A stretch of 62,280 nt of DNA from an uncultured Alphaproteobacteria bacterium (GTDB lineage Bacteria; Pseudomonadota; Alphaproteobacteria; Rhodobacterales; Rhodobacteraceae): the NCBI GenBank assembly GCA_902574225.1, contig CACGMO010000013.1:1-62280 (forward strand), read 5' to 3'. Numbering within the stretch: the first letter of the stretch is position 1; every line of letters begins with the position of its first letter. The notes beneath the pieces are model-generated. The model did no database searches and was not told the DNA's origin. It saw only the letters and a list, made by a program, of their open reading frames with translations. Of this stretch, positions 1 to 62,280 are shown piece after piece. A program made the position numbers and the translations under genes.

Positions 1-1
1 T

Positions 2-151
2 ACCTACTCAGATTTTGTGGTAGACTATAGCTCCTTTGTCAATAGACATCCTTCGCCTAGTTTAAAAATTCTCTTAGAAACTCCAAAACAAAAAAAGCAG
101 GTCTATGAGGATTATTATACAAAACCTAATTTCTCTGTAATAAGCGAGTAA
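2..151 (+). CDS. C-terminal end of an unknown protein, cut by the window start
   Basis: An open frame runs in from the left edge and stops with TAA at 149-151, giving 49 residues with no start in the window. The tail is hydrophilic (it includes SDFVVDYSS and NRHPSPSLKILLE) and reads like the end of a real soluble protein, but I do not recognise the family. It overlaps the truncated carbamoyltransferase remnant on the other strand (115-663), so one of the two reading frames was probably created by a rearrangement here. Moderate-to-low confidence because only the tail is visible. Confidence 0.4.
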   Translation, partial: TYSDFVVDYSSFVNRHPSPSLKILLETPKQKKQVYEDYYTKPNFSVISE

Positions 152-663
152 AGGGTTCCAATACCATTCCCGACCTGTTCGAAGATTAATTCTTGCGTGC
201 CTTCCTGAGTAAATGAAAATATAGATGTAGTTTGCTGGCGACTTCCCAGCCCATCTATTACAAGGACTGCTGCTTCTTTGAATGGCGAGGGCCAAAAAGC
301 TGTCAGTGCGTGCGCATAATGATGAGATTTTACAAATTTTATTTTGTCTTTTTTTATCCTCAGACGTGATCTAATGAAATCACCTATTAAAAGTCGATAG
401 TTATTCGAGGTTTTAATTGGTCTTTCTTCATCCATAAAATCTAGCATCAAAACATCTATATCATCTATACTAATGTCGAAGTAATCTAAGCAATATTTCA
501 TTGATCTTATAGGAAAATGATAACTCTTTTTCTTTCTTGAGAGGAAACCCTCTTCGGCTGATATTAAATCAAGCTTGTTTCCTTCCAATCTAACGATGCA
601 GCACGCTGGATCGTGGCTACAATAATTCATTATTCCCATTGAATAAATAGTTTTTGAAGACAT
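115..663 (-). pseudogene. truncated NodU/CmcH-type carbamoyltransferase (N-terminal fragment)
   Basis: The 182 residues match the start of the carbamoyltransferase family that O-carbamoylates sugars or antibiotics. The N-terminus has a SHDPACCIV segment like the family's G-x-x-x-x-H-D-(A/P)-(A/S). KSHHYAHALTAFWPSPF gives the conserved HHxAHA-type metal/substrate histidines near residues 115-120, followed by AAVLVIDGLGS. Family members are about 550-600 residues; this one stops right after TEKLGFV, just before the expected R-D/E-x-K-V-M-G-L-A block. The YrdC/Kae1-like remainder is absent from the DNA to the left, which instead carries the tail of another gene on the opposite strand. I therefore call it a decayed fragment. 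Its setting next to tRNA-associated repeats fits a variable surface-polysaccharide island. Confidence 0.65.
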
Positions 664-805
664 ATATTACTGCTTCTCTCAAAGTGATTGGTTCACAAAT
701 AACAAAGTGAACCAACTAATTTATCCATCCATTAGATCTTGAAAAACTCAATGTGTAAAGCCAATTATAGACTATAAAAACGGCAAAGTTTAGCGAGAGC
801 AATTC
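664..805. other. intergenic stretch with a perfect inverted repeat
   Basis: No convincing gene is present. The notable element is a perfect 9-bp inverted repeat, TTGGTTCAC at 688-696 and GTGAACCAA at 707-715, separated by 10 nt. It lies 25 nt upstream of the start of the truncated carbamoyltransferase. It could be an operator or a weak hairpin terminator for transcription in the + direction. No strong T-run follows, so the function is open. Confidence 0.5.
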
Positions 806-852
806 GCTGGGATGGTAGGATTCGAACCTCCGGTACACGGTGTCAAAACCCG
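806..852 (-). repeat. degenerate 3' part of tRNA-Gln (attachment-site remnant, older copy)
   Basis: These 47 nt match positions 5155-5201 of the intact tRNA-Gln with 4 differences. The copied part is the discriminator and 3' acceptor strand, T arm, variable loop, 3' anticodon stem and anticodon loop; the 5' half of the tRNA is absent. One difference disrupts the acceptor strand and another the T stem, so it cannot be a working tRNA. The match stops just past the anticodon loop, as is usual for integration sites of tyrosine recombinases. The following 126 nt match the DNA after the second copy (3571-3700). Confidence 0.85.
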
Positions 853-978
853 TGGATATTGTTATCAGGAGTTATCAGGTTTCCATAACTCTTTAAAATA
901 TTTCTTATCCTTCTCATGCTTCTTATAAGTTATCAGAAAATCATGAAAACTGGTTTCAAAAGTGTTATCAAAAATCTA
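853..978. repeat. attachment-arm-like region beside the older tRNA-Gln remnant
   Basis: The first 26 nt are identical to 3571-3596 and the rest matches 3597-3700 with scattered substitutions and small indels. It carries GTTATCAG-type octamers: two in direct orientation close together (861-878), one near 929-936, and a degenerate GTTATCAA near 963. Closely spaced directly repeated octamers beside a tRNA-derived core are typical of integrase arm-binding sites. The integrase itself is not found in the window. Confidence 0.6.
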
Positions 979-1003
979 TGGAGTGGCATTTGTAAAAATT
1001 GGG

Positions 1004-1348
1004 TTATTCTCTAAAATAGGTTTTGTCGATTTCTTCGTCCTCAGGAAGTAGAGCTGAAGTGAAACGTTCTGTCTCTATCACCATTGAATTAAAAAAGCGG
1101 TCCATACCCCAAGCACCTAGCTGTTTATAGACATGATCTTCGCTAACTGCTTGGAAATGAGTACAATAAAAGTTGCTGTTACTACCTTGCCATACTTGAA
1201 TTGCAGTGGCAAATTCACCAACAGTAGTTTTAGCCCATTCTCCGTGGGTTACTGTATCTGCATGCATTTCCCTAAAATATGATTTATATGCTTCTGCAGC
1301 TTCATCATCGTGAACGTCATGAATAACCATAAAATTTTTAATCATCAA
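1004..1348 (-). CDS. hypothetical protein, 114 residues
   Basis: A small acidic soluble protein with no signal peptide or membrane segment. The alternation of beta-like and helical stretches (FMVIHDVHDD, then AAEAYKSYFREMHA, then IQVWQGSNSNFYCTHFQA) recalls small ferredoxin-like dimeric alpha/beta-barrel proteins, but I cannot name a family. Two consecutive ATG codons are possible starts; AAGGG lies about 10 nt upstream. It is flanked by the older tRNA-Gln remnant and the cyclase gene, so it is probably cargo of the older insertion. Confidence 0.6.
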   Translation of the reverse strand: MMIKNFMVIHDVHDDEAAEAYKSYFREMHADTVTHGEWAKTTVGEFATAIQVWQGSNSNFYCTHFQAVSEDHVYKQLGAWGMDRFFNSMVIETERFTSALLPEDEEIDKTYFRE

Positions 1349-1540
1349 ATGGACCCTTGTTAAAGATTAGCTTCTTACACGATATATTAAACTAAACCAT
1401 TCATAGCTTGAAGCTTACATTCCCTAAAATTAAAGTCAAAATCTCTCACTGAGAGTAATTGTTGTCAAAATCAGAAAATAAATCATAAGGCTTTACGAAA
1501 GTTAATGTAGTATCGAAAGTGAACTATTAAGGAAGATCCA

Positions 1541-3493
1541 GTGTCTCGAAAAGATATAGACCGTAAGATAGCTGTTATATTTGTTGCTGACGTTGTTGGA
1601 TATTCGCAGCATATGAAAAAAGATGAGGATGAGACACTTCAAAGTTTCAGAGCCTGCAGAAAGATCTTGGAAAAATTATTTGATGAACATGATGGAAGAG
1701 TTTTTAATACTGCAGGGGACTCTATTTTGGCAGAGTTTTCAAGCGCTGTGTCGGCAGTTGTCTGTGCTTCAGAGTTTCAAAATCTCATAAAAGAAAGAAA
1801 CGATAATACGAGTTCATCTATAAAAATAGAGTTCCGTATTGGAATAAACATGGGCGATGTTGTGAAAGAGGGTGATAATCTTTATGGTGATGGGGTAAAC
1901 ATTGCAGCCAGACTAGAGGCACTTTCGCAACCTAACGGAGTGTGTTTGTCAAAGACCGTTTTCGATTTGGTTAGTAACAAAACAAAGTTTGTATTTAATG
2001 ATTTGGGTGAACAAAAAGTAAAGGATGAACAATTTCATGCTTTTGATGTTCTCATCGGCAATAATCAGAGACGTTCTGTAAAAGGCGCAAAGGGATTTAA
2101 TGCACCTCTGTATATCTCGATAGCTGTTGTAATTGGGTTAGTGATTGGAGTATTTTTTTATAGTTATATTAATAGAGAAAAATTTATGTTTATTGCCTCG
2201 CAAAATGATCAAATAAAGGGGCAGGCAAGCGGTAGGTCTTTATTAATACTTCCTTTTATAAATAAAAGTGGCTTAGATGAATTCGACTATTTATCTGAAG
2301 GAATTACTGATCACCTGATATCATCTATATCTCCAACGACCATATTGAATATTTTGTCTACACAAAGAAGCTACTTAATTTCAAAAAAGGAATATTCCAA
2401 TAAAAAATTAAGAGATGAGCTGGGCATTAATTTTCTCGTAAATGGGAGTATATTTACTTCAGATAAAAAATTTAGAGTGAATATCGAACTAGTAGATATT
2501 AAGAGAAATTCTAAGATATGGAGTTCAAATAAAGAGTATTTATTGACTGACTTGTTTTCTGCTCAAGATCAAATTGAGTCCTTGTTGAGGAGAGCTATTC
2601 AGACTCATTTGACAATGGGAAAAGTCTTTTCAAATTCCTTAGAAAAATATTTTGAAAATAAAGAGGACTACAAGGAGTTACTTTCGCTTAGGGCATTAAC
2701 ATTCCAAGAGGGTTTTGCAGTTACGGATGATTATGATCAACCATTTAAATTACTTGTCGAAAGAAACCCAGATAACTCAATGGCTGTATACTATTATGCT
2801 GATTCCTTATACCGAAAATTCCTAGCAAATAAACTAGACTTTAGAGATTATTCAAAAGCACATGAGGCTATTCTCAAAGCACAAGAATTAGATCCTGATA
2901 ATTCATTAGTTTATCCTTTGCTTGGACCAATAGAAACGTGGGTAATGGGGATCAATCAAATGGGACTAGAGGATACGCTATTAAAAGGCTTAAAAAAAGG
3001 AAGTGAAAATTACCGAACACTCGTGTTAATTGGAAATAATTTGAATAGTATTTCAAAGTTTTCAGAGGGGATTAGATATTTGAAGAAGGCAGTTAAAATT
3101 GCACCATATGGTCCAATAACCACAGAAATTTTTCTGATGCGCGCTTACATAGAGACTAAGAGGTTTGATGAAGCTAAAGATCTTTGCCTCACAATGATAG
3201 AAGAGGGAGGAAAGCAAGGTGCTCTTTGGGGAACAAGTTTTCTGGCCTTTTCAGAGTTCGTTACTGGAGAAAAAGAAAAAGCGAAGACACACTTAAAAAA
3301 TTTCATTGAAGAGAATAACTATACTTTAGATGAGCTAATACAAGATCTTAGAAATTCACCATTTTCAGCATCTGAATTGGATCAGTCTTTGGAAGATATG
3401 ATTTACATCTTTTTATATATGTTTGAACCGGAAAAGATTACGCCATATCAAGAGGCTTTATTTAGAAAAGATCTTTATTCTCTCGAAGACTAA
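1541..3493 (+). CDS. class III adenylate/guanylate cyclase with TPR-like C-terminus
   Basis: Predicted inner-membrane nucleotide cyclase of 650 residues. Residues 8-180 form a class III catalytic domain: FVADVVGYS holds the first metal aspartate (D17), GDSILAEF the second (D60), and GVNIAARLE (about 126-134) the transition-state Asn and Arg. One membrane helix lies at about 190-212. Then comes a SLLILPFINKS segment typical of the TolB/FlgO-like module found in bacterial cyclase-TPR proteins, and a C-terminal half of TPR-like helices (for example SLVYPLLGPIETW and GIRYLKKAVKIAPYGP). The start is GTG, with AAGGAAGA about 5 nt before it. It sits alone between the two tRNA-Gln remnants, so I infer it is cargo of the older island. 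The product nucleotide (cAMP or cGMP) cannot be told from this reading. Confidence 0.85.
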   Translation: MSRKDIDRKIAVIFVADVVGYSQHMKKDEDETLQSFRACRKILEKLFDEHDGRVFNTAGDSILAEFSSAVSAVVCASEFQNLIKERNDNTSSSIKIEFRIGINMGDVVKEGDNLYGDGVNIAARLEALSQPNGVCLSKTVFDLVSNKTKFVFNDLGEQKVKDEQFHAFDVLIGNNQRRSVKGAKGFNAPLYISIAVVIGLVIGVFFYSYINREKFMFIASQNDQIKGQASGRSLLILPFINKSGLDEFDYLSEGITDHLISSISPTTILNILSTQRSYLISKKEYSNKKLRDELGINFLVNGSIFTSDKKFRVNIELVDIKRNSKIWSSNKEYLLTDLFSAQDQIESLLRRAIQTHLTMGKVFSNSLEKYFENKEDYKELLSLRALTFQEGFAVTDDYDQPFKLLVERNPDNSMAVYYYADSLYRKFLANKLDFRDYSKAHEAILKAQELDPDNSLVYPLLGPIETWVMGINQMGLEDTLLKGLKKGSENYRTLVLIGNNLNSISKFSEGIRYLKKAVKIAPYGPITTEIFLMRAYIETKRFDEAKDLCLTMIEEGGKQGALWGTSFLAFSEFVTGEKEKAKTHLKNFIEENNYTLDELIQDLRNSPFSASELDQSLEDMIYIFLYMFEPEKITPYQEALFRKDLYSLED

Positions 3494-3523
3494 ATTAATT
3501 TTATCTACAAAAATAATTTATTA

Positions 3524-3570
3524 GCTGGGGTGGTAGGATTCGAACCTACGGTACACGGGATCAAAACCCG
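3524..3570 (-). repeat. perfect 3' part of tRNA-Gln (attachment-site copy, younger)
   Basis: A 47-nt exact copy of 5155-5201 of the intact tRNA-Gln, in the same orientation, covering the discriminator to just beyond the anticodon loop. The sequences part at the first base after the copied ACCCG (read on +). Together with the intact tRNA at 5153-5227 it brackets a segment of about 1.6 kb holding only the DEAD-box helicase gene. Perfect identity, against four changes in the copy at 806-852, suggests this was the later insertion. Confidence 0.9.
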
Positions 3571-3700
3571 TGGATATTGTTATCAGGAGTTATCAGTTTT
3601 CTCATAACCCTTTAAAATAGTTCTTATTTTTCTCATGTTTCTTATGCGTTATCAGGAAAATCACGAAAACTGTTGTCAAAATTGTTGTCAATATTCCTAT
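3571..3700. repeat. attachment-arm-like region beside the younger tRNA-Gln copy
   Basis: Homologous to 853-978. It contains TTATCAGGAGTTATCAG (two octamers), a third GTTATCAGG near 3648, and a direct repeat GTTGTCAAAATTGTTGTCAA at 3672-3691. The last bases include the TAG stop of the helicase gene (3697-3699). Such clustered direct repeats beside a tRNA core resemble integrase arm-type sites; the assignment is an inference from layout and repetition. Confidence 0.6.
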
Positions 3701-5091
3701 CTTTTTCTAAAGTTACGCCTGGAATTTTGGTTGCTTCTTTTCTTTTTTTTTCGATCATTTTTCATTTGAACAATTTGTTCTTCGCCAAGACTTTCTACCT
3801 CCTCTATCGGAGGTAGTTTTCCTTTGAAATTTTCAATTAGCGCTAAGGCCAAATCTTCATTAGAAAACCGAGTTAATAGCTCATTAGCAAACTTAAGTTC
3901 ACTAGAACTATTTTTTTGCTTTCTTGAAAGGTAGTTTATGATCTTTTCATTATCTTTAAGCTCTATTTCTTCCTGAGAAAGAAATTTATTAATAACCGGT
4001 CTTACCTTTGCAGAATTGATCAATTTTTCATATTTTCTCTTCTGGCCAGGTGAACAAAAAAGAATACTTCGCCCCTTATTCCCAGCTCTCCCGGTTCGCC
4101 CACTTCTGTGTATTAAGGTTTCTGGATTATGAGGGAGTTCAGCATGTATCACTATATCCAGGTTAACCAGGTCAATACCTCTTGCTGCTACGTCTGTCGC
4201 AACACATATCTTACACCTACCATTTTTTATGGATTGTAATGCCTTGAACCTCTCTGATTGATTTAATGCACCAGATAAGGAGACAACAGAAAAACCTCTA
4301 TTTAATATTCTAGAAGAAATATGCGTTACAGCATTCCTAGTAGAGCAAAAAATAATAATAGTCTTATCATCATGAAATCGGAGAAAGTTGAATATTGCAT
4401 TTTCAATATCATGTTTTTTTACTAAATATGTTTCATAAGAAATATCAGTGTGGGCTTTGCCAAGACTAGTAGCTTCAATTCTGACTGCGTTTTTTTGGTA
4501 CTTTGATGCTAATGACAATATTTTTTTTGGGATGGTTGCTGAAAACATAAGTACCCTCTTATTTGCGGGACTTTGATTTACAATCATATCTAAGTCTTGT
4601 TTAAAGCCCAAATCAAGCATTTCATCAGCTTCATCTAGGACAAGCGATCTTAGATAATTTAAGTGGAAAGTTTTCCGACGTATATGGTCATTAATCCTTC
4701 CTGGTGTTCCTATTAAAAGATCAACTCCTTTTGAAATATTTTTTCTTTCTTTTTTTATATCCATCCCACCGATCGCCGTTGAGATTCTGATCTCAGTCTT
4801 AGAAAACAGCCATGCTAACTCATTAAAAACCTGTAAAGCTAATTCTCGTGTGGGGGTAACGATTAGGGTTTTAAGTTTGTTATCTGAATCCAGGATTTCT
4901 TTGAGTCCAGCAACCGATATTGACAACCCATAAGCAAGTGTTTTGCCAGAGCCTGTTTGGGAGCTCACCAGAAGATCTTTATCATTGTTACCAGGATCAA
5001 GCACTAAGCTTTGAACAGTTGTTAGTTTGTCATACCCTTTTTCTTTTATTGAGAATTGTAATTCTTCAGGGATAGATTTTGTTTCAAGCAT
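3697..5091 (-). CDS. DEAD-box ATP-dependent RNA helicase
   Basis: RNA-unwinding ATPase of 464 residues with all superfamily 2 DEAD motifs. These are the Q motif region (Q27), motif I SQTGSGKT (44-51), PTRELA, TPGR, DEAD (about 153-156), SAT, the C-terminal ARGID block and HRSGRTGRAG. A strongly basic tail (KKKKRS...RRNFRKR) probably binds RNA. It resembles the RhlE/CsdA group, but I cannot assign one member. It starts at ATG only 62 nt beyond the 3' end of tRNA-Gln on the same strand, so it may be transcribed together with the tRNA. It is the only gene between the intact tRNA and the perfect attachment copy, which is unusual for a helicase normally thought of as core. Confidence 0.93.
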   Translation of the reverse strand: MLETKSIPEELQFSIKEKGYDKLTTVQSLVLDPGNNDKDLLVSSQTGSGKTLAYGLSISVAGLKEILDSDNKLKTLIVTPTRELALQVFNELAWLFSKTEIRISTAIGGMDIKKERKNISKGVDLLIGTPGRINDHIRRKTFHLNYLRSLVLDEADEMLDLGFKQDLDMIVNQSPANKRVLMFSATIPKKILSLASKYQKNAVRIEATSLGKAHTDISYETYLVKKHDIENAIFNFLRFHDDKTIIIFCSTRNAVTHISSRILNRGFSVVSLSGALNQSERFKALQSIKNGRCKICVATDVAARGIDLVNLDIVIHAELPHNPETLIHRSGRTGRAGNKGRSILFCSPGQKRKYEKLINSAKVRPVINKFLSQEEIELKDNEKIINYLSRKQKNSSSELKFANELLTRFSNEDLALALIENFKGKLPPIEEVESLGEEQIVQMKNDRKKKKRSNQNSRRNFRKR

Positions 5092-5152
5092 TCGCTCAAT
5101 CTATAGAATAATAAAAATAAAGATATAGCTAAGATTTATAATTTTCATAGGA

Positions 5153-5227
5153 TGGCTGGGGTGGTAGGATTCGAACCTACGGTACACGGGATCAAAACCC
5201 GCTGCCTTACCGCTTGGCTACACCCCA
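5153..5227 (-). tRNA. tRNA-Gln (anticodon UUG), with encoded CCA
   Basis: The minus strand folds as a complete tRNA. The acceptor strands are TGGGGTG and CACCCCA, discriminator G, with CCA encoded at 5153-5155. The D arm contains AGCCAAGCGGTAAGGC, the anticodon loop is TTTTGAT with anticodon TTG, and the T arm is GTAGG-TTCGAAT-CCTAC. It serves as the target of the attachment copies at 806-852 and 3524-3570. Confidence 0.97.
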
Positions 5228-5280
5228 ACAGTCTTGTTGTAATATTTTAGTGCATATGATTCAAGAAAATTAATTGTAGC

Positions 5281-6126
5281 TCAGTCAAAAGATTTTACAA
5301 CATTATCAATTGCTTTTATTTTAATTAATAACGCTGGTAATTGGTCTAGAGGAAGCATAGAAGCACCATCTGACGGTGCTGTCTCAGGCTTCTCATGGGT
5401 CTCAATAAACACACCTGCGATACCAACTGATGCACCCGCTTTTGCTAAAGTTTCGATAAACTCTCTTGAGCCACCACTCTCTGATCCTCTTCCTCCTGGT
5501 TGTTGAATAGAATGAGTAATATCTAAAATGGTTGGGAACCCACTTTTTCTAAGAATTTCCAGGGAACGCATGTCGCAAACCAAATCATTGTAGCCAAAGG
5601 TAGTGCCTCTTTCACAAAGGAGTAAATTTTTATTACCTGTAGATATGAATTTTTTGGCCACCTGCTGCATCTCAGGGGGGGATAGAAATTGCCCCTTCTT
5701 TATGTTGACTGGTTTATTTGTTTTACTAGCTGCTATGATTAAATCTGTCTGTCGGCAAAGAAAAGCAGGTATTTGTAGAATATCAACCTCTTTTGCTACA
5801 AGCTCGCATTGTTCGGGTGTGTGTATGTCTGTCAATGTGGAGATATTTAGACTGCTTTTCAATTTTTGAAAGATTTTAAGACTTTCATCAATTCCAAGAC
5901 CACGCTTTGATAAATGTGAAGTTCGGTTGGCCTTGTCAAATGACGATTTAAACACAAAGTTGATAGCGTTACGATCACAGATTTCTATTAATTTTTCAGC
6001 GATCATCATAGCATGCTCGAGGCTTTCAAGCTGGCATGGCCCAGAAATAAGTGTCAACGGGTACTTATTTGAGATTTTGAGATTATTCAGTTCAATTGTA
6101 TGGTCAGCAAGTTCAGTATTATCCAT
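5281..6126 (-). CDS. kdsA: 3-deoxy-8-phosphooctulonate synthase (KDO-8-phosphate synthase)
   Basis: Cytoplasmic enzyme that condenses arabinose 5-phosphate with phosphoenolpyruvate to give KDO 8-phosphate, the precursor of the lipopolysaccharide inner core. The 281 residues include GPCQLES near the N-terminus, VFKSSFDKANRTS (PEP-binding lysines), LTDIHTPEQ, the LQIPAFLCRQTDL strand, KKGQFLSP, and DVTHS-like LDITHSIQQPGG before HEKPETAPSDG. Length is normal for the family. It reads toward tRNA-Gln and diverges from the mnh cluster. Its presence shows that the cell makes an LPS-type outer membrane. Confidence 0.96.
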   Translation of the reverse strand: MDNTELADHTIELNNLKISNKYPLTLISGPCQLESLEHAMMIAEKLIEICDRNAINFVFKSSFDKANRTSHLSKRGLGIDESLKIFQKLKSSLNISTLTDIHTPEQCELVAKEVDILQIPAFLCRQTDLIIAASKTNKPVNIKKGQFLSPPEMQQVAKKFISTGNKNLLLCERGTTFGYNDLVCDMRSLEILRKSGFPTILDITHSIQQPGGRGSESGGSREFIETLAKAGASVGIAGVFIETHEKPETAPSDGASMLPLDQLPALLIKIKAIDNVVKSFD

Positions 6127-6218
6127 ATAAATCTCTTGTTTTAATTTTCTTATTTATTATTAATAATTTAAATACATGTTTACGGCATTTATTTATTTTT
6201 GAATAGGTTAAAATTATT

Positions 6219-6698
6219 TTGAAAGTTTTTGTATTAGCAATTTTATATGGTCTGATTTGGATTTCCTTTTCAGGACACTTTGATTTTTTATTATTATCTT
6301 TTGGTGTTATGTCAGTTTTGATCGTCTTATATATACTTCGACGTATGCGCTTAATTGATGAAACCCCTATTAACTTTCAAATGAATTTTTTTAGTTTTGT
6401 GACTTATTGTTTTTGGCTCCTAAAGGAAATATTAAAATCCAATATTGCAGTGACTAAAACAATATTAAGCCCACAAATAAAAATAAAACAAAAAATGTTT
6501 GATGTACCCCTATCTCCTAAAAGTGAAGCGGCTCAGGTAATATTTGCAAACTCTATCACACTTACTCCAGGGACAATAACGGTTGAAACTGAAAAAAACA
6601 GTCTTTTAGTACACTCCCTAAATTTCTCCGGTAGCACTGAAGATGAAATAGAAGATATGGGTAAGAGAGTAAGTAGATGCGAGAGAAAGGGTTCATAA
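6219..6698 (+). CDS. mnhE: Mrp/Mnh cation antiporter subunit E
   Basis: First gene of the antiporter cluster. It encodes a 159-residue membrane protein with two hydrophobic helices at the N-terminus (ILYGLIWISFSGHFDFLLLSFGV...) followed by the soluble MrpE domain, including ITLTPGTITVE, a family hallmark. In Mrp complexes this subunit is small and is needed for assembly. The start is TTG with a weak AGG element before it; no ATG fits the family N-terminus. It diverges from kdsA across a 92-nt AT-rich promoter region and is followed 3 nt later by mnhF. Confidence 0.9.
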   Translation: MKVFVLAILYGLIWISFSGHFDFLLLSFGVMSVLIVLYILRRMRLIDETPINFQMNFFSFVTYCFWLLKEILKSNIAVTKTILSPQIKIKQKMFDVPLSPKSEAAQVIFANSITLTPGTITVETEKNSLLVHSLNFSGSTEDEIEDMGKRVSRCERKGS

Positions 6699-6701
6699 AT
6701 T

Positions 6702-6989
6702 ATGTTTTATGTAGCGACCATCTCAATCCTCATTTCATTTATAATGGTGCTCATGCGATTATTCTTAGGCCCAACATTATATGACAGAGTTCTAGCGTTA
6801 AATGCGTTTGGCACGCTAGCGGTTCTAATGATAAGCGTCGTTGGTTTTTTGTTTGGCAGACCTGATTTTCTCGATATTGCCTTATTATATGCACTGCTAA
6901 ATTTTATTGGCACAATAGCAATTCTCAAATTCTTTAGATATAAAGAAATTGGTGACAAAAAAGCTTTAAGTAGTAATAAAGCGCAATGA
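6702..6989 (+). CDS. mnhF: Mrp/Mnh cation antiporter subunit F
   Basis: A 95-residue protein with three predicted membrane helices. The family block RLFLGPTLYDRVLALNAFGTLAV is clear at residues 16-38, and FLDIALLYALLNFIGTIA forms the third helix. MrpF is an essential small subunit of the Mrp Na+(K+)/H+ antiporter. Its stop overlaps the start of mnhG by 4 nt (ATGA), so the two are translationally coupled. Confidence 0.93.
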   Translation: MFYVATISILISFIMVLMRLFLGPTLYDRVLALNAFGTLAVLMISVVGFLFGRPDFLDIALLYALLNFIGTIAILKFFRYKEIGDKKALSSNKAQ

Positions 6990-7300
6990 GTTTTTTGATA
7001 GAAATATGTAGTTGGATTTTTATCCTCTTAGGATCGTTTTTGCTTTTAACTGGAAGCTTGGGCTTAATAAGGTTACCTGATTTTTGGTCAAGACTACACG
7101 GTGCATCTATCAGTGATACAGGAGGCGTCCTATTTTTAATTTTGGGAATGATGTTCCAAGTCACTACCATATGGGTCTTCTTTAAACTTTTAGCTATAGC
7201 TATCTTTATTTTTATTTCCTCACCCACTGCTTCGCATGCCATTGCTAATGCAGCATTCGTTACTCTAGGATACAAAAAAAAGAAGGGGGAAAGAAAATAG
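6986..7300 (+). CDS. mnhG: Mrp/Mnh cation antiporter subunit G
   Basis: A 104-residue protein with three predicted helices. Its N-terminal block contains LGSFLLLTGSLGLIRLPDFWSRLHG, the MrpG hallmark, followed by ASISDTGG. The basic tail KKKKGERK is encoded by an AAGAAGGGGGAAAG stretch that doubles as a strong ribosome-binding site for the next gene. The stop TAG at 7298-7300 overlaps the probable ATA start of that gene. Confidence 0.93.
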   Translation: MSFLIEICSWIFILLGSFLLLTGSLGLIRLPDFWSRLHGASISDTGGVLFLILGMMFQVTTIWVFFKLLAIAIFIFISSPTASHAIANAAFVTLGYKKKKGERK

Positions 7301-7836
7301 AGTTATTTATTATAATATGTTTCTTTATAGTTTTGGTTACCATCGCCATTATGGCTTTGACGTTAAAGCATCTTTTTGCAGTAATAATGTTGTCAGGTGC
7401 ATTTAGCTTGGTGTCTGCAATGCTTTTTGTGGTTATGGATGCGGTCGACGTCGCCTTTACAGAAGCCGCTGTCGGGGCAGGGGTGTCTACTGTTTTGATG
7501 CTTGCAACAATGGCGCTCACAGTTCGAGTTCAGAAAGAGACAAAGAGAGCTATCATATTACCGCTTGTAGTTGTTTGCCTTGTTGGTGTTTTGCTGATTT
7601 ATGGAACTCTTGATATGCCGAACTTTGGAGCTTTTGACTCACCAGCTCAAATACACCTAGGATCAACGTATCTAAGTATCACTTATAAAGATATGGGAAT
7701 ACCAAACGTCGTAACAGGTATATTGGCGAGTTATAGAGGATATGATACGCTAGGCGAAACAGTGGTTGTTTTGACAGCAGGTCTTGGAGTTATACTATTA
7801 TTAAGTGGTCTCAAGGGAAGAAAAGATAAAGAGTGA
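7297..7836 (+). CDS. MbhD/MbhE-like (DUF4040) antiporter subunit
   Basis: This 179-residue membrane protein corresponds to the C-terminal MrpA module (DUF4040, MbhD) joined to an MbhE-like part, which here stands as a separate gene. The helix AVIMLSGAFSLVSAMLFVVMDAVDVAFTEAAVG is the family signature. The C-terminal half has the periplasmic DFPxxG-like stretch DMPNFGAF and a final helix. Start choice: the first canonical codon is TTG at 7333, but it would cut the first helix in half and has no ribosome-binding site. ATA at 7297 gives I/M-E-L-F-I-I-I-C-F-F, restores the helix, lies 6-8 nt after AAGGGGGA, and overlaps the mnhG stop as ATAG. I take ATA as the likely start. Confidence 0.8.
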   Translation: MELFIIICFFIVLVTIAIMALTLKHLFAVIMLSGAFSLVSAMLFVVMDAVDVAFTEAAVGAGVSTVLMLATMALTVRVQKETKRAIILPLVVVCLVGVLLIYGTLDMPNFGAFDSPAQIHLGSTYLSITYKDMGIPNVVTGILASYRGYDTLGETVVVLTAGLGVILLLSGLKGRKDKE

Positions 7837-7840
7837 GACT

Positions 7841-8281
7841 ATGAAACATCATTTAATTTTAAAAGTTATTACAAAATTTATGGTTGGAGTTATCGTTTTG
7901 TTCGGACTGTATGTGCAATTTCATGGAGATTACTCTCCTGGAGGAGGTTTCCAAGCCGGTGTTATCATCGCGGCTGCATTTATCCTTTATGGTATAGTCA
8001 TGGGCCTAGAGAATGTACAAAAAGTAATGCCCATTTGGTTTGCACAGAAGGCGGCAGCGGTGGGTGTATTAGTATACGCACTAACGGGTGTTTTCTCAAT
8101 TATCTTTGGATTTGAATTTTTAAACTATCATGCAATTAGCCCCGAACATCCAAAACATGGGCAACATTATGGGATCATATTGGTTGAGCTTGGTGTTGGG
8201 ATAACAGTGACTTTTGTAATGATTGCTATCTATTATAGCTTTGCTGGTCGCACTCCGCGTTTGGACGATAAAGAGTGGTAA
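7841..8281 (+). CDS. mnhB: Mrp/Mnh cation antiporter subunit B
   Basis: A 146-residue membrane protein with four predicted helices. FHGDYSPGGGFQAGVIIAAAFILYG is the MrpB hallmark, and the loop between helices 3 and 4 is histidine-rich (HAISPEHPKHGQHYG). The ATG at 7841 follows GAGTGAG, and upstream in-frame codons would overlap the previous gene without any homology to the family. It lies 4 nt from both neighbours in spirit of the operon: 4 nt after the previous stop and 3 nt before mnhC. Confidence 0.93.
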   Translation: MKHHLILKVITKFMVGVIVLFGLYVQFHGDYSPGGGFQAGVIIAAAFILYGIVMGLENVQKVMPIWFAQKAAAVGVLVYALTGVFSIIFGFEFLNYHAISPEHPKHGQHYGIILVELGVGITVTFVMIAIYYSFAGRTPRLDDKEW

Positions 8282-8284
8282 GCG

Positions 8285-8710
8285 ATGGACGTTAATTTAA
8301 ATTTTATATACGGGCATTTGCCTTACTGGTTATTCATTATACTCATGCTCTCAGGACTCTTTATAGTTGTGTCACGAGGAAATCTAATCAAGAAAATTGT
8401 GGGATTAAATATTTTCCAAACATCAGTTTTTATGTTTTATATATCAATAGGGAAAATGAAGGGGGGCACAGCACCAATTCTGCTCGATAAATCTGCTGAT
8501 AATTCCGCAGTTATATACTCTAACCCGCTTCCACATGTTCTTATTCTTACCGCAATTGTTGTCGGTATCGCCACGACTGCTTTAGGTTTAGCTTTAATAA
8601 TAAAAATTCGAGAAGAGTATGACACAGTAGAAGAAGATGATATCCAAAAAATGGATCAAAAAGACCTAAAGAAATACAATAAAAAGAATGTCTTGGAGAC
8701 CAATAGTTAA
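8285..8710 (+). CDS. mnhC: Mrp/Mnh cation antiporter subunit C (NuoK-like)
   Basis: A 141-residue homologue of NuoK/MrpC with three membrane helices. The third helix region has NPLPHVLILTAIVVGIATTALGLAL, the typical P-x-x-x-x-x-x-L-T-x-I-V-I block. The C-terminal tail is hydrophilic (EEYDTVEEDDIQKMDQKD) and longer than in most MrpC proteins. The TAA stop overlaps the ATG of the next gene by one base. Confidence 0.93.
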   Translation: MDVNLNFIYGHLPYWLFIILMLSGLFIVVSRGNLIKKIVGLNIFQTSVFMFYISIGKMKGGTAPILLDKSADNSAVIYSNPLPHVLILTAIVVGIATTALGLALIIKIREEYDTVEEDDIQKMDQKDLKKYNKKNVLETNS

Positions 8711-10209
8711 TGGCTTCAGAAATTAAACAGGGCACTTTAGAGTTGGTTAATCATTTACCAATTTTGCAGGTGATTACTCCGATGTTGATAGCACCTATAT
8801 TGGTTGTGCTTAACAATAAGACATTGTCTTGGTTGCTAAGCTTTCTGGGCGCATTAGCGTGTCTAGCTATATCAATCTTGCTGATACAAGCTGTTAGTGA
8901 TGGCAGCATTCTCACGTATTACCTTGGCGGATGGGTGCCACCAATCGGAATTGAATACAGGATAGATGCTGCCAACGCTATATTGTTATTCCTGATATCA
9001 ATTATAAGTGCAATTGTTCTAATCTTTTCGTATTCTTCACTTCATGCAGAAATTCCTGAAGAAAAACATACTTTGTTCTACTCCTGTTTTCTTTTATGCC
9101 TTACTGGTTTGTTAGGTGTAGTAGCAACAGCAGATATTTTTAACGTTTTTGTTTTTTTAGAGATCTCAAGTTTATCCACCTATGTTTTGGTGGCACAAGG
9201 TGCCTATCTTGATAGAAGAGCACTCTCTGCGTCCTTTAATTATCTAATAATGGGCACTATTGGTGCAACTTTTTTTGTAATTGGCATTGGGTATATATAC
9301 ATGGCGACTGGATCTCTAAATATGATGGACATCGCGGAACGAGTTAACCAATTAAGTGATAACAGAACTATTCAAGCGGGATTCGCCTTTATTGTTGTAG
9401 GAATGGGGCTGAAGCTTGCTATGGTTCCTCTTCATGTTTGGTTGCCTAATGCTTATACCTTCGCACCCACTGTAGTTACCTGCTTTTTGGCTGCAACAGC
9501 GACCAAAGTTGCACTTTATGTTTTAATACGATTTGTATTTTCTGTGTTCAACTATGAAGACAACTTTGTCAATGAGCTCTTTTTTCTCCTTTTAATGCCT
9601 CTTGCAGTAATAGCAATGATTGCGGCATCAGTTATTGCCATTTTTAAACAGAACTTAAAGAAGCTACTTGCTTATTCTAGCCTCGCACAAATAGGGTATA
9701 TGCTCCTTGGATTATCGTTAATGAATCAAAAAGGTCTTGCATCTTCATTAGTGCATATGGTTAATCATGGCTTTACTAAGGCAGCACTATTTATGTCGCT
9801 AGGTGCTTTTATGCTTAAGACAAAAAATGCATATATTAAAAGTTTAAGAGGTCTGGGAAAATCGATGCCATTTACCTCAGCTGCTTTCGTTATTGGGGGG
9901 TTAAGCTTGATTGGCGTGCCTGGTACTGCTGGTTTTATTAGCAAATGGCTGCTTCTAGAAGCAGCACTTGAAACCGGGTATTGGTTAGTAGCAATTCTCA
10001 TAATCGCATCATCACTTTTCGCAGTTATCTATATTTGGAAAATAATTGAAGTTTTATATTTTTCAGAAAGTTCAGAGTCTTACAATGAAGTAAGCGTGCT
10101 TACATTAATGCCTATGTGGATACTCGCTTTATTTTGTATTTTTCTAGGTATTAATACTAGTTTAACAGTAGATGTAGCTAACATGGCCACAGAAATTCTT
10201 TTTAAGTAG
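8710..10209 (+). CDS. mnhD: antiporter-like large subunit D (first of three)
   Basis: A 499-residue polytopic homologue of NuoL/M/N and MrpD. The proton-translocating residues of the family are visible: a helix-5 glutamate in NVFVFLEISSLSTYVLVA, a helix-7 lysine in MGLKLAMVPLHVWLPNAY, and a further lysine in ATATKVALYVL. The LLAYSSLAQIGYMLLG and HGFTKAALFM blocks are also characteristic. It directly follows mnhC, in the position of MbhH/MrpD. Two further paralogues follow, so this is probably the canonical MrpD. Confidence 0.93.
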   Translation: MASEIKQGTLELVNHLPILQVITPMLIAPILVVLNNKTLSWLLSFLGALACLAISILLIQAVSDGSILTYYLGGWVPPIGIEYRIDAANAILLFLISIISAIVLIFSYSSLHAEIPEEKHTLFYSCFLLCLTGLLGVVATADIFNVFVFLEISSLSTYVLVAQGAYLDRRALSASFNYLIMGTIGATFFVIGIGYIYMATGSLNMMDIAERVNQLSDNRTIQAGFAFIVVGMGLKLAMVPLHVWLPNAYTFAPTVVTCFLAATATKVALYVLIRFVFSVFNYEDNFVNELFFLLLMPLAVIAMIAASVIAIFKQNLKKLLAYSSLAQIGYMLLGLSLMNQKGLASSLVHMVNHGFTKAALFMSLGAFMLKTKNAYIKSLRGLGKSMPFTSAAFVIGGLSLIGVPGTAGFISKWLLLEAALETGYWLVAILIIASSLFAVIYIWKIIEVLYFSESSESYNEVSVLTLMPMWILALFCIFLGINTSLTVDVANMATEILFK

Positions 10210-10219
10210 GGTGTATCTT

Positions 10220-11683
10220 ATGCCGATAGAGTTTTTGATATTTTTAACAGTTTTTTCTCCGGCATTAGTGGGCGGATTAAATTTAATTTTTTCTAAAAAA
10301 CCAAATGTCAGGGATACCGTTACTCTTCTGGGCGCACTGATAACATTTTATTTTAGTGTAAACATTTTTCTTGGCTTTGATGGACAGGCAACACAATATA
10401 AGCTGGCAACCATAATGCCGGGGATTGATATTTCCTTTCATATTGAGCCTCTGGGTATTATATTCTCCTTGTTAGCCTCAGGGCTTTGGATACTTACTCA
10501 TATTTACGCAATTGGATATATGAGAGGAGCAAAGGAGAAAAACCATTCGAGGTTCTTTTTCTTTTTTTCTGTGTCAATAGCCAGTGTTATGGGAATCTCA
10601 TTCTCAGGTAATCTTTTCACTTTATTTCTCTTCTATGAAGTATTAACTCTCATTACTTTTCCATTAGTTTCTCATAAGGGTTCGACTGAAGCGTTGAGGG
10701 GAGCAAGAGTTTACCTGTCAATACTATTAGGAACGTCAATTGGATTACAGTTGCTAGGAATAATTTGGGTTTATTTTTCTGTTGGTACTTTAGATTTTGT
10801 AAAGGGTGGAATATTAAATGGCTCCTTTGGATCATTCGAATTAATACTCCTCGTTGGTTTGTTTGCTTTTGGGATCGGGAAAGCGGCTCTGTTTCCGTTC
10901 CATAGGTGGCTACCCGCTGCAATGGTCGCTCCCACACCTGTTAGTGCTTTGCTGCATGCTGTTGCGGTAGTTAAAGCGGGAGTTTTTACTGTTCTCAAAG
11001 TAGGTGTTTACATATTTGGGGTAGATAGTTTGTCAGTATCGGGGGCAACTGATTGGCTAACTTGGTTAGCGTGCTTTTCAATTTTATTCGCTTCTCTGAT
11101 CGCGATGACTAAAGATAATTTAAAAGCTAGACTCGCTTATTCTACTATTAGTCAATTGGCTTATGTCGTGCTTGCTTTCTCTCTTGCGAATAGTCTGGGC
11201 GTTTTAGGTGGAGCTCTACAAATAGTTACTCATGCTTTTGGAAAAATTACTTTATTTATGTGTGCCGGTTCTATTTATGTAGCAACCAAGAAAACAAATA
11301 TAAGTGATATGCGGGGATTGGGAAGGGTGATGCCAATTACGTTTTTAAGTTTTCTCATAGGTGCTATATCGATAATAGGGCTTCCTCCCATGGGTGGGTC
11401 TTGGGCAAAATGGTTTTTATTATTATCATCTCTTGAGGCTGACAAACAATTCGTTGTTTTAGTCCTATTAATAAGTTCCCTTTTGAATATCTCTTATCTT
11501 TTGCCATTGGTGGCAAAGGGCTTTTATCTTAACCCTATAGACCAAACGGAAATCAAAAGTTTTAAAGAACCGAGCGCGCTTGTTTGGCTCCCGCCCGCAA
11601 TAACAGCCGGCATCTCATTCCTTTTGTTTTTTTACGTAGGGTATATAAGAGATTTTATGATTAATTTTGGTTTAGTGAGCTAA
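10220..11683 (+). CDS. antiporter-like large subunit (second D-type paralogue)
   Basis: A 487-residue NuoM/MrpD homologue. Family residues are kept: LFLFYEVLTLITFPLVSHKG (helix-5 Glu), GIGKAALFPFHRWLPAAMVAPTPVSALLHA (helix-7 Lys and the HxWLP block), VVKAGVF, and LAYSTISQLAYVVL. The ATG at 10220 is preferred to GTG at 10211 because AAGTAGGG lies about 9 nt before it. It follows the previous gene after 10 nt and precedes the 96-residue protein by 9 nt. It belongs to the same group of ion-translocating subunits, but I cannot map it to a named Mrp letter. Confidence 0.9.
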   Translation: MPIEFLIFLTVFSPALVGGLNLIFSKKPNVRDTVTLLGALITFYFSVNIFLGFDGQATQYKLATIMPGIDISFHIEPLGIIFSLLASGLWILTHIYAIGYMRGAKEKNHSRFFFFFSVSIASVMGISFSGNLFTLFLFYEVLTLITFPLVSHKGSTEALRGARVYLSILLGTSIGLQLLGIIWVYFSVGTLDFVKGGILNGSFGSFELILLVGLFAFGIGKAALFPFHRWLPAAMVAPTPVSALLHAVAVVKAGVFTVLKVGVYIFGVDSLSVSGATDWLTWLACFSILFASLIAMTKDNLKARLAYSTISQLAYVVLAFSLANSLGVLGGALQIVTHAFGKITLFMCAGSIYVATKKTNISDMRGLGRVMPITFLSFLIGAISIIGLPPMGGSWAKWFLLLSSLEADKQFVVLVLLISSLLNISYLLPLVAKGFYLNPIDQTEIKSFKEPSALVWLPPAITAGISFLLFFYVGYIRDFMINFGLVS

Positions 11684-11692
11684 GGTAAGTAA

Positions 11693-11983
11693 ATGAGATT
11701 TAACCCGTTCATATTTTTTGAGAAAACTAGCCGACTTCGAGTTCTACTGTTTGCATTCTTAATTCTGTGCTTTTGCTTATTCGTGACAGATTTTTTTGTT
11801 AAGAGATATGTCTATTTTGAGATTGAGAGTACGTATAATTTTTATAGCATTTATGGTTTTTTAATGTTTTCGATTATAATATTTGGATCACGATTACTAA
11901 GGTTGCTTTTGGGCAGGCCCGAAAATTTCTATGCCAAAAAAGCAGTGGACAGTGAAGATTATCCAGGCATGGAGGAAAAGTAA
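11693..11983 (+). CDS. small two-helix membrane protein inside the mnh cluster
   Basis: A 96-residue protein with two hydrophobic segments (about 17-34 and 52-68) and an arginine-rich stretch RLLRLLLGRPENFYAKK, ending in an acidic tail. I do not recognise the family. It is locked between two antiporter-like subunits (9 nt after one, directly abutting the next), so I infer it is a structural or assembly subunit of this Mrp variant. Confidence 0.75.
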   Translation: MRFNPFIFFEKTSRLRVLLFAFLILCFCLFVTDFFVKRYVYFEIESTYNFYSIYGFLMFSIIIFGSRLLRLLLGRPENFYAKKAVDSEDYPGMEEK

Positions 11984-13678
11984 ATGTTAGCAACACTTCC
12001 TCTCCCATTTTACTTTTTGATAGGAGGACTAATATCAATATTTTTACCTAAAGGAGCAGTAAAGTCTTCTTTCGTATGCTTAGTTCCCATTTTAGCGCTC
12101 TTAGTGTTCCTCAATGGGGGTTGGGATGAGGGTTTTAAGATACAATTTTTGGGTCTTGAACTGAATTTTATGAGGGTAGATAAGCTTTCCACCGTATTCG
12201 GAATTATTTTTTGTATAGCTGCTTTTTTGGGCAATTTATTTGCATTCCATCTTCGAGAAAGTACACAGCCCTTTGTAGCCCTTATTTATTCAGGAGCAGC
12301 TATTGGAGCAGTTTTCGCTGGGGATCTTGTCACGCTTTTTGTGTATTGGGAGCTTACAGCCATATCATCAGTGTTTCTAATTTGGGCTCGAAAAACCGAA
12401 GGTGCTTATCATTCTGGCATGCGCTACCTTATTATTCAGGTTTTGTCAGGAGTTGTGTTACTTTTTGGTGTTGCTCTTTTTTACTTTGAGACTGGATCAA
12501 TATCGTTTGTGAAAATGGAGCTAAATAGTTTAGCTACCGCTTTAATTTTTGTGGCTTTTGGCATTAAGTGTGCTTTTCCATTTATGCATAATTGGCTTCA
12601 AGACAGTTATCCGTCCGCTACTATAACGGGCACAGTGATACTTTCCGCTTTTACCACAAAACTTGCAGTTTACGCATTGGCGCGAGGATTCCCCGGCACA
12701 GAACTGTTGATATATATCGGGGCTGCAATGACGGTATTCCCAATTTTCTTTGCAGAGGTGGAGAACGATTTAAGAAAGGTATTGGCGTATAGCCTAAATA
12801 ATCAGCTTGGCTTTATGGTTGTTGGTGTTGGTGTTGGAACTGAGTTAGCTTTAAATGGAACTGCTGCGCATGCTTTCTCCCATATTTTATATAAAGCACT
12901 ACTATTTATGAGTGTTGGTGCTGTGCTTTTTAGAACAGGTACTTCTAGAGCGTCGGAGTTGGGAGGCTTGTATAGGACTATGCCTTTAACGGCAACCTTT
13001 TGCCTTATTGGGGCAGCATCGATATCTGCGTTTCCTCTATTTTCAGGATTTGTAAGTAAATCGCTAATCATGAGTGGAGCGGGAAAAGAACACTATCAGT
13101 TTATTTGGTTAATTCTTGTTTTTGCATCTGCTGGAGTTTTATCCCATTCTGGGATTAAAGTTCCTTATTTTACTTTTTTTCATCATGATTCAGGTAAAAG
13201 ACCAAACGAAGCGCCTCTACATATGTTAATTGCGATGGGGTTAACGGCAACCCTTTGCCTTTATATAGGAATTTTTCCAAATAATTTGTATGCAATTATG
13301 CCTTTTGAAGTGAAATATTATCCATACACATTCGAACATATTCTAACGCAATTGCAACTTTTATGCTTTGCAATTTTAGCTTTTTATGTTTTGAGCAAAT
13401 TTAAGCAACTTCCTTCTGAAACACGCTCAATAAATCTAGATTTCGATTGGACCTATCGCGTGTTCTTACCCTCTATAATAAGTAAGCTATTATTATTTCT
13501 TGAAACAGTTGAACAAAACGGATTGAAGGTTTTAAGCAAATCTTTGCTTTCGCTTCTTAATAAGGTTTATCACGTTTCTGGGCCAGAAGGTGTTATGACA
13601 AGAATATTGACCTCAGGTACCATGGTTCTGTTTATAGCCATTGTATTATTGCTTGTTTTAGGAATTATTTTGTTTTAG
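11984..13678 (+). CDS. antiporter-like large subunit (third D-type paralogue)
   Basis: A 564-residue polytopic member of the same family, longer at the C-terminus, where it has additional helices (LLLFLETVEQ... and VLFIAIVLLLVLGIILF). Key residues are LFVYWELTAISSVFLIWAR (Glu), FGIKCAFPFMHNWLQDSYPSA (Lys), FTTKLAVYAL (Lys) and LAYSLNNQLGFMVVG. This extended form resembles the group often annotated as Na+/H+ antiporter subunit D in alphaproteobacteria. It starts right at the stop of the 96-residue gene and ends 4 nt into the convergent dehydrogenase gene. Confidence 0.9.
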   Translation: MLATLPLPFYFLIGGLISIFLPKGAVKSSFVCLVPILALLVFLNGGWDEGFKIQFLGLELNFMRVDKLSTVFGIIFCIAAFLGNLFAFHLRESTQPFVALIYSGAAIGAVFAGDLVTLFVYWELTAISSVFLIWARKTEGAYHSGMRYLIIQVLSGVVLLFGVALFYFETGSISFVKMELNSLATALIFVAFGIKCAFPFMHNWLQDSYPSATITGTVILSAFTTKLAVYALARGFPGTELLIYIGAAMTVFPIFFAEVENDLRKVLAYSLNNQLGFMVVGVGVGTELALNGTAAHAFSHILYKALLFMSVGAVLFRTGTSRASELGGLYRTMPLTATFCLIGAASISAFPLFSGFVSKSLIMSGAGKEHYQFIWLILVFASAGVLSHSGIKVPYFTFFHHDSGKRPNEAPLHMLIAMGLTATLCLYIGIFPNNLYAIMPFEVKYYPYTFEHILTQLQLLCFAILAFYVLSKFKQLPSETRSINLDFDWTYRVFLPSIISKLLLFLETVEQNGLKVLSKSLLSLLNKVYHVSGPEGVMTRILTSGTMVLFIAIVLLLVLGIILF

Positions 13679-14607
13679 TAGGAACGCTTTTTCTCCACTA
13701 GTCCAATTGGTTGCAACCCTTCCTTGATCCTACTTATGTTTGCTAGGATAGATTGAATGGAACTTTTTAATCGTGTTGGTGCAGAGATATGTGGGGTGAC
13801 AGTCACTTTATCATGGGACCAAAAGGGGTGTTCTGGTGGCAAAGGCTCTTCGTTAAAGACGTCTAATGTGCACCCAGAAAGCTTCCCACTATCTAGTGCT
13901 TTTAGAAGGTCATTATCTTCAATTAATCCTCCTCTCCCAGCATTTATCAAAATTGCTCCAGTCTTAACTATCTTAAGTGTATCTGAGTTGATAATGGTTT
14001 TTGTTTTCTCTGTGAGCGGTAGTAGTAGGATTAAGTAATCGGAAGTGGAGAGTATTCTTGTCAAACCCTCTGCTCCTATTAATGATCGCACTCCCGTAAT
14101 TTTTTTTTGTGTTGCAGACCAACCTGTTACCTTAAAATCAAGTCGCTTAAGTTTTTCAGCGGTGGCCGATCCGAGAGTCCCAAGGCCCAAGATTCCTATG
14201 TCAATTTGATTTGCAAGTAGCCTTTCTTTGTCGTGAGCTTTCCATTCTCTTTTTACTGGCTTAATAAATTCATCGAGGTCAAGATGATACCTCAACACAT
14301 GAGCGGCACACCATTCAGCCATGCATTCGGTCATTTCTACATCAATTAATCTCACCAATGGTTGCTGGATTGTTTTGTTTAAAAGCGTTTTTTCAACTCC
14401 TGCAAATATAGAGAATATCACGGTATCATCTGGGAAAATAGAAAAGTCGGAGATGTCACTGTCATCAGCATATATTATTGCATTAATCTCACTACTTCTG
14501 GATATGTCTTCTATTATGTTATAGTTCAAAGATTGGGCTTCAATTTCTTCTGCAAGAACTTTCTTGTATTCTCTTGTTTTAGATCCAGTTGAAATAAAAA
14601 TATTCAA
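13675..14607 (-). CDS. D-2-hydroxyacid dehydrogenase, glyoxylate/hydroxypyruvate reductase A-like
   Basis: NAD(P)H-dependent reductase of 310 residues, the length of GhrA. It has the Rossmann motif GILGLGTLGSATAEKL, the catalytic Arg in ILINAGRGGLIEDNDL, a Glu in DVFNEEPLPPEHPFW and the catalytic His in TVTPHISAPT. Likely substrates are glyoxylate or hydroxypyruvate, but other 2-oxoacids are possible. The start is TTG at 14607, one base after the rodA stop, giving the family N-terminus NIFISTG. Longer readings overlap rodA and add non-family residues. As the last gene of the elongation cluster it is probably co-transcribed with rodA, although the functional link is not obvious. Confidence 0.87.
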   Translation of the reverse strand: MNIFISTGSKTREYKKVLAEEIEAQSLNYNIIEDISRSSEINAIIYADDSDISDFSIFPDDTVIFSIFAGVEKTLLNKTIQQPLVRLIDVEMTECMAEWCAAHVLRYHLDLDEFIKPVKREWKAHDKERLLANQIDIGILGLGTLGSATAEKLKRLDFKVTGWSATQKKITGVRSLIGAEGLTRILSTSDYLILLLPLTEKTKTIINSDTLKIVKTGAILINAGRGGLIEDNDLLKALDSGKLSGCTLDVFNEEPLPPEHPFWSHDKVTVTPHISAPTRLKSSIQSILANISRIKEGLQPIGLVEKKRSY

Positions 14608-14608
14608 A

Positions 14609-15721
14609 TCAGAAGCCAATATTCTTATGAACGTGTGCACTTTGAATGAGTCCAAAGCCCAACATGATAACAATCATTGAAGATCCCCCGTAGGAAACTA
14701 GCGGTAAAGGAATACCTACAATTGGCAATAGCCCCATAACCATGGCGATATTTATAGAAAAATAAGTAAAAAAAGTCATGCAAAGACCTGTTATCAATAA
14801 TCGAGAATATTTGTCAGTAGTTGCTAGTGCTGAAAAAATACAAAAAGCAACAATTAGGCTATATATGATAAGAAGACCAATTGTACCAAAAAATCCAAAC
14901 TCCTCCGCCAGAGTCGTAAATATAAAATCGGTATGTTTCTCGGGTAAGAAATTAAGCTGACTTTGTGAGCCCTGCATATAGCCTCGTCCAAATAGGCCCC
15001 CTGAGCCTAAGGCAATTTTTGATTGTGTAATGTGATAACCTGCTCCTAATGGGTCGGCTGATGGATCTAGAAACGTATCTATTCTTCTAAAGTGATAATC
15101 CTTAAGTAGTTGCCAATCTGTACCTCTACTCTGAAATAGGACAAAAAGTAGAGTAAAGAAGCTTAGTCCTCCAAATAAGAAATATCCAAAATGTACCCCA
15201 GCAATAAACATTACAAAAATACCTATCATAACGATAACCAACGCTGTGCCAAGGTCTGGCTGTCGAAAAACTATAAATGCAGGTATTATTATTAATAAAA
15301 GTGGAACTAAAACATAAAATGGATGTGATACTTTATTCACAGGAAGCTTGTGATAATAATACGCAAGGACCATCACCATCGAAATTTTAAATGCTTCCGA
15401 AGGCTGTAATTTTATTATTCTTAAATCCAACCACCTTTTTGCACCCATTCCCGTATCACCATAAAAATAGACAGCAATTAATAATGCTAAACCTAGTATA
15501 TAGCAAAAAAGAGATATCTTCTGCCAAAAGGAAATACTGATTGCTGACATTACAAAAATTAATATGAAGCTTATAAAAAACCTATTTATTTGTGGTTTAG
15601 TCCAAGGCTCCCAACTCCCACCACTAACAGAATACAGCATTAAAAAACCAAATAAGGCCGTTGCCAGTATTAAGATCTGTAGTGGCCAATTAATGTAAAT
15701 TATCTTTATGAAGGGGTTCAT
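14609..15721 (-). CDS. rodA: rod shape-determining protein RodA (SEDS peptidoglycan polymerase)
   Basis: A 370-residue polytopic membrane protein of the SEDS family, which polymerises lipid II during lateral wall growth with PBP2. Signature stretches are GDTGMGAKRWLDL, LQPSEAFKISMVM, FRQPDLGTALVI, the large periplasmic loop with DPLGAGYHITQSKIALGSGG, and near the end LPLVSYGGSSMI. Length is normal. It lies 1 nt downstream of mrdA, so the pair is probably translated together. Confidence 0.95.
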   Translation of the reverse strand: MNPFIKIIYINWPLQILILATALFGFLMLYSVSGGSWEPWTKPQINRFFISFILIFVMSAISISFWQKISLFCYILGLALLIAVYFYGDTGMGAKRWLDLRIIKLQPSEAFKISMVMVLAYYYHKLPVNKVSHPFYVLVPLLLIIIPAFIVFRQPDLGTALVIVMIGIFVMFIAGVHFGYFLFGGLSFFTLLFVLFQSRGTDWQLLKDYHFRRIDTFLDPSADPLGAGYHITQSKIALGSGGLFGRGYMQGSQSQLNFLPEKHTDFIFTTLAEEFGFFGTIGLLIIYSLIVAFCIFSALATTDKYSRLLITGLCMTFFTYFSINIAMVMGLLPIVGIPLPLVSYGGSSMIVIMLGFGLIQSAHVHKNIGF

Positions 15722-15722
15722 C

Positions 15723-17660
15723 TTAAATATTTGTATTTATGTTAGTTCTAGAATTTATTTTTTTTTCAATATCCATAAGCCTATTACGTACCTCAAATTG
15801 TTGTTTTTCTGGATATGCAGTGATAGGCGGAATACCTCCGTATAGTTGAAAAAGCATTATATCCCGTGCAATTGGAGCAGCTATCTTGGAACCACTTCCT
15901 CCATGCTCAACAACTACGCTAAGAGCATATCTAGGATTTTCATATGGAGCAAAACATGTGAACAAAGCATGATCTCTCATTTTCCATGGCAAATCTTCAT
16001 TTTTTATCACGCCTTCCTCACGTTCCTCTCGAGTTATTCTCCTTACTTGAGAAGTACCTGTTTTACCTGCAATTAAAAAATTCTTATCAGTGGTTCTAAA
16101 ATTAAATGCTGTGCCTTCTTTCTCATTTAAAACGTTAAACATTCCCTTTCGAATAGCTACTAACGTATTTTCTTTTATCGAAAGATCTTTGGGATTACCT
16201 GCGTTTTTATTAGGATTTTTAATAATGTTTGGGGTCACCTCTTTCCCAGTTGCTAGTCTGGCAGTCATAACAGCTAACTGTAAAGGCGTTGCTAAACTAA
16301 AGCCTTGTCCGATGCCCACATTTAGAGTGTCTCCTACGAGCCAGCTGGTTCCAAATCTTTCCTTTTTCCATTTTTTTGTGGGCACAAAACCCTTACTTAA
16401 ACCGGTCAACGGTAGGTCGTAGGCTTGACCAAGACCTAGACGTCTTGCCATATCCCCGATTCTTTTCACTCCAACTTTACGAGCAAGTTCATAAAAATAG
16501 ACGTCGCATGACTTCTGAATACCTTCTTGTAGGGTTAATTTCCCATGCCCACCCTTTAGCCAGCAGTGAAATTTTCGACTTCCCAACTCATAGAATCCGG
16601 CACAAAAAATCTTATCGTTTAATCCTATAAGCCCTAGTTCAAGAGCTGCCGCAGCTACTACCATTTTAAATGTTGAGCCTGGGGGATAGGCTCCAGAAGT
16701 AGCTTTGTTCAGTAAAGGTTTTCGCTCGTCATTCAGTAAAGCGCTCCAATCAGATTGTGATATTCCTAATACAAAGTTATTTGGATTGTAGCTTGGTGTC
16801 GATACTAGTGATAATATATCTCCACTGTTTATATCAATAAGAACCGATGAAGCGCTCATTCCCTTCAATCTTTCTGATGCGAACTTCTGAAGATTGGTTG
16901 CTATCGTCAGGTGTATGTTTTCTCCAGATTTACCTTGAGTTCTGTTTAGTTCTCTCATTACTCGTCCCGAGGCGTTAACCTCAACTTTACTGACTCCTGC
17001 TCTTCCTCGTAAATGTTTCTCTAATTTTTTCTCTACCCCAACTTTCCCTATTTGAAACTTTGGGATTTGAAGAACTGGGTCAACTGGTTTCTCAGACTCC
17101 AGGTCTTTGTCAGATATTGGCCCAACATAACCTACAATATGCGCGTAAGACTCATATTCCTGATAGTGGCGGGTTAACCCTACCTCTGGAATTATTCCCG
17201 GAAGACTTGGTAAATTTACTGATATTTTTGCAAAATCTTTCCATGTAAGGTTTTCGGCGACAGTTATCGGTATAAAAGAGCTTCTCTTTTTCATATCTTG
17301 TAATATTTTCTCTTGACGTTTTTGCTCTAACTCTATGATGTTGGAAAGCCTCTTCAATACTTTTCCAGGATCACGAGCTTGTTCTCTAATGAAAACTACC
17401 TTATAATTTTGTTCGTTTAAGGCAATCGGCGTACCCAATCTATCAAAAATAAGCCCTCTTGAAGGGGGAATAAGTCTTAGGTTAACTCTGTTCGCATCTG
17501 CTAGTAGCTTGTAATCCTCAGAGTCTTCAATTTGTAGTTTTCTGATATTCCATCCCAAAAGTGCTACCGCACTTGCTTTCAGTAGTCCAGCAAGCATTAT
17601 CCTTCTATTTACTCGCCTGGTCAGCTTTGATTTTAAGGTGGTGTCTTTAAATTTGGACAT
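15723..17660 (-). CDS. mrdA: penicillin-binding protein 2 (elongation transpeptidase)
   Basis: A 645-residue class B PBP: a short cytoplasmic N-terminus, one membrane helix (about 20-37), a dimerisation domain, then the transpeptidase domain. The active-site serine lies in SGAYPPGSTFKM (S329, K332), the second motif is SCD in QKSCDVYFY, and the third is KTGTSQ. NRVNLRLIPPSRGLIFDR is typical of PBP2. It cross-links new peptidoglycan together with RodA in the Rod complex. Its start overlaps the mreD stop by one base. Confidence 0.96.
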   Translation of the reverse strand: MSKFKDTTLKSKLTRRVNRRIMLAGLLKASAVALLGWNIRKLQIEDSEDYKLLADANRVNLRLIPPSRGLIFDRLGTPIALNEQNYKVVFIREQARDPGKVLKRLSNIIELEQKRQEKILQDMKKRSSFIPITVAENLTWKDFAKISVNLPSLPGIIPEVGLTRHYQEYESYAHIVGYVGPISDKDLESEKPVDPVLQIPKFQIGKVGVEKKLEKHLRGRAGVSKVEVNASGRVMRELNRTQGKSGENIHLTIATNLQKFASERLKGMSASSVLIDINSGDILSLVSTPSYNPNNFVLGISQSDWSALLNDERKPLLNKATSGAYPPGSTFKMVVAAAALELGLIGLNDKIFCAGFYELGSRKFHCWLKGGHGKLTLQEGIQKSCDVYFYELARKVGVKRIGDMARRLGLGQAYDLPLTGLSKGFVPTKKWKKERFGTSWLVGDTLNVGIGQGFSLATPLQLAVMTARLATGKEVTPNIIKNPNKNAGNPKDLSIKENTLVAIRKGMFNVLNEKEGTAFNFRTTDKNFLIAGKTGTSQVRRITREEREEGVIKNEDLPWKMRDHALFTCFAPYENPRYALSVVVEHGGSGSKIAAPIARDIMLFQLYGGIPPITAYPEKQQFEVRNRLMDIEKKINSRTNINTNI

Positions 17661-18160
17661 TATCTTTCGTTCGCTCTTACCAATTTATAAGGTATATCAA
17701 ATAAAGGATAGCAAACTAAAGTAAAAATTGTCTGATTGACAATAGTAAGGTAACTAAGTTTTGGTAGAAATAGTAAGTGGTGTAGGAAAAGATTGAGTAT
17801 TTGAACACAAGAGAGCAAGATTAAAAATATCAAATAATGAATGTAAAATGGTGACTGCTCTATTTGTTGTTTATAGCGTCTTATAAGTACAACACTTGTA
17901 AACATGAGTATTGTTAATAGTCCGATAGGCTTCATATGTAAAACATCTGAGAAGAGCAATAGTGTCAAAATTGCAAACAAGTTTATTGTCTTTGGTCTAT
18001 TTAGAGCAGTAGCAAAGATTAAACATAAAAAAAGATCTGGGTAAAATGAGTTTGTGTTATTCAAACCCGTACTTGTTAATGCAGTAGGAGAAATAATAAA
18101 AAAAAGTCCTAAAGCAAAAACAATAACATTAGTTGAGTGGTTCGATTGATAAAAATTCAT
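17660..18160 (-). CDS. mreD: rod shape-determining protein MreD
   Basis: A 166-residue very hydrophobic protein with five or six predicted helices and the family's LFLCLIFATALNRP block. MreD sequences diverge quickly, so the call depends partly on position between mreC and mrdA. It starts at ATG, 9 nt after the mreC stop. Confidence 0.88.
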   Translation of the reverse strand: MNFYQSNHSTNVIVFALGLFFIISPTALTSTGLNNTNSFYPDLFLCLIFATALNRPKTINLFAILTLLLFSDVLHMKPIGLLTILMFTSVVLIRRYKQQIEQSPFYIHYLIFLILLSCVQILNLFLHHLLFLPKLSYLTIVNQTIFTLVCYPLFDIPYKLVRANER

Positions 18161-18169
18161 TTTCTAAGA

Positions 18170-19030
18170 CTAAAAATTCTCCATTCCTACCAAGTCGGTC
18201 TCTGTCCAGTCCACAACTATTTTTTTTGTATTCAAAATTCGCAGAAATTCCAAAGACTCAAAATTAGCAACTGGCTTTACTCGCAGTTTTTTTTTATTAT
18301 CAATCAAGATAGTTCCTATAAGAATATCAGATGGAAAAACATTGCCGTCACCTGACGTGAATACTCTATCCCCAATATTAATAAGACCTTTTTCCTCAAC
18401 AAACTCTAATAACGGCCATGGGCTATTATCTCCGATCATAAGACCTTTTTGGTTGCTTCGCTTTATCTTTATGGGTATTGCAGAGGAAATGTCTGTTAAA
18501 AATAATACTCTAGCAACATTTTGTCCAACCCCAGAAATTCTACCAACAAGCCCAAGCCCGTCTACCGCTGCTGAGCCATTTTTTATTCCATCCTTTGATC
18601 CAATATTTATAACTCCCGATTGATAAAAGGGACTACCACTGTCAGCCATCATTTCCCCTGTTACCCATATAAGATCTTCACTCAGTTTTACATTATTTAA
18701 CGCTCTGAGCTGTGCATTTTTTTGTTCTAGCTGTAGGGCTTTTTCTTTCCAACCAGTCATATTCTGCAGATCTCTCTTAAGTTCTTTATTCTCTTCTAAA
18801 AGAGATGAGTAAATTTCGAAATACCTAACTAAGTCCCCAACCACTTTAATAGGGTAGTTTAGAGGTATTGTTAGGGGGGTAACAAAGTCGATGATTTTTG
18901 TTCTTATTAACTCTGTCCTAGTATTATCTACTCGCCACAAAATAATAATTAGAGTGAGGCATACAAATATAAGAGTTGTAATTGGTATGCTCCATGACTT
19001 AGACCTATGGGGTTTAGACTTATTAGCCAT
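18170..19030 (-). CDS. mreC: rod shape-determining protein MreC
   Basis: A 286-residue protein with a short basic N-terminus, one membrane helix (about 16-33), a coiled coil (LLEENKELKRDLQNM...LEQKNAQLRALNNV) and the periplasmic beta-domain with GSKDGIKNGSAAVDGLGLVGRISGVG, a family hallmark. It scaffolds the Rod complex and activates PBP2. It lies 20 nt after mreB. Confidence 0.94.
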   Translation of the reverse strand: MANKSKPHRSKSWSIPITTLIFVCLTLIIILWRVDNTRTELIRTKIIDFVTPLTIPLNYPIKVVGDLVRYFEIYSSLLEENKELKRDLQNMTGWKEKALQLEQKNAQLRALNNVKLSEDLIWVTGEMMADSGSPFYQSGVINIGSKDGIKNGSAAVDGLGLVGRISGVGQNVARVLFLTDISSAIPIKIKRSNQKGLMIGDNSPWPLLEFVEEKGLINIGDRVFTSGDGNVFPSDILIGTILIDNKKKLRVKPVANFESLEFLRILNTKKIVVDWTETDLVGMENF

Positions 19031-19050
19031 TTTCCTTAATAAAAAAGCTT

Positions 19051-20100
<1,050 letters not shown>

Positions 20101-20167
20101 CTATAATTTTTTATCACTTATATTAATTTATCAAAATTAATCAACTTTCAAATTAAACATTTGAAAA

Positions 20168-21592
20168 TTAGTCTCTATCAGCTGAACTGATTGTATCTGT
20201 TTGTATCTCTTTACCATCTTTCCAAATCGCGTCAATTATCTTTCCATCTTGGAACGTCATGACACCTTTTCCTTCTCTCTTACCATTAATAAAGTAGCCC
20301 TCATATCTATCGCCGTTAGCATATATGGCAACGCCTTTTCCACTCATCTCCCCGGATACCCAGTCTCCATTGTATGAGAACCCATCTTTCATTTCCATGC
20401 TTCCTTTTCCATGTCTTTGATTATTTTTAAACGTACCTTTATAAACGGTACCGTTTGGAAATATTTCTTCTCCCTTTCCCTCTTGAATTCCGTTTTTCCA
20501 GTCTCCTTTATAGACATAACCATCTGAGTAAGTCATCGTTCCAAAACCGTTGTTTTTTCCACGGGAAAAGTCACCTTCATACACTAGCCCATTGGCATAT
20601 TTGGCTACACCTTTACCTTCAATAACTCCATTAACCCAAGATCCTTCATACGAACCTCCATCACTGAAGAAAATTTTTCCTATTCCATTTGGTTGATTAT
20701 CTTTAAAGTTTCCCTCATACTCAGACCCTGAAGAATAAGTGATTTTACCAAAACCATTCATTTTCCCGAGCAACCAATTTCCTTCATATCTGAATCCGTC
20801 TTGACCCGTAAGAATGCCTTGTCCGTGTCTCAGATCATCTTTGAAATTTCCATCATATTTTTCCCCAGTAGTGTAAATTGATACTCCTTTACCATTTCTC
20901 TTCCAGTTAACCAGGCTACCTTCATATCTGTCTCCATTTGACTGTATAAGTTTTCCAATTCCATTTATCTTTCCGTCTTTCCATTCCCCCTCAAGGACTA
21001 CTCCATCTTTTGTAGTTAGTTTGCCAAACCCTTGCTGCAGACCTTTTTCCCAATTTCCTTCATAAGTAGATTTATCTGCATAAATTAATGTTCCGTTACC
21101 CTGTTTTTCGTTATTTTTCCAATTACCTCTAAAAATGGAGCCATCTGAATAACTCATCTCTCCATAACCGTCCCGATTATTATTAGAGAATTTTCCTTTA
21201 AATATAGATCCATCTGTCATAGAGAGCACACCATCTCCCTCCATTTTACCATCTAGCCAGCTACCTGTATATTTTGTTCCGTCCGAAAAAGTCATGGTTC
21301 CCTCTCCGTCTGGTACACCTTGCTCGAAAGAGCCTTCAAAAATTTGACCAGTTGGATATCTGGCTACTCCCTTTCCTTGAATCTGATCGTCTTTCCACTC
21401 TCCTTCATATGTAAAACCATCCGGCATCGTATACTTTCCTAAACCATTTCTTAGCCCATTTTTAAACGATCCTTCATAAACGCTACCTTCATCATATTGT
21501 TTGACTTGATCTTGGGCTAAAGCTGCTGCTGGATTTTGCAAAATAAATAAAAAAACAACGAGCGACCAAAACTTCCTAGTGTAAATTTTCAA
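20168..21592 (-). CDS. secreted MORN-repeat protein (18 repeats)
   Basis: A protein of 474 residues made almost wholly of about 23-residue MORN repeats (Y-x-G-x-W/F...G-x-G-x-...-G). I count 18 full copies and a degenerate nineteenth. The N-terminus is a likely signal peptide (KFWSLVVFLFILQNPAAALAQ), so the array is probably periplasmic or outer-membrane-associated. The start is TTG at 21592, with GGAGG about 6 nt upstream; a longer ATG reading (21610) would place that ribosome-binding site inside the gene. It lies just upstream of mreB on the same strand. MORN arrays often bind lipids or scaffold complexes; a role in envelope growth is only an inference from position. Confidence 0.88.
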   Translation of the reverse strand: MKIYTRKFWSLVVFLFILQNPAAALAQDQVKQYDEGSVYEGSFKNGLRNGLGKYTMPDGFTYEGEWKDDQIQGKGVARYPTGQIFEGSFEQGVPDGEGTMTFSDGTKYTGSWLDGKMEGDGVLSMTDGSIFKGKFSNNNRDGYGEMSYSDGSIFRGNWKNNEKQGNGTLIYADKSTYEGNWEKGLQQGFGKLTTKDGVVLEGEWKDGKINGIGKLIQSNGDRYEGSLVNWKRNGKGVSIYTTGEKYDGNFKDDLRHGQGILTGQDGFRYEGNWLLGKMNGFGKITYSSGSEYEGNFKDNQPNGIGKIFFSDGGSYEGSWVNGVIEGKGVAKYANGLVYEGDFSRGKNNGFGTMTYSDGYVYKGDWKNGIQEGKGEEIFPNGTVYKGTFKNNQRHGKGSMEMKDGFSYNGDWVSGEMSGKGVAIYANGDRYEGYFINGKREGKGVMTFQDGKIIDAIWKDGKEIQTDTISSADRD

Positions 21593-21739
21593 TAGTACCT
21601 CCGAGTACATTTTGCTTCTGAAGTTTCAATTTCAAATTGAAGGAAAAGCATTCAATACTTCTGCACATCATCAAAACTAGATAGACTTCGAGTGCCATTT
21701 TAACTAAAATTGGGAAAACAGCAAATTTATTTTGGAACG

Positions 21740-23407
21740 ATGGCGATGAGTGTTTATCAGCTTAAAATTTCTTTAGTCCAGTCTAACCCAACCGTTGGAG
21801 GAATAGATTTCAATTCGGAATGTGTTTTGACCAAAGCTAATGAGGCAGAAAAAAAAGGATCAGATCTGATAGTTTTTCCTGAAATGTTTCTAAGTGGATA
21901 CCAGCCTCTAGATCTCGTCAATAAGCGCTCTTTTTTGGAAAATATCTCTATTCAGGTTCAACAAATTGCTCAGAAAACAAAGTGTCTTGGCGTTAGAATT
22001 TTAATTGGAGGTCCGTGGATTTTGGATGGAAATATTTATAATGCATTTATCTCTATACATAAAGGGAATATAAAAATAGTCAGCAAAAAATCGCACTTAC
22101 CCAACTATGATGTTTTTGATGAGAAAAGGTTTTTCGTCGCTGGAGATGAATTAGAACTCTTGGATCTAGGTTCACTAAAGATTGGATTTCCTATATGTGA
22201 AGATGCGTGGCATCCAGATATTATTTCCAAACTGAAAGAGATGGGAGCCGATATAATAATAATTCCCAACGGTTCGCCATATGAATCCAACAAGCTAAAT
22301 GAAAGACAGCAGATAATTAAAAGTCGATGTGAGGAGTCTAACCTTCCTATCATTTATTTAAATTTGGTTGGTGGCCAGGATGATTTAGTATTTGATGGTG
22401 GCTCATTTATATATGACAATAGAGGTATTAGCGTCTGTCAGTTTCCACAGTTTTTAGAAAAAACCGAGCAAGTTGTTTTTGAAAAGAGAAAAACCGGTTG
22501 GGTTCCATTACCTGAACTAATAGCAGAAATTGGTTCTCGTGAAAGCCAAGACTATAAGGCCGTTGTTCTAGGGTTAAAAGATTATGTTTTGAAGTCAAAT
22601 TTTCATAAGGTTGTTATTGGCTTGTCAGGAGGAATTGATAGTGCCCTTGTGGCGGTTATGGCGGTGGATGCATTGGGTGCTGATAACGTAGTCTGTTTGG
22701 CCTTGCCCTCAAAGTTTAATTCGAGTGCCTCCTTAGATGATGCAAAACAATTGTCTGAAAATCTTGGCATTACGCTTGAGACAATAGGTATACAAGAGAT
22801 TATAGACAAAGTGGATCAACGTTTAGCACCGTTGTTCCAAGGTAAGAAAAGAGATGTCACAGAAGAGAATATCCAATCGAGATTAAGAGCTGTTTTATTG
22901 ATGGCGTTTTCAAATAAGGAAAAGCATTTGCTTTTGTCTACTGGTAATAAGTCAGAAATTGCGGTGGGTTATTCAACTATTTATGGCGATATGGCAGGAG
23001 CTTACAATCCTCTCAAAGATATATATAAGACAAAAGTTTACAAACTTAGTAAATGGAGAAATAGTGTTGCTAAAAGTGATGAGTTCAGAGTGGAAAAACC
23101 CATTCCTGAAAATATTTTATTAAAAGAGCCTTCTGCTGAGTTAGCCTTTGATCAAAAAGATACTGACTCTCTTCCAAGTTATGATGAGCTTGATACCATT
23201 TTGGAGTATCTTATCGAGGATGATCTAGCGGTTCAGGATGTTATTAGAAAAGGCTTTTTAGCAAAGACAGTCGTAAACGTTAAAAATCTTCTTTACTCGA
23301 GTGAATACAAAAGATACCAAGCCTGTCCTGGGCCTAAAATATCTAGGAGGCCTTTTTCGCTTGGTAGACGTATCCCTATAGTAAACCATTGGAGAGATCA
23401 GATTTGA
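21740..23407 (+). CDS. nadE: glutamine-dependent NAD+ synthetase
   Basis: Two-domain enzyme of 555 residues for the last step of NAD synthesis. The N-terminal nitrilase-like glutaminase has the Glu in DLIVFPEMFLSGY, Lys in SKKSHLPNYDVFDE and Cys in IGFPICEDAWHP. The C-terminal synthetase has the P-loop GLSGGIDSALVAVMA and LLSTGNKSEIAVGYSTIYGD. The ATG at 21740 is chosen (a second ATG lies two codons later) because earlier codons add non-family residues. It is divergent from the MORN gene and overlaps the start of gltX as TTGA. Confidence 0.96.
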   Translation: MAMSVYQLKISLVQSNPTVGGIDFNSECVLTKANEAEKKGSDLIVFPEMFLSGYQPLDLVNKRSFLENISIQVQQIAQKTKCLGVRILIGGPWILDGNIYNAFISIHKGNIKIVSKKSHLPNYDVFDEKRFFVAGDELELLDLGSLKIGFPICEDAWHPDIISKLKEMGADIIIIPNGSPYESNKLNERQQIIKSRCEESNLPIIYLNLVGGQDDLVFDGGSFIYDNRGISVCQFPQFLEKTEQVVFEKRKTGWVPLPELIAEIGSRESQDYKAVVLGLKDYVLKSNFHKVVIGLSGGIDSALVAVMAVDALGADNVVCLALPSKFNSSASLDDAKQLSENLGITLETIGIQEIIDKVDQRLAPLFQGKKRDVTEENIQSRLRAVLLMAFSNKEKHLLLSTGNKSEIAVGYSTIYGDMAGAYNPLKDIYKTKVYKLSKWRNSVAKSDEFRVEKPIPENILLKEPSAELAFDQKDTDSLPSYDELDTILEYLIEDDLAVQDVIRKGFLAKTVVNVKNLLYSSEYKRYQACPGPKISRRPFSLGRRIPIVNHWRDQI

Positions 23408-24741
23408 TAAAAAGAGTTTTGAGATTCGCTCCGTCTCCAACAGGGTATTTGCATGTTGGAAATATCAGAACAGCTTTGTTCAATTACTTGCTAGCAAAAA
23501 AAGTTGGTGCTGAGTTTATTCTGAGATTAGATGACACGGATAAGGAACGATCTTCCCAGCATTTTATTGATCAAATAAAGAGAGATTTGGAGTGGTTAGG
23601 CATTAATTGGGATAGAGTGGAACAGCAATCTCTTAGAATAGAAAGATATAGAGAGGTATTAAATAAATTAAGAGATCTAAATGTAGTTTATGAGTGTTTT
23701 GAAACTTCTTTAGAGTTGGAGCTGAAAAGGAAAAAACAGCAAAATCAGGGTAAGCCACCAGTATATGATAGAGCAGCCTTAAAATTGGATATTGTGGAGA
23801 AAGATGCTTTGAGAGACAAAACGGACAGTTATTGGCGATTTTTGTTGAGCGGTGAGACTGTAACTTGGAAAGATGAAATTGCAGGAGAAATAAATGTCCG
23901 GACTTCTGTAGTGTCAGACCCTATATTGGTAAAAGGAAATGGTCAGTTTCTTTACACTTTGGCTTCTGTGATTGATGACTCAGATTTTGGTGTTACCGAT
24001 GTGGTGAGAGGTATTGATCATTTGACTAATACGGCAGTTCAAATAGAAATTTTTAAGCATTTATCTCCAGGTCTGCCAGTTTTTGGGCACCACTCTTTGA
24101 TTGTAGATAACTCTGGAGAGAATTTTTCCAAGAGAAGCGGTAGTTTATCTATTAAAAGTTTAAAAGAAGCAGGAATAGAAGCGGGAGCCATTGTTTCAAA
24201 ATTAGTTTCCCTAGGGACTGGAGATGGGCTCAACCTGAAAAACAATATTGATGAGTTAACACCTAAATTCGAATTAAATAAATTTAGTACTGCTCCGGTT
24301 AAATTTGAAAAGGAAGTTTTAAAAACCATTTCTCGCAAACTTATAGCCAATTTGTCTGTTAGCGAAATTGCACCCTATCTTGACCTGATTGGTGTCCCGG
24401 ACAATATAAAAGAAAATTTTTGGATGATGGCAAAAGACAATATAAACTCTAGGGACGACTTAGTTGAAATATGGAATCTATGTAAAGAGGGCACTAATAA
24501 CCCGATAATAGCCCCTGAAGATAAGCAATTCATAGAAGTTGCAATCACCTTAATTGGTGAATATCCTCGTGACGACGACAGTTGGAAAACGTTGACGGAT
24601 AAGTTAAAAAATTTAACTGGAAGATCAGGTAAAAATTTATTTATGCCTCTTCGTAACTTCCTTACGGGGAAGAGCAATGGACCAGATATGAAGAAACTTT
24701 TTCCTTTAATGCAAAAAATTCAAAAATGTGGGCTAGGTTGA
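23404..24741 (+). CDS. gltX: glutamate--tRNA ligase
   Basis: Class I aminoacyl-tRNA synthetase of 445 residues. The HIGH-type signature is PSPTGYLHVGN (HVGN at 17-20) and the KMSKS-type loop is NFSKRSGS, a variant seen in the second GltX type common in alphaproteobacteria. LDDTDKERS and the catalytic-domain GIDHLTNT block fit. Alphaproteobacteria commonly have two GltX enzymes, one often charging tRNA-Gln for later amidation, so specificity is not certain. The TTG start at 23404 overlaps the nadE stop, with GGAGAG 7 nt before it. Its last 9 nt overlap the convergent ettA. Confidence 0.93.
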   Translation: MIKRVLRFAPSPTGYLHVGNIRTALFNYLLAKKVGAEFILRLDDTDKERSSQHFIDQIKRDLEWLGINWDRVEQQSLRIERYREVLNKLRDLNVVYECFETSLELELKRKKQQNQGKPPVYDRAALKLDIVEKDALRDKTDSYWRFLLSGETVTWKDEIAGEINVRTSVVSDPILVKGNGQFLYTLASVIDDSDFGVTDVVRGIDHLTNTAVQIEIFKHLSPGLPVFGHHSLIVDNSGENFSKRSGSLSIKSLKEAGIEAGAIVSKLVSLGTGDGLNLKNNIDELTPKFELNKFSTAPVKFEKEVLKTISRKLIANLSVSEIAPYLDLIGVPDNIKENFWMMAKDNINSRDDLVEIWNLCKEGTNNPIIAPEDKQFIEVAITLIGEYPRDDDSWKTLTDKLKNLTGRSGKNLFMPLRNFLTGKSNGPDMKKLFPLMQKIQKCGLG

Positions 24742-26400
24742 GAATTTCCTGTATTTCACTCTTTTTGGAATAACTGCTGCATCTCCCAACCTTCTTTTTT
24801 TATCATCTTCGTAATCATTAAAGTTACCTTCAAAGAATGTCATATTGCTCTCTCCCTCAAAGCCTAGGATATGAGTGCACAGTCTATCCATGAAAAATCT
24901 GTCATGTGATACGACTATCACGCAGCCTGCAAAATCTAGTATGGCTTCTTCAAGTACACGAAGTGTTTCAATGTCGAGATCGTTTGTCGGTTCATCCAAT
25001 AATAATACATTTCCACCTGATTTTAGTAACTTTGCAAGATGTACTCTGTTTCGTTCTCCACCTGACAATTGACCTACTCCTTTCTGTTGGTCAGGGCCTT
25101 TAAAATTGAATGCACCAACATATGCTCTGGAATTTACTTCCAAATCACCCAATTTAATTATATCTAAACCCCCTGAAATTTCTTCCCATACATTCTTTCC
25201 GTCGTCGAGTTTATCTCTACTTTGATCGACATAACTTAACTCAACAGTCTCTCCAATACTAATGTGACCACTAGTGAGAGACTCGTCACCTGTTAAAATT
25301 TTTAAAAGAGTTGATTTCCCAGCACCGTTAGCTCCTACTACTCCTATAATTGCTCCTGGGGGAATAGAAAAACTGAAGTCCTCAAATAGCATTTTATTTT
25401 CAAAAGTCTTTGTTATCTTTTCAGCATCTATTACTTTTGAGCCTAAACGTGGACCATTGGGAATTATAATTTGGGAAGTTGATATTTTTTCTTTTTTATC
25501 TTCATTCAGCAGATCTTGATAAGCACTAATTCGAGCCTTCTGTTTAGCCTGTCTAGCTTTAGCTCCTTGTCTAATCCAATCAAGTTCATTTTTCAAAATG
25601 GTATTCTTAGCTTTTTCGGTTTTTTCTTCTAATTCTAGTCTCGTGCTTTTATTTTCTAACCAGCCAGAATAATTTCCTTCGAAAGGGAAACCTTTTCCTC
25701 TATCGAGTTCCAGGATCCATCCAGTAATTTGATCTAGAAAATATCTGTCATGAGTTACAATCAAGATTGTACCTTTATAAGCTATCAAATGTTGTTGAAG
25801 CCAACTTACGGTTTCTGCATCTAGATGGTTGGTAGGTTCGTCTAATAAAAGCAAATCAGGCTCCTCAAGCAGTAATTTGCATAAGGCAACTCTTCTAATC
25901 TCTCCTCCAGATAATGTAGAAACAATCGAGGAGTCATCAGGACATCTTAGTGCCTCCATGGCCATATCAACTTTTGAGTCAATATCCCAAATTTGGAGTG
26001 AGTCAATCTTATCTTGAAGCTGTGTCATATCTGCCATTTTTTCATCAGAGTAATCATCTGCTAGTGATGCGGCTAAGTTATTAAATTGGTCTAGAAGTGA
26101 TTTTTTATCGGATACAGACGCTAAAACATTCTCCCTTACCGTTTTACTTTCGTCGAGCTTTGGTTCTTGTGGAAGGTAACCTACTTTTATCCCTTGAGCC
26201 GGATAAGCTTCACCATTAAATTCTCTTTCCAATCCTGCCATTATTTTTAATAGAGTGGATTTCCCAGCTCCATTCACTCCTACCAAACCAATTTTAACGC
26301 CAGGCAAAAATGATAATGTTATATTTTCAAAGCACTTTTTCCCATTTGGAAAGATTTTTGTTAATTCTTTTAGCGTGTATATATATTGATATGAACTCAT
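24733..26400 (-). CDS. ettA: energy-dependent translational throttle protein EttA (ABC-F)
   Basis: A 555-residue protein with two ABC ATPase domains and no membrane segments. The first half has GVNGAGKSTLLKIMAG, the LSGGEIRRVALCKLLL signature and LLLLDEPTNHLD. The second has GANGAGKSTLLKILTG, the LSGGERNRVHLAKLL signature and LLLDEPTNDLD. Between them is the charged P-site tRNA-interaction linker (about 245-300). The AYPAQGIKVGYLPQEPKLD and GNYSGWLE segments are typical of EttA, which gates ribosomes entering elongation according to the ATP/ADP ratio. It is divergent from nadD over 64 nt. Confidence 0.95.
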   Translation of the reverse strand: MSSYQYIYTLKELTKIFPNGKKCFENITLSFLPGVKIGLVGVNGAGKSTLLKIMAGLEREFNGEAYPAQGIKVGYLPQEPKLDESKTVRENVLASVSDKKSLLDQFNNLAASLADDYSDEKMADMTQLQDKIDSLQIWDIDSKVDMAMEALRCPDDSSIVSTLSGGEIRRVALCKLLLEEPDLLLLDEPTNHLDAETVSWLQQHLIAYKGTILIVTHDRYFLDQITGWILELDRGKGFPFEGNYSGWLENKSTRLELEEKTEKAKNTILKNELDWIRQGAKARQAKQKARISAYQDLLNEDKKEKISTSQIIIPNGPRLGSKVIDAEKITKTFENKMLFEDFSFSIPPGAIIGVVGANGAGKSTLLKILTGDESLTSGHISIGETVELSYVDQSRDKLDDGKNVWEEISGGLDIIKLGDLEVNSRAYVGAFNFKGPDQQKGVGQLSGGERNRVHLAKLLKSGGNVLLLDEPTNDLDIETLRVLEEAILDFAGCVIVVSHDRFFMDRLCTHILGFEGESNMTFFEGNFNDYEDDKKRRLGDAAVIPKRVKYRKFST

Positions 26401-26464
26401 GTTCTAATTGCTATAATAGTATTACTGTTTTGTCATATGTTTTTTACTGAAGGATTAAAAAGAC

Positions 26465-27067
26465 TTGCAACTAGAGCCGGAGACAACGCTTGGTAGGATT
26501 GGCTATAGAAGGCCTATAGGGATATTAGGAGGGTCATTCAACCCTCCTCACTTAGGGCATGTCCATATTAGCAGAGTATCCTTAAGGATGTTTGACCTAG
26601 GACAGATATATTGGGTCTACTCAAAAAAAAACCCTCTTAAAAAAGTCGGTCCCTCCAGTTTTGATGATAGGGTCGAGAAAACCAAAAAATTGGTAAAATT
26701 ACCCAATATTAAACTTTCACCAATTGAGATAAGACAAAATTTTAATTACAGTTTCCAACTTTTGAATTTTATACAAAAAAGACATAGACATATAAAATTT
26801 ATTTGGGTGATGGGTGAAGATAATGTTATTCAATTTCATCTTTGGAAAAACTGGCAATGGATAGCGAATAATGTCAGAATTGCTGTGGTAGCCAGAGGGA
26901 GAAGTAGATCATTGGTGAATTCGTCAACTTTTGCTTTTAAGTACAGGAGCTTTAGACTTATGAGTGGGCAATCTACACAACTACAGCATTATAAGCCTCC
27001 AATCTGGTGCATAGTGGACTCAAAAAGACTAAATCTTTCTTCAAGTGATCTTAGATCAAATGCTTAG
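26465..27067 (+). CDS. nadD: nicotinate-nucleotide adenylyltransferase
   Basis: A 200-residue cytoplasmic enzyme that adenylates nicotinate mononucleotide. The nucleotidyltransferase motif is GILGGSFNPPHLGH (residues 19-32). WVMGEDNVIQFHLWKNW matches the family's M-G-x-D-x-x-x-x-F-x-x-W-x-x-W block, and LNLSSSDLR is the ISST(A/D)IR-type C-terminal motif. The TTG start has AAGGA 9 nt upstream. The gene is close to nadE (3 kb), the next step but one of the same pathway, though not in the same operon. It overlaps the next gene by 8 nt. Confidence 0.94.
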   Translation: MQLEPETTLGRIGYRRPIGILGGSFNPPHLGHVHISRVSLRMFDLGQIYWVYSKKNPLKKVGPSSFDDRVEKTKKLVKLPNIKLSPIEIRQNFNYSFQLLNFIQKRHRHIKFIWVMGEDNVIQFHLWKNWQWIANNVRIAVVARGRSRSLVNSSTFAFKYRSFRLMSGQSTQLQHYKPPIWCIVDSKRLNLSSSDLRSNA

Positions 27068-28505
27068 TAAAAGAAAATTTATTAAGTTGAGTGCTTTGTC
27101 GGTATTTACAGGAATAATTCCCTTAAATGCTTTAGCAAAAACAACAAATATTTTTACTAATTTAATTAAAAAATCTGGTTTTGAAAATAACACAAGTTTT
27201 ATGGCAGTAGACCTTAGATCGAATAAGCTCATCGGTCGGCATAATGAAAAACTTAGGTTACCTATTGCCTCTGTTACTAAAATGGTGACTGCATGTTATT
27301 ATCTAAGCAATAATTACAAACTTGACAGATTTAAAACTGAATTATTCATTGATGGAGTTATCAAAGACTCTGTACTGCATGGTGACCTATACCTCAAAGG
27401 TTACGGAGACCCTACGCTAAAAACGGATGACCTTTCCGTTTTTATCGACTCCGTAAAAAACTTGGGTGTAAACGAAGTACTTGGAAGCCTTTTCTACGAT
27501 AACAGCTATCTGCCTGACATAAATTATATAAATAGAAATCAACTTCCTCAGTATGCATATAATCCAGGTACGGGAGCGATTAACCTTAATGAGAACCGTA
27601 TTCTATTTGAGTGGAAAAGGTTGGAAAAGGGGAAATATAAGACTTCATTAACTGCTCCAGGCTTAAAAAATATTGCAGAAGTAACAAATATCACCCTGGA
27701 TTTAGAAAACAATAAAGGACCTGTGTATAGTTATGAGCTTGATGAAACGAAATTCAAGGAGAGATGGTCGGTAAATAGGCGGATATTAGGTAAAAAAGGT
27801 AGTCGATGGCTACCAGTTCGAGAGAGTTCCTATTATGCTACCGAGGCTTTGAAACAGCTTCTGGTTGATAGGGGTGTTGAGATTACGAATATGGGCAGAA
27901 AAAAAGTACCCAAGAATAGTAGACTGCTCTGCACGCACTATTCTGCTGATAACAAAATAATATTGAAAAGTGCATTAAAATACTCAAAAAATATGGTTAC
28001 CGAGTCACTCGGACTTTTTACGAGTAGACTTATTGCACCAAATCTTTATGACCTTGACCAGTCTGCCATAATTATGACTAGATGGTTTCGTGACATAATT
28101 GGCAAGCAAAACTCTCTATTCTTAAATCACAGCGGGTTATCTGCAGGTAGTTTTTCCACCTCTGAAGATTTTAGAAGGTTTTTAATGCAAGACAATGTTC
28201 AAAAGAGTCTTTTGCCAGTCTTAAAACATATTCCAATTTATACATCAAAAGGGAAAGTTAACTCGATTGGCAATATAACGGTTAAAGGTAAATCGGGAAC
28301 CATGCATTATATAAGAGGATTAGCAGGATACGTTTGTAAAGAGGATATTCCCGTAATGGCGTTTTCCATATTTTCAGCTGATTTAAAAAAAAGAAAAGAA
28401 AACTCTAGCAGTAACTTTGAAAAGCCAAAGGGATCGTCATCTTGGCTTTCCAGAGCTGTAATACAAGAAAGACAAATAGTTCGAAAAATAATAGATAGTA
28501 TTTAG
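27060..28505 (+). CDS. dacB: D-alanyl-D-alanine carboxypeptidase/endopeptidase (PBP4/S13 family)
   Basis: A 481-residue exported penicillin-binding protein that trims peptidoglycan peptides. Motifs are SVTK (S71-K74), SKN in KYSKNMVTES, and KSG in VKGKSGTMHYIRGLAGYV. DLYLKGYGDPTL and FYDNSYLPD are typical of the S13 family. The N-terminus (SKRKFIKLSALSVF...) is a signal peptide with a Tat-like K-R-K-F core; whether Tat is used is unclear. The ATG at 27060 overlaps the nadD stop, so the two are likely coupled. It ends 9 nt from the convergent terB-like gene. Confidence 0.9.
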   Translation: MLSKRKFIKLSALSVFTGIIPLNALAKTTNIFTNLIKKSGFENNTSFMAVDLRSNKLIGRHNEKLRLPIASVTKMVTACYYLSNNYKLDRFKTELFIDGVIKDSVLHGDLYLKGYGDPTLKTDDLSVFIDSVKNLGVNEVLGSLFYDNSYLPDINYINRNQLPQYAYNPGTGAINLNENRILFEWKRLEKGKYKTSLTAPGLKNIAEVTNITLDLENNKGPVYSYELDETKFKERWSVNRRILGKKGSRWLPVRESSYYATEALKQLLVDRGVEITNMGRKKVPKNSRLLCTHYSADNKIILKSALKYSKNMVTESLGLFTSRLIAPNLYDLDQSAIIMTRWFRDIIGKQNSLFLNHSGLSAGSFSTSEDFRRFLMQDNVQKSLLPVLKHIPIYTSKGKVNSIGNITVKGKSGTMHYIRGLAGYVCKEDIPVMAFSIFSADLKKRKENSSSNFEKPKGSSSWLSRAVIQERQIVRKIIDSI

Positions 28506-28514
28506 ATATCGATT

Positions 28515-28943
28515 TTAGATCGTAAGATGTCTAGCTCTAGCACCTCGTTCTATAGCTGCTCCATGGAGGCGATCTATGTTAAGTTCGTATCTAATTTCTC
28601 TTAATAATTGGAGCTCAATTTCTTTAAGGCGCCCGTCCGCTGCAGCTACATCGCAAGCTAAAGCGTACGCTGTTTCATAGAGATGCTCAGGTAGAGAGAC
28701 CCTTATCAAACCAAAAAGTGCGTCAAGTCCATCTTCCTCTTCAAATATGTCAAACACAGTCTCGGCTATAGTTTTTACACGGGCCACATCATAATCTTTA
28801 AATATCGGTAGATGTTCAACAATTTTTATTATTGAGGCAAATTCAATTGTCGTAACACCTCGGTGCGACGTTCCTTCCGCTATCATAATAGCTACCAACG
28901 CATCTTGAGGGCTCAATATTGTTGTACTTGAGTTTATATCCAT
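28515..28943 (-). CDS. TerB-family (tellurite-resistance-like) helical protein
   Basis: A 142-residue soluble all-helical protein. The block AYALACDVAAADGRLKEIELQLL is the TerB/DjlA-type core, in which D and E residues can bind metal. It ends RARH. Standalone TerB-like proteins with this core are common in alphaproteobacteria and their role is not settled; tellurite resistance should not be assumed. It is divergent from lysK across a 100-nt region. Confidence 0.85.
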   Translation of the reverse strand: MDINSSTTILSPQDALVAIMIAEGTSHRGVTTIEFASIIKIVEHLPIFKDYDVARVKTIAETVFDIFEEEDGLDALFGLIRVSLPEHLYETAYALACDVAAADGRLKEIELQLLREIRYELNIDRLHGAAIERGARARHLTI

Positions 28944-29043
28944 TTAAATGCTAGCAATTCTTTGACTTTTATATTATACGGATCTCACTCTATTTGAACA
29001 ACATTTAAATTTTTATTTCCTTTGATGTGGATTGGTGAACCTT

Positions 29044-30600
29044 ATGGAAAATATACCCAATAATATTAAAGTTTGGCCTGCACAAGAAGCAGTTGGCCTT
29101 AATAAATATTTGCAAAATATCAATGAAAATAAAGATAAGGTTACTTTTCAGACTGGGTATGGTCCATCTGGATTACCTCATATTGGAACATTTGGTGAGG
29201 TTATGAGAACCTCAATGGTTATGCATTCCTTTGAAAAACTATATGGAATTAAAACCAATCTCTTGTGTTTTTCAGATGATCTGGATGGTCTTCGAAAAGT
29301 TCCTGACAATATTCCAAATAAAGAGTTAGTAGAACGAGATTTAGATTTACCCCTTTCAAAGGTAACCGATCCCTTTGGAACCCACAAAAGCTTTGCTGAT
29401 CACAACAATAGTAAATTATGTGAGTTTCTCGATAATTTTAATTTTGACTATAACTTTATTTCGTCTACCGAATGTTACACTACTGGTGTTTTCAACGAAG
29501 CATTAGTACAAGTACTAGTTAAATATAATGATATTATGGAAATAATTTTACCTTCTCTCGGACCCGAAAGAAAATCAACCTATTCGCCTTTTTTACCAAT
29601 AAGTAGAAAGTCCGGTAAGGTTTTACAAGTTCCAACCCTCGAAATTGATACTACAACACATTCAATAGTTTATAAAGATGTTGACGGGGAAAAAGTTAAA
29701 ACTTCAGTCACAGATGGGAATGTAAAACTACAATGGAAAGCAGATTGGGCAATGAGATGGTTCGCATTGTCTGTAGATTATGAAATGTATGGCAAAGACT
29801 TAATTCCATCTGCAAATTTAGCATCAAAAATATGCAGAGTGCTAGGGAGAAATGCACCGTACCAGTTTTTTTATGAGTTATTTCTTGATGACAAAGGACA
29901 AAAAATCTCAAAATCAAAAGGTAACGGTCTATCAGTTGAAGAGTGGCTAAGATATGGTTCAAAGGAATCTTTGAGCCTCTTTATGTTTCAAAAGCCAAAG
30001 ACAGCAAAAAGACTTTATTTTGACTCCATTCCAAGAGCCGTCGATGATTACCATAAGTTTTTAGAAGTGTATCACCAACAGAGCGAGGAGGATAAATATC
30101 AAAACCCTGTTTGGCATCTTCATCGAGCCAATCCTCCTAAGTCAGAATTACTGGTTTCTTTTTCTATGCTAATGAACTTAGCGGGGGCAACTGGATCAAC
30201 AAGTATAGAAACACTTCTTTCATTTGTAAGAAAGTATGTTAACGAAAAAGATGATCCTATGAACGCTACAATGCGTGGGGCTTTGCAAAATGCCATAAAT
30301 TATTTTCATGATTTTCTTGAATCCAAGCTAGTTTTTAAGAAACCCTCAGCTAATGAGCGTATCCCGTTGGTTGAGCTGACAAAAAAGCTACAGGGGCTAC
30401 ATAAAAGCTGGGATGCGAGTGAAATTCAGCAAATTATTTTAGATGTAGGTAAAAGAAATGGATTTGAAAACAATAGAGATTGGTTCAAACTGATATATGA
30501 AGTTCTATTAGGAAGTCAAAGTGGTCCTAGGCTAGGCAGTTTTTTTGCTCTCCTAGGTAAAGAAAAAACAGTCGAAAAGTTGAATGAGGTGTTACAATGA
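29044..30600 (+). CDS. lysK: lysine--tRNA ligase, class I
   Basis: A 518-residue class I LysRS, unrelated to the class II enzyme of E. coli and typical of archaea and most alphaproteobacteria. The HIGH signature is GPSGLPHIGTFGEV (HIGT at 46-49) and the KMSKS signature is KISKSKG. The zinc-type and C-terminal helical regions follow. The ATG at 29044 is chosen; in-frame TTG at 29032 is possible but lacks a better ribosome-binding site. Its TGA stop overlaps the ATG of the DUF4864 gene (ATGA). Confidence 0.95.
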   Translation: MENIPNNIKVWPAQEAVGLNKYLQNINENKDKVTFQTGYGPSGLPHIGTFGEVMRTSMVMHSFEKLYGIKTNLLCFSDDLDGLRKVPDNIPNKELVERDLDLPLSKVTDPFGTHKSFADHNNSKLCEFLDNFNFDYNFISSTECYTTGVFNEALVQVLVKYNDIMEIILPSLGPERKSTYSPFLPISRKSGKVLQVPTLEIDTTTHSIVYKDVDGEKVKTSVTDGNVKLQWKADWAMRWFALSVDYEMYGKDLIPSANLASKICRVLGRNAPYQFFYELFLDDKGQKISKSKGNGLSVEEWLRYGSKESLSLFMFQKPKTAKRLYFDSIPRAVDDYHKFLEVYHQQSEEDKYQNPVWHLHRANPPKSELLVSFSMLMNLAGATGSTSIETLLSFVRKYVNEKDDPMNATMRGALQNAINYFHDFLESKLVFKKPSANERIPLVELTKKLQGLHKSWDASEIQQIILDVGKRNGFENNRDWFKLIYEVLLGSQSGPRLGSFFALLGKEKTVEKLNEVLQ

Positions 30601-31016
30601 GGTGGGGAATTGTTATAAAAAAAGTGTGGGTCATCGCATTATTTATTTCTCTATTGGGCACTTTAGTCTTTGCTGATGAAAGAGAAATGGTGCGAAATAT
30701 CATAAGTTCACAGATTGAGGCTTTCAAGGAAAATAATATTGAGAAAGCGTATACATTTGCCGCGCCCAACATTCAAGCACAGTTCTCAAACCCAGAAGTT
30801 TTTGGTTCGATGGTCAAGAACGGATACCCTATTATATGGAGGCCAAAGAGCTTTAAATTCACAAAATTTCAAGACCTTGGCAATAAATCTATTCAAAGAG
30901 TTTTATTCCAATCATATGACGGCCGTCTGGAGACATATGACTATATCCTAGAAAAATATGATGATCTATGGAAAATTGCGGGCGTTTTAACAATAAATTT
31001 AGCAGGTGAAACCTAG
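30597..31016 (+). CDS. DUF4864 family exported protein
   Basis: A 139-residue protein with an N-terminal signal or anchor helix (about 7-25, ending VFADE) and a DUF4864-like domain: IISSQIEAFKENNIEKAYTFAAPNIQAQF followed by FGSMVKNGYPIIWRP. The fold is probably NTF2-like, judging from sequence style. The biochemical role is not known. It is translationally coupled to lysK and ends 3 nt from the convergent uvrB. Confidence 0.82.
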   Translation: MRWGIVIKKVWVIALFISLLGTLVFADEREMVRNIISSQIEAFKENNIEKAYTFAAPNIQAQFSNPEVFGSMVKNGYPIIWRPKSFKFTKFQDLGNKSIQRVLFQSYDGRLETYDYILEKYDDLWKIAGVLTINLAGET

Positions 31017-31019
31017 TAG

Positions 31020-33053
31020 TTACCTCGCAAAGGGATCTTTTTTTATTTCTAATTCTGTTTTTTCAAGCTTTTGTATTTGGTCTCTTAATTTAGCCGCTTC
31101 TTCAAACTCAAGATTTTCCGCGGCCTTAAGCATTTGCGACTTTAAATCCTCCAGATGACTGGATAGATTATGACCAATCCCAGGTGTTTTCTCCAAATCA
31201 GCGGTTACTCTAGCTTGGTCAGTGTCCCCTTTATAAAGACCCTCCAATATATCGTTAACATTTTTCTCGATCGTTTTAGGTGTTATGCTGTTCTCAACGT
31301 TGTACTTTTTTTGCTTATCACGGCGTCTGTCAGTTTCGTCTATTGCTTTCTTCATGCTTTTCGTGATTGTATCGGCATACATCAGGACCTTCCCGTCAAT
31401 ATTTCTGGCAGCCCTTCCAATCGTTTGTATCAATGAGGTTTCGGAACGCAAAAATCCTTCCTTATCAGCATCTAAAATTGCAACTAATCCACATTCTGGA
31501 ATATCTAAACCCTCTCTTAGAAGATTGATACCCACCAAAACATCAAAAGTACCTATTCGTAAGTCACGAAGAATTTCTAATCTTTCTAAAGTATCTATAT
31601 CAGAGTGCATGTATCTAACTCTAATGCCCTTCTCATGAAGATATTCGGTGAGATCTTCAGCCATTTTTTTTGTCAGTACAGTGCAAAGAGTCCTAAGATT
31701 TCTCTCCGTTACTTTGCTAACTTCTACAATCAAATCATCTATTTGAGAGTCAGTAGGTCGAACCTCAATTTTGGGATCAATTAGACCGGTAGGTCTGATA
31801 ATTTGCTCAGTGAAAACCCCCTGTGTTTGGTCTAATTCCCAAGCCCCAGGTGTAGCAGATACATAAATTGTATGGGGCCTCATAGCATCCCACTCTTCAA
31901 ATTTTAACGGTCTATTATCGGTACATGAAGGAAGTCTAAAACCATACTCCGAAAGAGTACTTTTCCTTCTGAAATCTCCTTTAAACATCCCACCAAGCTG
32001 TGGTATACTCACATGGCTTTCATCTGCAAAAACAATTGCATTGTCGGGAATATACTCGAAAAGTGTAGGGGGTGGCTCTCCAGGTTTCCTACCTGTGAGA
32101 TACCTTGAGTAGTTTTCAATACCATTGCACATGCCTGTTGCCTCGATCATCTCTAAGTCGAAGTTTGTTCTTTGTTCTAATCTTTGTGCCTCAAGAAGTT
32201 TATTTTCGTTATTGAGCTGTTTAAGTCTGATCACTAGCTCTGCTTTTATATTTTTTATTGCCTGCTGTAGAGTTGGTCTAGGTGTCACATAATGCGAATT
32301 TGCATAAATTTTTGCTTGGGATAGTTCCGCAAGCTTTTTTCCAGTTAACGGATCAAATTCAACAATTTTTTCAAGCTCGTTACCAAAGAACAAAAATCTC
32401 CACGCTCGATCTTCTAAATGAGCAGGCCACACATCTAGCGTGTCACCACGAACTCGAAAGTTCCCTCTTTGAAAATTTTTGTCATTTCTCCGATACTGTT
32501 GCTCAACCAAGTTTTTAACTACTTGCCTTTGATTAAAAGTACCTCCTTTATTTAAACTTTGTGTCATAGAGCTGTAAGTTTCAACGGAACCTATACCGTA
32601 AATACAAGACACGGATGCGACAATAACTACGTCCTTTCGTTCCAACAGGGATCTTGTCGCTGAGTGTCGCATTCTGTCAATTTGCTCATTTATTTGAGCT
32701 TCTTTTTCGATATAGGTGTCAGATCTTGGAACATAAGCCTCCGGCTGATAGTAGTCGTAATATGAAACAAAATATTCTACTGCATTATCTGGAAAAAATT
32801 TTTGAAATTCACCAAAAAGTTGCCCTGCCAAAGTTTTGTTAGGAGCAAGAATGAGTGCTGGGCGTTGTGTGGCCTCGATAATTTTTGCCATTGTGAAAGT
32901 TTTTCCTGTGCCTGTAGCCCCCAGTAAAACTTGGTTCCTTTCGCCTTTTTTTAAGCCTTCGACCAACTCAGAGATCGCAGTAGGCTGGTCACCTGCTGGT
33001 TTAAAATCCGATACAACACTCAAATCATTTTTTTCAATAGTTAACTCATTCAT
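31020..33053 (-). CDS. uvrB: excinuclease ABC subunit B
   Basis: A 677-residue DNA damage-verification helicase of nucleotide excision repair. It has Walker A GATGTGKTFTMAKII, the beta-hairpin FVSYYDYYQPEAYVP, the DEAD-like motif VFADESH, YVSATPG, LLREGLDIPE and QTIGRAARN. The C-terminal UVR domain is LEFEEAAKLRDQIQKLE, which contacts UvrC. ATG at 33053 is preferred to an in-frame TTG nine bases upstream because GGGCG precedes it. It ends next to the convergent DUF4864 gene. Confidence 0.97.
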   Translation of the reverse strand: MNELTIEKNDLSVVSDFKPAGDQPTAISELVEGLKKGERNQVLLGATGTGKTFTMAKIIEATQRPALILAPNKTLAGQLFGEFQKFFPDNAVEYFVSYYDYYQPEAYVPRSDTYIEKEAQINEQIDRMRHSATRSLLERKDVVIVASVSCIYGIGSVETYSSMTQSLNKGGTFNQRQVVKNLVEQQYRRNDKNFQRGNFRVRGDTLDVWPAHLEDRAWRFLFFGNELEKIVEFDPLTGKKLAELSQAKIYANSHYVTPRPTLQQAIKNIKAELVIRLKQLNNENKLLEAQRLEQRTNFDLEMIEATGMCNGIENYSRYLTGRKPGEPPPTLFEYIPDNAIVFADESHVSIPQLGGMFKGDFRRKSTLSEYGFRLPSCTDNRPLKFEEWDAMRPHTIYVSATPGAWELDQTQGVFTEQIIRPTGLIDPKIEVRPTDSQIDDLIVEVSKVTERNLRTLCTVLTKKMAEDLTEYLHEKGIRVRYMHSDIDTLERLEILRDLRIGTFDVLVGINLLREGLDIPECGLVAILDADKEGFLRSETSLIQTIGRAARNIDGKVLMYADTITKSMKKAIDETDRRRDKQKKYNVENSITPKTIEKNVNDILEGLYKGDTDQARVTADLEKTPGIGHNLSSHLEDLKSQMLKAAENLEFEEAAKLRDQIQKLEKTELEIKKDPFAR

Positions 33054-33170
33054 ATCGCCCAAACTTTAGTATAAAATTTTTTTATAGCTGCTGTGTAATT
33101 TTACTGTTTAAAACTGCATTATTTAAATATAATATCTTTTATCGAATTTAAACCGTCTTTTAGGAATTTT

Positions 33171-33482
33171 ATGGTAGCGCGAATTTTTAAATCATCTAAG
33201 ACTGCGATGCAGTCGGGAACCGGCAAGGCAGACCAGTGGTTTCTAGAGTTCGAGCAAAAGGATCATAAATCAATAGATCCTGTTATGAGTTGGATTGGAT
33301 CAAGCGATACCACCAGTCAAATAAAATTAAAATTTAATACGAAGGAAGAGGCAACACAATATGCGAAGAAAAACAATCTTTTGTTTTTCATCGATGAGGG
33401 CTCTGAAAAAAAGATGAACATCAGAAAAAATGGTTATGGTGACAATTTCGATTACAATAGAAAAAGACCGTGGACTCATTAG
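33171..33482 (+). CDS. NDUFS4-like NADH dehydrogenase accessory subunit
   Basis: A 103-residue protein of the ETC complex I subunit conserved region family. The N-terminal ARIFKSSKTAMQSG, the DQWFLEFE and PVMSWIGSSDTTSQIKLKF blocks, and the C-terminal YGDNFDYNRKRPWTH are characteristic. In mitochondria and alphaproteobacteria this accessory subunit stabilises the N module of complex I. The gene is monocistronic, 102 nt upstream of tRNA-Arg. Confidence 0.95.
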   Translation: MVARIFKSSKTAMQSGTGKADQWFLEFEQKDHKSIDPVMSWIGSSDTTSQIKLKFNTKEEATQYAKKNNLLFFIDEGSEKKMNIRKNGYGDNFDYNRKRPWTH

Positions 33483-33584
33483 TGGCGTTCAGTCAATTAG
33501 TAGGCCTGCGCTAGCTTCCAAAAGCAAATTTGATCAAATTTAAATTTACTACGAACCTTTCATATGATACCTATTGCACGATGT

Positions 33585-33661
33585 GGCCCCGTAGCTCAGC
33601 TGGATAGAGCAACTGACTTCTAATCAGTAGGTCGTACGTTCGAATCGTACCGGGGTCACCA
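33585..33661 (+). tRNA. tRNA-Arg (anticodon UCU), with encoded CCA
   Basis: The acceptor GGCCCCG pairs with CGGGGTC (one G-T wobble), discriminator A, CCA encoded at 33659-33661. D arm is AGCTCAGCTGGATAGAGC, anticodon stem ACTGA/TCAGT with loop CTTCTAA and anticodon TCT, T arm GTACG-TTCGAAT-CGTAC. It reads AGA codons, a major arginine codon in an AT-rich genome. Confidence 0.96.
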
Positions 33662-33687
33662 AACTTTTTTCTAAAGAAAGTGGCTCA

Positions 33688-34614
33688 GTGCGTTACCCAG
33701 TATATTCTTTTATTTTTAAAAATGGTATTATCTTGCTGTGCTTAGCAATGCTTGGTTGGGCTGGCAATACGGTTGCAGGAAGGATGTCAACTGGTGAAAT
33801 TTCGCCCATGGTTGTTGTGTTTTTAAGGTGGTTTATTATTTCAATTTTTTTAATCTTATTTTTAAATAAGAAATTAATTTTGTCTTTAAAGTTAATTAGG
33901 GGGAAACTCGTTTGGCTTTGCTTGATGGGCTCACTTGGGCTCACCGGGTTTAATGCATTGTTTTACATAGCCGCTCAAAATACAACAGCAATAAACTTAG
34001 GTATTATTCAAGGCATCATGCCTGCAATAATATTAGTTGGGTCAGTAATTATGTTCAAGGAGGCGGTTAACTTTACGAAGGTTGCTGGCCTGATAATAGC
34101 ATTTTTTGGCGTCCTAATAGTAGTAAGCCGAGGCGACTATGAGAGAGTAATTTTATTGTCTTTTAATTATGGAGATTTAGTAATGCTATGTGCCTGTTTT
34201 TTCTATTCTGGCTTTACCCTTGGATTGAAAAACAAACCGGTAATTGATCCTATTGTACTCATGACTTATTTCTCACTGAGTGCCTTGATATTTTCTATGC
34301 CACTACTGATTATAGAATACTATCTAGGGCTCATTCAGGTTCCTGCTACAAGTACTGCTTGGCTTACTATACTTTACATAGCTTTTGTTCCCTCTTTTCT
34401 AGCTCAAATTTTTTTCATAAGAGGTGTCGAGCTAGTTGGAGCATCTAAAGCAGGGTTATTCATTAATTTTCTACCTATCTTCGCAGCTATCCTGGGAGTG
34501 CTTTTGCTAGGAGAGAGGTTGTTCGTTTATCACTTAATCTCATTATTTATTGTTTTGTTAGGTGTTTATCTTTTTATGGTTATTGGGGATAAAGAAAAAA
34601 ATACATCGTATTAA
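33688..34614 (+). CDS. EamA/DMT-family membrane transporter
   Basis: A 308-residue protein with ten predicted helices built as two EamA repeats (first: LLCLAMLGWAGNTVAGRM; second begins near LGLKNKPVIDPIVLM). Glycine- and proline-rich helix ends such as IQGIMPAIILVGSVIMFKE and LPIFAAILGVLLLGE are typical. The substrate cannot be told from sequence; drug/metabolite exporters of this family move amino acids or other small metabolites. Start GTG at 33688, 26 nt after tRNA-Arg. Confidence 0.88.
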   Translation: MRYPVYSFIFKNGIILLCLAMLGWAGNTVAGRMSTGEISPMVVVFLRWFIISIFLILFLNKKLILSLKLIRGKLVWLCLMGSLGLTGFNALFYIAAQNTTAINLGIIQGIMPAIILVGSVIMFKEAVNFTKVAGLIIAFFGVLIVVSRGDYERVILLSFNYGDLVMLCACFFYSGFTLGLKNKPVIDPIVLMTYFSLSALIFSMPLLIIEYYLGLIQVPATSTAWLTILYIAFVPSFLAQIFFIRGVELVGASKAGLFINFLPIFAAILGVLLLGERLFVYHLISLFIVLLGVYLFMVIGDKEKNTSY

Positions 34615-34686
34615 AAAAATTGGACTTCAAAACTTTGTTGTGGCATCAGATATTATCCGGAACTACGCTCAAGCTATTGTGAAAAA

Positions 34687-36186
34687 ATGCAACTGAAAGA
34701 AAACAAATACTTTAGGGATATTTTAGAAGAAGAAAAAAAGTCGGAGTTTGTTATCGTCAAAGAACTCCAAAATCCAGATAGACAGAAGGCATTCACTTTT
34801 TCTTTTGAGGATATATCAATTGATATAACTAGGCAGCTTATTTCTTCTGAGCAATTTGCTAAACTTAAAATGCTTGGAGAGGTAATAGATATTAAAGATA
34901 AAAAAAAGAAGCTCTTTGAGGGTTCTTTTTTGAATGTTACTGAAAATAGGTATGTAACCCATTTTCTTGAACGAAATTCAAAATCAGTTGTAGATAAAAC
35001 CAACAGGTATAAGTCTTTCATTTCTTTCCTAAAACAAAAGAAAATAAAGAATCTAATTAACGTAGGAATAGGAGGATCGGACCTTGGCATAAAAATGGTT
35101 TATAATGCACTAAAGCACGAAAGTAAGGGGCCTTCCCTAATCAACGTATCGAATTTAGATTTCACAAACCTTGAAAACACTCTAAAAATGAGAGATATCA
35201 AAGAAACATTCTTTATCTTCAATTCCAAGTCGTTTTCTACAGAAGAAACATTAGTTAATCTTAGCTTTGTCAAAAATTTGCTCAATAATGAGGGCTTGGA
35301 TCTTAATGACCATATGGTGGCAGTCACATCATTTCCAGAAAAAGCTTTGGCAGCTGGTCTTAAAGAACATGCTATCTTTCATGTGCCTAATGGGGTAGGG
35401 GGTAGATTTTCAATGTGGTCGCATTTTGGTCTAGGCTTAGTTGCGTCTCTGGGTTTAGATGTTTACGAAGAACTTCTCGCAGGAGCCTATAAAATGGACA
35501 CGCATTTCTTGGAAGAAAAACTTGAATTAAATTTACCTTACATTCTCGGCATAACAAGAATATGGAATAGAAACGTTCTAAATCTACAAAATCTCGCAAT
35601 TGTTCCCTATGAGAACGGCCTAAAATTTTTTCCAACTTGGTTTCAGCAAGTGGAAATGGAGAGCAATGGGAAAAGCTTAGATTCTTTAGGTAACGAGCTT
35701 GAGTTACCTGCAGCACCTTTAGTTTTCGGGGAAATTGGAACGGAGTCTCAACACAGTTTTTTTCAGTTACTTCATCAAGGCATTGAAAAAATTCCAGTGG
35801 AGTTCTTAGTTCCATTTGAGGGAAAGAATGTAGTTGGTAAAAATAAAAAAGATTTAGAACCCCACTCGAGGTTAGTTGTAAACGCTATTGCACAAGCAGA
35901 AGCCCTCATTGCGGGAAAACAGACACATAAAGAAAAGTATAGAAATATGACAGGCAATAGGCCGTCTACCTTTATAAGCTGGGATAGAACCAACGCCGAG
36001 TCTTTAGGTAAACTGATTTCTCTGTATGAAAATGCAACTATTGTATGTGGCTTGCTATGGGGAATTAATAGTTTTGATCAATGGGGTGTCGAACTGGGAA
36101 AGGAGATATCAAGAAATATTTATACTGGTCAAAATTTGGAAGACTTGTCTTACAGTGCGAAGAAAATGTTGAAAGATATTTTATAA
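34687..36186 (+). CDS. pgi: glucose-6-phosphate isomerase
   Basis: A 499-residue cytoplasmic enzyme of upper glycolysis/gluconeogenesis. INVGIGGSDLGIKMVYNAL holds the phosphate-binding loop, NGVGGRFSMWSHFGLG the signature 1 region, VEMESNGKS the catalytic-Glu region with QQVE, and LLWGINSFDQWGVELGKEI the signature 2 with the essential lysine. It is about 50 residues shorter than the E. coli enzyme, as in many alphaproteobacteria. It is monocistronic. Confidence 0.96.
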   Translation: MQLKENKYFRDILEEEKKSEFVIVKELQNPDRQKAFTFSFEDISIDITRQLISSEQFAKLKMLGEVIDIKDKKKKLFEGSFLNVTENRYVTHFLERNSKSVVDKTNRYKSFISFLKQKKIKNLINVGIGGSDLGIKMVYNALKHESKGPSLINVSNLDFTNLENTLKMRDIKETFFIFNSKSFSTEETLVNLSFVKNLLNNEGLDLNDHMVAVTSFPEKALAAGLKEHAIFHVPNGVGGRFSMWSHFGLGLVASLGLDVYEELLAGAYKMDTHFLEEKLELNLPYILGITRIWNRNVLNLQNLAIVPYENGLKFFPTWFQQVEMESNGKSLDSLGNELELPAAPLVFGEIGTESQHSFFQLLHQGIEKIPVEFLVPFEGKNVVGKNKKDLEPHSRLVVNAIAQAEALIAGKQTHKEKYRNMTGNRPSTFISWDRTNAESLGKLISLYENATIVCGLLWGINSFDQWGVELGKEISRNIYTGQNLEDLSYSAKKMLKDIL

Positions 36187-36315
36187 ATAATAAATCAGTT
36201 TCTTTTCTTCAGACTAATATTTCACTTAACTATACCTCTTTCTTCAAACTGATACTTAGTTGTTCGTTCTGGACAAATGAATAATAAGTCATGGAAATTT
36301 ATCTTCTGGTTCCTC

Positions 36316-37584
36316 TTATCTCAATATGTTTGGTAGCCAGGTGGACGCCCAAGGAAAAAAAATCATCAAAGCTCCATAAATTATTCCAATTAGCGTGAAT
36401 AATGGTATTTCCCGAAAAGCCTTGCCTGGATCTTCGCCTACCACTCCAGCAGACGTATAAATTCCTACACAAACAGGAGGTGTAATCATGCCAATTCCAG
36501 CAAATGCAACAAATACAACATAAAGGTGTAATAAGCTTTGATCAAAAGAGAGAGCAATAGCAGCAAAAATAGGAACAGTTAAATAGAAAACAGGAACTAT
36601 TTCTATGAAAGTCCCCAAAAACAAACAAATTACAGCAAGCATGACCCAAAACAAGAGGGGACTAGCACCCATTGAGGTAAAGAATTCAATTATTTTTTGG
36701 GGAGTTTGTGTATATGTCAATACAACGCTTAAAAATGTTGCTGTTGCTATAATCGAAAAAATAACGGCAGTGGTTATCGCTGTTTCTTTTAAACACAAAA
36801 CTAGACCTGTAAAAGTTAATTCTCGGTAAATAATAAAGCCTATTAGGGCTGCCCATACACCAGCAACTGCGGCAGATTCGGAGGGAGTCAGAAGCCCAGC
36901 ATAAATTCCTCCTAAAATAATAAATGGAGTTACCAATGCAGGTAATGCTTTAAAAAATGAGGTTAATTTTTCCCTACTGGTAGCCTTTTTTAGTCTCTTA
37001 ACATTTCGACATTTTATTAGAACCACTGCAATCATTAAAAAAAGAAGTATAATTCCGGGAATTATCCCTGCTGCGAAAGTTTGAGATACTGGTACATTAG
37101 TGAGAGCACTATAAAGTATTGCGGCGTTGGATGGAGGGATTAAGGCCTCTAAAAGAGCGGCCGAAGCTGCAAGTACTACTACGAAAGGTGTTGGGTATCC
37201 TTGCTCAATCATTTTTGGCATCATTATAGTTCCTACCGCCGTAATGGCTGCAAGTATGGATCCACAGAATGCAGCAAAAAAACCCATTGCCACTACCATA
37301 GCTACACCAAGTCCCCCGGGCCAATGTCCTACAAGAGCAGTGCAAAAGTTTACTAGCCTGGTAGCTGCACCACCCCTTAACATTACCATTCCAGCAAAAA
37401 TGAATAGAGGTACAGCTACTAAAATATGTTTGGTTAAAGCGGCAAAAGAGATTTGTATCAATACAGACCAGGGAAGATTTAACCCCCATATAGCTGCAAT
37501 TGAAGATCCTAAGCCGAATACTATAAATATAGGGACTGCCAAAAGTAACAGGATAAATGATAGAGACATTGACAGAGAGAACAT
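36316..37584 (-). CDS. dctM: TRAP transporter large permease subunit (DctM)
   Basis: A 422-residue membrane protein of the tripartite ATP-independent periplasmic family, with about 12 predicted helices. Hallmarks are VPLFIFAGMVMLRGG, GFFAAFCGSILAAITAVGTIMMPKM and ALIPPSNAAILYSALTNVPVSQTFAAGIIPG, plus the C-terminal GMITPPVCVGIYTSAGV. It couples inward Na+ flow to uptake of an organic acid delivered by DctP. The three genes lie in the order dctP, dctQ, dctM with 4-7 nt gaps. Confidence 0.95.
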   Translation of the reverse strand: MFSLSMSLSFILLLLAVPIFIVFGLGSSIAAIWGLNLPWSVLIQISFAALTKHILVAVPLFIFAGMVMLRGGAATRLVNFCTALVGHWPGGLGVAMVVAMGFFAAFCGSILAAITAVGTIMMPKMIEQGYPTPFVVVLAASAALLEALIPPSNAAILYSALTNVPVSQTFAAGIIPGIILLFLMIAVVLIKCRNVKRLKKATSREKLTSFFKALPALVTPFIILGGIYAGLLTPSESAAVAGVWAALIGFIIYRELTFTGLVLCLKETAITTAVIFSIIATATFLSVVLTYTQTPQKIIEFFTSMGASPLLFWVMLAVICLFLGTFIEIVPVFYLTVPIFAAIALSFDQSLLHLYVVFVAFAGIGMITPPVCVGIYTSAGVVGEDPGKAFREIPLFTLIGIIYGALMIFFPWASTWLPNILR

Positions 37585-37588
37585 ATGG

Positions 37589-38098
37589 CTAGTCAGCTTT
37601 ACTTTTAAAGTTTTTGAGATTCAGAATTTCCTCTAAAAACATTTGCGTTGAAAATAGTATAAGGATTAGAAATCCAGTCGGAAAGGCTAAGTACATCCAC
37701 CAAATTGGCACGTCAATTTCTAGCTCCATTTTTTGACCGAGGTTATAATAAAGGACGGTTGCATCTATACCCGCTTTGCAAAAAATAAGACCGGCCATTA
37801 AAGCAACGAGAGCAACGAACATTCTTAAAATAATTTTACTTTTATCAGAAAGAATACTTGTTAAAAAATCAACTTTTATGTGTTTGCTTTGAACTAGAAG
37901 TGGACCTAGCAATGGAAAAACCAACCAGCTTGTCAATACTGGGGGTAACTCAATAAACCAATCGTAACCGATACCTGAAACATACCGAGTTAAAGCGCTA
38001 AGTGAAAGAGCTAGAACCATTAAAGCTACAATAATTGTTGCCAGCCATAAAATTACTTTATTAAGAATATTATTTATGGCTAGCAAAACGTATAGCAT
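37589..38098 (-). CDS. dctQ: TRAP transporter small permease subunit (DctQ)
   Basis: A 169-residue protein with four predicted membrane helices. It has LPPVLTSWLVFPLLGPLLVQSKHIKVDFL, the DctQ hallmark around the W-x-x-x-x-G and H-I-x-V/D-F blocks. It partners with DctM. It lies 7 nt after dctP and 4 nt before dctM. Confidence 0.93.
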   Translation of the reverse strand: MLYVLLAINNILNKVILWLATIIVALMVLALSLSALTRYVSGIGYDWFIELPPVLTSWLVFPLLGPLLVQSKHIKVDFLTSILSDKSKIILRMFVALVALMAGLIFCKAGIDATVLYYNLGQKMELEIDVPIWWMYLAFPTGFLILILFSTQMFLEEILNLKNFKSKAD

Positions 38099-38105
38099 AA
38101 TATCG

Positions 38106-39125
38106 CTAATTTAGTGATGCCACATAGTCTTCCGCGGCTTTTAATGCTTTAGCGTCAATCATATCAGCCATCGCAGGGATAACTTTTTCATTCATTAACT
38201 TATCAAACTTTGCCTTCTCTGCCCCAGACAAAACGGTAATAATACCTCCCTTTCCCTGAAACTGTTTAAGCGTATCTTCTCCCGCATCCATAATTCCATT
38301 AGTTGATAAGTCGCCTACTTCTTTACCTACTTCTAAAATTATTTTTTGTAATTCTGGTGATAGCGAGTCAAACCATTGAGCATTAGCCATCACAAATGCG
38401 TCGGCATAATACTGATATGGCTTCTGAGCGTATTTTAAAAATTCCCACCAACTATAGGCTCCGATACTTTGAGGAGGACTATTTATTGTGTCGATCATGC
38501 CGGTTTGTAATGCCGTGTATACTTCACCTGTGGGTAAAGATACTCTTTTCGATCCAAATGCATCCCACATTGGTTCCTCACTTTTTAACAATCTTCTAGC
38601 CTTCAAGTCTTTCATAGCGTCGATCCCAGTCAGTTCTCTTTTGCTACTAAAAGTCATTACTGGGCCTACGGGGTTGTACATAATCAACTTCGAATTTGTT
38701 TTTGTAGTAATTTCATTCCAGATCTTTTTTCCTTCTGGCGAATCTTGAAAAAAGTTTCGTTGTTCATCATATGACTGGAATAAACCGGGGTAAGAAGCAA
38801 TATTAAAATTTTTGTTGATAGGAGGAAAGCTAACAACGCCTACTATCCCTCCAAGCTCTACTGCCCCTGATGTCACAGCTCCCATAACTTCTCTGATTCC
38901 AAAAAGCTGTTTTGACGGATAAACTTCTATTTTTAATTTACCCTTCGCTCGCTCATTTACCCTATCTGCAAATATCTGTGCATGCTTAGCGCAGTGGTGC
39001 TTAGCACTCCAATGTACTGATAAGCGTGCAACTTGTTCGGCTGAACTAAAATTCACTGTTAAAAGCAAAAGGGCTATCGCTGGAATAAAAATTTTCCTAA
39101 CGGTTCCTAAAAATTGTACTCTCAT
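38106..39125 (-). CDS. dctP: TRAP transporter substrate-binding protein (DctP)
   Basis: A 339-residue periplasmic solute receptor with a signal peptide (about 1-29, ending NFSSAEQ). The DctP fold is shown by HAQIFADRVNERAKGKLKIEVYPSKQLFG, GAVELGGIV and LKARRLLKSEEPMWDAFGSKRVSLPTGEVYTALQTGMID, where the Arg usually grips the substrate carboxylate. The ligand is probably a C4 or other organic acid, not identifiable here. The ATG is preceded by GGGAGGG, an excellent ribosome-binding site. Confidence 0.94.
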   Translation of the reverse strand: MRVQFLGTVRKIFIPAIALLLLTVNFSSAEQVARLSVHWSAKHHCAKHAQIFADRVNERAKGKLKIEVYPSKQLFGIREVMGAVTSGAVELGGIVGVVSFPPINKNFNIASYPGLFQSYDEQRNFFQDSPEGKKIWNEITTKTNSKLIMYNPVGPVMTFSSKRELTGIDAMKDLKARRLLKSEEPMWDAFGSKRVSLPTGEVYTALQTGMIDTINSPPQSIGAYSWWEFLKYAQKPYQYYADAFVMANAQWFDSLSPELQKIILEVGKEVGDLSTNGIMDAGEDTLKQFQGKGGIITVLSGAEKAKFDKLMNEKVIPAMADMIDAKALKAAEDYVASLN

Positions 39126-39160
39126 TTTTCCCTCCCAAAAAAAATTGAATTCGTATTCCT

Positions 39161-39192
39161 ATTATAGGGACTCATTTATAAGAATGGTAACA
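39161..39192 (-). promoter_or_regulatory. putative promoter of the dctPQM operon
   Basis: Read on the minus strand, TATAAT (39166-39161) lies 36 nt upstream of the dctP start. The best -35-like hexamer is TTGTTA (39192-39187), but the spacer of 20 nt is long, so only the -10 element is persuasive. Confidence 0.4.
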
Positions 39193-39193
39193 A

Positions 39194-39361
39194 TTATTTT
39201 TTTAATAAAGTTTTAAATGCAGCTTCAAATCGTGCTCTGTCGAGTTGTCTCGACAACCGCAAGTTTGTTACTTTATCCCGAGTTGAATTTGTTTCTTTAG
39301 ACAGAATCTCATTTAAGAGATGTTTTTTTTGTAACTTTTTCTTGTCTTCGCCATTCTTCAA
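39194..39361 (-). CDS. candidate small basic protein downstream of hsp20 (55 residues)
   Basis: A 55-codon frame in the gap between hsp20 and dctP, on the hsp20 strand. It encodes a highly charged, helical-looking product (KNGEDKKKLQKK..., ending QLDRARFEAAFKTLLKK). The start is TTG at 39361, with AAAGG about 10 nt upstream. No known family recognised. Length, composition and its place 25 nt after the hsp20 stop suggest a co-transcribed small gene, but chance remains possible. Confidence 0.45.
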   Translation of the reverse strand: MKNGEDKKKLQKKHLLNEILSKETNSTRDKVTNLRLSRQLDRARFEAAFKTLLKK

Positions 39362-39386
39362 CTGGTCATGCCTTTGAATTATAGTT

Positions 39387-39797
39387 TTATGATTTTATGG
39401 GGATCTTGCGAGGAGTTTCTTTTCTTGGTTCTTCCTTATAAAGATGAATAGATAATAGCCCATCTTTAAACTCAGCTCCATCAATTCTCACATTATCAGC
39501 TAATCTAAAAGTTTTAGTAAACGCCCGTTTAGCTATTCCTTTATGTATATATTCGTGTTGACCATTTTTGTCACCACTGCCACAAACCACCAATTCACTT
39601 GACGTTGCTTCGATGATGAGATCATTTGTACTGAAGCCAGCTAGTGCGAGAACAATTATAAAACTATTATTTGATAGTTTTTTTATATCGTAAGCTGGAT
39701 AAGTAGACTGCTTCATGGACGACATCCGCTCAATTTCGTCAAAAAGGCTCTCAAATCCAACAAAAGAACTCATGTAGGGAGAAGATAAAAAGCTCAT
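39387..39797 (-). CDS. Hsp20/alpha-crystallin small heat-shock protein
   Basis: A 136-residue holdase chaperone resembling alphaproteobacterial IbpA. The N-terminal FVGFESLFDEIERM is the usual client-binding arm. The alpha-crystallin domain includes ALAGFSTNDLIIEATSSELVVCG and FTKTFRLADNVRIDGAEFKDGLLSIHL (the A-x-x-x-n-G-L family signature), and the C-terminal I-x-I/V-type tail is RKIPIKS. AAAGG lies about 10 nt before the ATG. No obvious heat-shock promoter or ROSE thermometer was recognised. Confidence 0.93.
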   Translation of the reverse strand: MSFLSSPYMSSFVGFESLFDEIERMSSMKQSTYPAYDIKKLSNNSFIIVLALAGFSTNDLIIEATSSELVVCGSGDKNGQHEYIHKGIAKRAFTKTFRLADNVRIDGAEFKDGLLSIHLYKEEPRKETPRKIPIKS

Positions 39798-39946
39798 ATT
39801 ATTGCAAACCTTTTAAAAATAGAAATTTATAACCAATCGCTTATCACCATAAAGTAAAGAATTAGCTATGTTAGTTTTAACCTATCGAAAAGTTTTAAGC
39901 AAATGCGTTTATACAATTTCTTTCCAAAAAATTAATTCGAATGGTA

Positions 39947-39975
39947 TTGAAAAACTTTTTTTACAATTGTAATAT
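39947..39975 (+). promoter_or_regulatory. sigma-70-type promoter of the thi operon
   Basis: TTGAAA at 39947-39952 and TAATAT at 39970-39975 with a 17-nt spacer. The predicted start site is around 39982, a few nucleotides before the TPP riboswitch, which fits well. The surrounding 39798-39984 is the divergent regulatory region between hsp20 and the riboswitch. Confidence 0.65.
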
Positions 39976-39984
39976 AAGGTTGCC

Positions 39985-40060
39985 TCGGGGTGCCATATGG
40001 CTGAGATGTTAAACAGACCCGTTGAACCTGAACCGGTTAATACCGGCGTAGGAAAGGTGT
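39985..40060 (+). promoter_or_regulatory. TPP riboswitch (THI element)
   Basis: All conserved blocks are present in order: CGGGGTGCC, GGCTGAGA, ACCCGTTGAACCTGAACCGGTTAATACCGGCGTAGGAAAGG. Thiamine pyrophosphate binding would reduce expression of the downstream genes. A GC palindrome (GGCGCC near 40074-40079) and AAGGAG at 40094-40099 follow, so control is probably by ribosome-binding-site access. It leads thiBPQ, consistent with thiamine uptake control. Confidence 0.96.
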
Positions 40061-40105
40061 TTAGATTTTCGCTAGGCGCCTGGGAAATATGATAAGGAGT
40101 TTAGT

Positions 40106-41098
40106 ATGAAAATAATTTTAAGCATATTTACTGGATTAGTGTTTTTTACCTCTGTGTTGCACTCAGAGGTCAGGCAAAATTTGGTCGTTTACACTTATGA
40201 TAGTTTTAATTCGGATTGGGGGCCAGGGCCTCAGCTAGAAAAAGCTTTTGAAAATATTTGTGATTGCGACTTAAAGTTTGTGACTGCTGGCGATGGTGCA
40301 GCTCTACTAGCAAAACTAAGGTTGGAAGGAAATAAAACGAAAGCTGACGTAGTAGTTGGCTTAGACACGAATTTACTGAAATCTGCAAAGGACTCTGGAC
40401 TATTCAGCCCTCATAATTTGAACATAAGCTTAGATCTTCCCATTGCTTGGAGAGATGAGACATTCATGCCTTTTGATTGGGGATATTTTTCTTTTGTTTT
40501 TGATAAACGTAAAACAACAAATATTCCAAAATCATTTGAGGAGCTTGCAAAATCAGATCTCAAAATCGCTATTCAAGATCCTCGAAGTTCAACACCTGGG
40601 TTAGGGTTGGTTCTATGGATTGAGAAGTTGTATAATAATGAGAGTAAAACTTTTTGGCGGCAATTAGCCGATAACGTAGTTACCGTGACCCCAGGGTGGT
40701 CAGAAGCCTATGGCCTATTTATTGAAGGAGAGGTGGATGGTGTACTTTCGTATACAACTTCACCCGCGTATCACAAAGTTGCAGAGAATGATAATTCTAA
40801 AGTAGCAGCAATATTTGATGAAGGTCACTTGATGCAAATTGAAGTGGGTGCCATTTTAGAGAATTCAGAAAAAAAGCAGTTAGCAGCTGACTTCCTCGCA
40901 TTTATGACTTCAAGTCAAGCGCAATCTATAATACCGACTACAAATTGGATGTACCCTGCAAAGCAACCAGATATAGAGTTTCCTGCAGCATTTAAGGAAG
41001 GTTTAAGCGAAATAGAACCAATTTATTTGGATCCAAATACAGCCAGAACTTTAAAAGATTCAGCTATTGAAGTTTGGAAGAGGGAATTAAGAAAATAA
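40106..41098 (+). CDS. thiB: thiamine ABC transporter, substrate-binding protein
   Basis: A 330-residue periplasmic protein with a signal peptide (about 1-20, LVFFTSVLHSEV). It has NLVVYTYDSFNSDWGPGPQLEKAFE and the ThiB block FDWGYFSFVFDKRKTTNIPKSFEELAKSD. The later RSSTPGLGLVLWI and TPGWSEAYGLFIEGEVDGVLSYTTSPAYH stretches fit thiamine-binding receptors. The riboswitch in front supports the substrate. It overlaps thiP. Confidence 0.95.
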   Translation: MKIILSIFTGLVFFTSVLHSEVRQNLVVYTYDSFNSDWGPGPQLEKAFENICDCDLKFVTAGDGAALLAKLRLEGNKTKADVVVGLDTNLLKSAKDSGLFSPHNLNISLDLPIAWRDETFMPFDWGYFSFVFDKRKTTNIPKSFEELAKSDLKIAIQDPRSSTPGLGLVLWIEKLYNNESKTFWRQLADNVVTVTPGWSEAYGLFIEGEVDGVLSYTTSPAYHKVAENDNSKVAAIFDEGHLMQIEVGAILENSEKKQLAADFLAFMTSSQAQSIIPTTNWMYPAKQPDIEFPAAFKEGLSEIEPIYLDPNTARTLKDSAIEVWKRELRK

Positions 41099-42654
41099 AG
41101 CTGTTTGGGTTTATATGCTTCTTAGGAGTTCTGTGTGTTGGGATCGGGTCAATACTGGTTCTCACATTCCATTCCAGGTATAATACATTTATTACTGCTT
41201 ATGAGGCACAAGTCATAATTTTTACTTTGAGCCAAGCGTTTCTGTCTGCCACTTTATCCCTTTTGCTTGCAATTCCGATATCTAGAGCGATTTATAGAAA
41301 TGAGTTCTTTTGCAAAAATCAAATTATATCTGTTATCGGTATACTCTTTGTTCTGCCAATATTAGTCGTAATTTTAGCTGTCATTAATGTTTTTGGTATC
41401 AACGGAATTATAAACCAGTTTGTGAGTTTTTTTGCGTTTGAAAAATTTTCTATTTATGGGCTAGTTGGGATATTAACTGGCCACATTCTCATAAATCTGC
41501 CGTTCGCTGTGCGATTATTAATTTCTGGTTGGTCAATGATTCCCACGGAGCAGGTTAGGCTGGCTAAACAACTCGGTTTCAACACGCAAGCGTTTTTCAA
41601 GAATATAGAACTCCCAATGTTAGTAAAAATAGCCCCAAGCATTTTTACAATCATTTTCTTATATTGTTCATTGACCTTTTCAATTGCTTTAGTGTTGGGG
41701 GGAGGTCCGAGTGCCACGACAATGGAACTGGCAATATATCAGACAATTATATTCGAAGGTGATTTATCTGCAGCTGCTAGGCTGTCAACTCTGCAATTGA
41801 TATTACTGACTTTTTTATTGATTTTAGCGACCAGGTTTACAGGCAACATGTTTATTGAACAGACCATTATATTGAAAAATGATATACGCGGACCTAAAAC
41901 CTTACTTACTCATTGGATCGATTGCTTTTTTATTATTCTTTTTTGTTTATTCATTTTTTTACCAATTCTTATAATAATTTCTAAAGGACTAGCAAATATC
42001 GCCATAGCTACAGATAAGCTTATTTTGTCTGCAATGAACTCAATTTTAGTTGCGTTGTTAGCTACTCTTATAAACTTAATTTTTTCATTAGCTCTCTGTT
42101 TACTGATTGTCGATGAAAAACGAAAGTTCTTGAAAATAATTATTGAGGTAGGCTCCTTCAGTATTATATGTGTTTCTCCACTTGTTTTTGGAACAGCGCT
42201 GTTCCTACTCTTATTTGAACATATTGATCTTTCTGCAAACGCCTTACTATTGACTGGACTCACTAACGGTGTCCTAATGATTCCGATATCTCTTGCAATT
42301 CTATTGCCTGGGTTTAAAAAAATTAAAGCTAGATACGGAAAGCTTATGAACATAATTGGTGTGCCAAGAACGAGCGAATTAGCAAAGTTTTATGTTCCAT
42401 TGCTCAAAAAAAGTATTAAGTTTTCTTGTGCTTTGGTGTTTGCTCTATCAATTGGGGATTTGGGTGTTATAGTACTTTTTTCCGGCGATGATATAGGTAC
42501 TTTACCAATGTACCTGTATAGGTTGATCGGTAGTTACAGGATGGATGAAGCCTACTTTGTTTCAATGATACTTTTGCTATTGGCCTTCATCTCTTTTTGG
42601 CTGATAGAAAATGGTAATTTAAATGTTTTTAAGCGCAAGCAAATGTCAGATTAA
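41095..42654 (+). CDS. thiP: thiamine ABC transporter, permease
   Basis: A fused double-permease of about 519 residues with around 12 predicted helices. The two EAA-type loops are PTEQVRLAKQLGFNTQAFFKNIELPML and RYGKLMNIIGVPRTSELAKFYVPLL. Start choice is uncertain. TTG at 41074 is possible but poorly preceded. ATA at 41095 overlaps the thiB stop (ATAA), follows GAGGG by 10 nt and yields a normal short N-terminus before the first helix. It has the same geometry as the probable ATA start at 7297. CTG at 41101 is a third option. Confidence 0.9.
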   Translation: MKLFGFICFLGVLCVGIGSILVLTFHSRYNTFITAYEAQVIIFTLSQAFLSATLSLLLAIPISRAIYRNEFFCKNQIISVIGILFVLPILVVILAVINVFGINGIINQFVSFFAFEKFSIYGLVGILTGHILINLPFAVRLLISGWSMIPTEQVRLAKQLGFNTQAFFKNIELPMLVKIAPSIFTIIFLYCSLTFSIALVLGGGPSATTMELAIYQTIIFEGDLSAAARLSTLQLILLTFLLILATRFTGNMFIEQTIILKNDIRGPKTLLTHWIDCFFIILFCLFIFLPILIIISKGLANIAIATDKLILSAMNSILVALLATLINLIFSLALCLLIVDEKRKFLKIIIEVGSFSIICVSPLVFGTALFLLLFEHIDLSANALLLTGLTNGVLMIPISLAILLPGFKKIKARYGKLMNIIGVPRTSELAKFYVPLLKKSIKFSCALVFALSIGDLGVIVLFSGDDIGTLPMYLYRLIGSYRMDEAYFVSMILLLLAFISFWLIENGNLNVFKRKQMSD

Positions 42655-43309
42655 GAACGGAGGATTTTCTGTTCAATGTGACTTTAGTGTCGAGATCGGT
42701 AATCATCTTAGCCTTTTTGGCCCTTCTGGAAGCGGAAAGAGCTCCGTTCTGTTAGGGCTTGCAGGGTTTTTACCAATCATAAATGGAGATTTGGTTTATG
42801 ATGATAACTCAATTTCAAAAATAGAACCAAAGGACAGGCCTTTTGATTTAATCTTTCAGGAAAATAATCTTTTTCCACATCTTACTGTGTCCAGAAATAT
42901 ACTTTTAGGATTGGGAGCAAAAGCGAAAATGGACTTGCAAAATTCTCGTATAGTGAATGAGATCTTAGATCTTGTTGGGTTATACAAAGAGAGGAATAGA
43001 CTTCCTCAAGACATTTCCGGAGGCCAAAGAAGTCGTGCCGCTATTGCGCGTTCTTTAATAAGGAAAAAGCCCATATTACTTCTTGACGAACCATTCGCAG
43101 CGCTTGATTTTGAATTAAAGAATGAGATACTTGCGTTGTTATTGCGCGTAACAAGAAAAAATAATCTTTCAATCATACTTGTGAGCCATGATCCGAGGGA
43201 CGTTCAATACCTAGGAGGTGATGTAGTCTTGTTTAGTGAAAATGGGCAAACTGATTTTTATAAAAATAAAAGTTTTTGGTCAAAATTTTCTTATAAATTA
43301 CATACCTAA
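42623..43309 (+). CDS. thiQ: thiamine ABC transporter, ATP-binding protein
   Basis: A 228-residue ABC ATPase with Walker A LFGPSGSGKSSVLLGLAG, the Q-loop LIFQENNLFPHLTV, signature DISGGQRSRAAIARSLI, Walker B PILLLDEPFAALD and the H-loop LVSHDPRDV. It powers uptake by ThiP. It overlaps thiP by 32 nt. Thiamine import, and no thi biosynthesis seen here, fits the vitamin dependence common in marine planktonic bacteria (inference). Confidence 0.95.
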   Translation: MFLSASKCQIKNGGFSVQCDFSVEIGNHLSLFGPSGSGKSSVLLGLAGFLPIINGDLVYDDNSISKIEPKDRPFDLIFQENNLFPHLTVSRNILLGLGAKAKMDLQNSRIVNEILDLVGLYKERNRLPQDISGGQRSRAAIARSLIRKKPILLLDEPFAALDFELKNEILALLLRVTRKNNLSIILVSHDPRDVQYLGGDVVLFSENGQTDFYKNKSFWSKFSYKLHT

Positions 43310-43398
43310 TGAGTCTCACCCAAAATTGCCAATTAATATAAGGTTTGCATGTAAGCAGAAATAATTTTTGAATTGATGGAGCTATTGAGAGAGAAAAA

Positions 43399-44157
43399 AT
43401 GAAATCTGTACAATTTATAAAAAAAGAGCATATCGGTTTCTTATATTTAAACTCTCCGAAAACCAAGAATGCTCTAAAATCAGAAGATATGAGATTGATA
43501 AGAGACATTCTTGATAAAGAGGCTAAATCAGATATTTATGCTCTAATAATTTCTGGTAGGGGTAACGTTTTTAGCTCAGGAGCTGATTTCACAGAGATAA
43601 CTTCGATAATTGGAAAAAATAAAAAAGATCAAGAGTTACAATCAAACGATATGTCAAAATTATGTGATGCTATTCAAAGCTTTCCTTTCCCAACAGTGTG
43701 TGCTTTAAATGGGAGTGCATATGGTGGAGGTGTAGAAATAGCTTGTGCCTGCGATTTTAGAATTGCTGTATCAAATATTGAAATTATGGTGCCTCCAGCA
43801 AAGATTGGAATACATTATCACCCAGCTGGAATAAAACGATTTTTAAATATTTTCGGAGCAAGTGCTACCAAAAGATTATTACTCACAGCAACAAAATTGT
43901 CAGAAAAGGAACTCAAAAATGTGGGTTTTTTTGATGAGATAATAAATGAAGGTGAGAATGTCATTGAAAGAGCACACGATTTTATTAAGCTATGCAAAGA
44001 GTTATCGCCTGAAGCTGTAAGAGGCATGAAACTGTCGATAAATGACATAGTTATGGATAGCGTGAGTGCCCAAAGGTTTAATTCACGCATCAGGGAAACG
44101 CTGGAGTCTCAGTATTTAGAACGTCAACTGAAATTTATCAAAGAAAAAAACTCTTAG
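43399..44157 (+). CDS. enoyl-CoA hydratase/isomerase family protein
   Basis: A 252-residue crotonase-fold protein. The first oxyanion block is IISGRGNVFSSGADFTEI. The second is ALNGSAYGGGVEIACACDFRIAVSNIEIMVPPAKIGIHYHPAGIKR. A glutamate corresponding to the hydratase catalytic residue is not obvious where expected, so the exact reaction is unclear. GAGAGAG precedes the ATG. It converges with the nitronate monooxygenase-like gene, next to the valine operon, so a CoA-ester role is plausible. Confidence 0.85.
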   Translation: MKSVQFIKKEHIGFLYLNSPKTKNALKSEDMRLIRDILDKEAKSDIYALIISGRGNVFSSGADFTEITSIIGKNKKDQELQSNDMSKLCDAIQSFPFPTVCALNGSAYGGGVEIACACDFRIAVSNIEIMVPPAKIGIHYHPAGIKRFLNIFGASATKRLLLTATKLSEKELKNVGFFDEIINEGENVIERAHDFIKLCKELSPEAVRGMKLSINDIVMDSVSAQRFNSRIRETLESQYLERQLKFIKEKNS

Positions 44158-44176
44158 TAGATAAATTAAAAAATTT

Positions 44177-45154
44177 TTATGCTGAAAGCATACCTTCAAG
44201 TCTTTTTGTTATTAAGCGGTCAGCGTCACTCATTATGCCGTCTATAAGCTCTTTACAGCTTGGTATGTCATTTATTAGACCAACAACCATTCCGCATGAC
44301 CACGCCCCTGCTTCCATTTCTCCATCAAGCATGACTTTAGGATATACTCCTGCAACCTCATCCATAATATCTTCAAATTTAATATTTGAGCCTAGCTCTT
44401 TTTCTTTTTCCAATAATTTTTCTACTGCAGAATTATTCAATACTCTTTCTGTATTTCTTAGAGGGCGCATAACGAGTCTCGTATCCAATTCCGTGGCATT
44501 AATTATTGCCTCTTTAACTCTATCGTGACATGGGGCTTCCTTTGTAGCCATAAATCTTGTTCCCATATTCATTCCATCTGCTCCCATCGCAAGCGAGGCA
44601 ACTAAGCTTCGTGCGTCTGCCATTCCTCCTGAAGCAACAAATGGGATTTTCAACTCTTCAGCTGCTCTGGGAAGTAAAATCATATTTGGCATATCATCTT
44701 CTCCAGGATGTCCTCCGCATTCAAATCCATCGACGGACACAGCATCACATCCTATAGCTTCAGCTTTGAGTGAGTGCCTAACAGAGGTACATTTGTGAAT
44801 AACTTTTATGTCGGCCTTTTTTAAATGTTCCATATAAGGTTGGGGATTCCTTCCTGCAGTCTCTACGATCTTAATTCCTCCATCTATAATAGCATCAATA
44901 TATCCAGGGTAATCAGGAGCTGCTACCGTTGGAAGAAATGTTAAATTCACTCCAAAGGGCTTATCGGTCATTTGATGGCATCTTGCAATCTCTTTTGCAA
45001 GATCCTGAGGAGTTTTTTGGGTAAGTCCAGTTATTATGCCTAATCCACCAGCATTTGAAACAGCAGAGGCAAGTTCGGCAAATCCCACATAGTGCATGCC
45101 ACCTTGAATTATTGGGTGTTGAATGTTGAATAATTCTGTTATCCGGGTTTTCAT
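44177..45154 (-). CDS. nitronate monooxygenase-like flavin enzyme (2-nitropropane dioxygenase family)
   Basis: A 325-residue FMN-dependent TIM-barrel protein. Blocks are IIQGGMHYVGFAELASAVSNAGGLGIITGLTQ, GCDAVSVDGFECGGHPGEDD (phosphate/flavin region), IPFVASGGMADARSLVASLAMGADGMNMGTRFMAT and the C-terminal SCGMVVGLINDIPSCKELID. It may oxidise nitronates, but many relatives are trans-2-enoyl-ACP reductases or have unknown substrates. It lies 52 nt downstream of mmsB, possibly co-transcribed. Confidence 0.88.
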   Translation of the reverse strand: MKTRITELFNIQHPIIQGGMHYVGFAELASAVSNAGGLGIITGLTQKTPQDLAKEIARCHQMTDKPFGVNLTFLPTVAAPDYPGYIDAIIDGGIKIVETAGRNPQPYMEHLKKADIKVIHKCTSVRHSLKAEAIGCDAVSVDGFECGGHPGEDDMPNMILLPRAAEELKIPFVASGGMADARSLVASLAMGADGMNMGTRFMATKEAPCHDRVKEAIINATELDTRLVMRPLRNTERVLNNSAVEKLLEKEKELGSNIKFEDIMDEVAGVYPKVMLDGEMEAGAWSCGMVVGLINDIPSCKELIDGIMSDADRLITKRLEGMLSA

Positions 45155-45206
45155 TTTTTATTCCTATTTTTCTTTAATGCTATGATATTTAAGTTCAAAT
45201 ATAAAA

Positions 45207-46064
45207 CTATTTTTTTGCTAGATATGGTAAAATAGCAGAAAAATCCATACCTTTGCCACCCTCGGAAATGAAAGTTTCATATATTTCAGTTGCGTGCTTA
45301 CCTAATTCAGTAGGGGCTGATACTGCTTTAGCAGCTTCTTGAGAAAGCTTAAGGTCTTTTAACATCAAATCAGCTGCGAAACCAGGTTTATAGTCTCTGT
45401 CTGCAGGACTTTCTGGCCCTACTGCAGGAGCTGGGCAATACGTGTTAACAGACCAGCAAGATCCTGAAGATGTTGATACAACGTCAAATAATCGACTCCA
45501 ATTTAGATTTAGTTTTTGGGCCAAATTAAAAGCTTCGCATACTCCTATCATTGAAATTCCCAAAATCATATTATTACAAATCTTTGCCGACTGACCAGCT
45601 CCTGGCCCACCGCATAGCACAGATTTCTGACCCATTATTGCAAAATATGGTTCTATTTGGTCATAAGCATCTTTTTCTCCCCCAACCATAAATGTCAGTG
45701 TGCCATTCTCCGCACCTACAACACCACCAGATACTGGAGCATCTATCACCGCTATTGAATTTTTTTCAGCCTCTTTTGATACATGCAAAGCACTTTCCAC
45801 GTCCACTGTTGAACAATCAACAAGTATTGTTTTAGGGGTACACAAGGGTATGAGTTCCTCATAAACATTTCTCAAAACATTTCCATCAGGCAACATAGAA
45901 AAAATAATACTACATTTCTTTGCTATTTCAGTAATGGGGTCTTGAGTAATATCTCCGACATTGGTTGGAGCGACGTCAAAACCTAACAACTCATGACCAG
46001 CTTTAATTAAATTTCTTGCCATGGGTGCACCCATGTTGCCAAGCCCTATAAATCCTATTTTCAT
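45207..46064 (-). CDS. mmsB: 3-hydroxyisobutyrate dehydrogenase
   Basis: NAD-dependent oxidation of 3-hydroxyisobutyrate to methylmalonate semialdehyde in valine degradation. The 285 residues show IGFIGLGNMGAPMARNLIKAGH at the start, DAPVSGGVVGAENGTLTFMVGG (the substrate-binding family signature), a catalytic lysine in GAGQSAKICNNMILGISM and a C-terminal helical domain. It is the fourth gene of the val cluster, 18 nt after the HIBCH gene. Confidence 0.95.
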   Translation of the reverse strand: MKIGFIGLGNMGAPMARNLIKAGHELLGFDVAPTNVGDITQDPITEIAKKCSIIFSMLPDGNVLRNVYEELIPLCTPKTILVDCSTVDVESALHVSKEAEKNSIAVIDAPVSGGVVGAENGTLTFMVGGEKDAYDQIEPYFAIMGQKSVLCGGPGAGQSAKICNNMILGISMIGVCEAFNLAQKLNLNWSRLFDVVSTSSGSCWSVNTYCPAPAVGPESPADRDYKPGFAADLMLKDLKLSQEAAKAVSAPTELGKHATEIYETFISEGGKGMDFSAILPYLAKK

Positions 46065-46082
46065 GTTGGTGTACTCCTTAGT

Positions 46083-47093
46083 TTAACGATGAATAGTTTG
46101 AAAAAACGGTTTGAGGTCTTCATCTGAAACTTGGGTCAGATTTCTAATTTTCCATAACGGAGTTCGGTCTTTATCGATCACAGCTGCTCTTATTCCCTCT
46201 TGAAAGTCTCCAAATTCTTGTGATCGAGCAGTAAAACTATATTCTGTGTCTAGGGCGTCTGAAATATTAGTCCGAACCTTTTCCATTTTTAGCATTAATA
46301 TTGTATAAGCTACTGAAATAGGGGAGTTAAATCTTAATGCACTCAAGTCCTTTTCAAAAAATGGGTGCTGTAATCTTGACTCTATATTCTTAGTTGAGAC
46401 GTCAAACATAGCTTCTGAAATTTGTGAAAAAGAATTTTCTATTTCTGAGGCCTCTGTACTTCCCTGAAATTTCTTTATCCAATCAATATTTCCAGTATCA
46501 AAAAGTTTTTCTTTTAGATCCTCCCACTTTGTTTCTGGTATAAAATAATCAGCGAACCCACAATAAATAGCATCACTTGCTTTCATCCTTTTCCCAGTTA
46601 CGCCCAAAAAGGTACCTATGTTTCCAGGTAGTTTTGCAAGAAGAAAAGAGCCTCCAACGTCGGGAACTAGACCAATGCTACATTCCGGCATTGCTATTTT
46701 GCTTGTTTCCCCCACTACTCTATGACTACCATGGCATGAAACACCAACTCCTCCACCCATCGTGAAGCCTTGCATGAAAGCTACAAAAGGTTTTTTATAA
46801 TTAGCAATTTTCTCATTTAGCCGATACTCATCAGCCCAGAACTTCTTTCCATAAGCAAAGTTTTTATTAAACCCATTTTCGTATAGGATCTGGATGTCAC
46901 CACCAGCACAAAAGGCTCTATCTCCTTTAGCATCGATAATTACGAGGGCTATGCTTACGTCGGTTTCCCATTCAATTAATGCATTCTCTATAGAGAGTAT
47001 CATTGAATAGGTTAGTGAGTTTAACACGTCGGGTCGATTTAAAGTTATATGGCCTACACAGCCTGATTTTCGTATAAAAATCTCCTCCGACAT
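46083..47093 (-). CDS. 3-hydroxyisobutyryl-CoA hydrolase
   Basis: A 336-residue crotonase-family thioesterase of valine catabolism. The HIBCH features are DVLNSLTYSM near the N-terminus, GDRAFCAGGDIQILYENG, FMQGFTMGGGVGVSCHGSHRVV and ECSIGLVPDVGGSFLLAKL, the last holding the catalytic Glu/Asp pair region. The C-terminal EFGDFQEGIRAAVIDKDRTPLW is also typical. It lies 2 nt after the acyl-CoA dehydrogenase gene. Confidence 0.93.
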   Translation of the reverse strand: MSEEIFIRKSGCVGHITLNRPDVLNSLTYSMILSIENALIEWETDVSIALVIIDAKGDRAFCAGGDIQILYENGFNKNFAYGKKFWADEYRLNEKIANYKKPFVAFMQGFTMGGGVGVSCHGSHRVVGETSKIAMPECSIGLVPDVGGSFLLAKLPGNIGTFLGVTGKRMKASDAIYCGFADYFIPETKWEDLKEKLFDTGNIDWIKKFQGSTEASEIENSFSQISEAMFDVSTKNIESRLQHPFFEKDLSALRFNSPISVAYTILMLKMEKVRTNISDALDTEYSFTARSQEFGDFQEGIRAAVIDKDRTPLWKIRNLTQVSDEDLKPFFQTIHR

Positions 47094-47095
47094 TT

Positions 47096-48235
47096 TTACT
47101 CGGACAAAATAGCTCTTGCTATAATTACTCTCATAATCTCGTTTGTTCCCTCTAAAATTTGATGAACACGAAGATCACGTACTATTTTCTCTATGCCATA
47201 CTCTTCGAGATAGCCATAACCACCAAGTATTTGTAGGGCGGTATTTGATATTTCAAATGATACATCGGTAACCAATCGCTTTGCCATTGCGACGGAGACA
47301 GTAGCATCTGGCTTTGAATTATCTAATTTCCAAGCGGCGCTTCTCAAAAAAAGTCTTGCCGCCTCGAGTTGCGTTGCCATATCTGCCAACTTAAATTCTA
47401 TGGACTGAAATCTACTGATGGGTTTACCAAACGCTGATCTTTCCTTTGAATATGATTTTGCAATTTCATAGGCCTTTTGCGCGCCGCCTAAGGACGCGGC
47501 GGCAATATTGAGCCTTCCTCCATCTAAACCCTCCATAGCGTATTTGAAGCCAGCGCCTTCTTCACCTACAAGGTTTGCAGCAGGAATTGAGCAGTTATCA
47601 AATTGCACAATTGCAGTTGGTTGTGCTTTCCATCCCATTTTTTGCTCTTTTTTTCCGAAACTGAGACCTTTTTGTCCGTTTTCGACTAAGACCATTGATA
47701 TGCCGTTCGGTGTTTGATCTCCAGTCCTACACAGTACAACGTATAAATCTGAAAAACCTCCACCGGATATAAATGATTTTGATCCATTAAGGCTATATCC
47801 CTCATTTGTAATTGCTGCCTTTGTTTTTAGTGCAGCGGCATCTGACCCTGATCCAGGTTCTGTTAAACAATATGAACAAACGTCATCAAAGCTTACAATA
47901 TTTTTTAAAAATCTATCTTTTAAAACTTGGTCACCTCTCTTTGAGATTACCCATGCAGACATATTGTGGATTGAAATAAAAGAGGAGACAGAAGGGCAGG
48001 ACATTGCTAGAGCTTCAAATACGAGCGTTCCATCCAAGCGTGACATTCCGGAGCCACCATCTTCCTCAGAGACAATAATCCCTCCAAGTCCCAAACTTCC
48101 AGCCTCCTTCAAAAGTTTTCTGGGAATTTCTTCTTTCTTTTCCCAGTCTATCGCATTTGGAGCAATAGTTTCCTCACCAAATTCCCTAGCCGTGTTATAA
48201 AGAATATTTTGTTCTTCTGATAAAGAAAAATGCAC
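47096..48235 (-). CDS. acyl-CoA dehydrogenase (probably isobutyryl-CoA dehydrogenase)
   Basis: A 379-residue FAD enzyme. It has CLTEPGSGSDAAALKT, KSFISGGGFSDLYVVLCRTG, ERSAFGKPISRFQSIEFKLADM and the C-terminal signature QILGGYGYLEEYGIEKIVRDLRVHQILEGTNEIMR with the catalytic Glu in the EGTNE block. The isobutyryl-CoA specificity is inferred from the flanking mmsA and HIBCH genes. It is 3 nt from mmsA. Confidence 0.92.
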   Translation of the reverse strand: MHFSLSEEQNILYNTAREFGEETIAPNAIDWEKKEEIPRKLLKEAGSLGLGGIIVSEEDGGSGMSRLDGTLVFEALAMSCPSVSSFISIHNMSAWVISKRGDQVLKDRFLKNIVSFDDVCSYCLTEPGSGSDAAALKTKAAITNEGYSLNGSKSFISGGGFSDLYVVLCRTGDQTPNGISMVLVENGQKGLSFGKKEQKMGWKAQPTAIVQFDNCSIPAANLVGEEGAGFKYAMEGLDGGRLNIAAASLGGAQKAYEIAKSYSKERSAFGKPISRFQSIEFKLADMATQLEAARLFLRSAAWKLDNSKPDATVSVAMAKRLVTDVSFEISNTALQILGGYGYLEEYGIEKIVRDLRVHQILEGTNEIMRVIIARAILSE

Positions 48236-48238
48236 TAG

Positions 48239-49738
48239 CTACTCCATTGTCGGAATTGAAAAACTCGCTCCCTCCTTAATGCCAGTAGGCCATCGGGATG
48301 TAACAGTTTTTGTTTTTGTATAAAAACGAAAGGCATCTGGTCCGTGTTGGTTAAGATCTCCAAAAGCAGATTTTTTCCAGCCGCCGAAGGTGTGGTAAGC
48401 TAGCGGAACGGGTATTGGTACATTCACCCCTACCATTCCCACATTAACTTTATTAGCAAAATCACGAGCAGTGTCTCCGTCTCGAGTAAATATAGCAGTC
48501 CCGTTTCCGTATTGGTTAGTTTTCACAAGATCAAGAGCTTCCTCATAGTTTTTAGTTCGTACAGTAGACAGAACAGGTCCAAAAATCTCTTGCTTATATA
48601 TTTCCATTTCTTTTGTTACGTTGTCAAAAAGACACGCACCCACAAAAAATCCATTTTCGTAACCCTGCATTTTGAAATTTCTTCCATCAACTTTTAGAGA
48701 TGCTCCTTGTTCTACTCCTTTATCAACAAGTCCCAAAATTTTATTTTGTGCTTCTTTTGTAACTACAGGACCAAAATCAATATCTGTACCAGCCGTGTAG
48801 GGACCTATTTTTAGCGACTCTATTTTAGGTATAAGTTTTTCAACTAATTTATCAGCTGTTTTATCCCCAACTGGTACCGCTACGGAGATTGCCATACATC
48901 TCTCGCCAGCAGCTCCATATCCAGCTCCTACCAGTGCATCAGCAGCTTGATCCATATCTGCATCTGGCATTATCAGCATATGATTTTTTGCACCTGCGAA
49001 ACACTGTACTCTTTTTCCATTAGCACAACCTTTTGTGTAAATATATTCAGCGATTGGTGTGCTACCCACAAATCCAACAGCTTGTATTGTTTCGTTATCC
49101 AATATAGCGTCTACAACCTCTTTATCCCCATTTACGACTTGCAAAATGCCTTCTGGCAAACCTGCTTCTAATAGTAATTCGGCTAAAGCCATAGGCACTG
49201 ATGGATCTCTTTCAGATGGCTTCAGAATAAAAGCGTTACCCGCGACGATTGCAGGACAAAACTTCCACATAGGTATCATGGCTGGGAAGTTAAATGGAGT
49301 AATACCGGCAACGACGCCAAGCGGCTGTCGCATTGAATACATATCAATTCCCGGTCCCGCACTATCTGTAAATTCTCCCTTTAGAAGGTGTGGCGCTCCT
49401 ATACAGAACTCAGCCACTTCTAATCCTCTGATTATGTCACCTTCTGCATCCGGTAACGTCTTACCGTGTTCGGATGACAATAGTGCCGACAATTTATCCA
49501 TGTCTCTATGAAGTAATTCAACAAACTTCATTATAACTCTCGCACGCTTTTGCGGGTTGACCTCTGCCCATTTTGGCTGCGCTACATTAGCCAATTCGAC
49601 GGCTTCGTTTAGCTCGTCGCGTGTTGCATAAGCCACCTCGGCTTGCACCTCGCCAGTAGCAGGATTAAACACTTGCCCGCTTTTTTTTGATTTTCCAGGT
49701 ACTTCTTTGCCGTTAATAAAGTGGCCTATTGCTTTCAT
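48239..49738 (-). CDS. mmsA: methylmalonate-semialdehyde dehydrogenase (CoA-acylating)
   Basis: A 499-residue aldehyde dehydrogenase that turns methylmalonate semialdehyde into propionyl-CoA. It has GVVAGITPFNFPAMIPMWKFCPAIVAGN, FVGSTPIAEYIYTKG, GAKNHMLIMPDADMDQAADALVGAGYGAAGERCMAISVAV with the catalytic Cys in GERCM, and a normal length. It is the promoter-proximal gene of the valine operon (mmsA, acyl-CoA dehydrogenase, HIBCH, mmsB). Confidence 0.96.
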   Translation of the reverse strand: MKAIGHFINGKEVPGKSKKSGQVFNPATGEVQAEVAYATRDELNEAVELANVAQPKWAEVNPQKRARVIMKFVELLHRDMDKLSALLSSEHGKTLPDAEGDIIRGLEVAEFCIGAPHLLKGEFTDSAGPGIDMYSMRQPLGVVAGITPFNFPAMIPMWKFCPAIVAGNAFILKPSERDPSVPMALAELLLEAGLPEGILQVVNGDKEVVDAILDNETIQAVGFVGSTPIAEYIYTKGCANGKRVQCFAGAKNHMLIMPDADMDQAADALVGAGYGAAGERCMAISVAVPVGDKTADKLVEKLIPKIESLKIGPYTAGTDIDFGPVVTKEAQNKILGLVDKGVEQGASLKVDGRNFKMQGYENGFFVGACLFDNVTKEMEIYKQEIFGPVLSTVRTKNYEEALDLVKTNQYGNGTAIFTRDGDTARDFANKVNVGMVGVNVPIPVPLAYHTFGGWKKSAFGDLNQHGPDAFRFYTKTKTVTSRWPTGIKEGASFSIPTME

Positions 49739-49821
49739 TTAATCCTCCGATTATATCTCTTCAAAAATATAGTTTATCAAATAACTATAAAATGTAATAA
49801 AAAAGTTTTATGAGTTCAAAG

Positions 49822-49848
49822 AGCCCTCATTCCTTATGAAGAAGGGCT
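49822..49848 (-). terminator. hairpin between the small lipoprotein gene and mmsA
   Basis: AGCCCT at 49822-49827 pairs with AGGGCT at 49843-49848 across a 15-nt loop. A T-rich stretch follows on both sides, more clearly on the + strand (GTTTGATTT). It could end transcription of the lipoprotein gene before mmsA, but the stem is short. Confidence 0.4.
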
Positions 49849-49855
49849 GTTTGAT

Positions 49856-49939
49856 TTAGATAAATGGTATCAATGGCACATCAAAAGATGAGCATGCGGA
49901 CAATAACACCAACGAACTTAGTAAAATAATTTGTTTCAT
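49856..49939 (-). CDS. candidate tiny lipoprotein (27 residues)
   Basis: The frame encodes a signal sequence MKQIILLSSLVLLSAC with a lipobox L-S-A-C, followed by only SSFDVPLIPFI and a stop. GGAG lies 8 nt before the ATG. The lipidated mature peptide would be 12 residues. Very short lipoproteins ending in a P-L-I-P-x-I/V-type tail resemble small alphaproteobacterial lipoproteins (I cannot name one). It lies downstream of glutathione peroxidase on the same strand (30 nt), so it may share its transcript. Confidence 0.65.
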   Translation of the reverse strand: MKQIILLSSLVLLSACSSFDVPLIPFI

Positions 49940-49969
49940 CTTAACATCTCCAACTTTTAGTTAAGATGA

Positions 49970-50500
49970 TTAAGGTTGTTTTAGTATTTCGTCAACCACT
50001 TTCAGTATGCTGGTTGAATTAGGTCTTGTTAGAGAATTGAAACTACTGTGGAAGTGTCCATTCTTGTCCAATAAAACTTTATAAAAATTCCATTTTGGTT
50101 GAAAGTTGTGTTCTTTTTTTAACCAACGGTAAAATGGGTGAGCATTTTTGCCTCGAATCGAAGTGATTTCTGTCATGGGTAGAGTAAGATCAAATGATAC
50201 ATTACAAAACTCCTTAACTTTAGAATTACTTGACAGCTCCTGATTGAAATCGTTGGATGGCACAGCGATAACTACTAGCCCCTTGTCTTTGTAACTTCTG
50301 TGTAATTTCTCTAAATTAGAATATTGGTTTGTAAATCCGCACCTTGAAGCAGTATTGGTAACCAATACCGCCTTGCCTTTATACGCCCTTATATCCAAGG
50401 AGCCTCCGTCAATACTTTTAAATGAGAATTCAGTTGCATCTGTGAGTGCCGGAGCGACGCTTGAAAAAAACAATATAATAACCTTCAGAAATAACTTCAT
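49970..50500 (-). CDS. glutathione peroxidase family protein, exported
   Basis: A 176-residue thiol peroxidase with a predicted signal peptide (about 1-22), so it probably acts in the periplasm. The active site block is NTASRCGFTNQYSNLEKL with cysteine (C54) in place of selenocysteine. The second block VVIAVPSNDFNQE and the Trp in PKWNFYKVLLDKNG complete the catalytic set. Whether glutathione or thioredoxin is the reductant is not shown. It detoxifies hydroperoxides. Confidence 0.92.
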   Translation of the reverse strand: MKLFLKVIILFFSSVAPALTDATEFSFKSIDGGSLDIRAYKGKAVLVTNTASRCGFTNQYSNLEKLHRSYKDKGLVVIAVPSNDFNQELSSNSKVKEFCNVSFDLTLPMTEITSIRGKNAHPFYRWLKKEHNFQPKWNFYKVLLDKNGHFHSSFNSLTRPNSTSILKVVDEILKQP

Positions 50501-50555
50501 ATTTGTGACCTGAGAAGGTACAAATAGATTTAATTTTTAAAAAGTAAAGAAAAAA

Positions 50556-50660
50556 TTATTCGTTGTTTTTCCTGTGGGATTCCAAAGCCAAAATCAACGC
50601 AATAATAGCTATACAAATAATAAAGACAAAAACAAACATTGCGCCAAGACTACCTTCCAT
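50556..50660 (-). CDS. candidate small single-helix membrane protein (34 residues)
   Basis: Encodes MEGSLGAMFVFVFIICIAIIAL followed by a short charged tail ending in ESHRKNNE. GAGGG lies 8 nt before the ATG. The helix and the charged C-terminus give an N-out topology like small membrane accessory peptides of respiratory complexes, but no family is recognised. It sits between the PsiE-family and glutathione peroxidase genes, all on the same strand. Confidence 0.55.
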   Translation of the reverse strand: MEGSLGAMFVFVFIICIAIIALILALESHRKNNE

Positions 50661-50696
50661 TTTTATACCCTCTTTAGTTTGAAACTCTATATATTA

Positions 50697-51089
50697 TTAA
50701 TTACTTTTTTTACTATTAAAATCGAAATCTTCTGCTCTAGAAACATTTTTATGTGTTACAATGAAACAAGCTATAGCAAGGAGAAGAACTGCACCAGCCT
50801 CGTATATAAGGTTTTGTGGATCAGAGCCCTTACCCTGCAAGATTATCATGCGACTAAGAGCGGTAATCGCAATGAATAAAGGTAGCAGTATCGGTATTCG
50901 TCGACTTTTGTAAAAAATTGCTACCATCCCCAGAACCTCGGTGTAGATAAAAAGAAGTAAGAGGTCTGCTAATTGAACCTTTTGTTGTAGTATTAGATAG
51001 TAAATTTCTTGACCGGTAGCAAAGACAGTTGCTATGCCGATTAAAGTTAAAAGTACTTTTTCTGTAATTTTTATGGTTTCCTCTATCAT
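50697..51089 (-). CDS. PsiE-family membrane protein
   Basis: A 130-residue protein with four predicted helices and the PsiE family layout: VLLTLIGIATVFATGQEIYYLI, LLLLFIYTEVLGMVAIF, RIPILLPLFIAITALSRMIIL, and a final helix. The family is called phosphate-starvation-inducible in E. coli, but its function is unknown. Its ATG overlaps the hisE stop (ATGA), so it is co-translated with histidine genes here. Confidence 0.87.
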   Translation of the reverse strand: MIEETIKITEKVLLTLIGIATVFATGQEIYYLILQQKVQLADLLLLFIYTEVLGMVAIFYKSRRIPILLPLFIAITALSRMIILQGKGSDPQNLIYEAGAVLLLAIACFIVTHKNVSRAEDFDFNSKKSN

Positions 51090-51406
51090 TCTAAATTCCT
51101 TTGTCTTTTCTCTTCAATCCCCGATATGCCTTCTCTAGAAGCTAACTCAGTCATTACTTCGTTAATAGATATATTTTTTGATCTCAACAAAACCAACATA
51201 TGATACAAAGTATCAGCAGCCTCTCCAATAATCTCTTTTTTTTTCTTTTTTACACTAGCAACTATGAGTTCTATTGCCTCCTCGCCAAATTTTTCTGCGC
51301 ATTTTTCTGTTCCTTTCTTTAATAGCTTTGCGGTATGTGATTTGTTTGGAGACTTAGTTGTTTTTCCTTGAATTGTTAAATCCAATCTTTCAAGTATTTT
51401 GTTCAT
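51086..51406 (-). CDS. hisE: phosphoribosyl-ATP pyrophosphatase
   Basis: A 106-residue enzyme of the second histidine step. The helical MazG-like core has KLLKKGTEKCAEKFGEEAIELIVAS and GEAADTLYHMLVLL, with the acidic residues that bind Mg2+. It overlaps hisF at its start and the PsiE gene at its end, both by 4 nt. Confidence 0.95.
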   Translation of the reverse strand: MNKILERLDLTIQGKTTKSPNKSHTAKLLKKGTEKCAEKFGEEAIELIVASVKKKKKEIIGEAADTLYHMLVLLRSKNISINEVMTELASREGISGIEEKRQRNLE

Positions 51407-52167
51407 GTCATCCTCATGGGTACGTTAGATTTATTAAGAAACTCTTTTACTTCCGATATGGAAATTTCGTTAAAGTGAAAAACGGATGCAGCAAGCAAAG
51501 CTGATGCTCCACCGTCTTTAACAGCCTCAAGGAAATGTTCTACCTTGCCAGCACCTCCCGATGCTATTACCGGTATTCTTACCAGATCTGTTATGGTTTT
51601 TAGGAGCTTTATATCATATCCATCTTGGACACCATCTTTATCCATCGAGGTTAATAAAATCTCTCCAGCACCATTGTCTTCCATAGATTTTGCAAACTCA
51701 GTAACTTTTATACCAGTGGACCTAGTTCCTCCATGGGTAAAAACTTCCCAATCGTTTATGCTCGCACTAAATTTGGCGTCTATTGCTACAACGATGCATT
51801 GACTGCCAAATTTATTGGCAGCTAAAGATATCAACTGAGGATTAGATACAGCGGCGCTGTTAAAACTTACTTTATCCGCTCCATGATTAAGTAGCTTTTC
51901 AACTTCAGAGTCTTTTCGCACTCCTCCTCCAACCGTTAAAGGCATAAAGCATTGTTCGGCTGTTTTTCTTACAATTTCATATGTTGTATTCCTATTCTCT
52001 TGGGAAGCCGAAATGTCTAAAAAGCATAATTCATCTGCACCTTTATCATTATAAATTTTTGCTATTTCGACAGGATCACCAGCATCACGCAGGTTAATAA
52101 AATTTGTTCCTTTTACAACTCTACCATCTTTAACGTCTAAACATGGTATGATACGCGTTTTCAACAT
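51403..52167 (-). CDS. hisF: imidazole glycerol phosphate synthase, cyclase subunit
   Basis: A 254-residue (beta/alpha)8 enzyme. It has the catalytic Asp in IIPCLDVKDGRVVKG, TVGGGVRKDSEVEKLL, and the second catalytic Asp in EILLTSMDKDGVQDGYD. It uses ammonia delivered by HisH. It is 1 nt from hisA. Confidence 0.97.
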   Translation of the reverse strand: MLKTRIIPCLDVKDGRVVKGTNFINLRDAGDPVEIAKIYNDKGADELCFLDISASQENRNTTYEIVRKTAEQCFMPLTVGGGVRKDSEVEKLLNHGADKVSFNSAAVSNPQLISLAANKFGSQCIVVAIDAKFSASINDWEVFTHGGTRSTGIKVTEFAKSMEDNGAGEILLTSMDKDGVQDGYDIKLLKTITDLVRIPVIASGGAGKVEHFLEAVKDGGASALLAASVFHFNEISISEVKEFLNKSNVPMRMT

Positions 52168-52168
52168 T

Positions 52169-52888
52169 TTAATCCTTTAAAATTCTTAATGCGTCTTCAA
52201 TTCGTAGGGCTCCAGTATATATTGCTTTTCCAGCGATAACTCCCTCCAAGTTCGGAATATTTTGTTTTACGTTTTCAAGATTCTCGGGGCCATTTATACC
52301 TCCCGATCCAATTACGGGAATACTTACATGATCCGACAATCTCTTTGTATCATTAGAATTCAACCCCTTCAATAAGCCATCTCTATCTATGTCTGTGAAA
52401 ATAATTGCATCAACACCACAATCTTCGAAACTTTTTGCTAGGTCTAAAGTGTTTTTATTTGATGTAGTTTTCCAGCCTGCAGTAGCGACCTTATTTGACC
52501 TGGAGTCTAGCGCAATCAAGATGCCATCGAATAGCCTACATGCCTCTTGAACTACAGAAGGGTTAGAAACAGCTACAGTCCCTAAAATGATACGATTTAC
52601 ACCTTTAGACTTCCAAAATTCTATTTGTTTCAGAGTTCTTATCCCTCCACCAACTTGAATTTTAAGGGAAGTAGAGCTTATTATCTCTTCAATGGTTTTT
52701 ACATTCTTCGTACTACCAGAAACTGCACCATCTAGGTCTACTACGTGTAACCAATGACACCCTGCCTCTTGAAATATTTTTGCTTGCGCAACAGGATCAT
52801 CATTGTAGACAATCGCAGTGTCAAGTTCTCCTCGCAGTAATCTTACACACTGACCTTCTTTCAGATCAATGGCTGGGTAAAAATTCAA
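52169..52888 (-). CDS. hisA: phosphoribosylformimino-5-aminoimidazole carboxamide ribotide isomerase
   Basis: A 239-residue (beta/alpha)8 isomerase, homologous to HisF. AIDLKEGQCVRLLRG holds the catalytic Asp, QVGGGIRTLKQIEFW the phosphate site, and IIFTDIDRDGLLKGLN the second Asp. The start is TTG at 52888 with GGAAAG 7 nt upstream. It is separated from hisH by an oppositely oriented DUF2147 gene. Confidence 0.96.
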   Translation of the reverse strand: MNFYPAIDLKEGQCVRLLRGELDTAIVYNDDPVAQAKIFQEAGCHWLHVVDLDGAVSGSTKNVKTIEEIISSTSLKIQVGGGIRTLKQIEFWKSKGVNRIILGTVAVSNPSVVQEACRLFDGILIALDSRSNKVATAGWKTTSNKNTLDLAKSFEDCGVDAIIFTDIDRDGLLKGLNSNDTKRLSDHVSIPVIGSGGINGPENLENVKQNIPNLEGVIAGKAIYTGALRIEDALRILKD

Positions 52889-52997
52889 CTTAACTTTCCT
52901 TACCTAAGTTTTTTTAGTAAAATAACACCGTGAGTTTAATACAATGTAATTTATTTATTAACAAGATTTTAAGACTTTTCTGATGGAGCAAATATTT

Positions 52998-53402
52998 ATG
53001 AGGAAATTTGTAGCGATAGTAGCTTTTTTTATGATAAGCACTAATGTTTTTGCCGGGGCGTTTTTAGGTACGTACAAAACTATGCCAAGCAAAAAAACTG
53101 GGGGCTGGGCTCATGTAAAATTTGGAGCATGTAAAGAGAATAAACACCTAACATGTGGTACTTTGGTGAAGGCTTTTTCTAAAGATGGGAACGTGATAAG
53201 AGATTACGAACACAAGGGCAAGTATGTTGTTTGGGACATGAAAAAAGAAGGAGATAACGACTTTTCAGGGGGCAAAATTAAAGATTATAGTGATGGGAAA
53301 GTCTATAATTCAAAATTGGAAATACTGACAAAGAATAAAATCGGCGTGTCGGGATGTGTGTTGTTCATTTGTCAAGCACAAGAATGGAACAAAATAAAAT
53401 AG
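52998..53402 (+). CDS. DUF2147 family exported protein
   Basis: A 134-residue protein with a signal peptide (about 1-19, ending VFAGA) and a small beta-rich domain. It has YKTMPSKKTGGWAHVKFGAC and WDMKKEGDNDFSGGKIKDYSDGKVYNSKLEIL, typical of DUF2147. Two Cys pairs are likely to form disulfides. The second ATG is preferred because GGAG lies 9 nt before it. The function of the family is unknown. It stands between hisH and hisA but on the opposite strand. Confidence 0.82.
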   Translation: MRKFVAIVAFFMISTNVFAGAFLGTYKTMPSKKTGGWAHVKFGACKENKHLTCGTLVKAFSKDGNVIRDYEHKGKYVVWDMKKEGDNDFSGGKIKDYSDGKVYNSKLEILTKNKIGVSGCVLFICQAQEWNKIK

Positions 53403-53407
53403 GTTCC

Positions 53408-54052
53408 TTAATGTAAAGGATCCCATTCAATAAAATTTTTTATAATTTTTAATCCTGGATTTTGGCTTTTCTCAGGATGAAATTGTAAACCAATTATATT
53501 TTCTTTAGCTATGGCTGCCACTATGTCATTGCCATGATTTGTAGTGGCCACAACATCATTTTGAGTACAAGCTATGAATTCATAAGAATGAACAAAATAA
53601 AAATGATCATTTAGGTTAATATTATTGAATAATGGATGGGATTTTTTAAAAAAAAGGTTGTTCCAACCCATATGCGGTATTTTTAAATTTTGTTCCACAG
53701 CAACTTTCTTCACTTCACCACATATCCAGTTTAAACCTGGGTTATCACTATGTCCCTCATGTCCTGTTGTTGCGAGAAGTTGCATTCCAACGCAGATTCC
53801 AAGAAACGGCTTTTTCTTTTCCATTACTATATCTGTAAGAGATTTATAAAGATCCGTATTTTCTAGCAATTTTAACTTGCAAAAAGAAAATGATCCAACT
53901 CCGGGTAAAACTACTTTATCTGCTACTCGAACATCTTTGTAGCAAGAAGTAATTTTGACATTTACATTCTTAAAGTTTGACGCAGCAGCCTGGAAGCTTT
54001 TGAGAGCAGAATGCAGATTGCCACTTCTGTAATCGATAATGGCAATATTCAT
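53408..54052 (-). CDS. hisH: imidazole glycerol phosphate synthase, glutaminase subunit
   Basis: A 214-residue class I glutamine amidotransferase that supplies ammonia to HisF. The nucleophile is in PFLGICVGMQLLATTGHE, and the His-Glu pair in IGLQFHPEKSQNPG. It ends 6 nt from the convergent DUF2147 gene and begins 3 nt after hisB. Confidence 0.96.
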   Translation of the reverse strand: MNIAIIDYRSGNLHSALKSFQAAASNFKNVNVKITSCYKDVRVADKVVLPGVGSFSFCKLKLLENTDLYKSLTDIVMEKKKPFLGICVGMQLLATTGHEGHSDNPGLNWICGEVKKVAVEQNLKIPHMGWNNLFFKKSHPLFNNINLNDHFYFVHSYEFIACTQNDVVATTNHGNDIVAAIAKENIIGLQFHPEKSQNPGLKIIKNFIEWDPLH

Positions 54053-54055
54053 TTT

Positions 54056-54640
54056 TTATAAGCTTCCTTTAGTGGATGGTATGATTTCCACATCTTTATT
54101 TTTTGCGACAGCCATTTTAATTGATTTACCCATTGCCTTAAAAATGGCCTCTGAGATGTGGTGTGAATTAAAGCCATCAAGCATCTCCACATGGAGTGTA
54201 GCACCTGAGTTTGTACTGAAAGCATTGAAAAACTCACGCACAAGCTCTAGATCAAAATCACCAACTCTGTTAGTTGGGAAGTTTACTTTCCAACTGAGAA
54301 ACGACCGTCCTGAAAAATCTAGAGCAACCCTTATCAAGGCATCATCCATAGGAAGTAAAAAAAAGCCATATCTATTAATTCCTTTTTTATCCCCCAAAGC
54401 CTCCATAAAAGCCTTTCCCAAACAAATCCCACAATCCTCTACAGTGTGGTGAAAATCAATTTCTATATCTCCTTCCGCGTTCAACTCAAGGTCAATTGAA
54501 GAGTGAAAGACAAGTTGATCGAGCACATGGTCTAAGAATGGAATGCAAGTTTTTACAGTACTTTTGCCTACACCATCTAATTTCAAAAAAAGATTAATTT
54601 TGGTTTCGTTGGTAATTCTTTCTATTTTCGAAGTTCGCAT
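54056..54640 (-). CDS. hisB: imidazoleglycerol-phosphate dehydratase
   Basis: A 194-residue Mn-dependent enzyme without the phosphatase domain found in E. coli HisB. The metal-binding motifs are PFLDHVLDQLVFHSSIDLEL, IDFHHTVEDCGICLG and GFNSHHISEAIFKAMG. ATG at 54640 is chosen; an in-frame TTG two codons upstream is possible. It is the first gene of the his block on this strand. Confidence 0.95.
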   Translation of the reverse strand: MRTSKIERITNETKINLFLKLDGVGKSTVKTCIPFLDHVLDQLVFHSSIDLELNAEGDIEIDFHHTVEDCGICLGKAFMEALGDKKGINRYGFFLLPMDDALIRVALDFSGRSFLSWKVNFPTNRVGDFDLELVREFFNAFSTNSGATLHVEMLDGFNSHHISEAIFKAMGKSIKMAVAKNKDVEIIPSTKGSL

Positions 54641-54758
54641 TATCAATCTATCATCATTTTTGGACTTTGATTTTTTCTTATATTCAGGTATATAAAACTT
54701 GAGCCTCGCCTTTTGTGTTGCAGTTGTAGCATCATATTTAGTTTATTACGAGAGAAAA

Positions 54759-55838
54759 ATGGTCTCAAAAAATTCTAGAAGAAATCGTTTAATTTTCTTT
54801 ATCTTAGGCGCGACATTTTTTAGCTTTACTCTCTATTCTGGTGAAATCATAGCTTCGTTAGTCAAGTCAAACCTTTTATCTATTGATCTCGAACAGTTAA
54901 CCGACGATACCGAGGGAAAGAACAGAAAAATAATAGCTAGTCAACAGCTTGAAGAGGTGACCTCTAAACTACTGAATGCAGAAAAATCGTTGCTCGATAG
55001 CAGTCAAGAATTATCTAAATTAGAAATAGCTAGAAAGGGTCTGCAAGCGGAGAAGGAGAAACTCAAGCAAAATATTGAAAAGCTTAAATTTGAACTGGTA
55101 GACCAACAAAACAAAAAAAAATTAGCTGAAAATAACAAAGGAAAAACTAAAACCGAGCTGGAACTACTTAAAAACGAAAACGAGCAGTTGAGAGAAAAGA
55201 TTAGCACTTTGGATGAATTGGCTCTGGAAAAAAACAAATTGGAAAGCGAATTAGATAATTTAGAGAAAAAAAATAAAAGTTTAATAGAACAAGTGAAAAG
55301 TGTTCCTGATAAGGAAAAATTATTAGAAAGGTCGGAAGAACTTAAGCAGAAAATAGTTTCACTCAATGAACAACTTACTTCTCAAAAAATGCTTATTGAA
55401 GGCTATGAGTCAAATCAACAAATCCAACTAAATAGTATTAGTAGCTCTGAGACTGATAGCAATGATAATTACAAGAAGCTAATACTTGATTTAAAGAAAG
55501 AACATAGAAATGAGGTTGCAAGATTAAAAAGTGAGATAACGCGATCAGAAAAATATAGAGTCAACTTCGACGAATTAAATGGTATTAAAGTCGTCTTCTC
55601 GGGGTTTATGGGTTATGACCTAGACCGTAAAGAGATTATTTTTATGACCCGAGAGGGGCAAAAAATTATGATGGTACAAGACAACTTTACCGGAACTTTA
55701 GTTGGAGAGTGCGGGCTACCAGTTATCTCTAGTGAAAATGAGACTAGATGTGCAGCAACCATAATAGCTAGGCTACTCTTTCATAAAAATGGTCCAATTA
55801 TGAAAGGCCTGGAGATTGTGGAGGTGAGAAAAAAATAA
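54759..55838 (+). CDS. membrane-anchored coiled-coil protein, unknown
   Basis: A 359-residue protein with a short basic N-terminus, one membrane helix (about 11-30), and a long charged coiled coil (about 55-210, heptad-rich, with many Lys, Glu and Leu residues). It ends in a compact C-terminal domain (KVVFSGFMGYDLDRKEIIFMTREG...GECGLPVISSENETRCAAT) that is not a simple coil. The ATG at 54759 follows GAGAG. I do not recognise the family. It lies upstream of the sigma-54 operon at 55852, so it may be connected to envelope or motility functions. Confidence 0.75.
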   Translation: MVSKNSRRNRLIFFILGATFFSFTLYSGEIIASLVKSNLLSIDLEQLTDDTEGKNRKIIASQQLEEVTSKLLNAEKSLLDSSQELSKLEIARKGLQAEKEKLKQNIEKLKFELVDQQNKKKLAENNKGKTKTELELLKNENEQLREKISTLDELALEKNKLESELDNLEKKNKSLIEQVKSVPDKEKLLERSEELKQKIVSLNEQLTSQKMLIEGYESNQQIQLNSISSSETDSNDNYKKLILDLKKEHRNEVARLKSEITRSEKYRVNFDELNGIKVVFSGFMGYDLDRKEIIFMTREGQKIMMVQDNFTGTLVGECGLPVISSENETRCAATIIARLLFHKNGPIMKGLEIVEVRKK

Positions 55839-55851
55839 AATCAAGTTTTAT

Positions 55852-55867
55852 TGGCATGTTCATTGCA
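55852..55867 (+). promoter_or_regulatory. sigma-54 promoter of the lytic transglycosylase operon
   Basis: TGGCATGTTCATTGCA matches the sigma-54 consensus TGGCAC(G)-N4-TTGCW with the invariant GG and GC ten bases apart. The predicted start of transcription, about 12 nt after GC, falls at the next gene's ATG, suggesting a very short or absent leader. It lies 14 nt beyond the preceding coiled-coil gene's stop. Confidence 0.85.
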
Positions 55868-55878
55868 GTTTTGATTGC

Positions 55879-56802
55879 ATGATCATAAAAGGTAAACGAG
55901 TTTCTAATTATAACATATATTTTTTATTTTTACTCTTGACCCTTCTAACATGGAGTAGTGGGGTATACTCTCAATCTCTGGGTTCTTATCAAGATACCCT
56001 TTTGTGTGAGTACCTGGCAAAAGAAGCAGAGAAAAAGTATGAATTGCCGGAGAACATTCTGTTGAGTATATCTAGAGTAGAATCTGGCTATAAAAAAGTA
56101 GATGGAATTACTAGAGCGTGGCCCTGGACTTTGAATGCCGGGGGAGATAGCGCATACTTTCAAACAAAAGAAGCAGCTTTGAGTTCTTTGAAAGATAGAG
56201 TCGACAGAAGTGTAACAAATATAGATATTGGCTGTATGCAGCTTAACTATCGTTGGCACAAAAAATTTTTTAGAAGCTTAAGTGATATGATCAGTCCAAT
56301 AAAAAATGTCGATTATGGAGCAAGATTTTTAAAAAAGCTGCATCAGCGACATGGGTCATGGGAAAAAGCAGTAAAGTACTATCACTCTTCAAAAAGTAAA
56401 TTTAACGTAAAATACTACAGAAAGGTTAAAGCGGTCTGGAAAAAAGAGAATAACGAGAGCTCATTGGCACCAAAGCTATTAGCTGCTGTTCTTGAACCTA
56501 ATCCAAAAAAAGCTAACATTTTTATAAGGAAGGAAGAAACGGTGCCTTTGATCAAATTGAATCAAAAAGATCAATATGTAAAGGTTAAAGAGACTGAGGC
56601 TTATAAACAGGATCTTAAGGAGAATAAGTCTGTAGTTGTTAGTACGGTGAATTTTCATACGATGGTAGACACCAATACTGAATTTGATTTTACGAGCTTT
56701 GTCAAAAGTGTAAGTCGCAAAAATACAGCGGTACCTAAATATATTCGTGATAATTGGACAATTGTGTTATCAATTAGGAATCAACTTGAAAACAGCGAGT
56801 AA
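55879..56802 (+). CDS. exported lytic transglycosylase (SLT domain)
   Basis: A 307-residue protein with a signal peptide or anchor (about 12-31) and an SLT domain: the catalytic Glu in ILLSISRVESGY (E68), the middle block NIDIGCMQLNYRWH and the AxxYxxG-like stretch AVKYYHSS. It cleaves peptidoglycan glycan strands. The sigma-54 promoter immediately upstream suggests a flagellar role, such as opening the wall for the rod; that is an inference. It is followed by a 73-residue gene after 9 nt. Confidence 0.9.
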   Translation: MIIKGKRVSNYNIYFLFLLLTLLTWSSGVYSQSLGSYQDTLLCEYLAKEAEKKYELPENILLSISRVESGYKKVDGITRAWPWTLNAGGDSAYFQTKEAALSSLKDRVDRSVTNIDIGCMQLNYRWHKKFFRSLSDMISPIKNVDYGARFLKKLHQRHGSWEKAVKYYHSSKSKFNVKYYRKVKAVWKKENNESSLAPKLLAAVLEPNPKKANIFIRKEETVPLIKLNQKDQYVKVKETEAYKQDLKENKSVVVSTVNFHTMVDTNTEFDFTSFVKSVSRKNTAVPKYIRDNWTIVLSIRNQLENSE

Positions 56803-56811
56803 ATTTATTGC

Positions 56812-57033
56812 ATGAATGAGACAGAAAAAAAACTATTGGAAGAAATAGTAATAATACTGAAAAAACACCCAGATTTTGATCCTCCTTTTTTCAGAACGGA
56901 TGGAGACCTCGTTATACCTCTAAATAGTGCATTAAAAAAAAATAGAGAAGCCCATAGAAGGTTTGCAAATGCATTTAGTCAGATGATGAAAAGTGATTCA
57001 AATAAGAGGCGGAAAAATAAGGCTTGGGTTTAA
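56812..57033 (+). CDS. hypothetical protein, 73 residues
   Basis: A small basic soluble protein (ends SNKRRKNKAWV). It has helical stretches (EKKLLEEIVIILKKH and ALKKNREAHRRFANAFSQMM) around HPDFDPPFFRTDGD. No family recognised. It sits between the transglycosylase and the ion channel in what looks like one operon (9 nt and 20 nt gaps). Confidence 0.6.
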   Translation: MNETEKKLLEEIVIILKKHPDFDPPFFRTDGDLVIPLNSALKKNREAHRRFANAFSQMMKSDSNKRRKNKAWV

Positions 57034-57053
57034 AATTAATCGCGGTTTCAACT

Positions 57054-57956
57054 ATGATTACAAAAGAACGTCTTCTCGAAATATTGGATAAAAGTAAGCC
57101 AGAAGACAAAGTAAGCTTCTATACTGAGATCGCGCTTTCTTCTTTAATTATAATGAATCTTATAGCTGTCTCATTAGAGTCAGTGCCAAGTTTTAGCAAA
57201 AAATACGCTAGTTTCTTTCTTTTCTTCGAGATTTTTTCGGTCATAATTTTTGGCTTGGAATACATTGCGCGTATATGGGCTAGCTCTGAGAAAAAAGACA
57301 CAAAATATAGTTCGGGCCTTGGAAGAAGGTTAAGCTATATTTTTAGTTTTACCGGAATCATCGATTTTTTAGCGATCGTGCCAAGTATTCTCGCAATATT
57401 TATAACCAGTGTAGACTTGAGGTGGTTAAGGGTTCTAAGGTTACTTAGATTACTAAAGATCTCACACTATTCCACGGCACTTGAAGATCTGTGGTCAGCA
57501 ATAAGACATGAAAGAAGCTCATTCGTAGCTGCTCTTTATCTTTTTGCCATTGCGTTATTTTTTTCATCTGCAATGATGTACGTTGCTGAGAATTCTGCTC
57601 AACCGGATAAGTTTAAATCAATTCCTGAAACAATGTGGTGGTCTTTGATTACCTTAACGACGGTTGGTTATGGAGATGTGTCTCCTCTTACGCCTTTGGG
57701 AAAGATCATCGGTGCAGTGACAGCTATAATGGGAGTTTGCGTGGTTGCTCTTTTAACTGGTATCGTAGCAAACGCATTTGCCAATCAAGTGGCAAGAAGA
57801 AAAGCGATATTGGAAGCAGAGGTAGCTAATGCTCTTTTGGATGGCGAAATTTCGGACCAAGAACAAGAGAAGATTGAGTCGTTAAGAAAAAGATTTGATT
57901 TGAGCGAAGATCACGTAGATGCAATTATCGAGGTTTTCAAGGATACAAAAAAATAA
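57054..57956 (+). CDS. voltage-gated potassium channel subunit
   Basis: A 300-residue six-helix channel. S1 is at about 22-42, S2 50-74, S3 92-118. S4 is at about 122-137 with an Arg series (RWLRVLRLLRLLK). S5 is at 157-177, the pore helix and selectivity filter TTVGYGD at 202-208, and S6 follows. After S6 a helical acidic tail (about 255-296) resembles TerB-like or EF-hand-like sensor segments. The filter predicts K+ selectivity. The ATG at 57054 is chosen over an upstream TTG because it gives a compact N-terminus. It is probably read from the sigma-54 promoter at 55852, unusual for such a channel. Confidence 0.92.
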   Translation: MITKERLLEILDKSKPEDKVSFYTEIALSSLIIMNLIAVSLESVPSFSKKYASFFLFFEIFSVIIFGLEYIARIWASSEKKDTKYSSGLGRRLSYIFSFTGIIDFLAIVPSILAIFITSVDLRWLRVLRLLRLLKISHYSTALEDLWSAIRHERSSFVAALYLFAIALFFSSAMMYVAENSAQPDKFKSIPETMWWSLITLTTVGYGDVSPLTPLGKIIGAVTAIMGVCVVALLTGIVANAFANQVARRKAILEAEVANALLDGEISDQEQEKIESLRKRFDLSEDHVDAIIEVFKDTKK

Positions 57957-57973
57957 GTAGTCCATGATTATGT

Positions 57974-57989
57974 TGGCATATATTATGCA
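57974..57989 (+). promoter_or_regulatory. sigma-54 promoter of the 56-residue gene
   Basis: TGGCATATATTATGCA has GG and GC ten bases apart and is close to the sites at 55852 and 60753. Transcription should begin near 58000, just before AAAAGGAGAAGG and the ATG at 58015. Confidence 0.85.
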
Positions 57990-58014
57990 GTTACTCCACT
58001 AAAAGGAGAAGGAT

Positions 58015-58185
58015 ATGGCTAGCAAAATACCTGAAAAAGTTTCAGACAAAATAATTTTAGATAACAATTTTAATTTGGCTTTCAAACTAGTTTTCTTTGA
58101 TGAAAATGACCAAGAAGAAGAACCAGCTCAATACAAAGCTCTAAGTACTTTTAGTGTTGAAAGAGAAATGTCCATACAACAATAA
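58015..58185 (+). CDS. small sigma-54-controlled protein, 56 residues
   Basis: The frame is MASKIPEKVSDKIILDNN... ending EREMSIQQ. The ribosome-binding site is the strongest in the region (AAAAGGAGAAGG, 2 nt before ATG at its 3' end), and a sigma-54 promoter precedes it. Together these support a real, highly expressed gene. The product is small, acidic in the middle (DENDQEEEP), soluble, and has no recognised family. It ends 39 nt before the convergent rpoN gene's end. I infer a motility or nitrogen-type sigma-54 regulon member. Confidence 0.78.
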   Translation: MASKIPEKVSDKIILDNNFNLAFKLVFFDENDQEEEPAQYKALSTFSVEREMSIQQ

Positions 58186-58224
58186 ATCTGCAGACTATGA
58201 AAGAATGTTAGTCTAAGATCGCGT

Positions 58225-59712
58225 CTAGTTTGCAGTCATTGCGTACAATTTGGCTCTCCTTTTTCTTTCTGAAGAGGAAGGGATATTCAACATTTCCCGG
58301 TATTTAGCTACTGTTCTCCTAGCTAGCTTTACTCCGTTTTTGCTAACCATTTTGGCTATTAGATCATCACTAAGGGGTTTTTCACCTTTTTCTTCATTTA
58401 AAATTTTCTTTATCATATTTCTGACTGCTGCAGCTGACTTACTATTCTCCTTGTCGTCAGTTTCAATTGTAACGCTAAAAAGTGATTTTAATGGAAACGT
58501 TCCCTTAGGAGTAGAAACCAACAAACCGTTTGTCACTCTGCTTACTGTGCTCTCATGCATCTTTACGGCTACTGCAATATCTTTTAACGATAAAGGCATT
58601 AGAAAATCTATACCTTTTTCAAGGAAATTCTTTTGCCTTTTAATTATTTCTGCTGTGATTTTCAATGTTGTTATATTTCTTTGCTCTAATGCTCTCTTTA
58701 GCCATCTTGCAGATGAAAGAGCTTGGCTAGCATAGCTTTCAATCTTTACAGTGTCACGACCTCCTGGTGATAATTTTTTAGCATAGTCTTCATTTACATT
58801 GATTGAGGGAAGTGTTGAGCGATTAAGGTCGACTATCCAGTCCTCACCACTTTTCCTCACCAATAGATCTGGTTTATGCAGATTTGAAGTTTCCGTGGAG
58901 AATGAAGAACCAGGCTTTGGGTCAACACTTCTTATTATTGCTAAAAAGTCTTTAATTTTTGTTTCATCACAGCCAATTTTCTTAATCAAGCCCTTTAAAT
59001 CACCTCTGCCAAGCAAGGTTAGGTTTTCTAGAAGAGCTGAAAGCTCGTCACACATTAAGCCTTTTTCTAATATTTGAAGTCTTAAACATTCGGACAAGTT
59101 CCTAGAGAAGAGCCCAGTAGGTTCTGCGCATTGTAACTTTATCAAAACATTTTTGAGCTCGTCATAATCGATATTAGTCTCAATATGAAGCTCATCAAGA
59201 GTTTTCCCTAACCAACCCGAAGGCTCTAATGCTTCCAAAAAATATCTTGCAATTAGATGCTCTCTTGGAGTTTCCAACAAGTAAGGTAGTTGTTCCTCGA
59301 TGTGTGCGACTAACGATTTTTCATGATTAGGCACGGTCGACGCAATTAAATCCCAATCTTCCCCGTTGCCAGCGTTAGTACTATTTCTTGCTCCATAGTC
59401 AATGTTTGTATTATCAAATCGATTGTCATAGTCTTCGTTATTAGTTGGATCATCAGCAAAACTTGTGGTTTCTTTTGCTAACACTTCTTCACTATTAGTA
59501 TTATTTTTATCTAACGTACTTTCTGTAGTATTTTTTTCGGATGCTTGTGTTTCTTCTTCTACGTTAATAAAAGGGTTATCAAAAGTTTGTTCCTCTAAAA
59601 ACTGTTTTAGCTCAAGGTTGGTTAATTGTAATAACTTTATAGCTTGTTGTAGCTGTGGTGTCATTACTAATGATTGCTTTTGTTTTATATTTAAAGACTG
59701 TGATAATTGCAT
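58225..59712 (-). CDS. rpoN: RNA polymerase sigma-54 factor
   Basis: A 495-residue protein. The N-terminal activator-interaction region is Leu/Gln-rich (QSLVMTPQLQQAIKLLQLTNLELKQFLEEQ), followed by an acidic linker (about 50-120), then the core-binding domain. The helix-turn-helix is KDIAVAVKMHESTVSRVTNG, and the RpoN box is ARRTVAKYREMLNIPSS. The ATG at 59712 has AAAGGAG upstream; an in-frame TTG at 59718 lies between. It drives the promoters at 55852, 57974 and 60753 in this neighbourhood. Confidence 0.97.
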   Translation of the reverse strand: MQLSQSLNIKQKQSLVMTPQLQQAIKLLQLTNLELKQFLEEQTFDNPFINVEEETQASEKNTTESTLDKNNTNSEEVLAKETTSFADDPTNNEDYDNRFDNTNIDYGARNSTNAGNGEDWDLIASTVPNHEKSLVAHIEEQLPYLLETPREHLIARYFLEALEPSGWLGKTLDELHIETNIDYDELKNVLIKLQCAEPTGLFSRNLSECLRLQILEKGLMCDELSALLENLTLLGRGDLKGLIKKIGCDETKIKDFLAIIRSVDPKPGSSFSTETSNLHKPDLLVRKSGEDWIVDLNRSTLPSINVNEDYAKKLSPGGRDTVKIESYASQALSSARWLKRALEQRNITTLKITAEIIKRQKNFLEKGIDFLMPLSLKDIAVAVKMHESTVSRVTNGLLVSTPKGTFPLKSLFSVTIETDDKENSKSAAAVRNMIKKILNEEKGEKPLSDDLIAKMVSKNGVKLARRTVAKYREMLNIPSSSERKRRAKLYAMTAN

Positions 59713-59917
59713 ATTCAAATCTCCTTTTGAAACTATGAAATCACTTTTTATTAGTACTTCAAAAAAATCAATTTGACATGCTAAACTGTCGAGTTTTTGA
59801 ACTAATTAGTCAATAAAAACAACATGTTGTCGTGTAGGTTCAAAAATATGAAAATAAGTATGTCAAAAAAACTATAAATAAATGGAAGTTTGAGTTAAGT
59901 TATCATAAAGGTAAATA

Positions 59918-60160
59918 ATGTTTAGAATAAAACAAAAAAATGCACCAGAGGGTCCTTGCTTTACATGTAGGTTAATTAGATCCTTTATAATGGCAACTTT
60001 TATGCTAATAATTTTAGGACTGGTGGCAAGTGATAGACTTCATTTATTGACATTTATTTCTACAGATTTGATTGCAATAATCATTATAGTGTCGGGGCTA
60101 ATTTTATTTTTGTTCAAGTTTTGGCAGTGGAAGGCCAGTGGGACCAAAAAGAATATGTAA
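59918..60160 (+). CDS. hypothetical small membrane protein, 80 residues
   Basis: Two predicted membrane helices (about 24-40 and 48-66), a CxxC-like PCFTCR near the N-terminus and a basic tail. No family recognised. It starts at ATG with AAAGG about 8 nt before it. It faces the convergent DUF1566 gene. The 205-nt region between rpoN and this gene contains no obvious further gene. Confidence 0.65.
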   Translation: MFRIKQKNAPEGPCFTCRLIRSFIMATFMLIILGLVASDRLHLLTFISTDLIAIIIIVSGLILFLFKFWQWKASGTKKNM

Positions 60161-60165
60161 TTATG

Positions 60166-60651
60166 TCAATTCGATCTATCTCTAACTAATCTAACTGCCA
60201 GTTCTTTGATTGGAGAAAAACGGTTAAAAGAGAAGCCTGTATGAAAATTAACACTAACATAGAATTTGCTATTAAAAAAACTTTGATCACCTGTCCAGTA
60301 AGGAGCGTTATCTGTATTCGGGAAAATTGCCTCATCTATTTTCGGAGAGGGGCACGTTTTGCAAACTATTGACGTGAGCTCTGCCTTTGAGGGTAATCGC
60401 CATCCATCACCTAGCTGTTTATTAGCAATTTCTAAAGCTTTTGGAACCATATCTAAAGAAAGATTAACAATATTTCCTGAACATTCATTTCCATTCCATC
60501 TCTGACCAACCGAACATCTTAACCACTCAATTTGACGTTCCAAGTCAACAACTATATGCTCTTTCGTGAGAAATCTACTATCACTTGCATGTAAATTAGA
60601 GCATTTAATAATAAGAATTAAAAATACTATTAAAAAGCGTAATTTTAACAT
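60166..60651 (-). CDS. DUF1566 (Lcl C-terminal-like) exported protein
   Basis: A 161-residue protein with a signal peptide (about 1-22) and a DUF1566-like domain: LGDGWRLPSKAELTSIV, then AIFPNTDNAPYWTGDQS, and a C-terminal LAVRLVRDRS. The W-R-L-P-x-x-x-E-L and Y-W-T/S-S blocks define the family, often seen in surface or adhesin-like proteins. Three or four cysteines may form disulfides. Function unknown. Confidence 0.85.
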   Translation of the reverse strand: MLKLRFLIVFLILIIKCSNLHASDSRFLTKEHIVVDLERQIEWLRCSVGQRWNGNECSGNIVNLSLDMVPKALEIANKQLGDGWRLPSKAELTSIVCKTCPSPKIDEAIFPNTDNAPYWTGDQSFFNSKFYVSVNFHTGFSFNRFSPIKELAVRLVRDRSN

Positions 60652-60752
60652 TTTATTCGTTCTCTTGTATTTGTTTGCGACTCTATTATATTACTAAACA
60701 AATTTGATGCCAAAAAAATTACTTTAAGTTTTAAATTAATCGGAACTGTTTT

Positions 60753-60768
60753 TGGTATTATAATTGCA
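60753..60768 (+). promoter_or_regulatory. sigma-54 promoter of motAB
   Basis: TGGTATTATAATTGCA shows GG and GC ten bases apart, similar to the two other sites in this region. Transcription should begin near 60779, about 40 nt before motA. Flagellar stator genes are commonly sigma-54 dependent. Confidence 0.82.
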
Positions 60769-60818
60769 ATGTTCATCCATTGCAGGTAACAAAACATAAT
60801 GAGCAAAAAGGAAAAACT

Positions 60819-61583
60819 ATGGATATAGCCTCTCTTCTCGGATTAATTGGAGCGCTCGGATTTATTATATACGCGATGGTTTCAGGAGGTGGTGTAGGTC
60901 CGTTTATAGACGTTCCTTCATTAGCTATTGTTTTCGGAGGCACTTTTTTTTGTGTTATGTATACATGTCCTCTACCCACGTTTCTTGGGTCGTTTGGCGT
61001 CATGGCTAAGGCTTTCTTCCCACCAGTGAAACCTCAAGATGAATTAGTTACAAAGATGGTTGAGTTGGCTGGGATTGCAAGGAAAGATGGTATGATGGCC
61101 TTAGAAGGCCAAGATGTACCAGATAAGTTTTTTTCAAAAGGACTGCAGATGCTGGTAGATGGAGCTGATGAAGCAAAACTTACAACCCAGTTAAATCAAG
61201 AAATCAAGGCGATGAAAGCGCGCCATGAGTCCAATCAAAATGTTGTTAAAGCGTGGATAGATATTGCTCCAGCGATGGGTATGATTGGTACGCTAGTTGG
61301 ACTTGTTTTGATGTTAGGAAATATGGCTGATCCAAAGGCTATCGGTCCTGCTATGGCGGTTGCTCTTTTAACGACATTGTATGGGGCATTTATAGCAAAT
61401 GTTCTTTTTCTGCCAATGATTACATCTTTAGAGGGCTACACAGCATATGAGGTTACTTACAGGGAAATGGTCGTTATGGGTCTAAGAAATATTGCGAGAG
61501 GGGAATCTCCAAGGAATATCCAGGACCAGATGGTGGCTAACCTACCCCCAGCAGTACAACAAAAACTTGAAGCCGCTGCGTAA
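60819..61583 (+). CDS. motA: flagellar motor stator protein MotA (PomA-like)
   Basis: A 254-residue inner-membrane protein with four predicted helices. The N-terminal LLGLIGALGFIIYAMVSGGG, SLAIVFGGTFFCVMYT and the pore region IAPAMGMIGTLVGLVLMLGNM with LLTTLYGAFIANVLFLPM match the sodium-type PomA group. The cytoplasmic loop contains the charged interface helices. The ATG at 60819 follows AAGGA. It lies 24 nt before motB. Confidence 0.95.
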   Translation: MDIASLLGLIGALGFIIYAMVSGGGVGPFIDVPSLAIVFGGTFFCVMYTCPLPTFLGSFGVMAKAFFPPVKPQDELVTKMVELAGIARKDGMMALEGQDVPDKFFSKGLQMLVDGADEAKLTTQLNQEIKAMKARHESNQNVVKAWIDIAPAMGMIGTLVGLVLMLGNMADPKAIGPAMAVALLTTLYGAFIANVLFLPMITSLEGYTAYEVTYREMVVMGLRNIARGESPRNIQDQMVANLPPAVQQKLEAAA

Positions 61584-61607
61584 CAGTAATTTTGAGAGTT
61601 TGAATTA

Positions 61608-62280
61608 GTGGCAGAAGAATTAGAAGCAGAGATAGAGGAGGAGGAGGAAGAATGTCCTAAATGTCCTCCGGTTGGAGCTCCAGCATGGATGGCCACGTTT
61701 GCAGATATGGCTACACTTCTGATGGCCTTCTTCGTTCTAATCCTATCATTTGCAGAATTTAATGTACCCAAATTCAAGCAAATATCTGGTTCGCTTAAAA
61801 ACGCATTTGGTGTTCAGCGATTAGTTCCGGTTGTTGAACAGCCAAAGGGTACTACAGTTTTATCCCTAAACTTCAGTCCTTCTCCTAGCCCTTCAGTTAC
61901 AAAGGAGATGACCCAACAAACAACAAATTTAGAAAAGAAGGAACTCGAAGTCAAAACAGAAGAGGACGAGGGAGGAGAGCAAGACAAAAGCGCTAAGGAA
62001 CTTGTAGAAGCGCTACAAGAAGCTGTTGATAAAGGCGAAATTAAAGTTGAGGCAATAGGTGAAGCCGTTAAAGTAGAGATCACCGATGAAGAAACAACCG
62101 CAACAGATCTCCCTAAATTAATACAAGAAACGCTGGAGGCTATTGAAGAAGCTAAAAATAAAACTGGAGTCACTGATCAAGAAGTATTATTCGGAGGACT
62201 TGAAGAAAAACTCAAAGAGCTAGCATCGCTTGCCCAGGACAAAGCTGACGGAGAGACCAGGGGGTCATCAAAAGATTCAG
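61608..62280 (+). CDS. motB: flagellar motor stator protein MotB (PomB-like), cut by window end
   Basis: The first 224 residues are visible. An acidic N-terminus (EEEEEE) leads to CPKCPPVGAPAWMATFADMATLLMAFFVLILSF, with the ion-binding Asp at D33 and one membrane helix. The plug/linker FAEFNVPKFKQISGSLKNAFGV follows. A long acidic linker (about 100-215, rich in Glu and Lys) precedes the expected OmpA-like peptidoglycan-binding domain, which lies outside the window. The start is GTG at 61608. It pairs with motA to form the flagellar stator. Confidence 0.9.
   Translation, partial: MAEELEAEIEEEEEECPKCPPVGAPAWMATFADMATLLMAFFVLILSFAEFNVPKFKQISGSLKNAFGVQRLVPVVEQPKGTTVLSLNFSPSPSPSVTKEMTQQTTNLEKKELEVKTEEDEGGEQDKSAKELVEALQEAVDKGEIKVEAIGEAVKVEITDEETTATDLPKLIQETLEAIEEAKNKTGVTDQEVLFGGLEEKLKELASLAQDKADGETRGSSKDS

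Follow-up and report, generated by a model that had tools for sequence, protein, structure and literature searches.

Copies of part of a tRNA gene, repeated in the same orientation beside the intact gene, raise the question of how the DNA between them arrived and whether it still moves. We analyzed such a locus at the start of a 62,280-base stretch of DNA (here referred to as the window; contig C13 of genome G000) from a small-genome alphaproteobacterium, and compared it with related genomes, phages and plasmids.

Core and arm repeats behind the tRNA-Gln gene

The intact target gene, tRNA-Gln(TTG), is located at 5153..5227 on the minus strand (ARAGORN). It is the sole full-length match in this genome; of the next-best matches, contig C15 has one of 28 nt (93% identity) and C18 one of 35 nt (83%). 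A repeat search identified its 3' part (5153-5201, minus strand) as the present tRNA-side attachment core. One core copy (3524..3570, minus strand) is identical to the tRNA in 47/47 positions and a second, diverged copy (806..852, minus strand) in 43/47, in line with an earlier note on this DNA that had described one exact copy and one with four changes. Each core is joined to an arm of ~120 bp with GTTRTCA boxes on the plus strand: five in the arm of the inner unit (3571..3691; boxes at 3579, 3589, 3648, 3672 and 3684) and four in that of the outer unit (853..971; boxes at 861, 871, 929 and 964), where one of five has decayed. The arms were correctly noted before as matching, since the two core plus arm copies shared 154 of 173 aligned bases. 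Of the 20 occurrences of GTTRTCA on the plus strand of the window, nine are inside the two arms. The repeats are not due to chance, because core and arm were found again in most genomes of the genus (see below). The names P arm (for this arm), P-prime or P' (for the arm of the second side) and helper were coined in this analysis.

The inner unit (1.6 kb) carries a DEAD-box helicase of 464 aa (3697..5091, minus strand; Pfam DEAD and Helicase_C) and ends in a tRNA-side border without second-side boxes (5092..5152). On the other side of the tRNA a kdsA-like gene (5281..6126, minus strand; cluster c0, present in 15 array sequences), named by eye and not by family search, represents the conserved chromosomal flank. 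The outer unit (853-3523, 2.7 kb) is composed of two halves. Its first half contains ORF c35 (1004..1348, minus strand, 114 aa), which had no match in Pfam or PHROG and is shared with G007 and G009. Its second half contains an adenylate/guanylate cyclase domain protein of 650 aa with weak TPR matches (1541..3493, plus strand; Pfam Guanylate_cyc, E 4.7e-12), relatives of which sit in units of other genomes. In G007 and G009 an intact second-side (P') arm follows ORF c35; the window keeps the first box of this broken arm as a lone GTTGTCA (1461..1467, plus strand), after which the sequence diverges. The outer unit is therefore probably a fusion of two elements with the join near 1461-1467.

Positions 1..805 form the proximal part of the next older unit, including the N-terminus fragment of a carbamoyltransferase (115-663, minus strand; Pfam PF02543). 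Contig C15 of the same genome terminates in two further core plus arm copies, at 77% and 79%, and a remnant that consists of an arm alone; we infer that it continues this unit and the array, and that C15 joins C13. The proposal of two nested insertions thus holds for successive site-specific integration at one tRNA and fails for the number, as the window shows the proximal end of a longer array and the outer unit itself looks like a fusion. The reported absence of an integrase held: Pfam found no recombinase or integrase family in the three cargo ORFs of the window, and PHROGs, run on two of them, found no recombinase, the DEAD protein matching helicase types alone. Decay and mobilisation in trans are consequently the right alternatives to pose.

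Tandem arrays in related genomes

At least two internal core plus arm copies were present in 19 of the 22 genomes of the genus. In total, 96 internal matches and 15 tRNA loci were found on 27 array sequences of 20 genomes; the genomes are 58-91% complete, several arrays stop at contig ends, and each genome was taken as a separate species according to the collection description, not from whole-genome identity. Eight genomes had both flanks on one contig, with an array of 3.3-33.0 kb between speD and tRNA-Gln/kdsA. The unit intervals of the genus (n=60) had a median length of 2.5 kb, with quartiles of 1.5 and 4.1 kb and a range of 0.7-10.5 kb. Across the genus the locus stays the same, tRNA repeats are present, cassettes are gained or lost, and the order of the units, which carry host-like genes, is reshuffled. 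The cargo includes trehalose synthesis, transporters, methyltransferases and helicases, in host genomes of ~2 Mb. Array ORFs were called by a simple longest-ORF method, and gene labels (kdsA, speE, speD, mnh, amidase, SPFH, thioesterase, DsbA, MBL, AMP-ligase, EamA and similar) were assigned by eye from the translations. By the same kind of label, a terminase-like ORF was seen in G018 and DUF1800/DUF1501-like ORFs in G170.

The earlier note had named alternate-cargo variants and an empty tRNA-Gln site as its test. The former are abundant among the relatives; no sibling strain with a strictly empty site was found. In G001 the tRNA alone is visible. Neither core plus arm nor tRNA plus kdsA was matched in G008 and G013, so the locus is probably unassembled in both.

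A sample of 149 genomes of the family, one of them from this genus, gave 98 with matches. Core plus arm was found solely in G000 and in G054 of a sister genus, and a family-wide array was rejected on this sample; the remaining 96 matches were of at most 48 bases. At its four internal sites G054 retains the 3' half of its own tRNA as far as CAAAA, followed by one of three arm types. Between the oxidoreductase unit of G054 and ten copies in the genus, identity is 90-92% (two of them truncated, the G017 member being left out since it failed to align over its length), compared with 59-61% for kdsA in six comparisons. Judged by these identities, the oxidoreductase unit is common to both genera.

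Transfer, proposed integration and alternative explanations

The ABC-transporter unit gives the clearest picture of movement. Mean identity is 99.2-99.6% for six of its genes (15 genome pairs each) and 97.3% for the small seventh, c24, against flanking-gene means of 0.904-0.953, which could be computed for 4 to 6 of those 15 pairs. In each of the six pairs among G011, G016, G021 and G001, 60-base windows were 0.95-1.00 identical as far as the core and across it, 0.85-0.92 between +120 and +240, and 0.83-0.98 deeper in kdsA. This drop at the tRNA is what repeated site-specific insertion predicts. The left neighbours of the unit differed in all those of the four genomes with a visible left end, namely three. 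G005 and G015 represent the mirror case, with 0.80-0.96 in the unit and 0.99-1.00 over 2.3 kb right of the tRNA start. The DEAD unit ends at an identical or almost identical right border whether it lies at the tRNA, as in G000, or at an internal site, as in G011 and G018. A flank value was available for 462 gene comparisons, of which 206 lay above the flank by >0.03 and 70 below by as much; genes within a unit are not independent here, the flank value comes from one to three genes, and pairs of <60% identity or <85% coverage were dropped. The identity patterns of transfer between genomes, the exact borders of shared units and the breakpoints at the tRNA can all be seen in the sequences themselves.

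Ordinary units have a core at both ends and boxes at one end. A two-box second arm (offset -103/-114; -105/-116 in G007) was found at 4 of 15 tRNA loci, and a full one at none of the 71 scored internal sites; 25 of the 96 sites were unscorable, with the core start unresolved or too close to the sequence start. Decayed second arms at that offset were present in G016, one clear (5303) and one weaker (7623). The recombinase that the earlier note had proposed to look for was seen in one relative, at the same tRNA and with the same box words: the G003 element has these words on both sides and carries a tyrosine recombinase, a replication-initiation-like HTH protein and flagellin cargo. Inside arrays PF00589 was found in G003 alone, and this recombinase in 1 of 23 genomes searched (58-91% complete). 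It was present in none of the 149 genomes of the family sample, which did not contain G003. In the class, 11 of 385 genomes matched at E <= 1e-20 with 26-31% identity. The 2173 matching phage records were all <60% identical, with about 29-31% among the 15 matches listed, and the recombinase had no confirmed relative in viral contigs. The exact arm pattern was found in no viral contig and blastn of the arm gave no match in phages or plasmids, so a phage or plasmid origin of the arm was rejected.

We consider serial site-specific integration by the recombinase of a transient helper, in addition to recombination between arms, as the best explanation of the array (probability roughly 0.78). It builds on what can be read directly in the sequences, namely the repeats, arms, arrays, exact shared borders, tRNA breakpoints and co-location of the helper. 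An incoming circle with an arm and a tRNA 3' part would recombine with the tRNA gene, with the crossover most likely inside the anticodon loop. The gene would retain its 5' half and gain a new 3' half from the circle, and the displaced 3' half would be left as core beside the arm of the newcomer. Repeated insertion would yield a ladder whose young copies tend to sit close to the tRNA. Most units would consist of one or a few host-like genes and one arm (five GTTRTCA boxes when young), with no recombinase. A rare helper with tyrosine recombinase and two-sided boxes, exemplified by G003, would provide the activity in trans, or else integrate beside resident units and depart with them, and would afterwards be lost via excision or deletion. 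Homologous recombination between arms would delete and reshuffle units. The acting recombinase may be that of such a helper, and one arm may be enough or units may ride with it.

Each insertion leaves a scar, and the array thereby keeps a rough record of order. Distance from the tRNA and core identity were negatively correlated within genomes (mean rho -0.52 in 6 genomes, a value that low being reached in 1 of 500 permutations; 12 sequences with 46 near-complete sites, partial sites dropped), whereas neighbouring pairs alone gave 17 for the age order, 8 against and 9 ties (p=0.11). That outer copies are older accordingly stands as a tendency and not as a rule, and a strict age ladder was rejected. 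Some observations speak against the explanation. Arms do not just accompany their cargo: the c38 cargo is identical in G015 and G018 with arms 3% different, and the MT34 cargo differs by 2% with arms differing by 11% on average. Exchange of arms by homologous recombination must therefore be common, and arms as faithful passengers of their cargo had no support beyond young units. Box conservation was 0.877 compared to 0.862 in the rest of the arm (p=0.53), so a stronger constraint on the boxes was not supported. In G004 a DUF924-oxidoreductase unit lies between otsAB and the next unit, an order that requires internal insertion or rearrangement.

Could homologous recombination alone account for the array? 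The core plus arm of ~170 bp would then be a portable homology by which fragments from transformation, phage or a gene transfer agent swap units, site-specific insertion being ancient or absent. The greater exchange of arms than of cargo, the internal reordering, and an arm of G019 that looks chimeric between two arm types, the unit separating those arms in G012 being absent, would all fit. However, the identity of the ABC unit falls at the tRNA in 6 of 6 pairs despite far longer homology on the kdsA side, the sites of G054 change over to three arm types at the anticodon loop, and the G003 recombinase element sits at this very site. The route of the DNA between cells we can only infer; GTA_TIM had no match in any of the 22 genomes (among 14 control genomes it matched Caulobacter alone), hence a gene transfer agent as vehicle gains no support. 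We regard this explanation as quite unlikely. Decay alone, with units as stripped remains of complete integrase elements and no later movement without integrase, appears rather unlikely. It would account for the fusions and for second arms that are broken, at 1461 in the window and at 5303 in G016, as well as for the second arms at the tRNA in G007, G009, G010 and G170, whose arrays have no recombinase. Yet identity between genomes is about 99-100% for the ABC unit and for c38, both of which lack recombinase and second arm, so decay would need parallel stripping in each, and the oxidoreductase unit has the same stripped form in two genera. An assembly artefact of the repeats is hardly credible: some array contigs do stop within an arm (G003 C8, C38), but the same junctions recur in independent assemblies and in the eight arrays bounded by both flanks.

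Within serial integration, a variant in which units move alone, one arm being sufficient in an integron-like reaction with no helper to ride with, is possible but rather doubtful. The lack of a full second arm at the scored internal sites, and of any second arm in the recently moved ABC unit, speaks in its favour, while the sole recombinase element seen is two-sided and riding with a later-excised helper would yield the same picture.

Comparison with known systems

In integron cassette arrays, each cassette has its own recombination site and enters at a fixed insertion point, which the newest cassettes adjoin. The array shares this general plan (compare also an excerpt of PMC4119200), but here a tRNA serves as the site, the boxes repeat in direct orientation and a resident recombinase was seen at the arrays of G003 alone. 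Inverted boxes as in attC were not seen: GTTRTCA occurs in one orientation, its reverse word in 0 of 72 internal core plus arm stretches. It is conceivable, at somewhat less than even odds, that the tRNA gene is the fixed insertion point of an integron-like platform, in which one-armed packets free of recombinase, their sites being of a lambda-type arm-and-core design, pass among species and genera of marine Alphaproteobacteria with small genomes (probably Rhodobacteraceae), a transient cargo-carrying helper supplying the recombinase. In these genomes of ~2 Mb, one tRNA gene collects the varied cargo named above in small packets that can be exchanged. If one-armed packets do move by a borrowed recombinase, metabolic genes are portable without any mobility gene of their own.

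The likeness to tycheposons claimed before extends to aquatic hosts, a tRNA site and cargo and fails on the two features tested. An excerpt of PMC10872708 gives a size of 4-200 kb, compared to 1.6 and 2.7 kb for the window units and at most 4.1 kb for three quarters of the 60 intervals; a recombinase within the unit was found in the G003 element alone and in none of the window units.

The ssrA islands of Dehalococcoides, according to excerpts of PMC3146451, lie in tandem behind a single-copy RNA gene with many direct repeats of its 3' end and variable cargo, all of which resembles our array. There, 16 islands have an integration module and 15 have none, the latter being suggested as cis-mobilizable. 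Their target is tmRNA, with a serine recombinase and a 20-bp repeat, whereas here we found tRNA-Gln, a tyrosine type as sole recombinase, seen in a single element of the genus arrays, and a 47-nt core with a common boxed arm of ~120 bp. Cis-mobilizable elements (CIMEs) lack integration genes, accrete one behind another at a gene's 3' end, are derived from complete elements and in known cases can leave with a neighbour element (excerpts of PMC5704250). The window units likewise carry no integration genes among the cargo ORFs searched (three with Pfam, two with PHROGs); they differ in that many small units share one site and the tRNA-side arm is mostly absent, and no conjugation genes came to notice. 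Where a CIME keeps both attL and attR, a unit of the arrays shows a core at either end and boxes at one.

The additive flexible genomic islands known from marine and from freshwater bacteria contain cassettes at tRNA genes, in a conserved locus with scars of tRNA repeats, and transfer of cassettes between genera was reported in Actinomarinales (excerpts of PMC7771536, PMC10872708, PMC4119200). Our array agrees with them in its single locus, its added and lost cassettes and its tRNA repeats, but these excerpts name no common attachment arm, one-armed units or helper at the site. If one-armed packets do travel with a borrowed recombinase, the mover of additive islands in aquatic bacteria becomes a testable question. 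No description of such an array was found in the open-licence PMC literature searched. The Dehalococcoides ssrA islands, additive islands and cis-mobilizable elements are closer to it than tycheposons, and the array is best read as a variant of the last two of these and, by the tested features, not as a tycheposon.

tRNA-Gln sites and cargo of the window

The tRNA-Gln(TTG) gene is located at 5153-5227 on the minus strand. Two copies of its 3' part (here referred to as cores) were found in the same orientation: an inner one at 3524-3570, identical to the 3' 47 nt of the tRNA in 47/47 positions, and an outer one at 806-852 with 43/47 identical positions. A related arm of approximately 120 bp is located to the right of both, core and arm together here being named a site and the DNA between neighbouring sites a unit. 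The inner arm contained the box GTTRTCA at +55, +65, +124, +148 and +160, counted from the core start, and the outer arm kept four of the five boxes. Both arms together hold 9 of the 20 plus-strand occurrences in the whole window.

A DEAD-box helicase is the cargo of the inner unit; the outer unit contains an ORF of 114 aa, assigned to no family, and a gene for a protein with a cyclase domain. After the 114-aa ORF the sequence changes beyond the lone first box of a second-side arm at 1461. In G007 and G009 the second-side arm that comes after this ORF lies at the tRNA and is intact, and the window's outer unit is thus in all probability a fusion of units. A fragment of a carbamoyltransferase N-terminus was present at 115-663, within the next older unit.

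A search of genome G000, to which the window (contig C13) belongs, with window 3520-3700 detected two more core and arm copies (77% and 79%) and additionally one remnant consisting of the arm alone; they lie where contig C15 ends, beyond speE/speD-like genes. Because speD, the array and tRNA-Gln/kdsA are found on a single contig in eight other genomes (speD-to-kdsA distance 3.3 to 33.0 kb), we infer that C15 runs on into C13, which would give G000 at least five sites. A 35-nt stretch outside the array (C18, 29964-29998) matched tRNA-Gln with 83%.

Distribution and composition of the array

The core and arm query matched 20 of the 22 genomes of the genus, with no match in G008 and G013; in G001 the tRNA was the sole match. 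With a profile built from the copies, 111 matches were obtained, spread over 20 genomes and 27 array sequences. These comprised 15 at the tRNA and 96 internal ones, 70 of the latter near full length. At least two internal matches were present in 19 genomes, and G003 contained 12, counting partial ones. The median spacing of neighbouring sites was 2.5 kb (60 intervals).

Simple ORF clustering revealed 79 clusters within the arrays, 33 shared and 46 of single occurrence. Cargo named by Pfam comprised trehalose-phosphate synthase and phosphatase, FG-GAP/ASPIC repeat proteins, methyltransferases, an alcohol-dehydrogenase-like oxidoreductase paired with a DUF924 protein, an ABC transporter set including SnoaL and LysR genes, and the DEAD helicase. 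Small ORFs, winged-helix-like by eye, recurred in units (L053, 5288-5656; L134, 5306-5680; L043, 387-878); one had a MarR_2 match below the Pfam cut-off and the others no meaningful family in Pfam or PHROG.

The order of units varied between genomes. Before the core, the DEAD unit has an identical or almost identical border in three genomes: in G000 it lies at the tRNA, and in G011 and G018 internally. In G016, G021, G007, G009 and G012 the core between the DEAD unit and the DUF924 gene was absent, thus units also fuse. speD is visible in 14 genomes, of which G002 (L059) and G004 (L042/L043) carried a DEAD helicase directly beside it, approximately 79-80% identical to the cassette version of G000. 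In 8 of the 12 remaining genomes the cassette helicase is found in the array instead, as if the cassette had replaced the one beside speD.

On the tRNA side, a second arm was present at 4 of 15 tRNA loci (G003, G007, G009 and G010), its two boxes lying at -103 and -114 (-105/-116 in G007); in full, it occurred at none of the 71 scored internal sites of the genus. G016 showed a clearly decayed form at the expected offset (5303), and a candidate at its site 7623 whose score alone is within background. The second arm was also found at the tRNA of genome G170 and at one internal site of the sister genus G054. PF00589 occurred among the arrays in G003 only. Here, an element at the tRNA encodes a 389-aa tyrosine recombinase, a flagellin cargo gene and a replication-initiation-like HTH protein, and carries identical box words in the tRNA-side arm and the visible part of the distal arm. 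Of the 23 genomes searched, none but G003 gave this recombinase at E <= 1e-8; the genomes are incomplete, several arrays reaching contig ends. In G018 (L062, contig C11) an arm without a tRNA-Gln core was present at 1994-2061, less than 1 kb from a tRNA-Ser (2879-2968) and an ORF resembling, by eye, a small terminase subunit.

Identity patterns between genomes

The identity profile across the tRNA is the sharpest test of transfer. For G011, G016, G021 and G001, every one of the six pairwise comparisons gave 60-base windows with an identity of 0.95-1.00 as far as the core and across it, followed by 0.85-0.92 over +120 to +240 and 0.83-0.98 beyond. The left neighbours of the ABC unit were unlike among the three of these genomes with a visible left end. 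The pair G005 and G015 represents the reverse case, with 0.99-1.00 over 2.3 kb rightwards from the core and 0.80-0.96 leftwards. Site-specific insertion would predict such breakpoints at the tRNA, here seen in both directions.

Six of the seven genes of the ABC unit had a mean nucleotide identity of 99.2-99.6% (15 genome pairs per gene) and the seventh, a small ORF, of 97.3%; flanking-gene means, obtainable for 4 to 6 of the 15 pairs, were 0.904-0.953. Across the arrays, gene identity was more than 0.03 above the flank in 206 of 462 comparisons and below it by an equal margin in 70, a flank value being derived from one to three genes and genes within one unit being non-independent.

The oxidoreductase unit of G054 shared 90-92% identity with ten copies of the genus (two truncated), and its kdsA 59-61% with genus kdsA (six comparisons). 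In all four internal sites of G054 its own tRNA 3' half extends as far as CAAAA, beyond which the sequence belongs to one of three arm types; the crossover is thereby placed at the anticodon loop. Sites 912, 3976 and 7399 of L134, an array sequence of G054, showed two further arm types at the tRNA-Gln core, e.g. with TATTGTCAC boxes; one of the two had its own second-side boxes ahead of site 6101, and no recombinase matching these types was identified. Between tRNA-Gln and kdsA (L134/L135; contig C10, 23024-26451) an ORF autotransporter-like by eye was located. A 37-bp tRNA 5' fragment was present near kdsA (25565-25601), as if an entire tRNA copy had been moved.

Proposed serial integration and known systems

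The array is best read as the product of serial integration at the tRNA, a rare helper element providing the recombinase. Units would either move alone with their single arm, or leave together with an adjacent helper which later departs; the latter is accretion as known from cis-mobilizable elements (PMC5704250). Several results speak against serial integration. The age gradient, in line with which the earlier note had taken the more diverged outer copy as the older one, is only partial; the arm boxes are conserved no better than the rest of the arm; and some unit orders require more than insertion at the tRNA. Collections of viral, phage and plasmid sequences likewise contained no match to the arm, and the search for a transfer vehicle, which covered one GTA marker, was negative. 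Homologous recombination between arms acts on the array as well: the arm of G019, which lacks the DEAD unit, resembles a chimera formed from both arm types flanking this unit in G012, and arms diverge more than cargo in many pairs (e.g. 3% versus 0% for ORF cluster c38 in G015/G018).

Islands in tandem that repeat the 3' end of an RNA gene are already known. Of 31 Dehalococcoides ssrA islands, 15 are without an integration module (PMC3146451), and additive islands bearing tRNA repeats have been described in Actinomarinales, Methylopumilus and Alteromonas (PMC7771536, PMC10872708, PMC4119200). The present array adds to these an arm architecture common to its sites, an almost complete lack of recombinases, one-armed units which, judged by identity, have moved from genome to genome with the breakpoints located at the tRNA, and a single helper element observed at the site itself.
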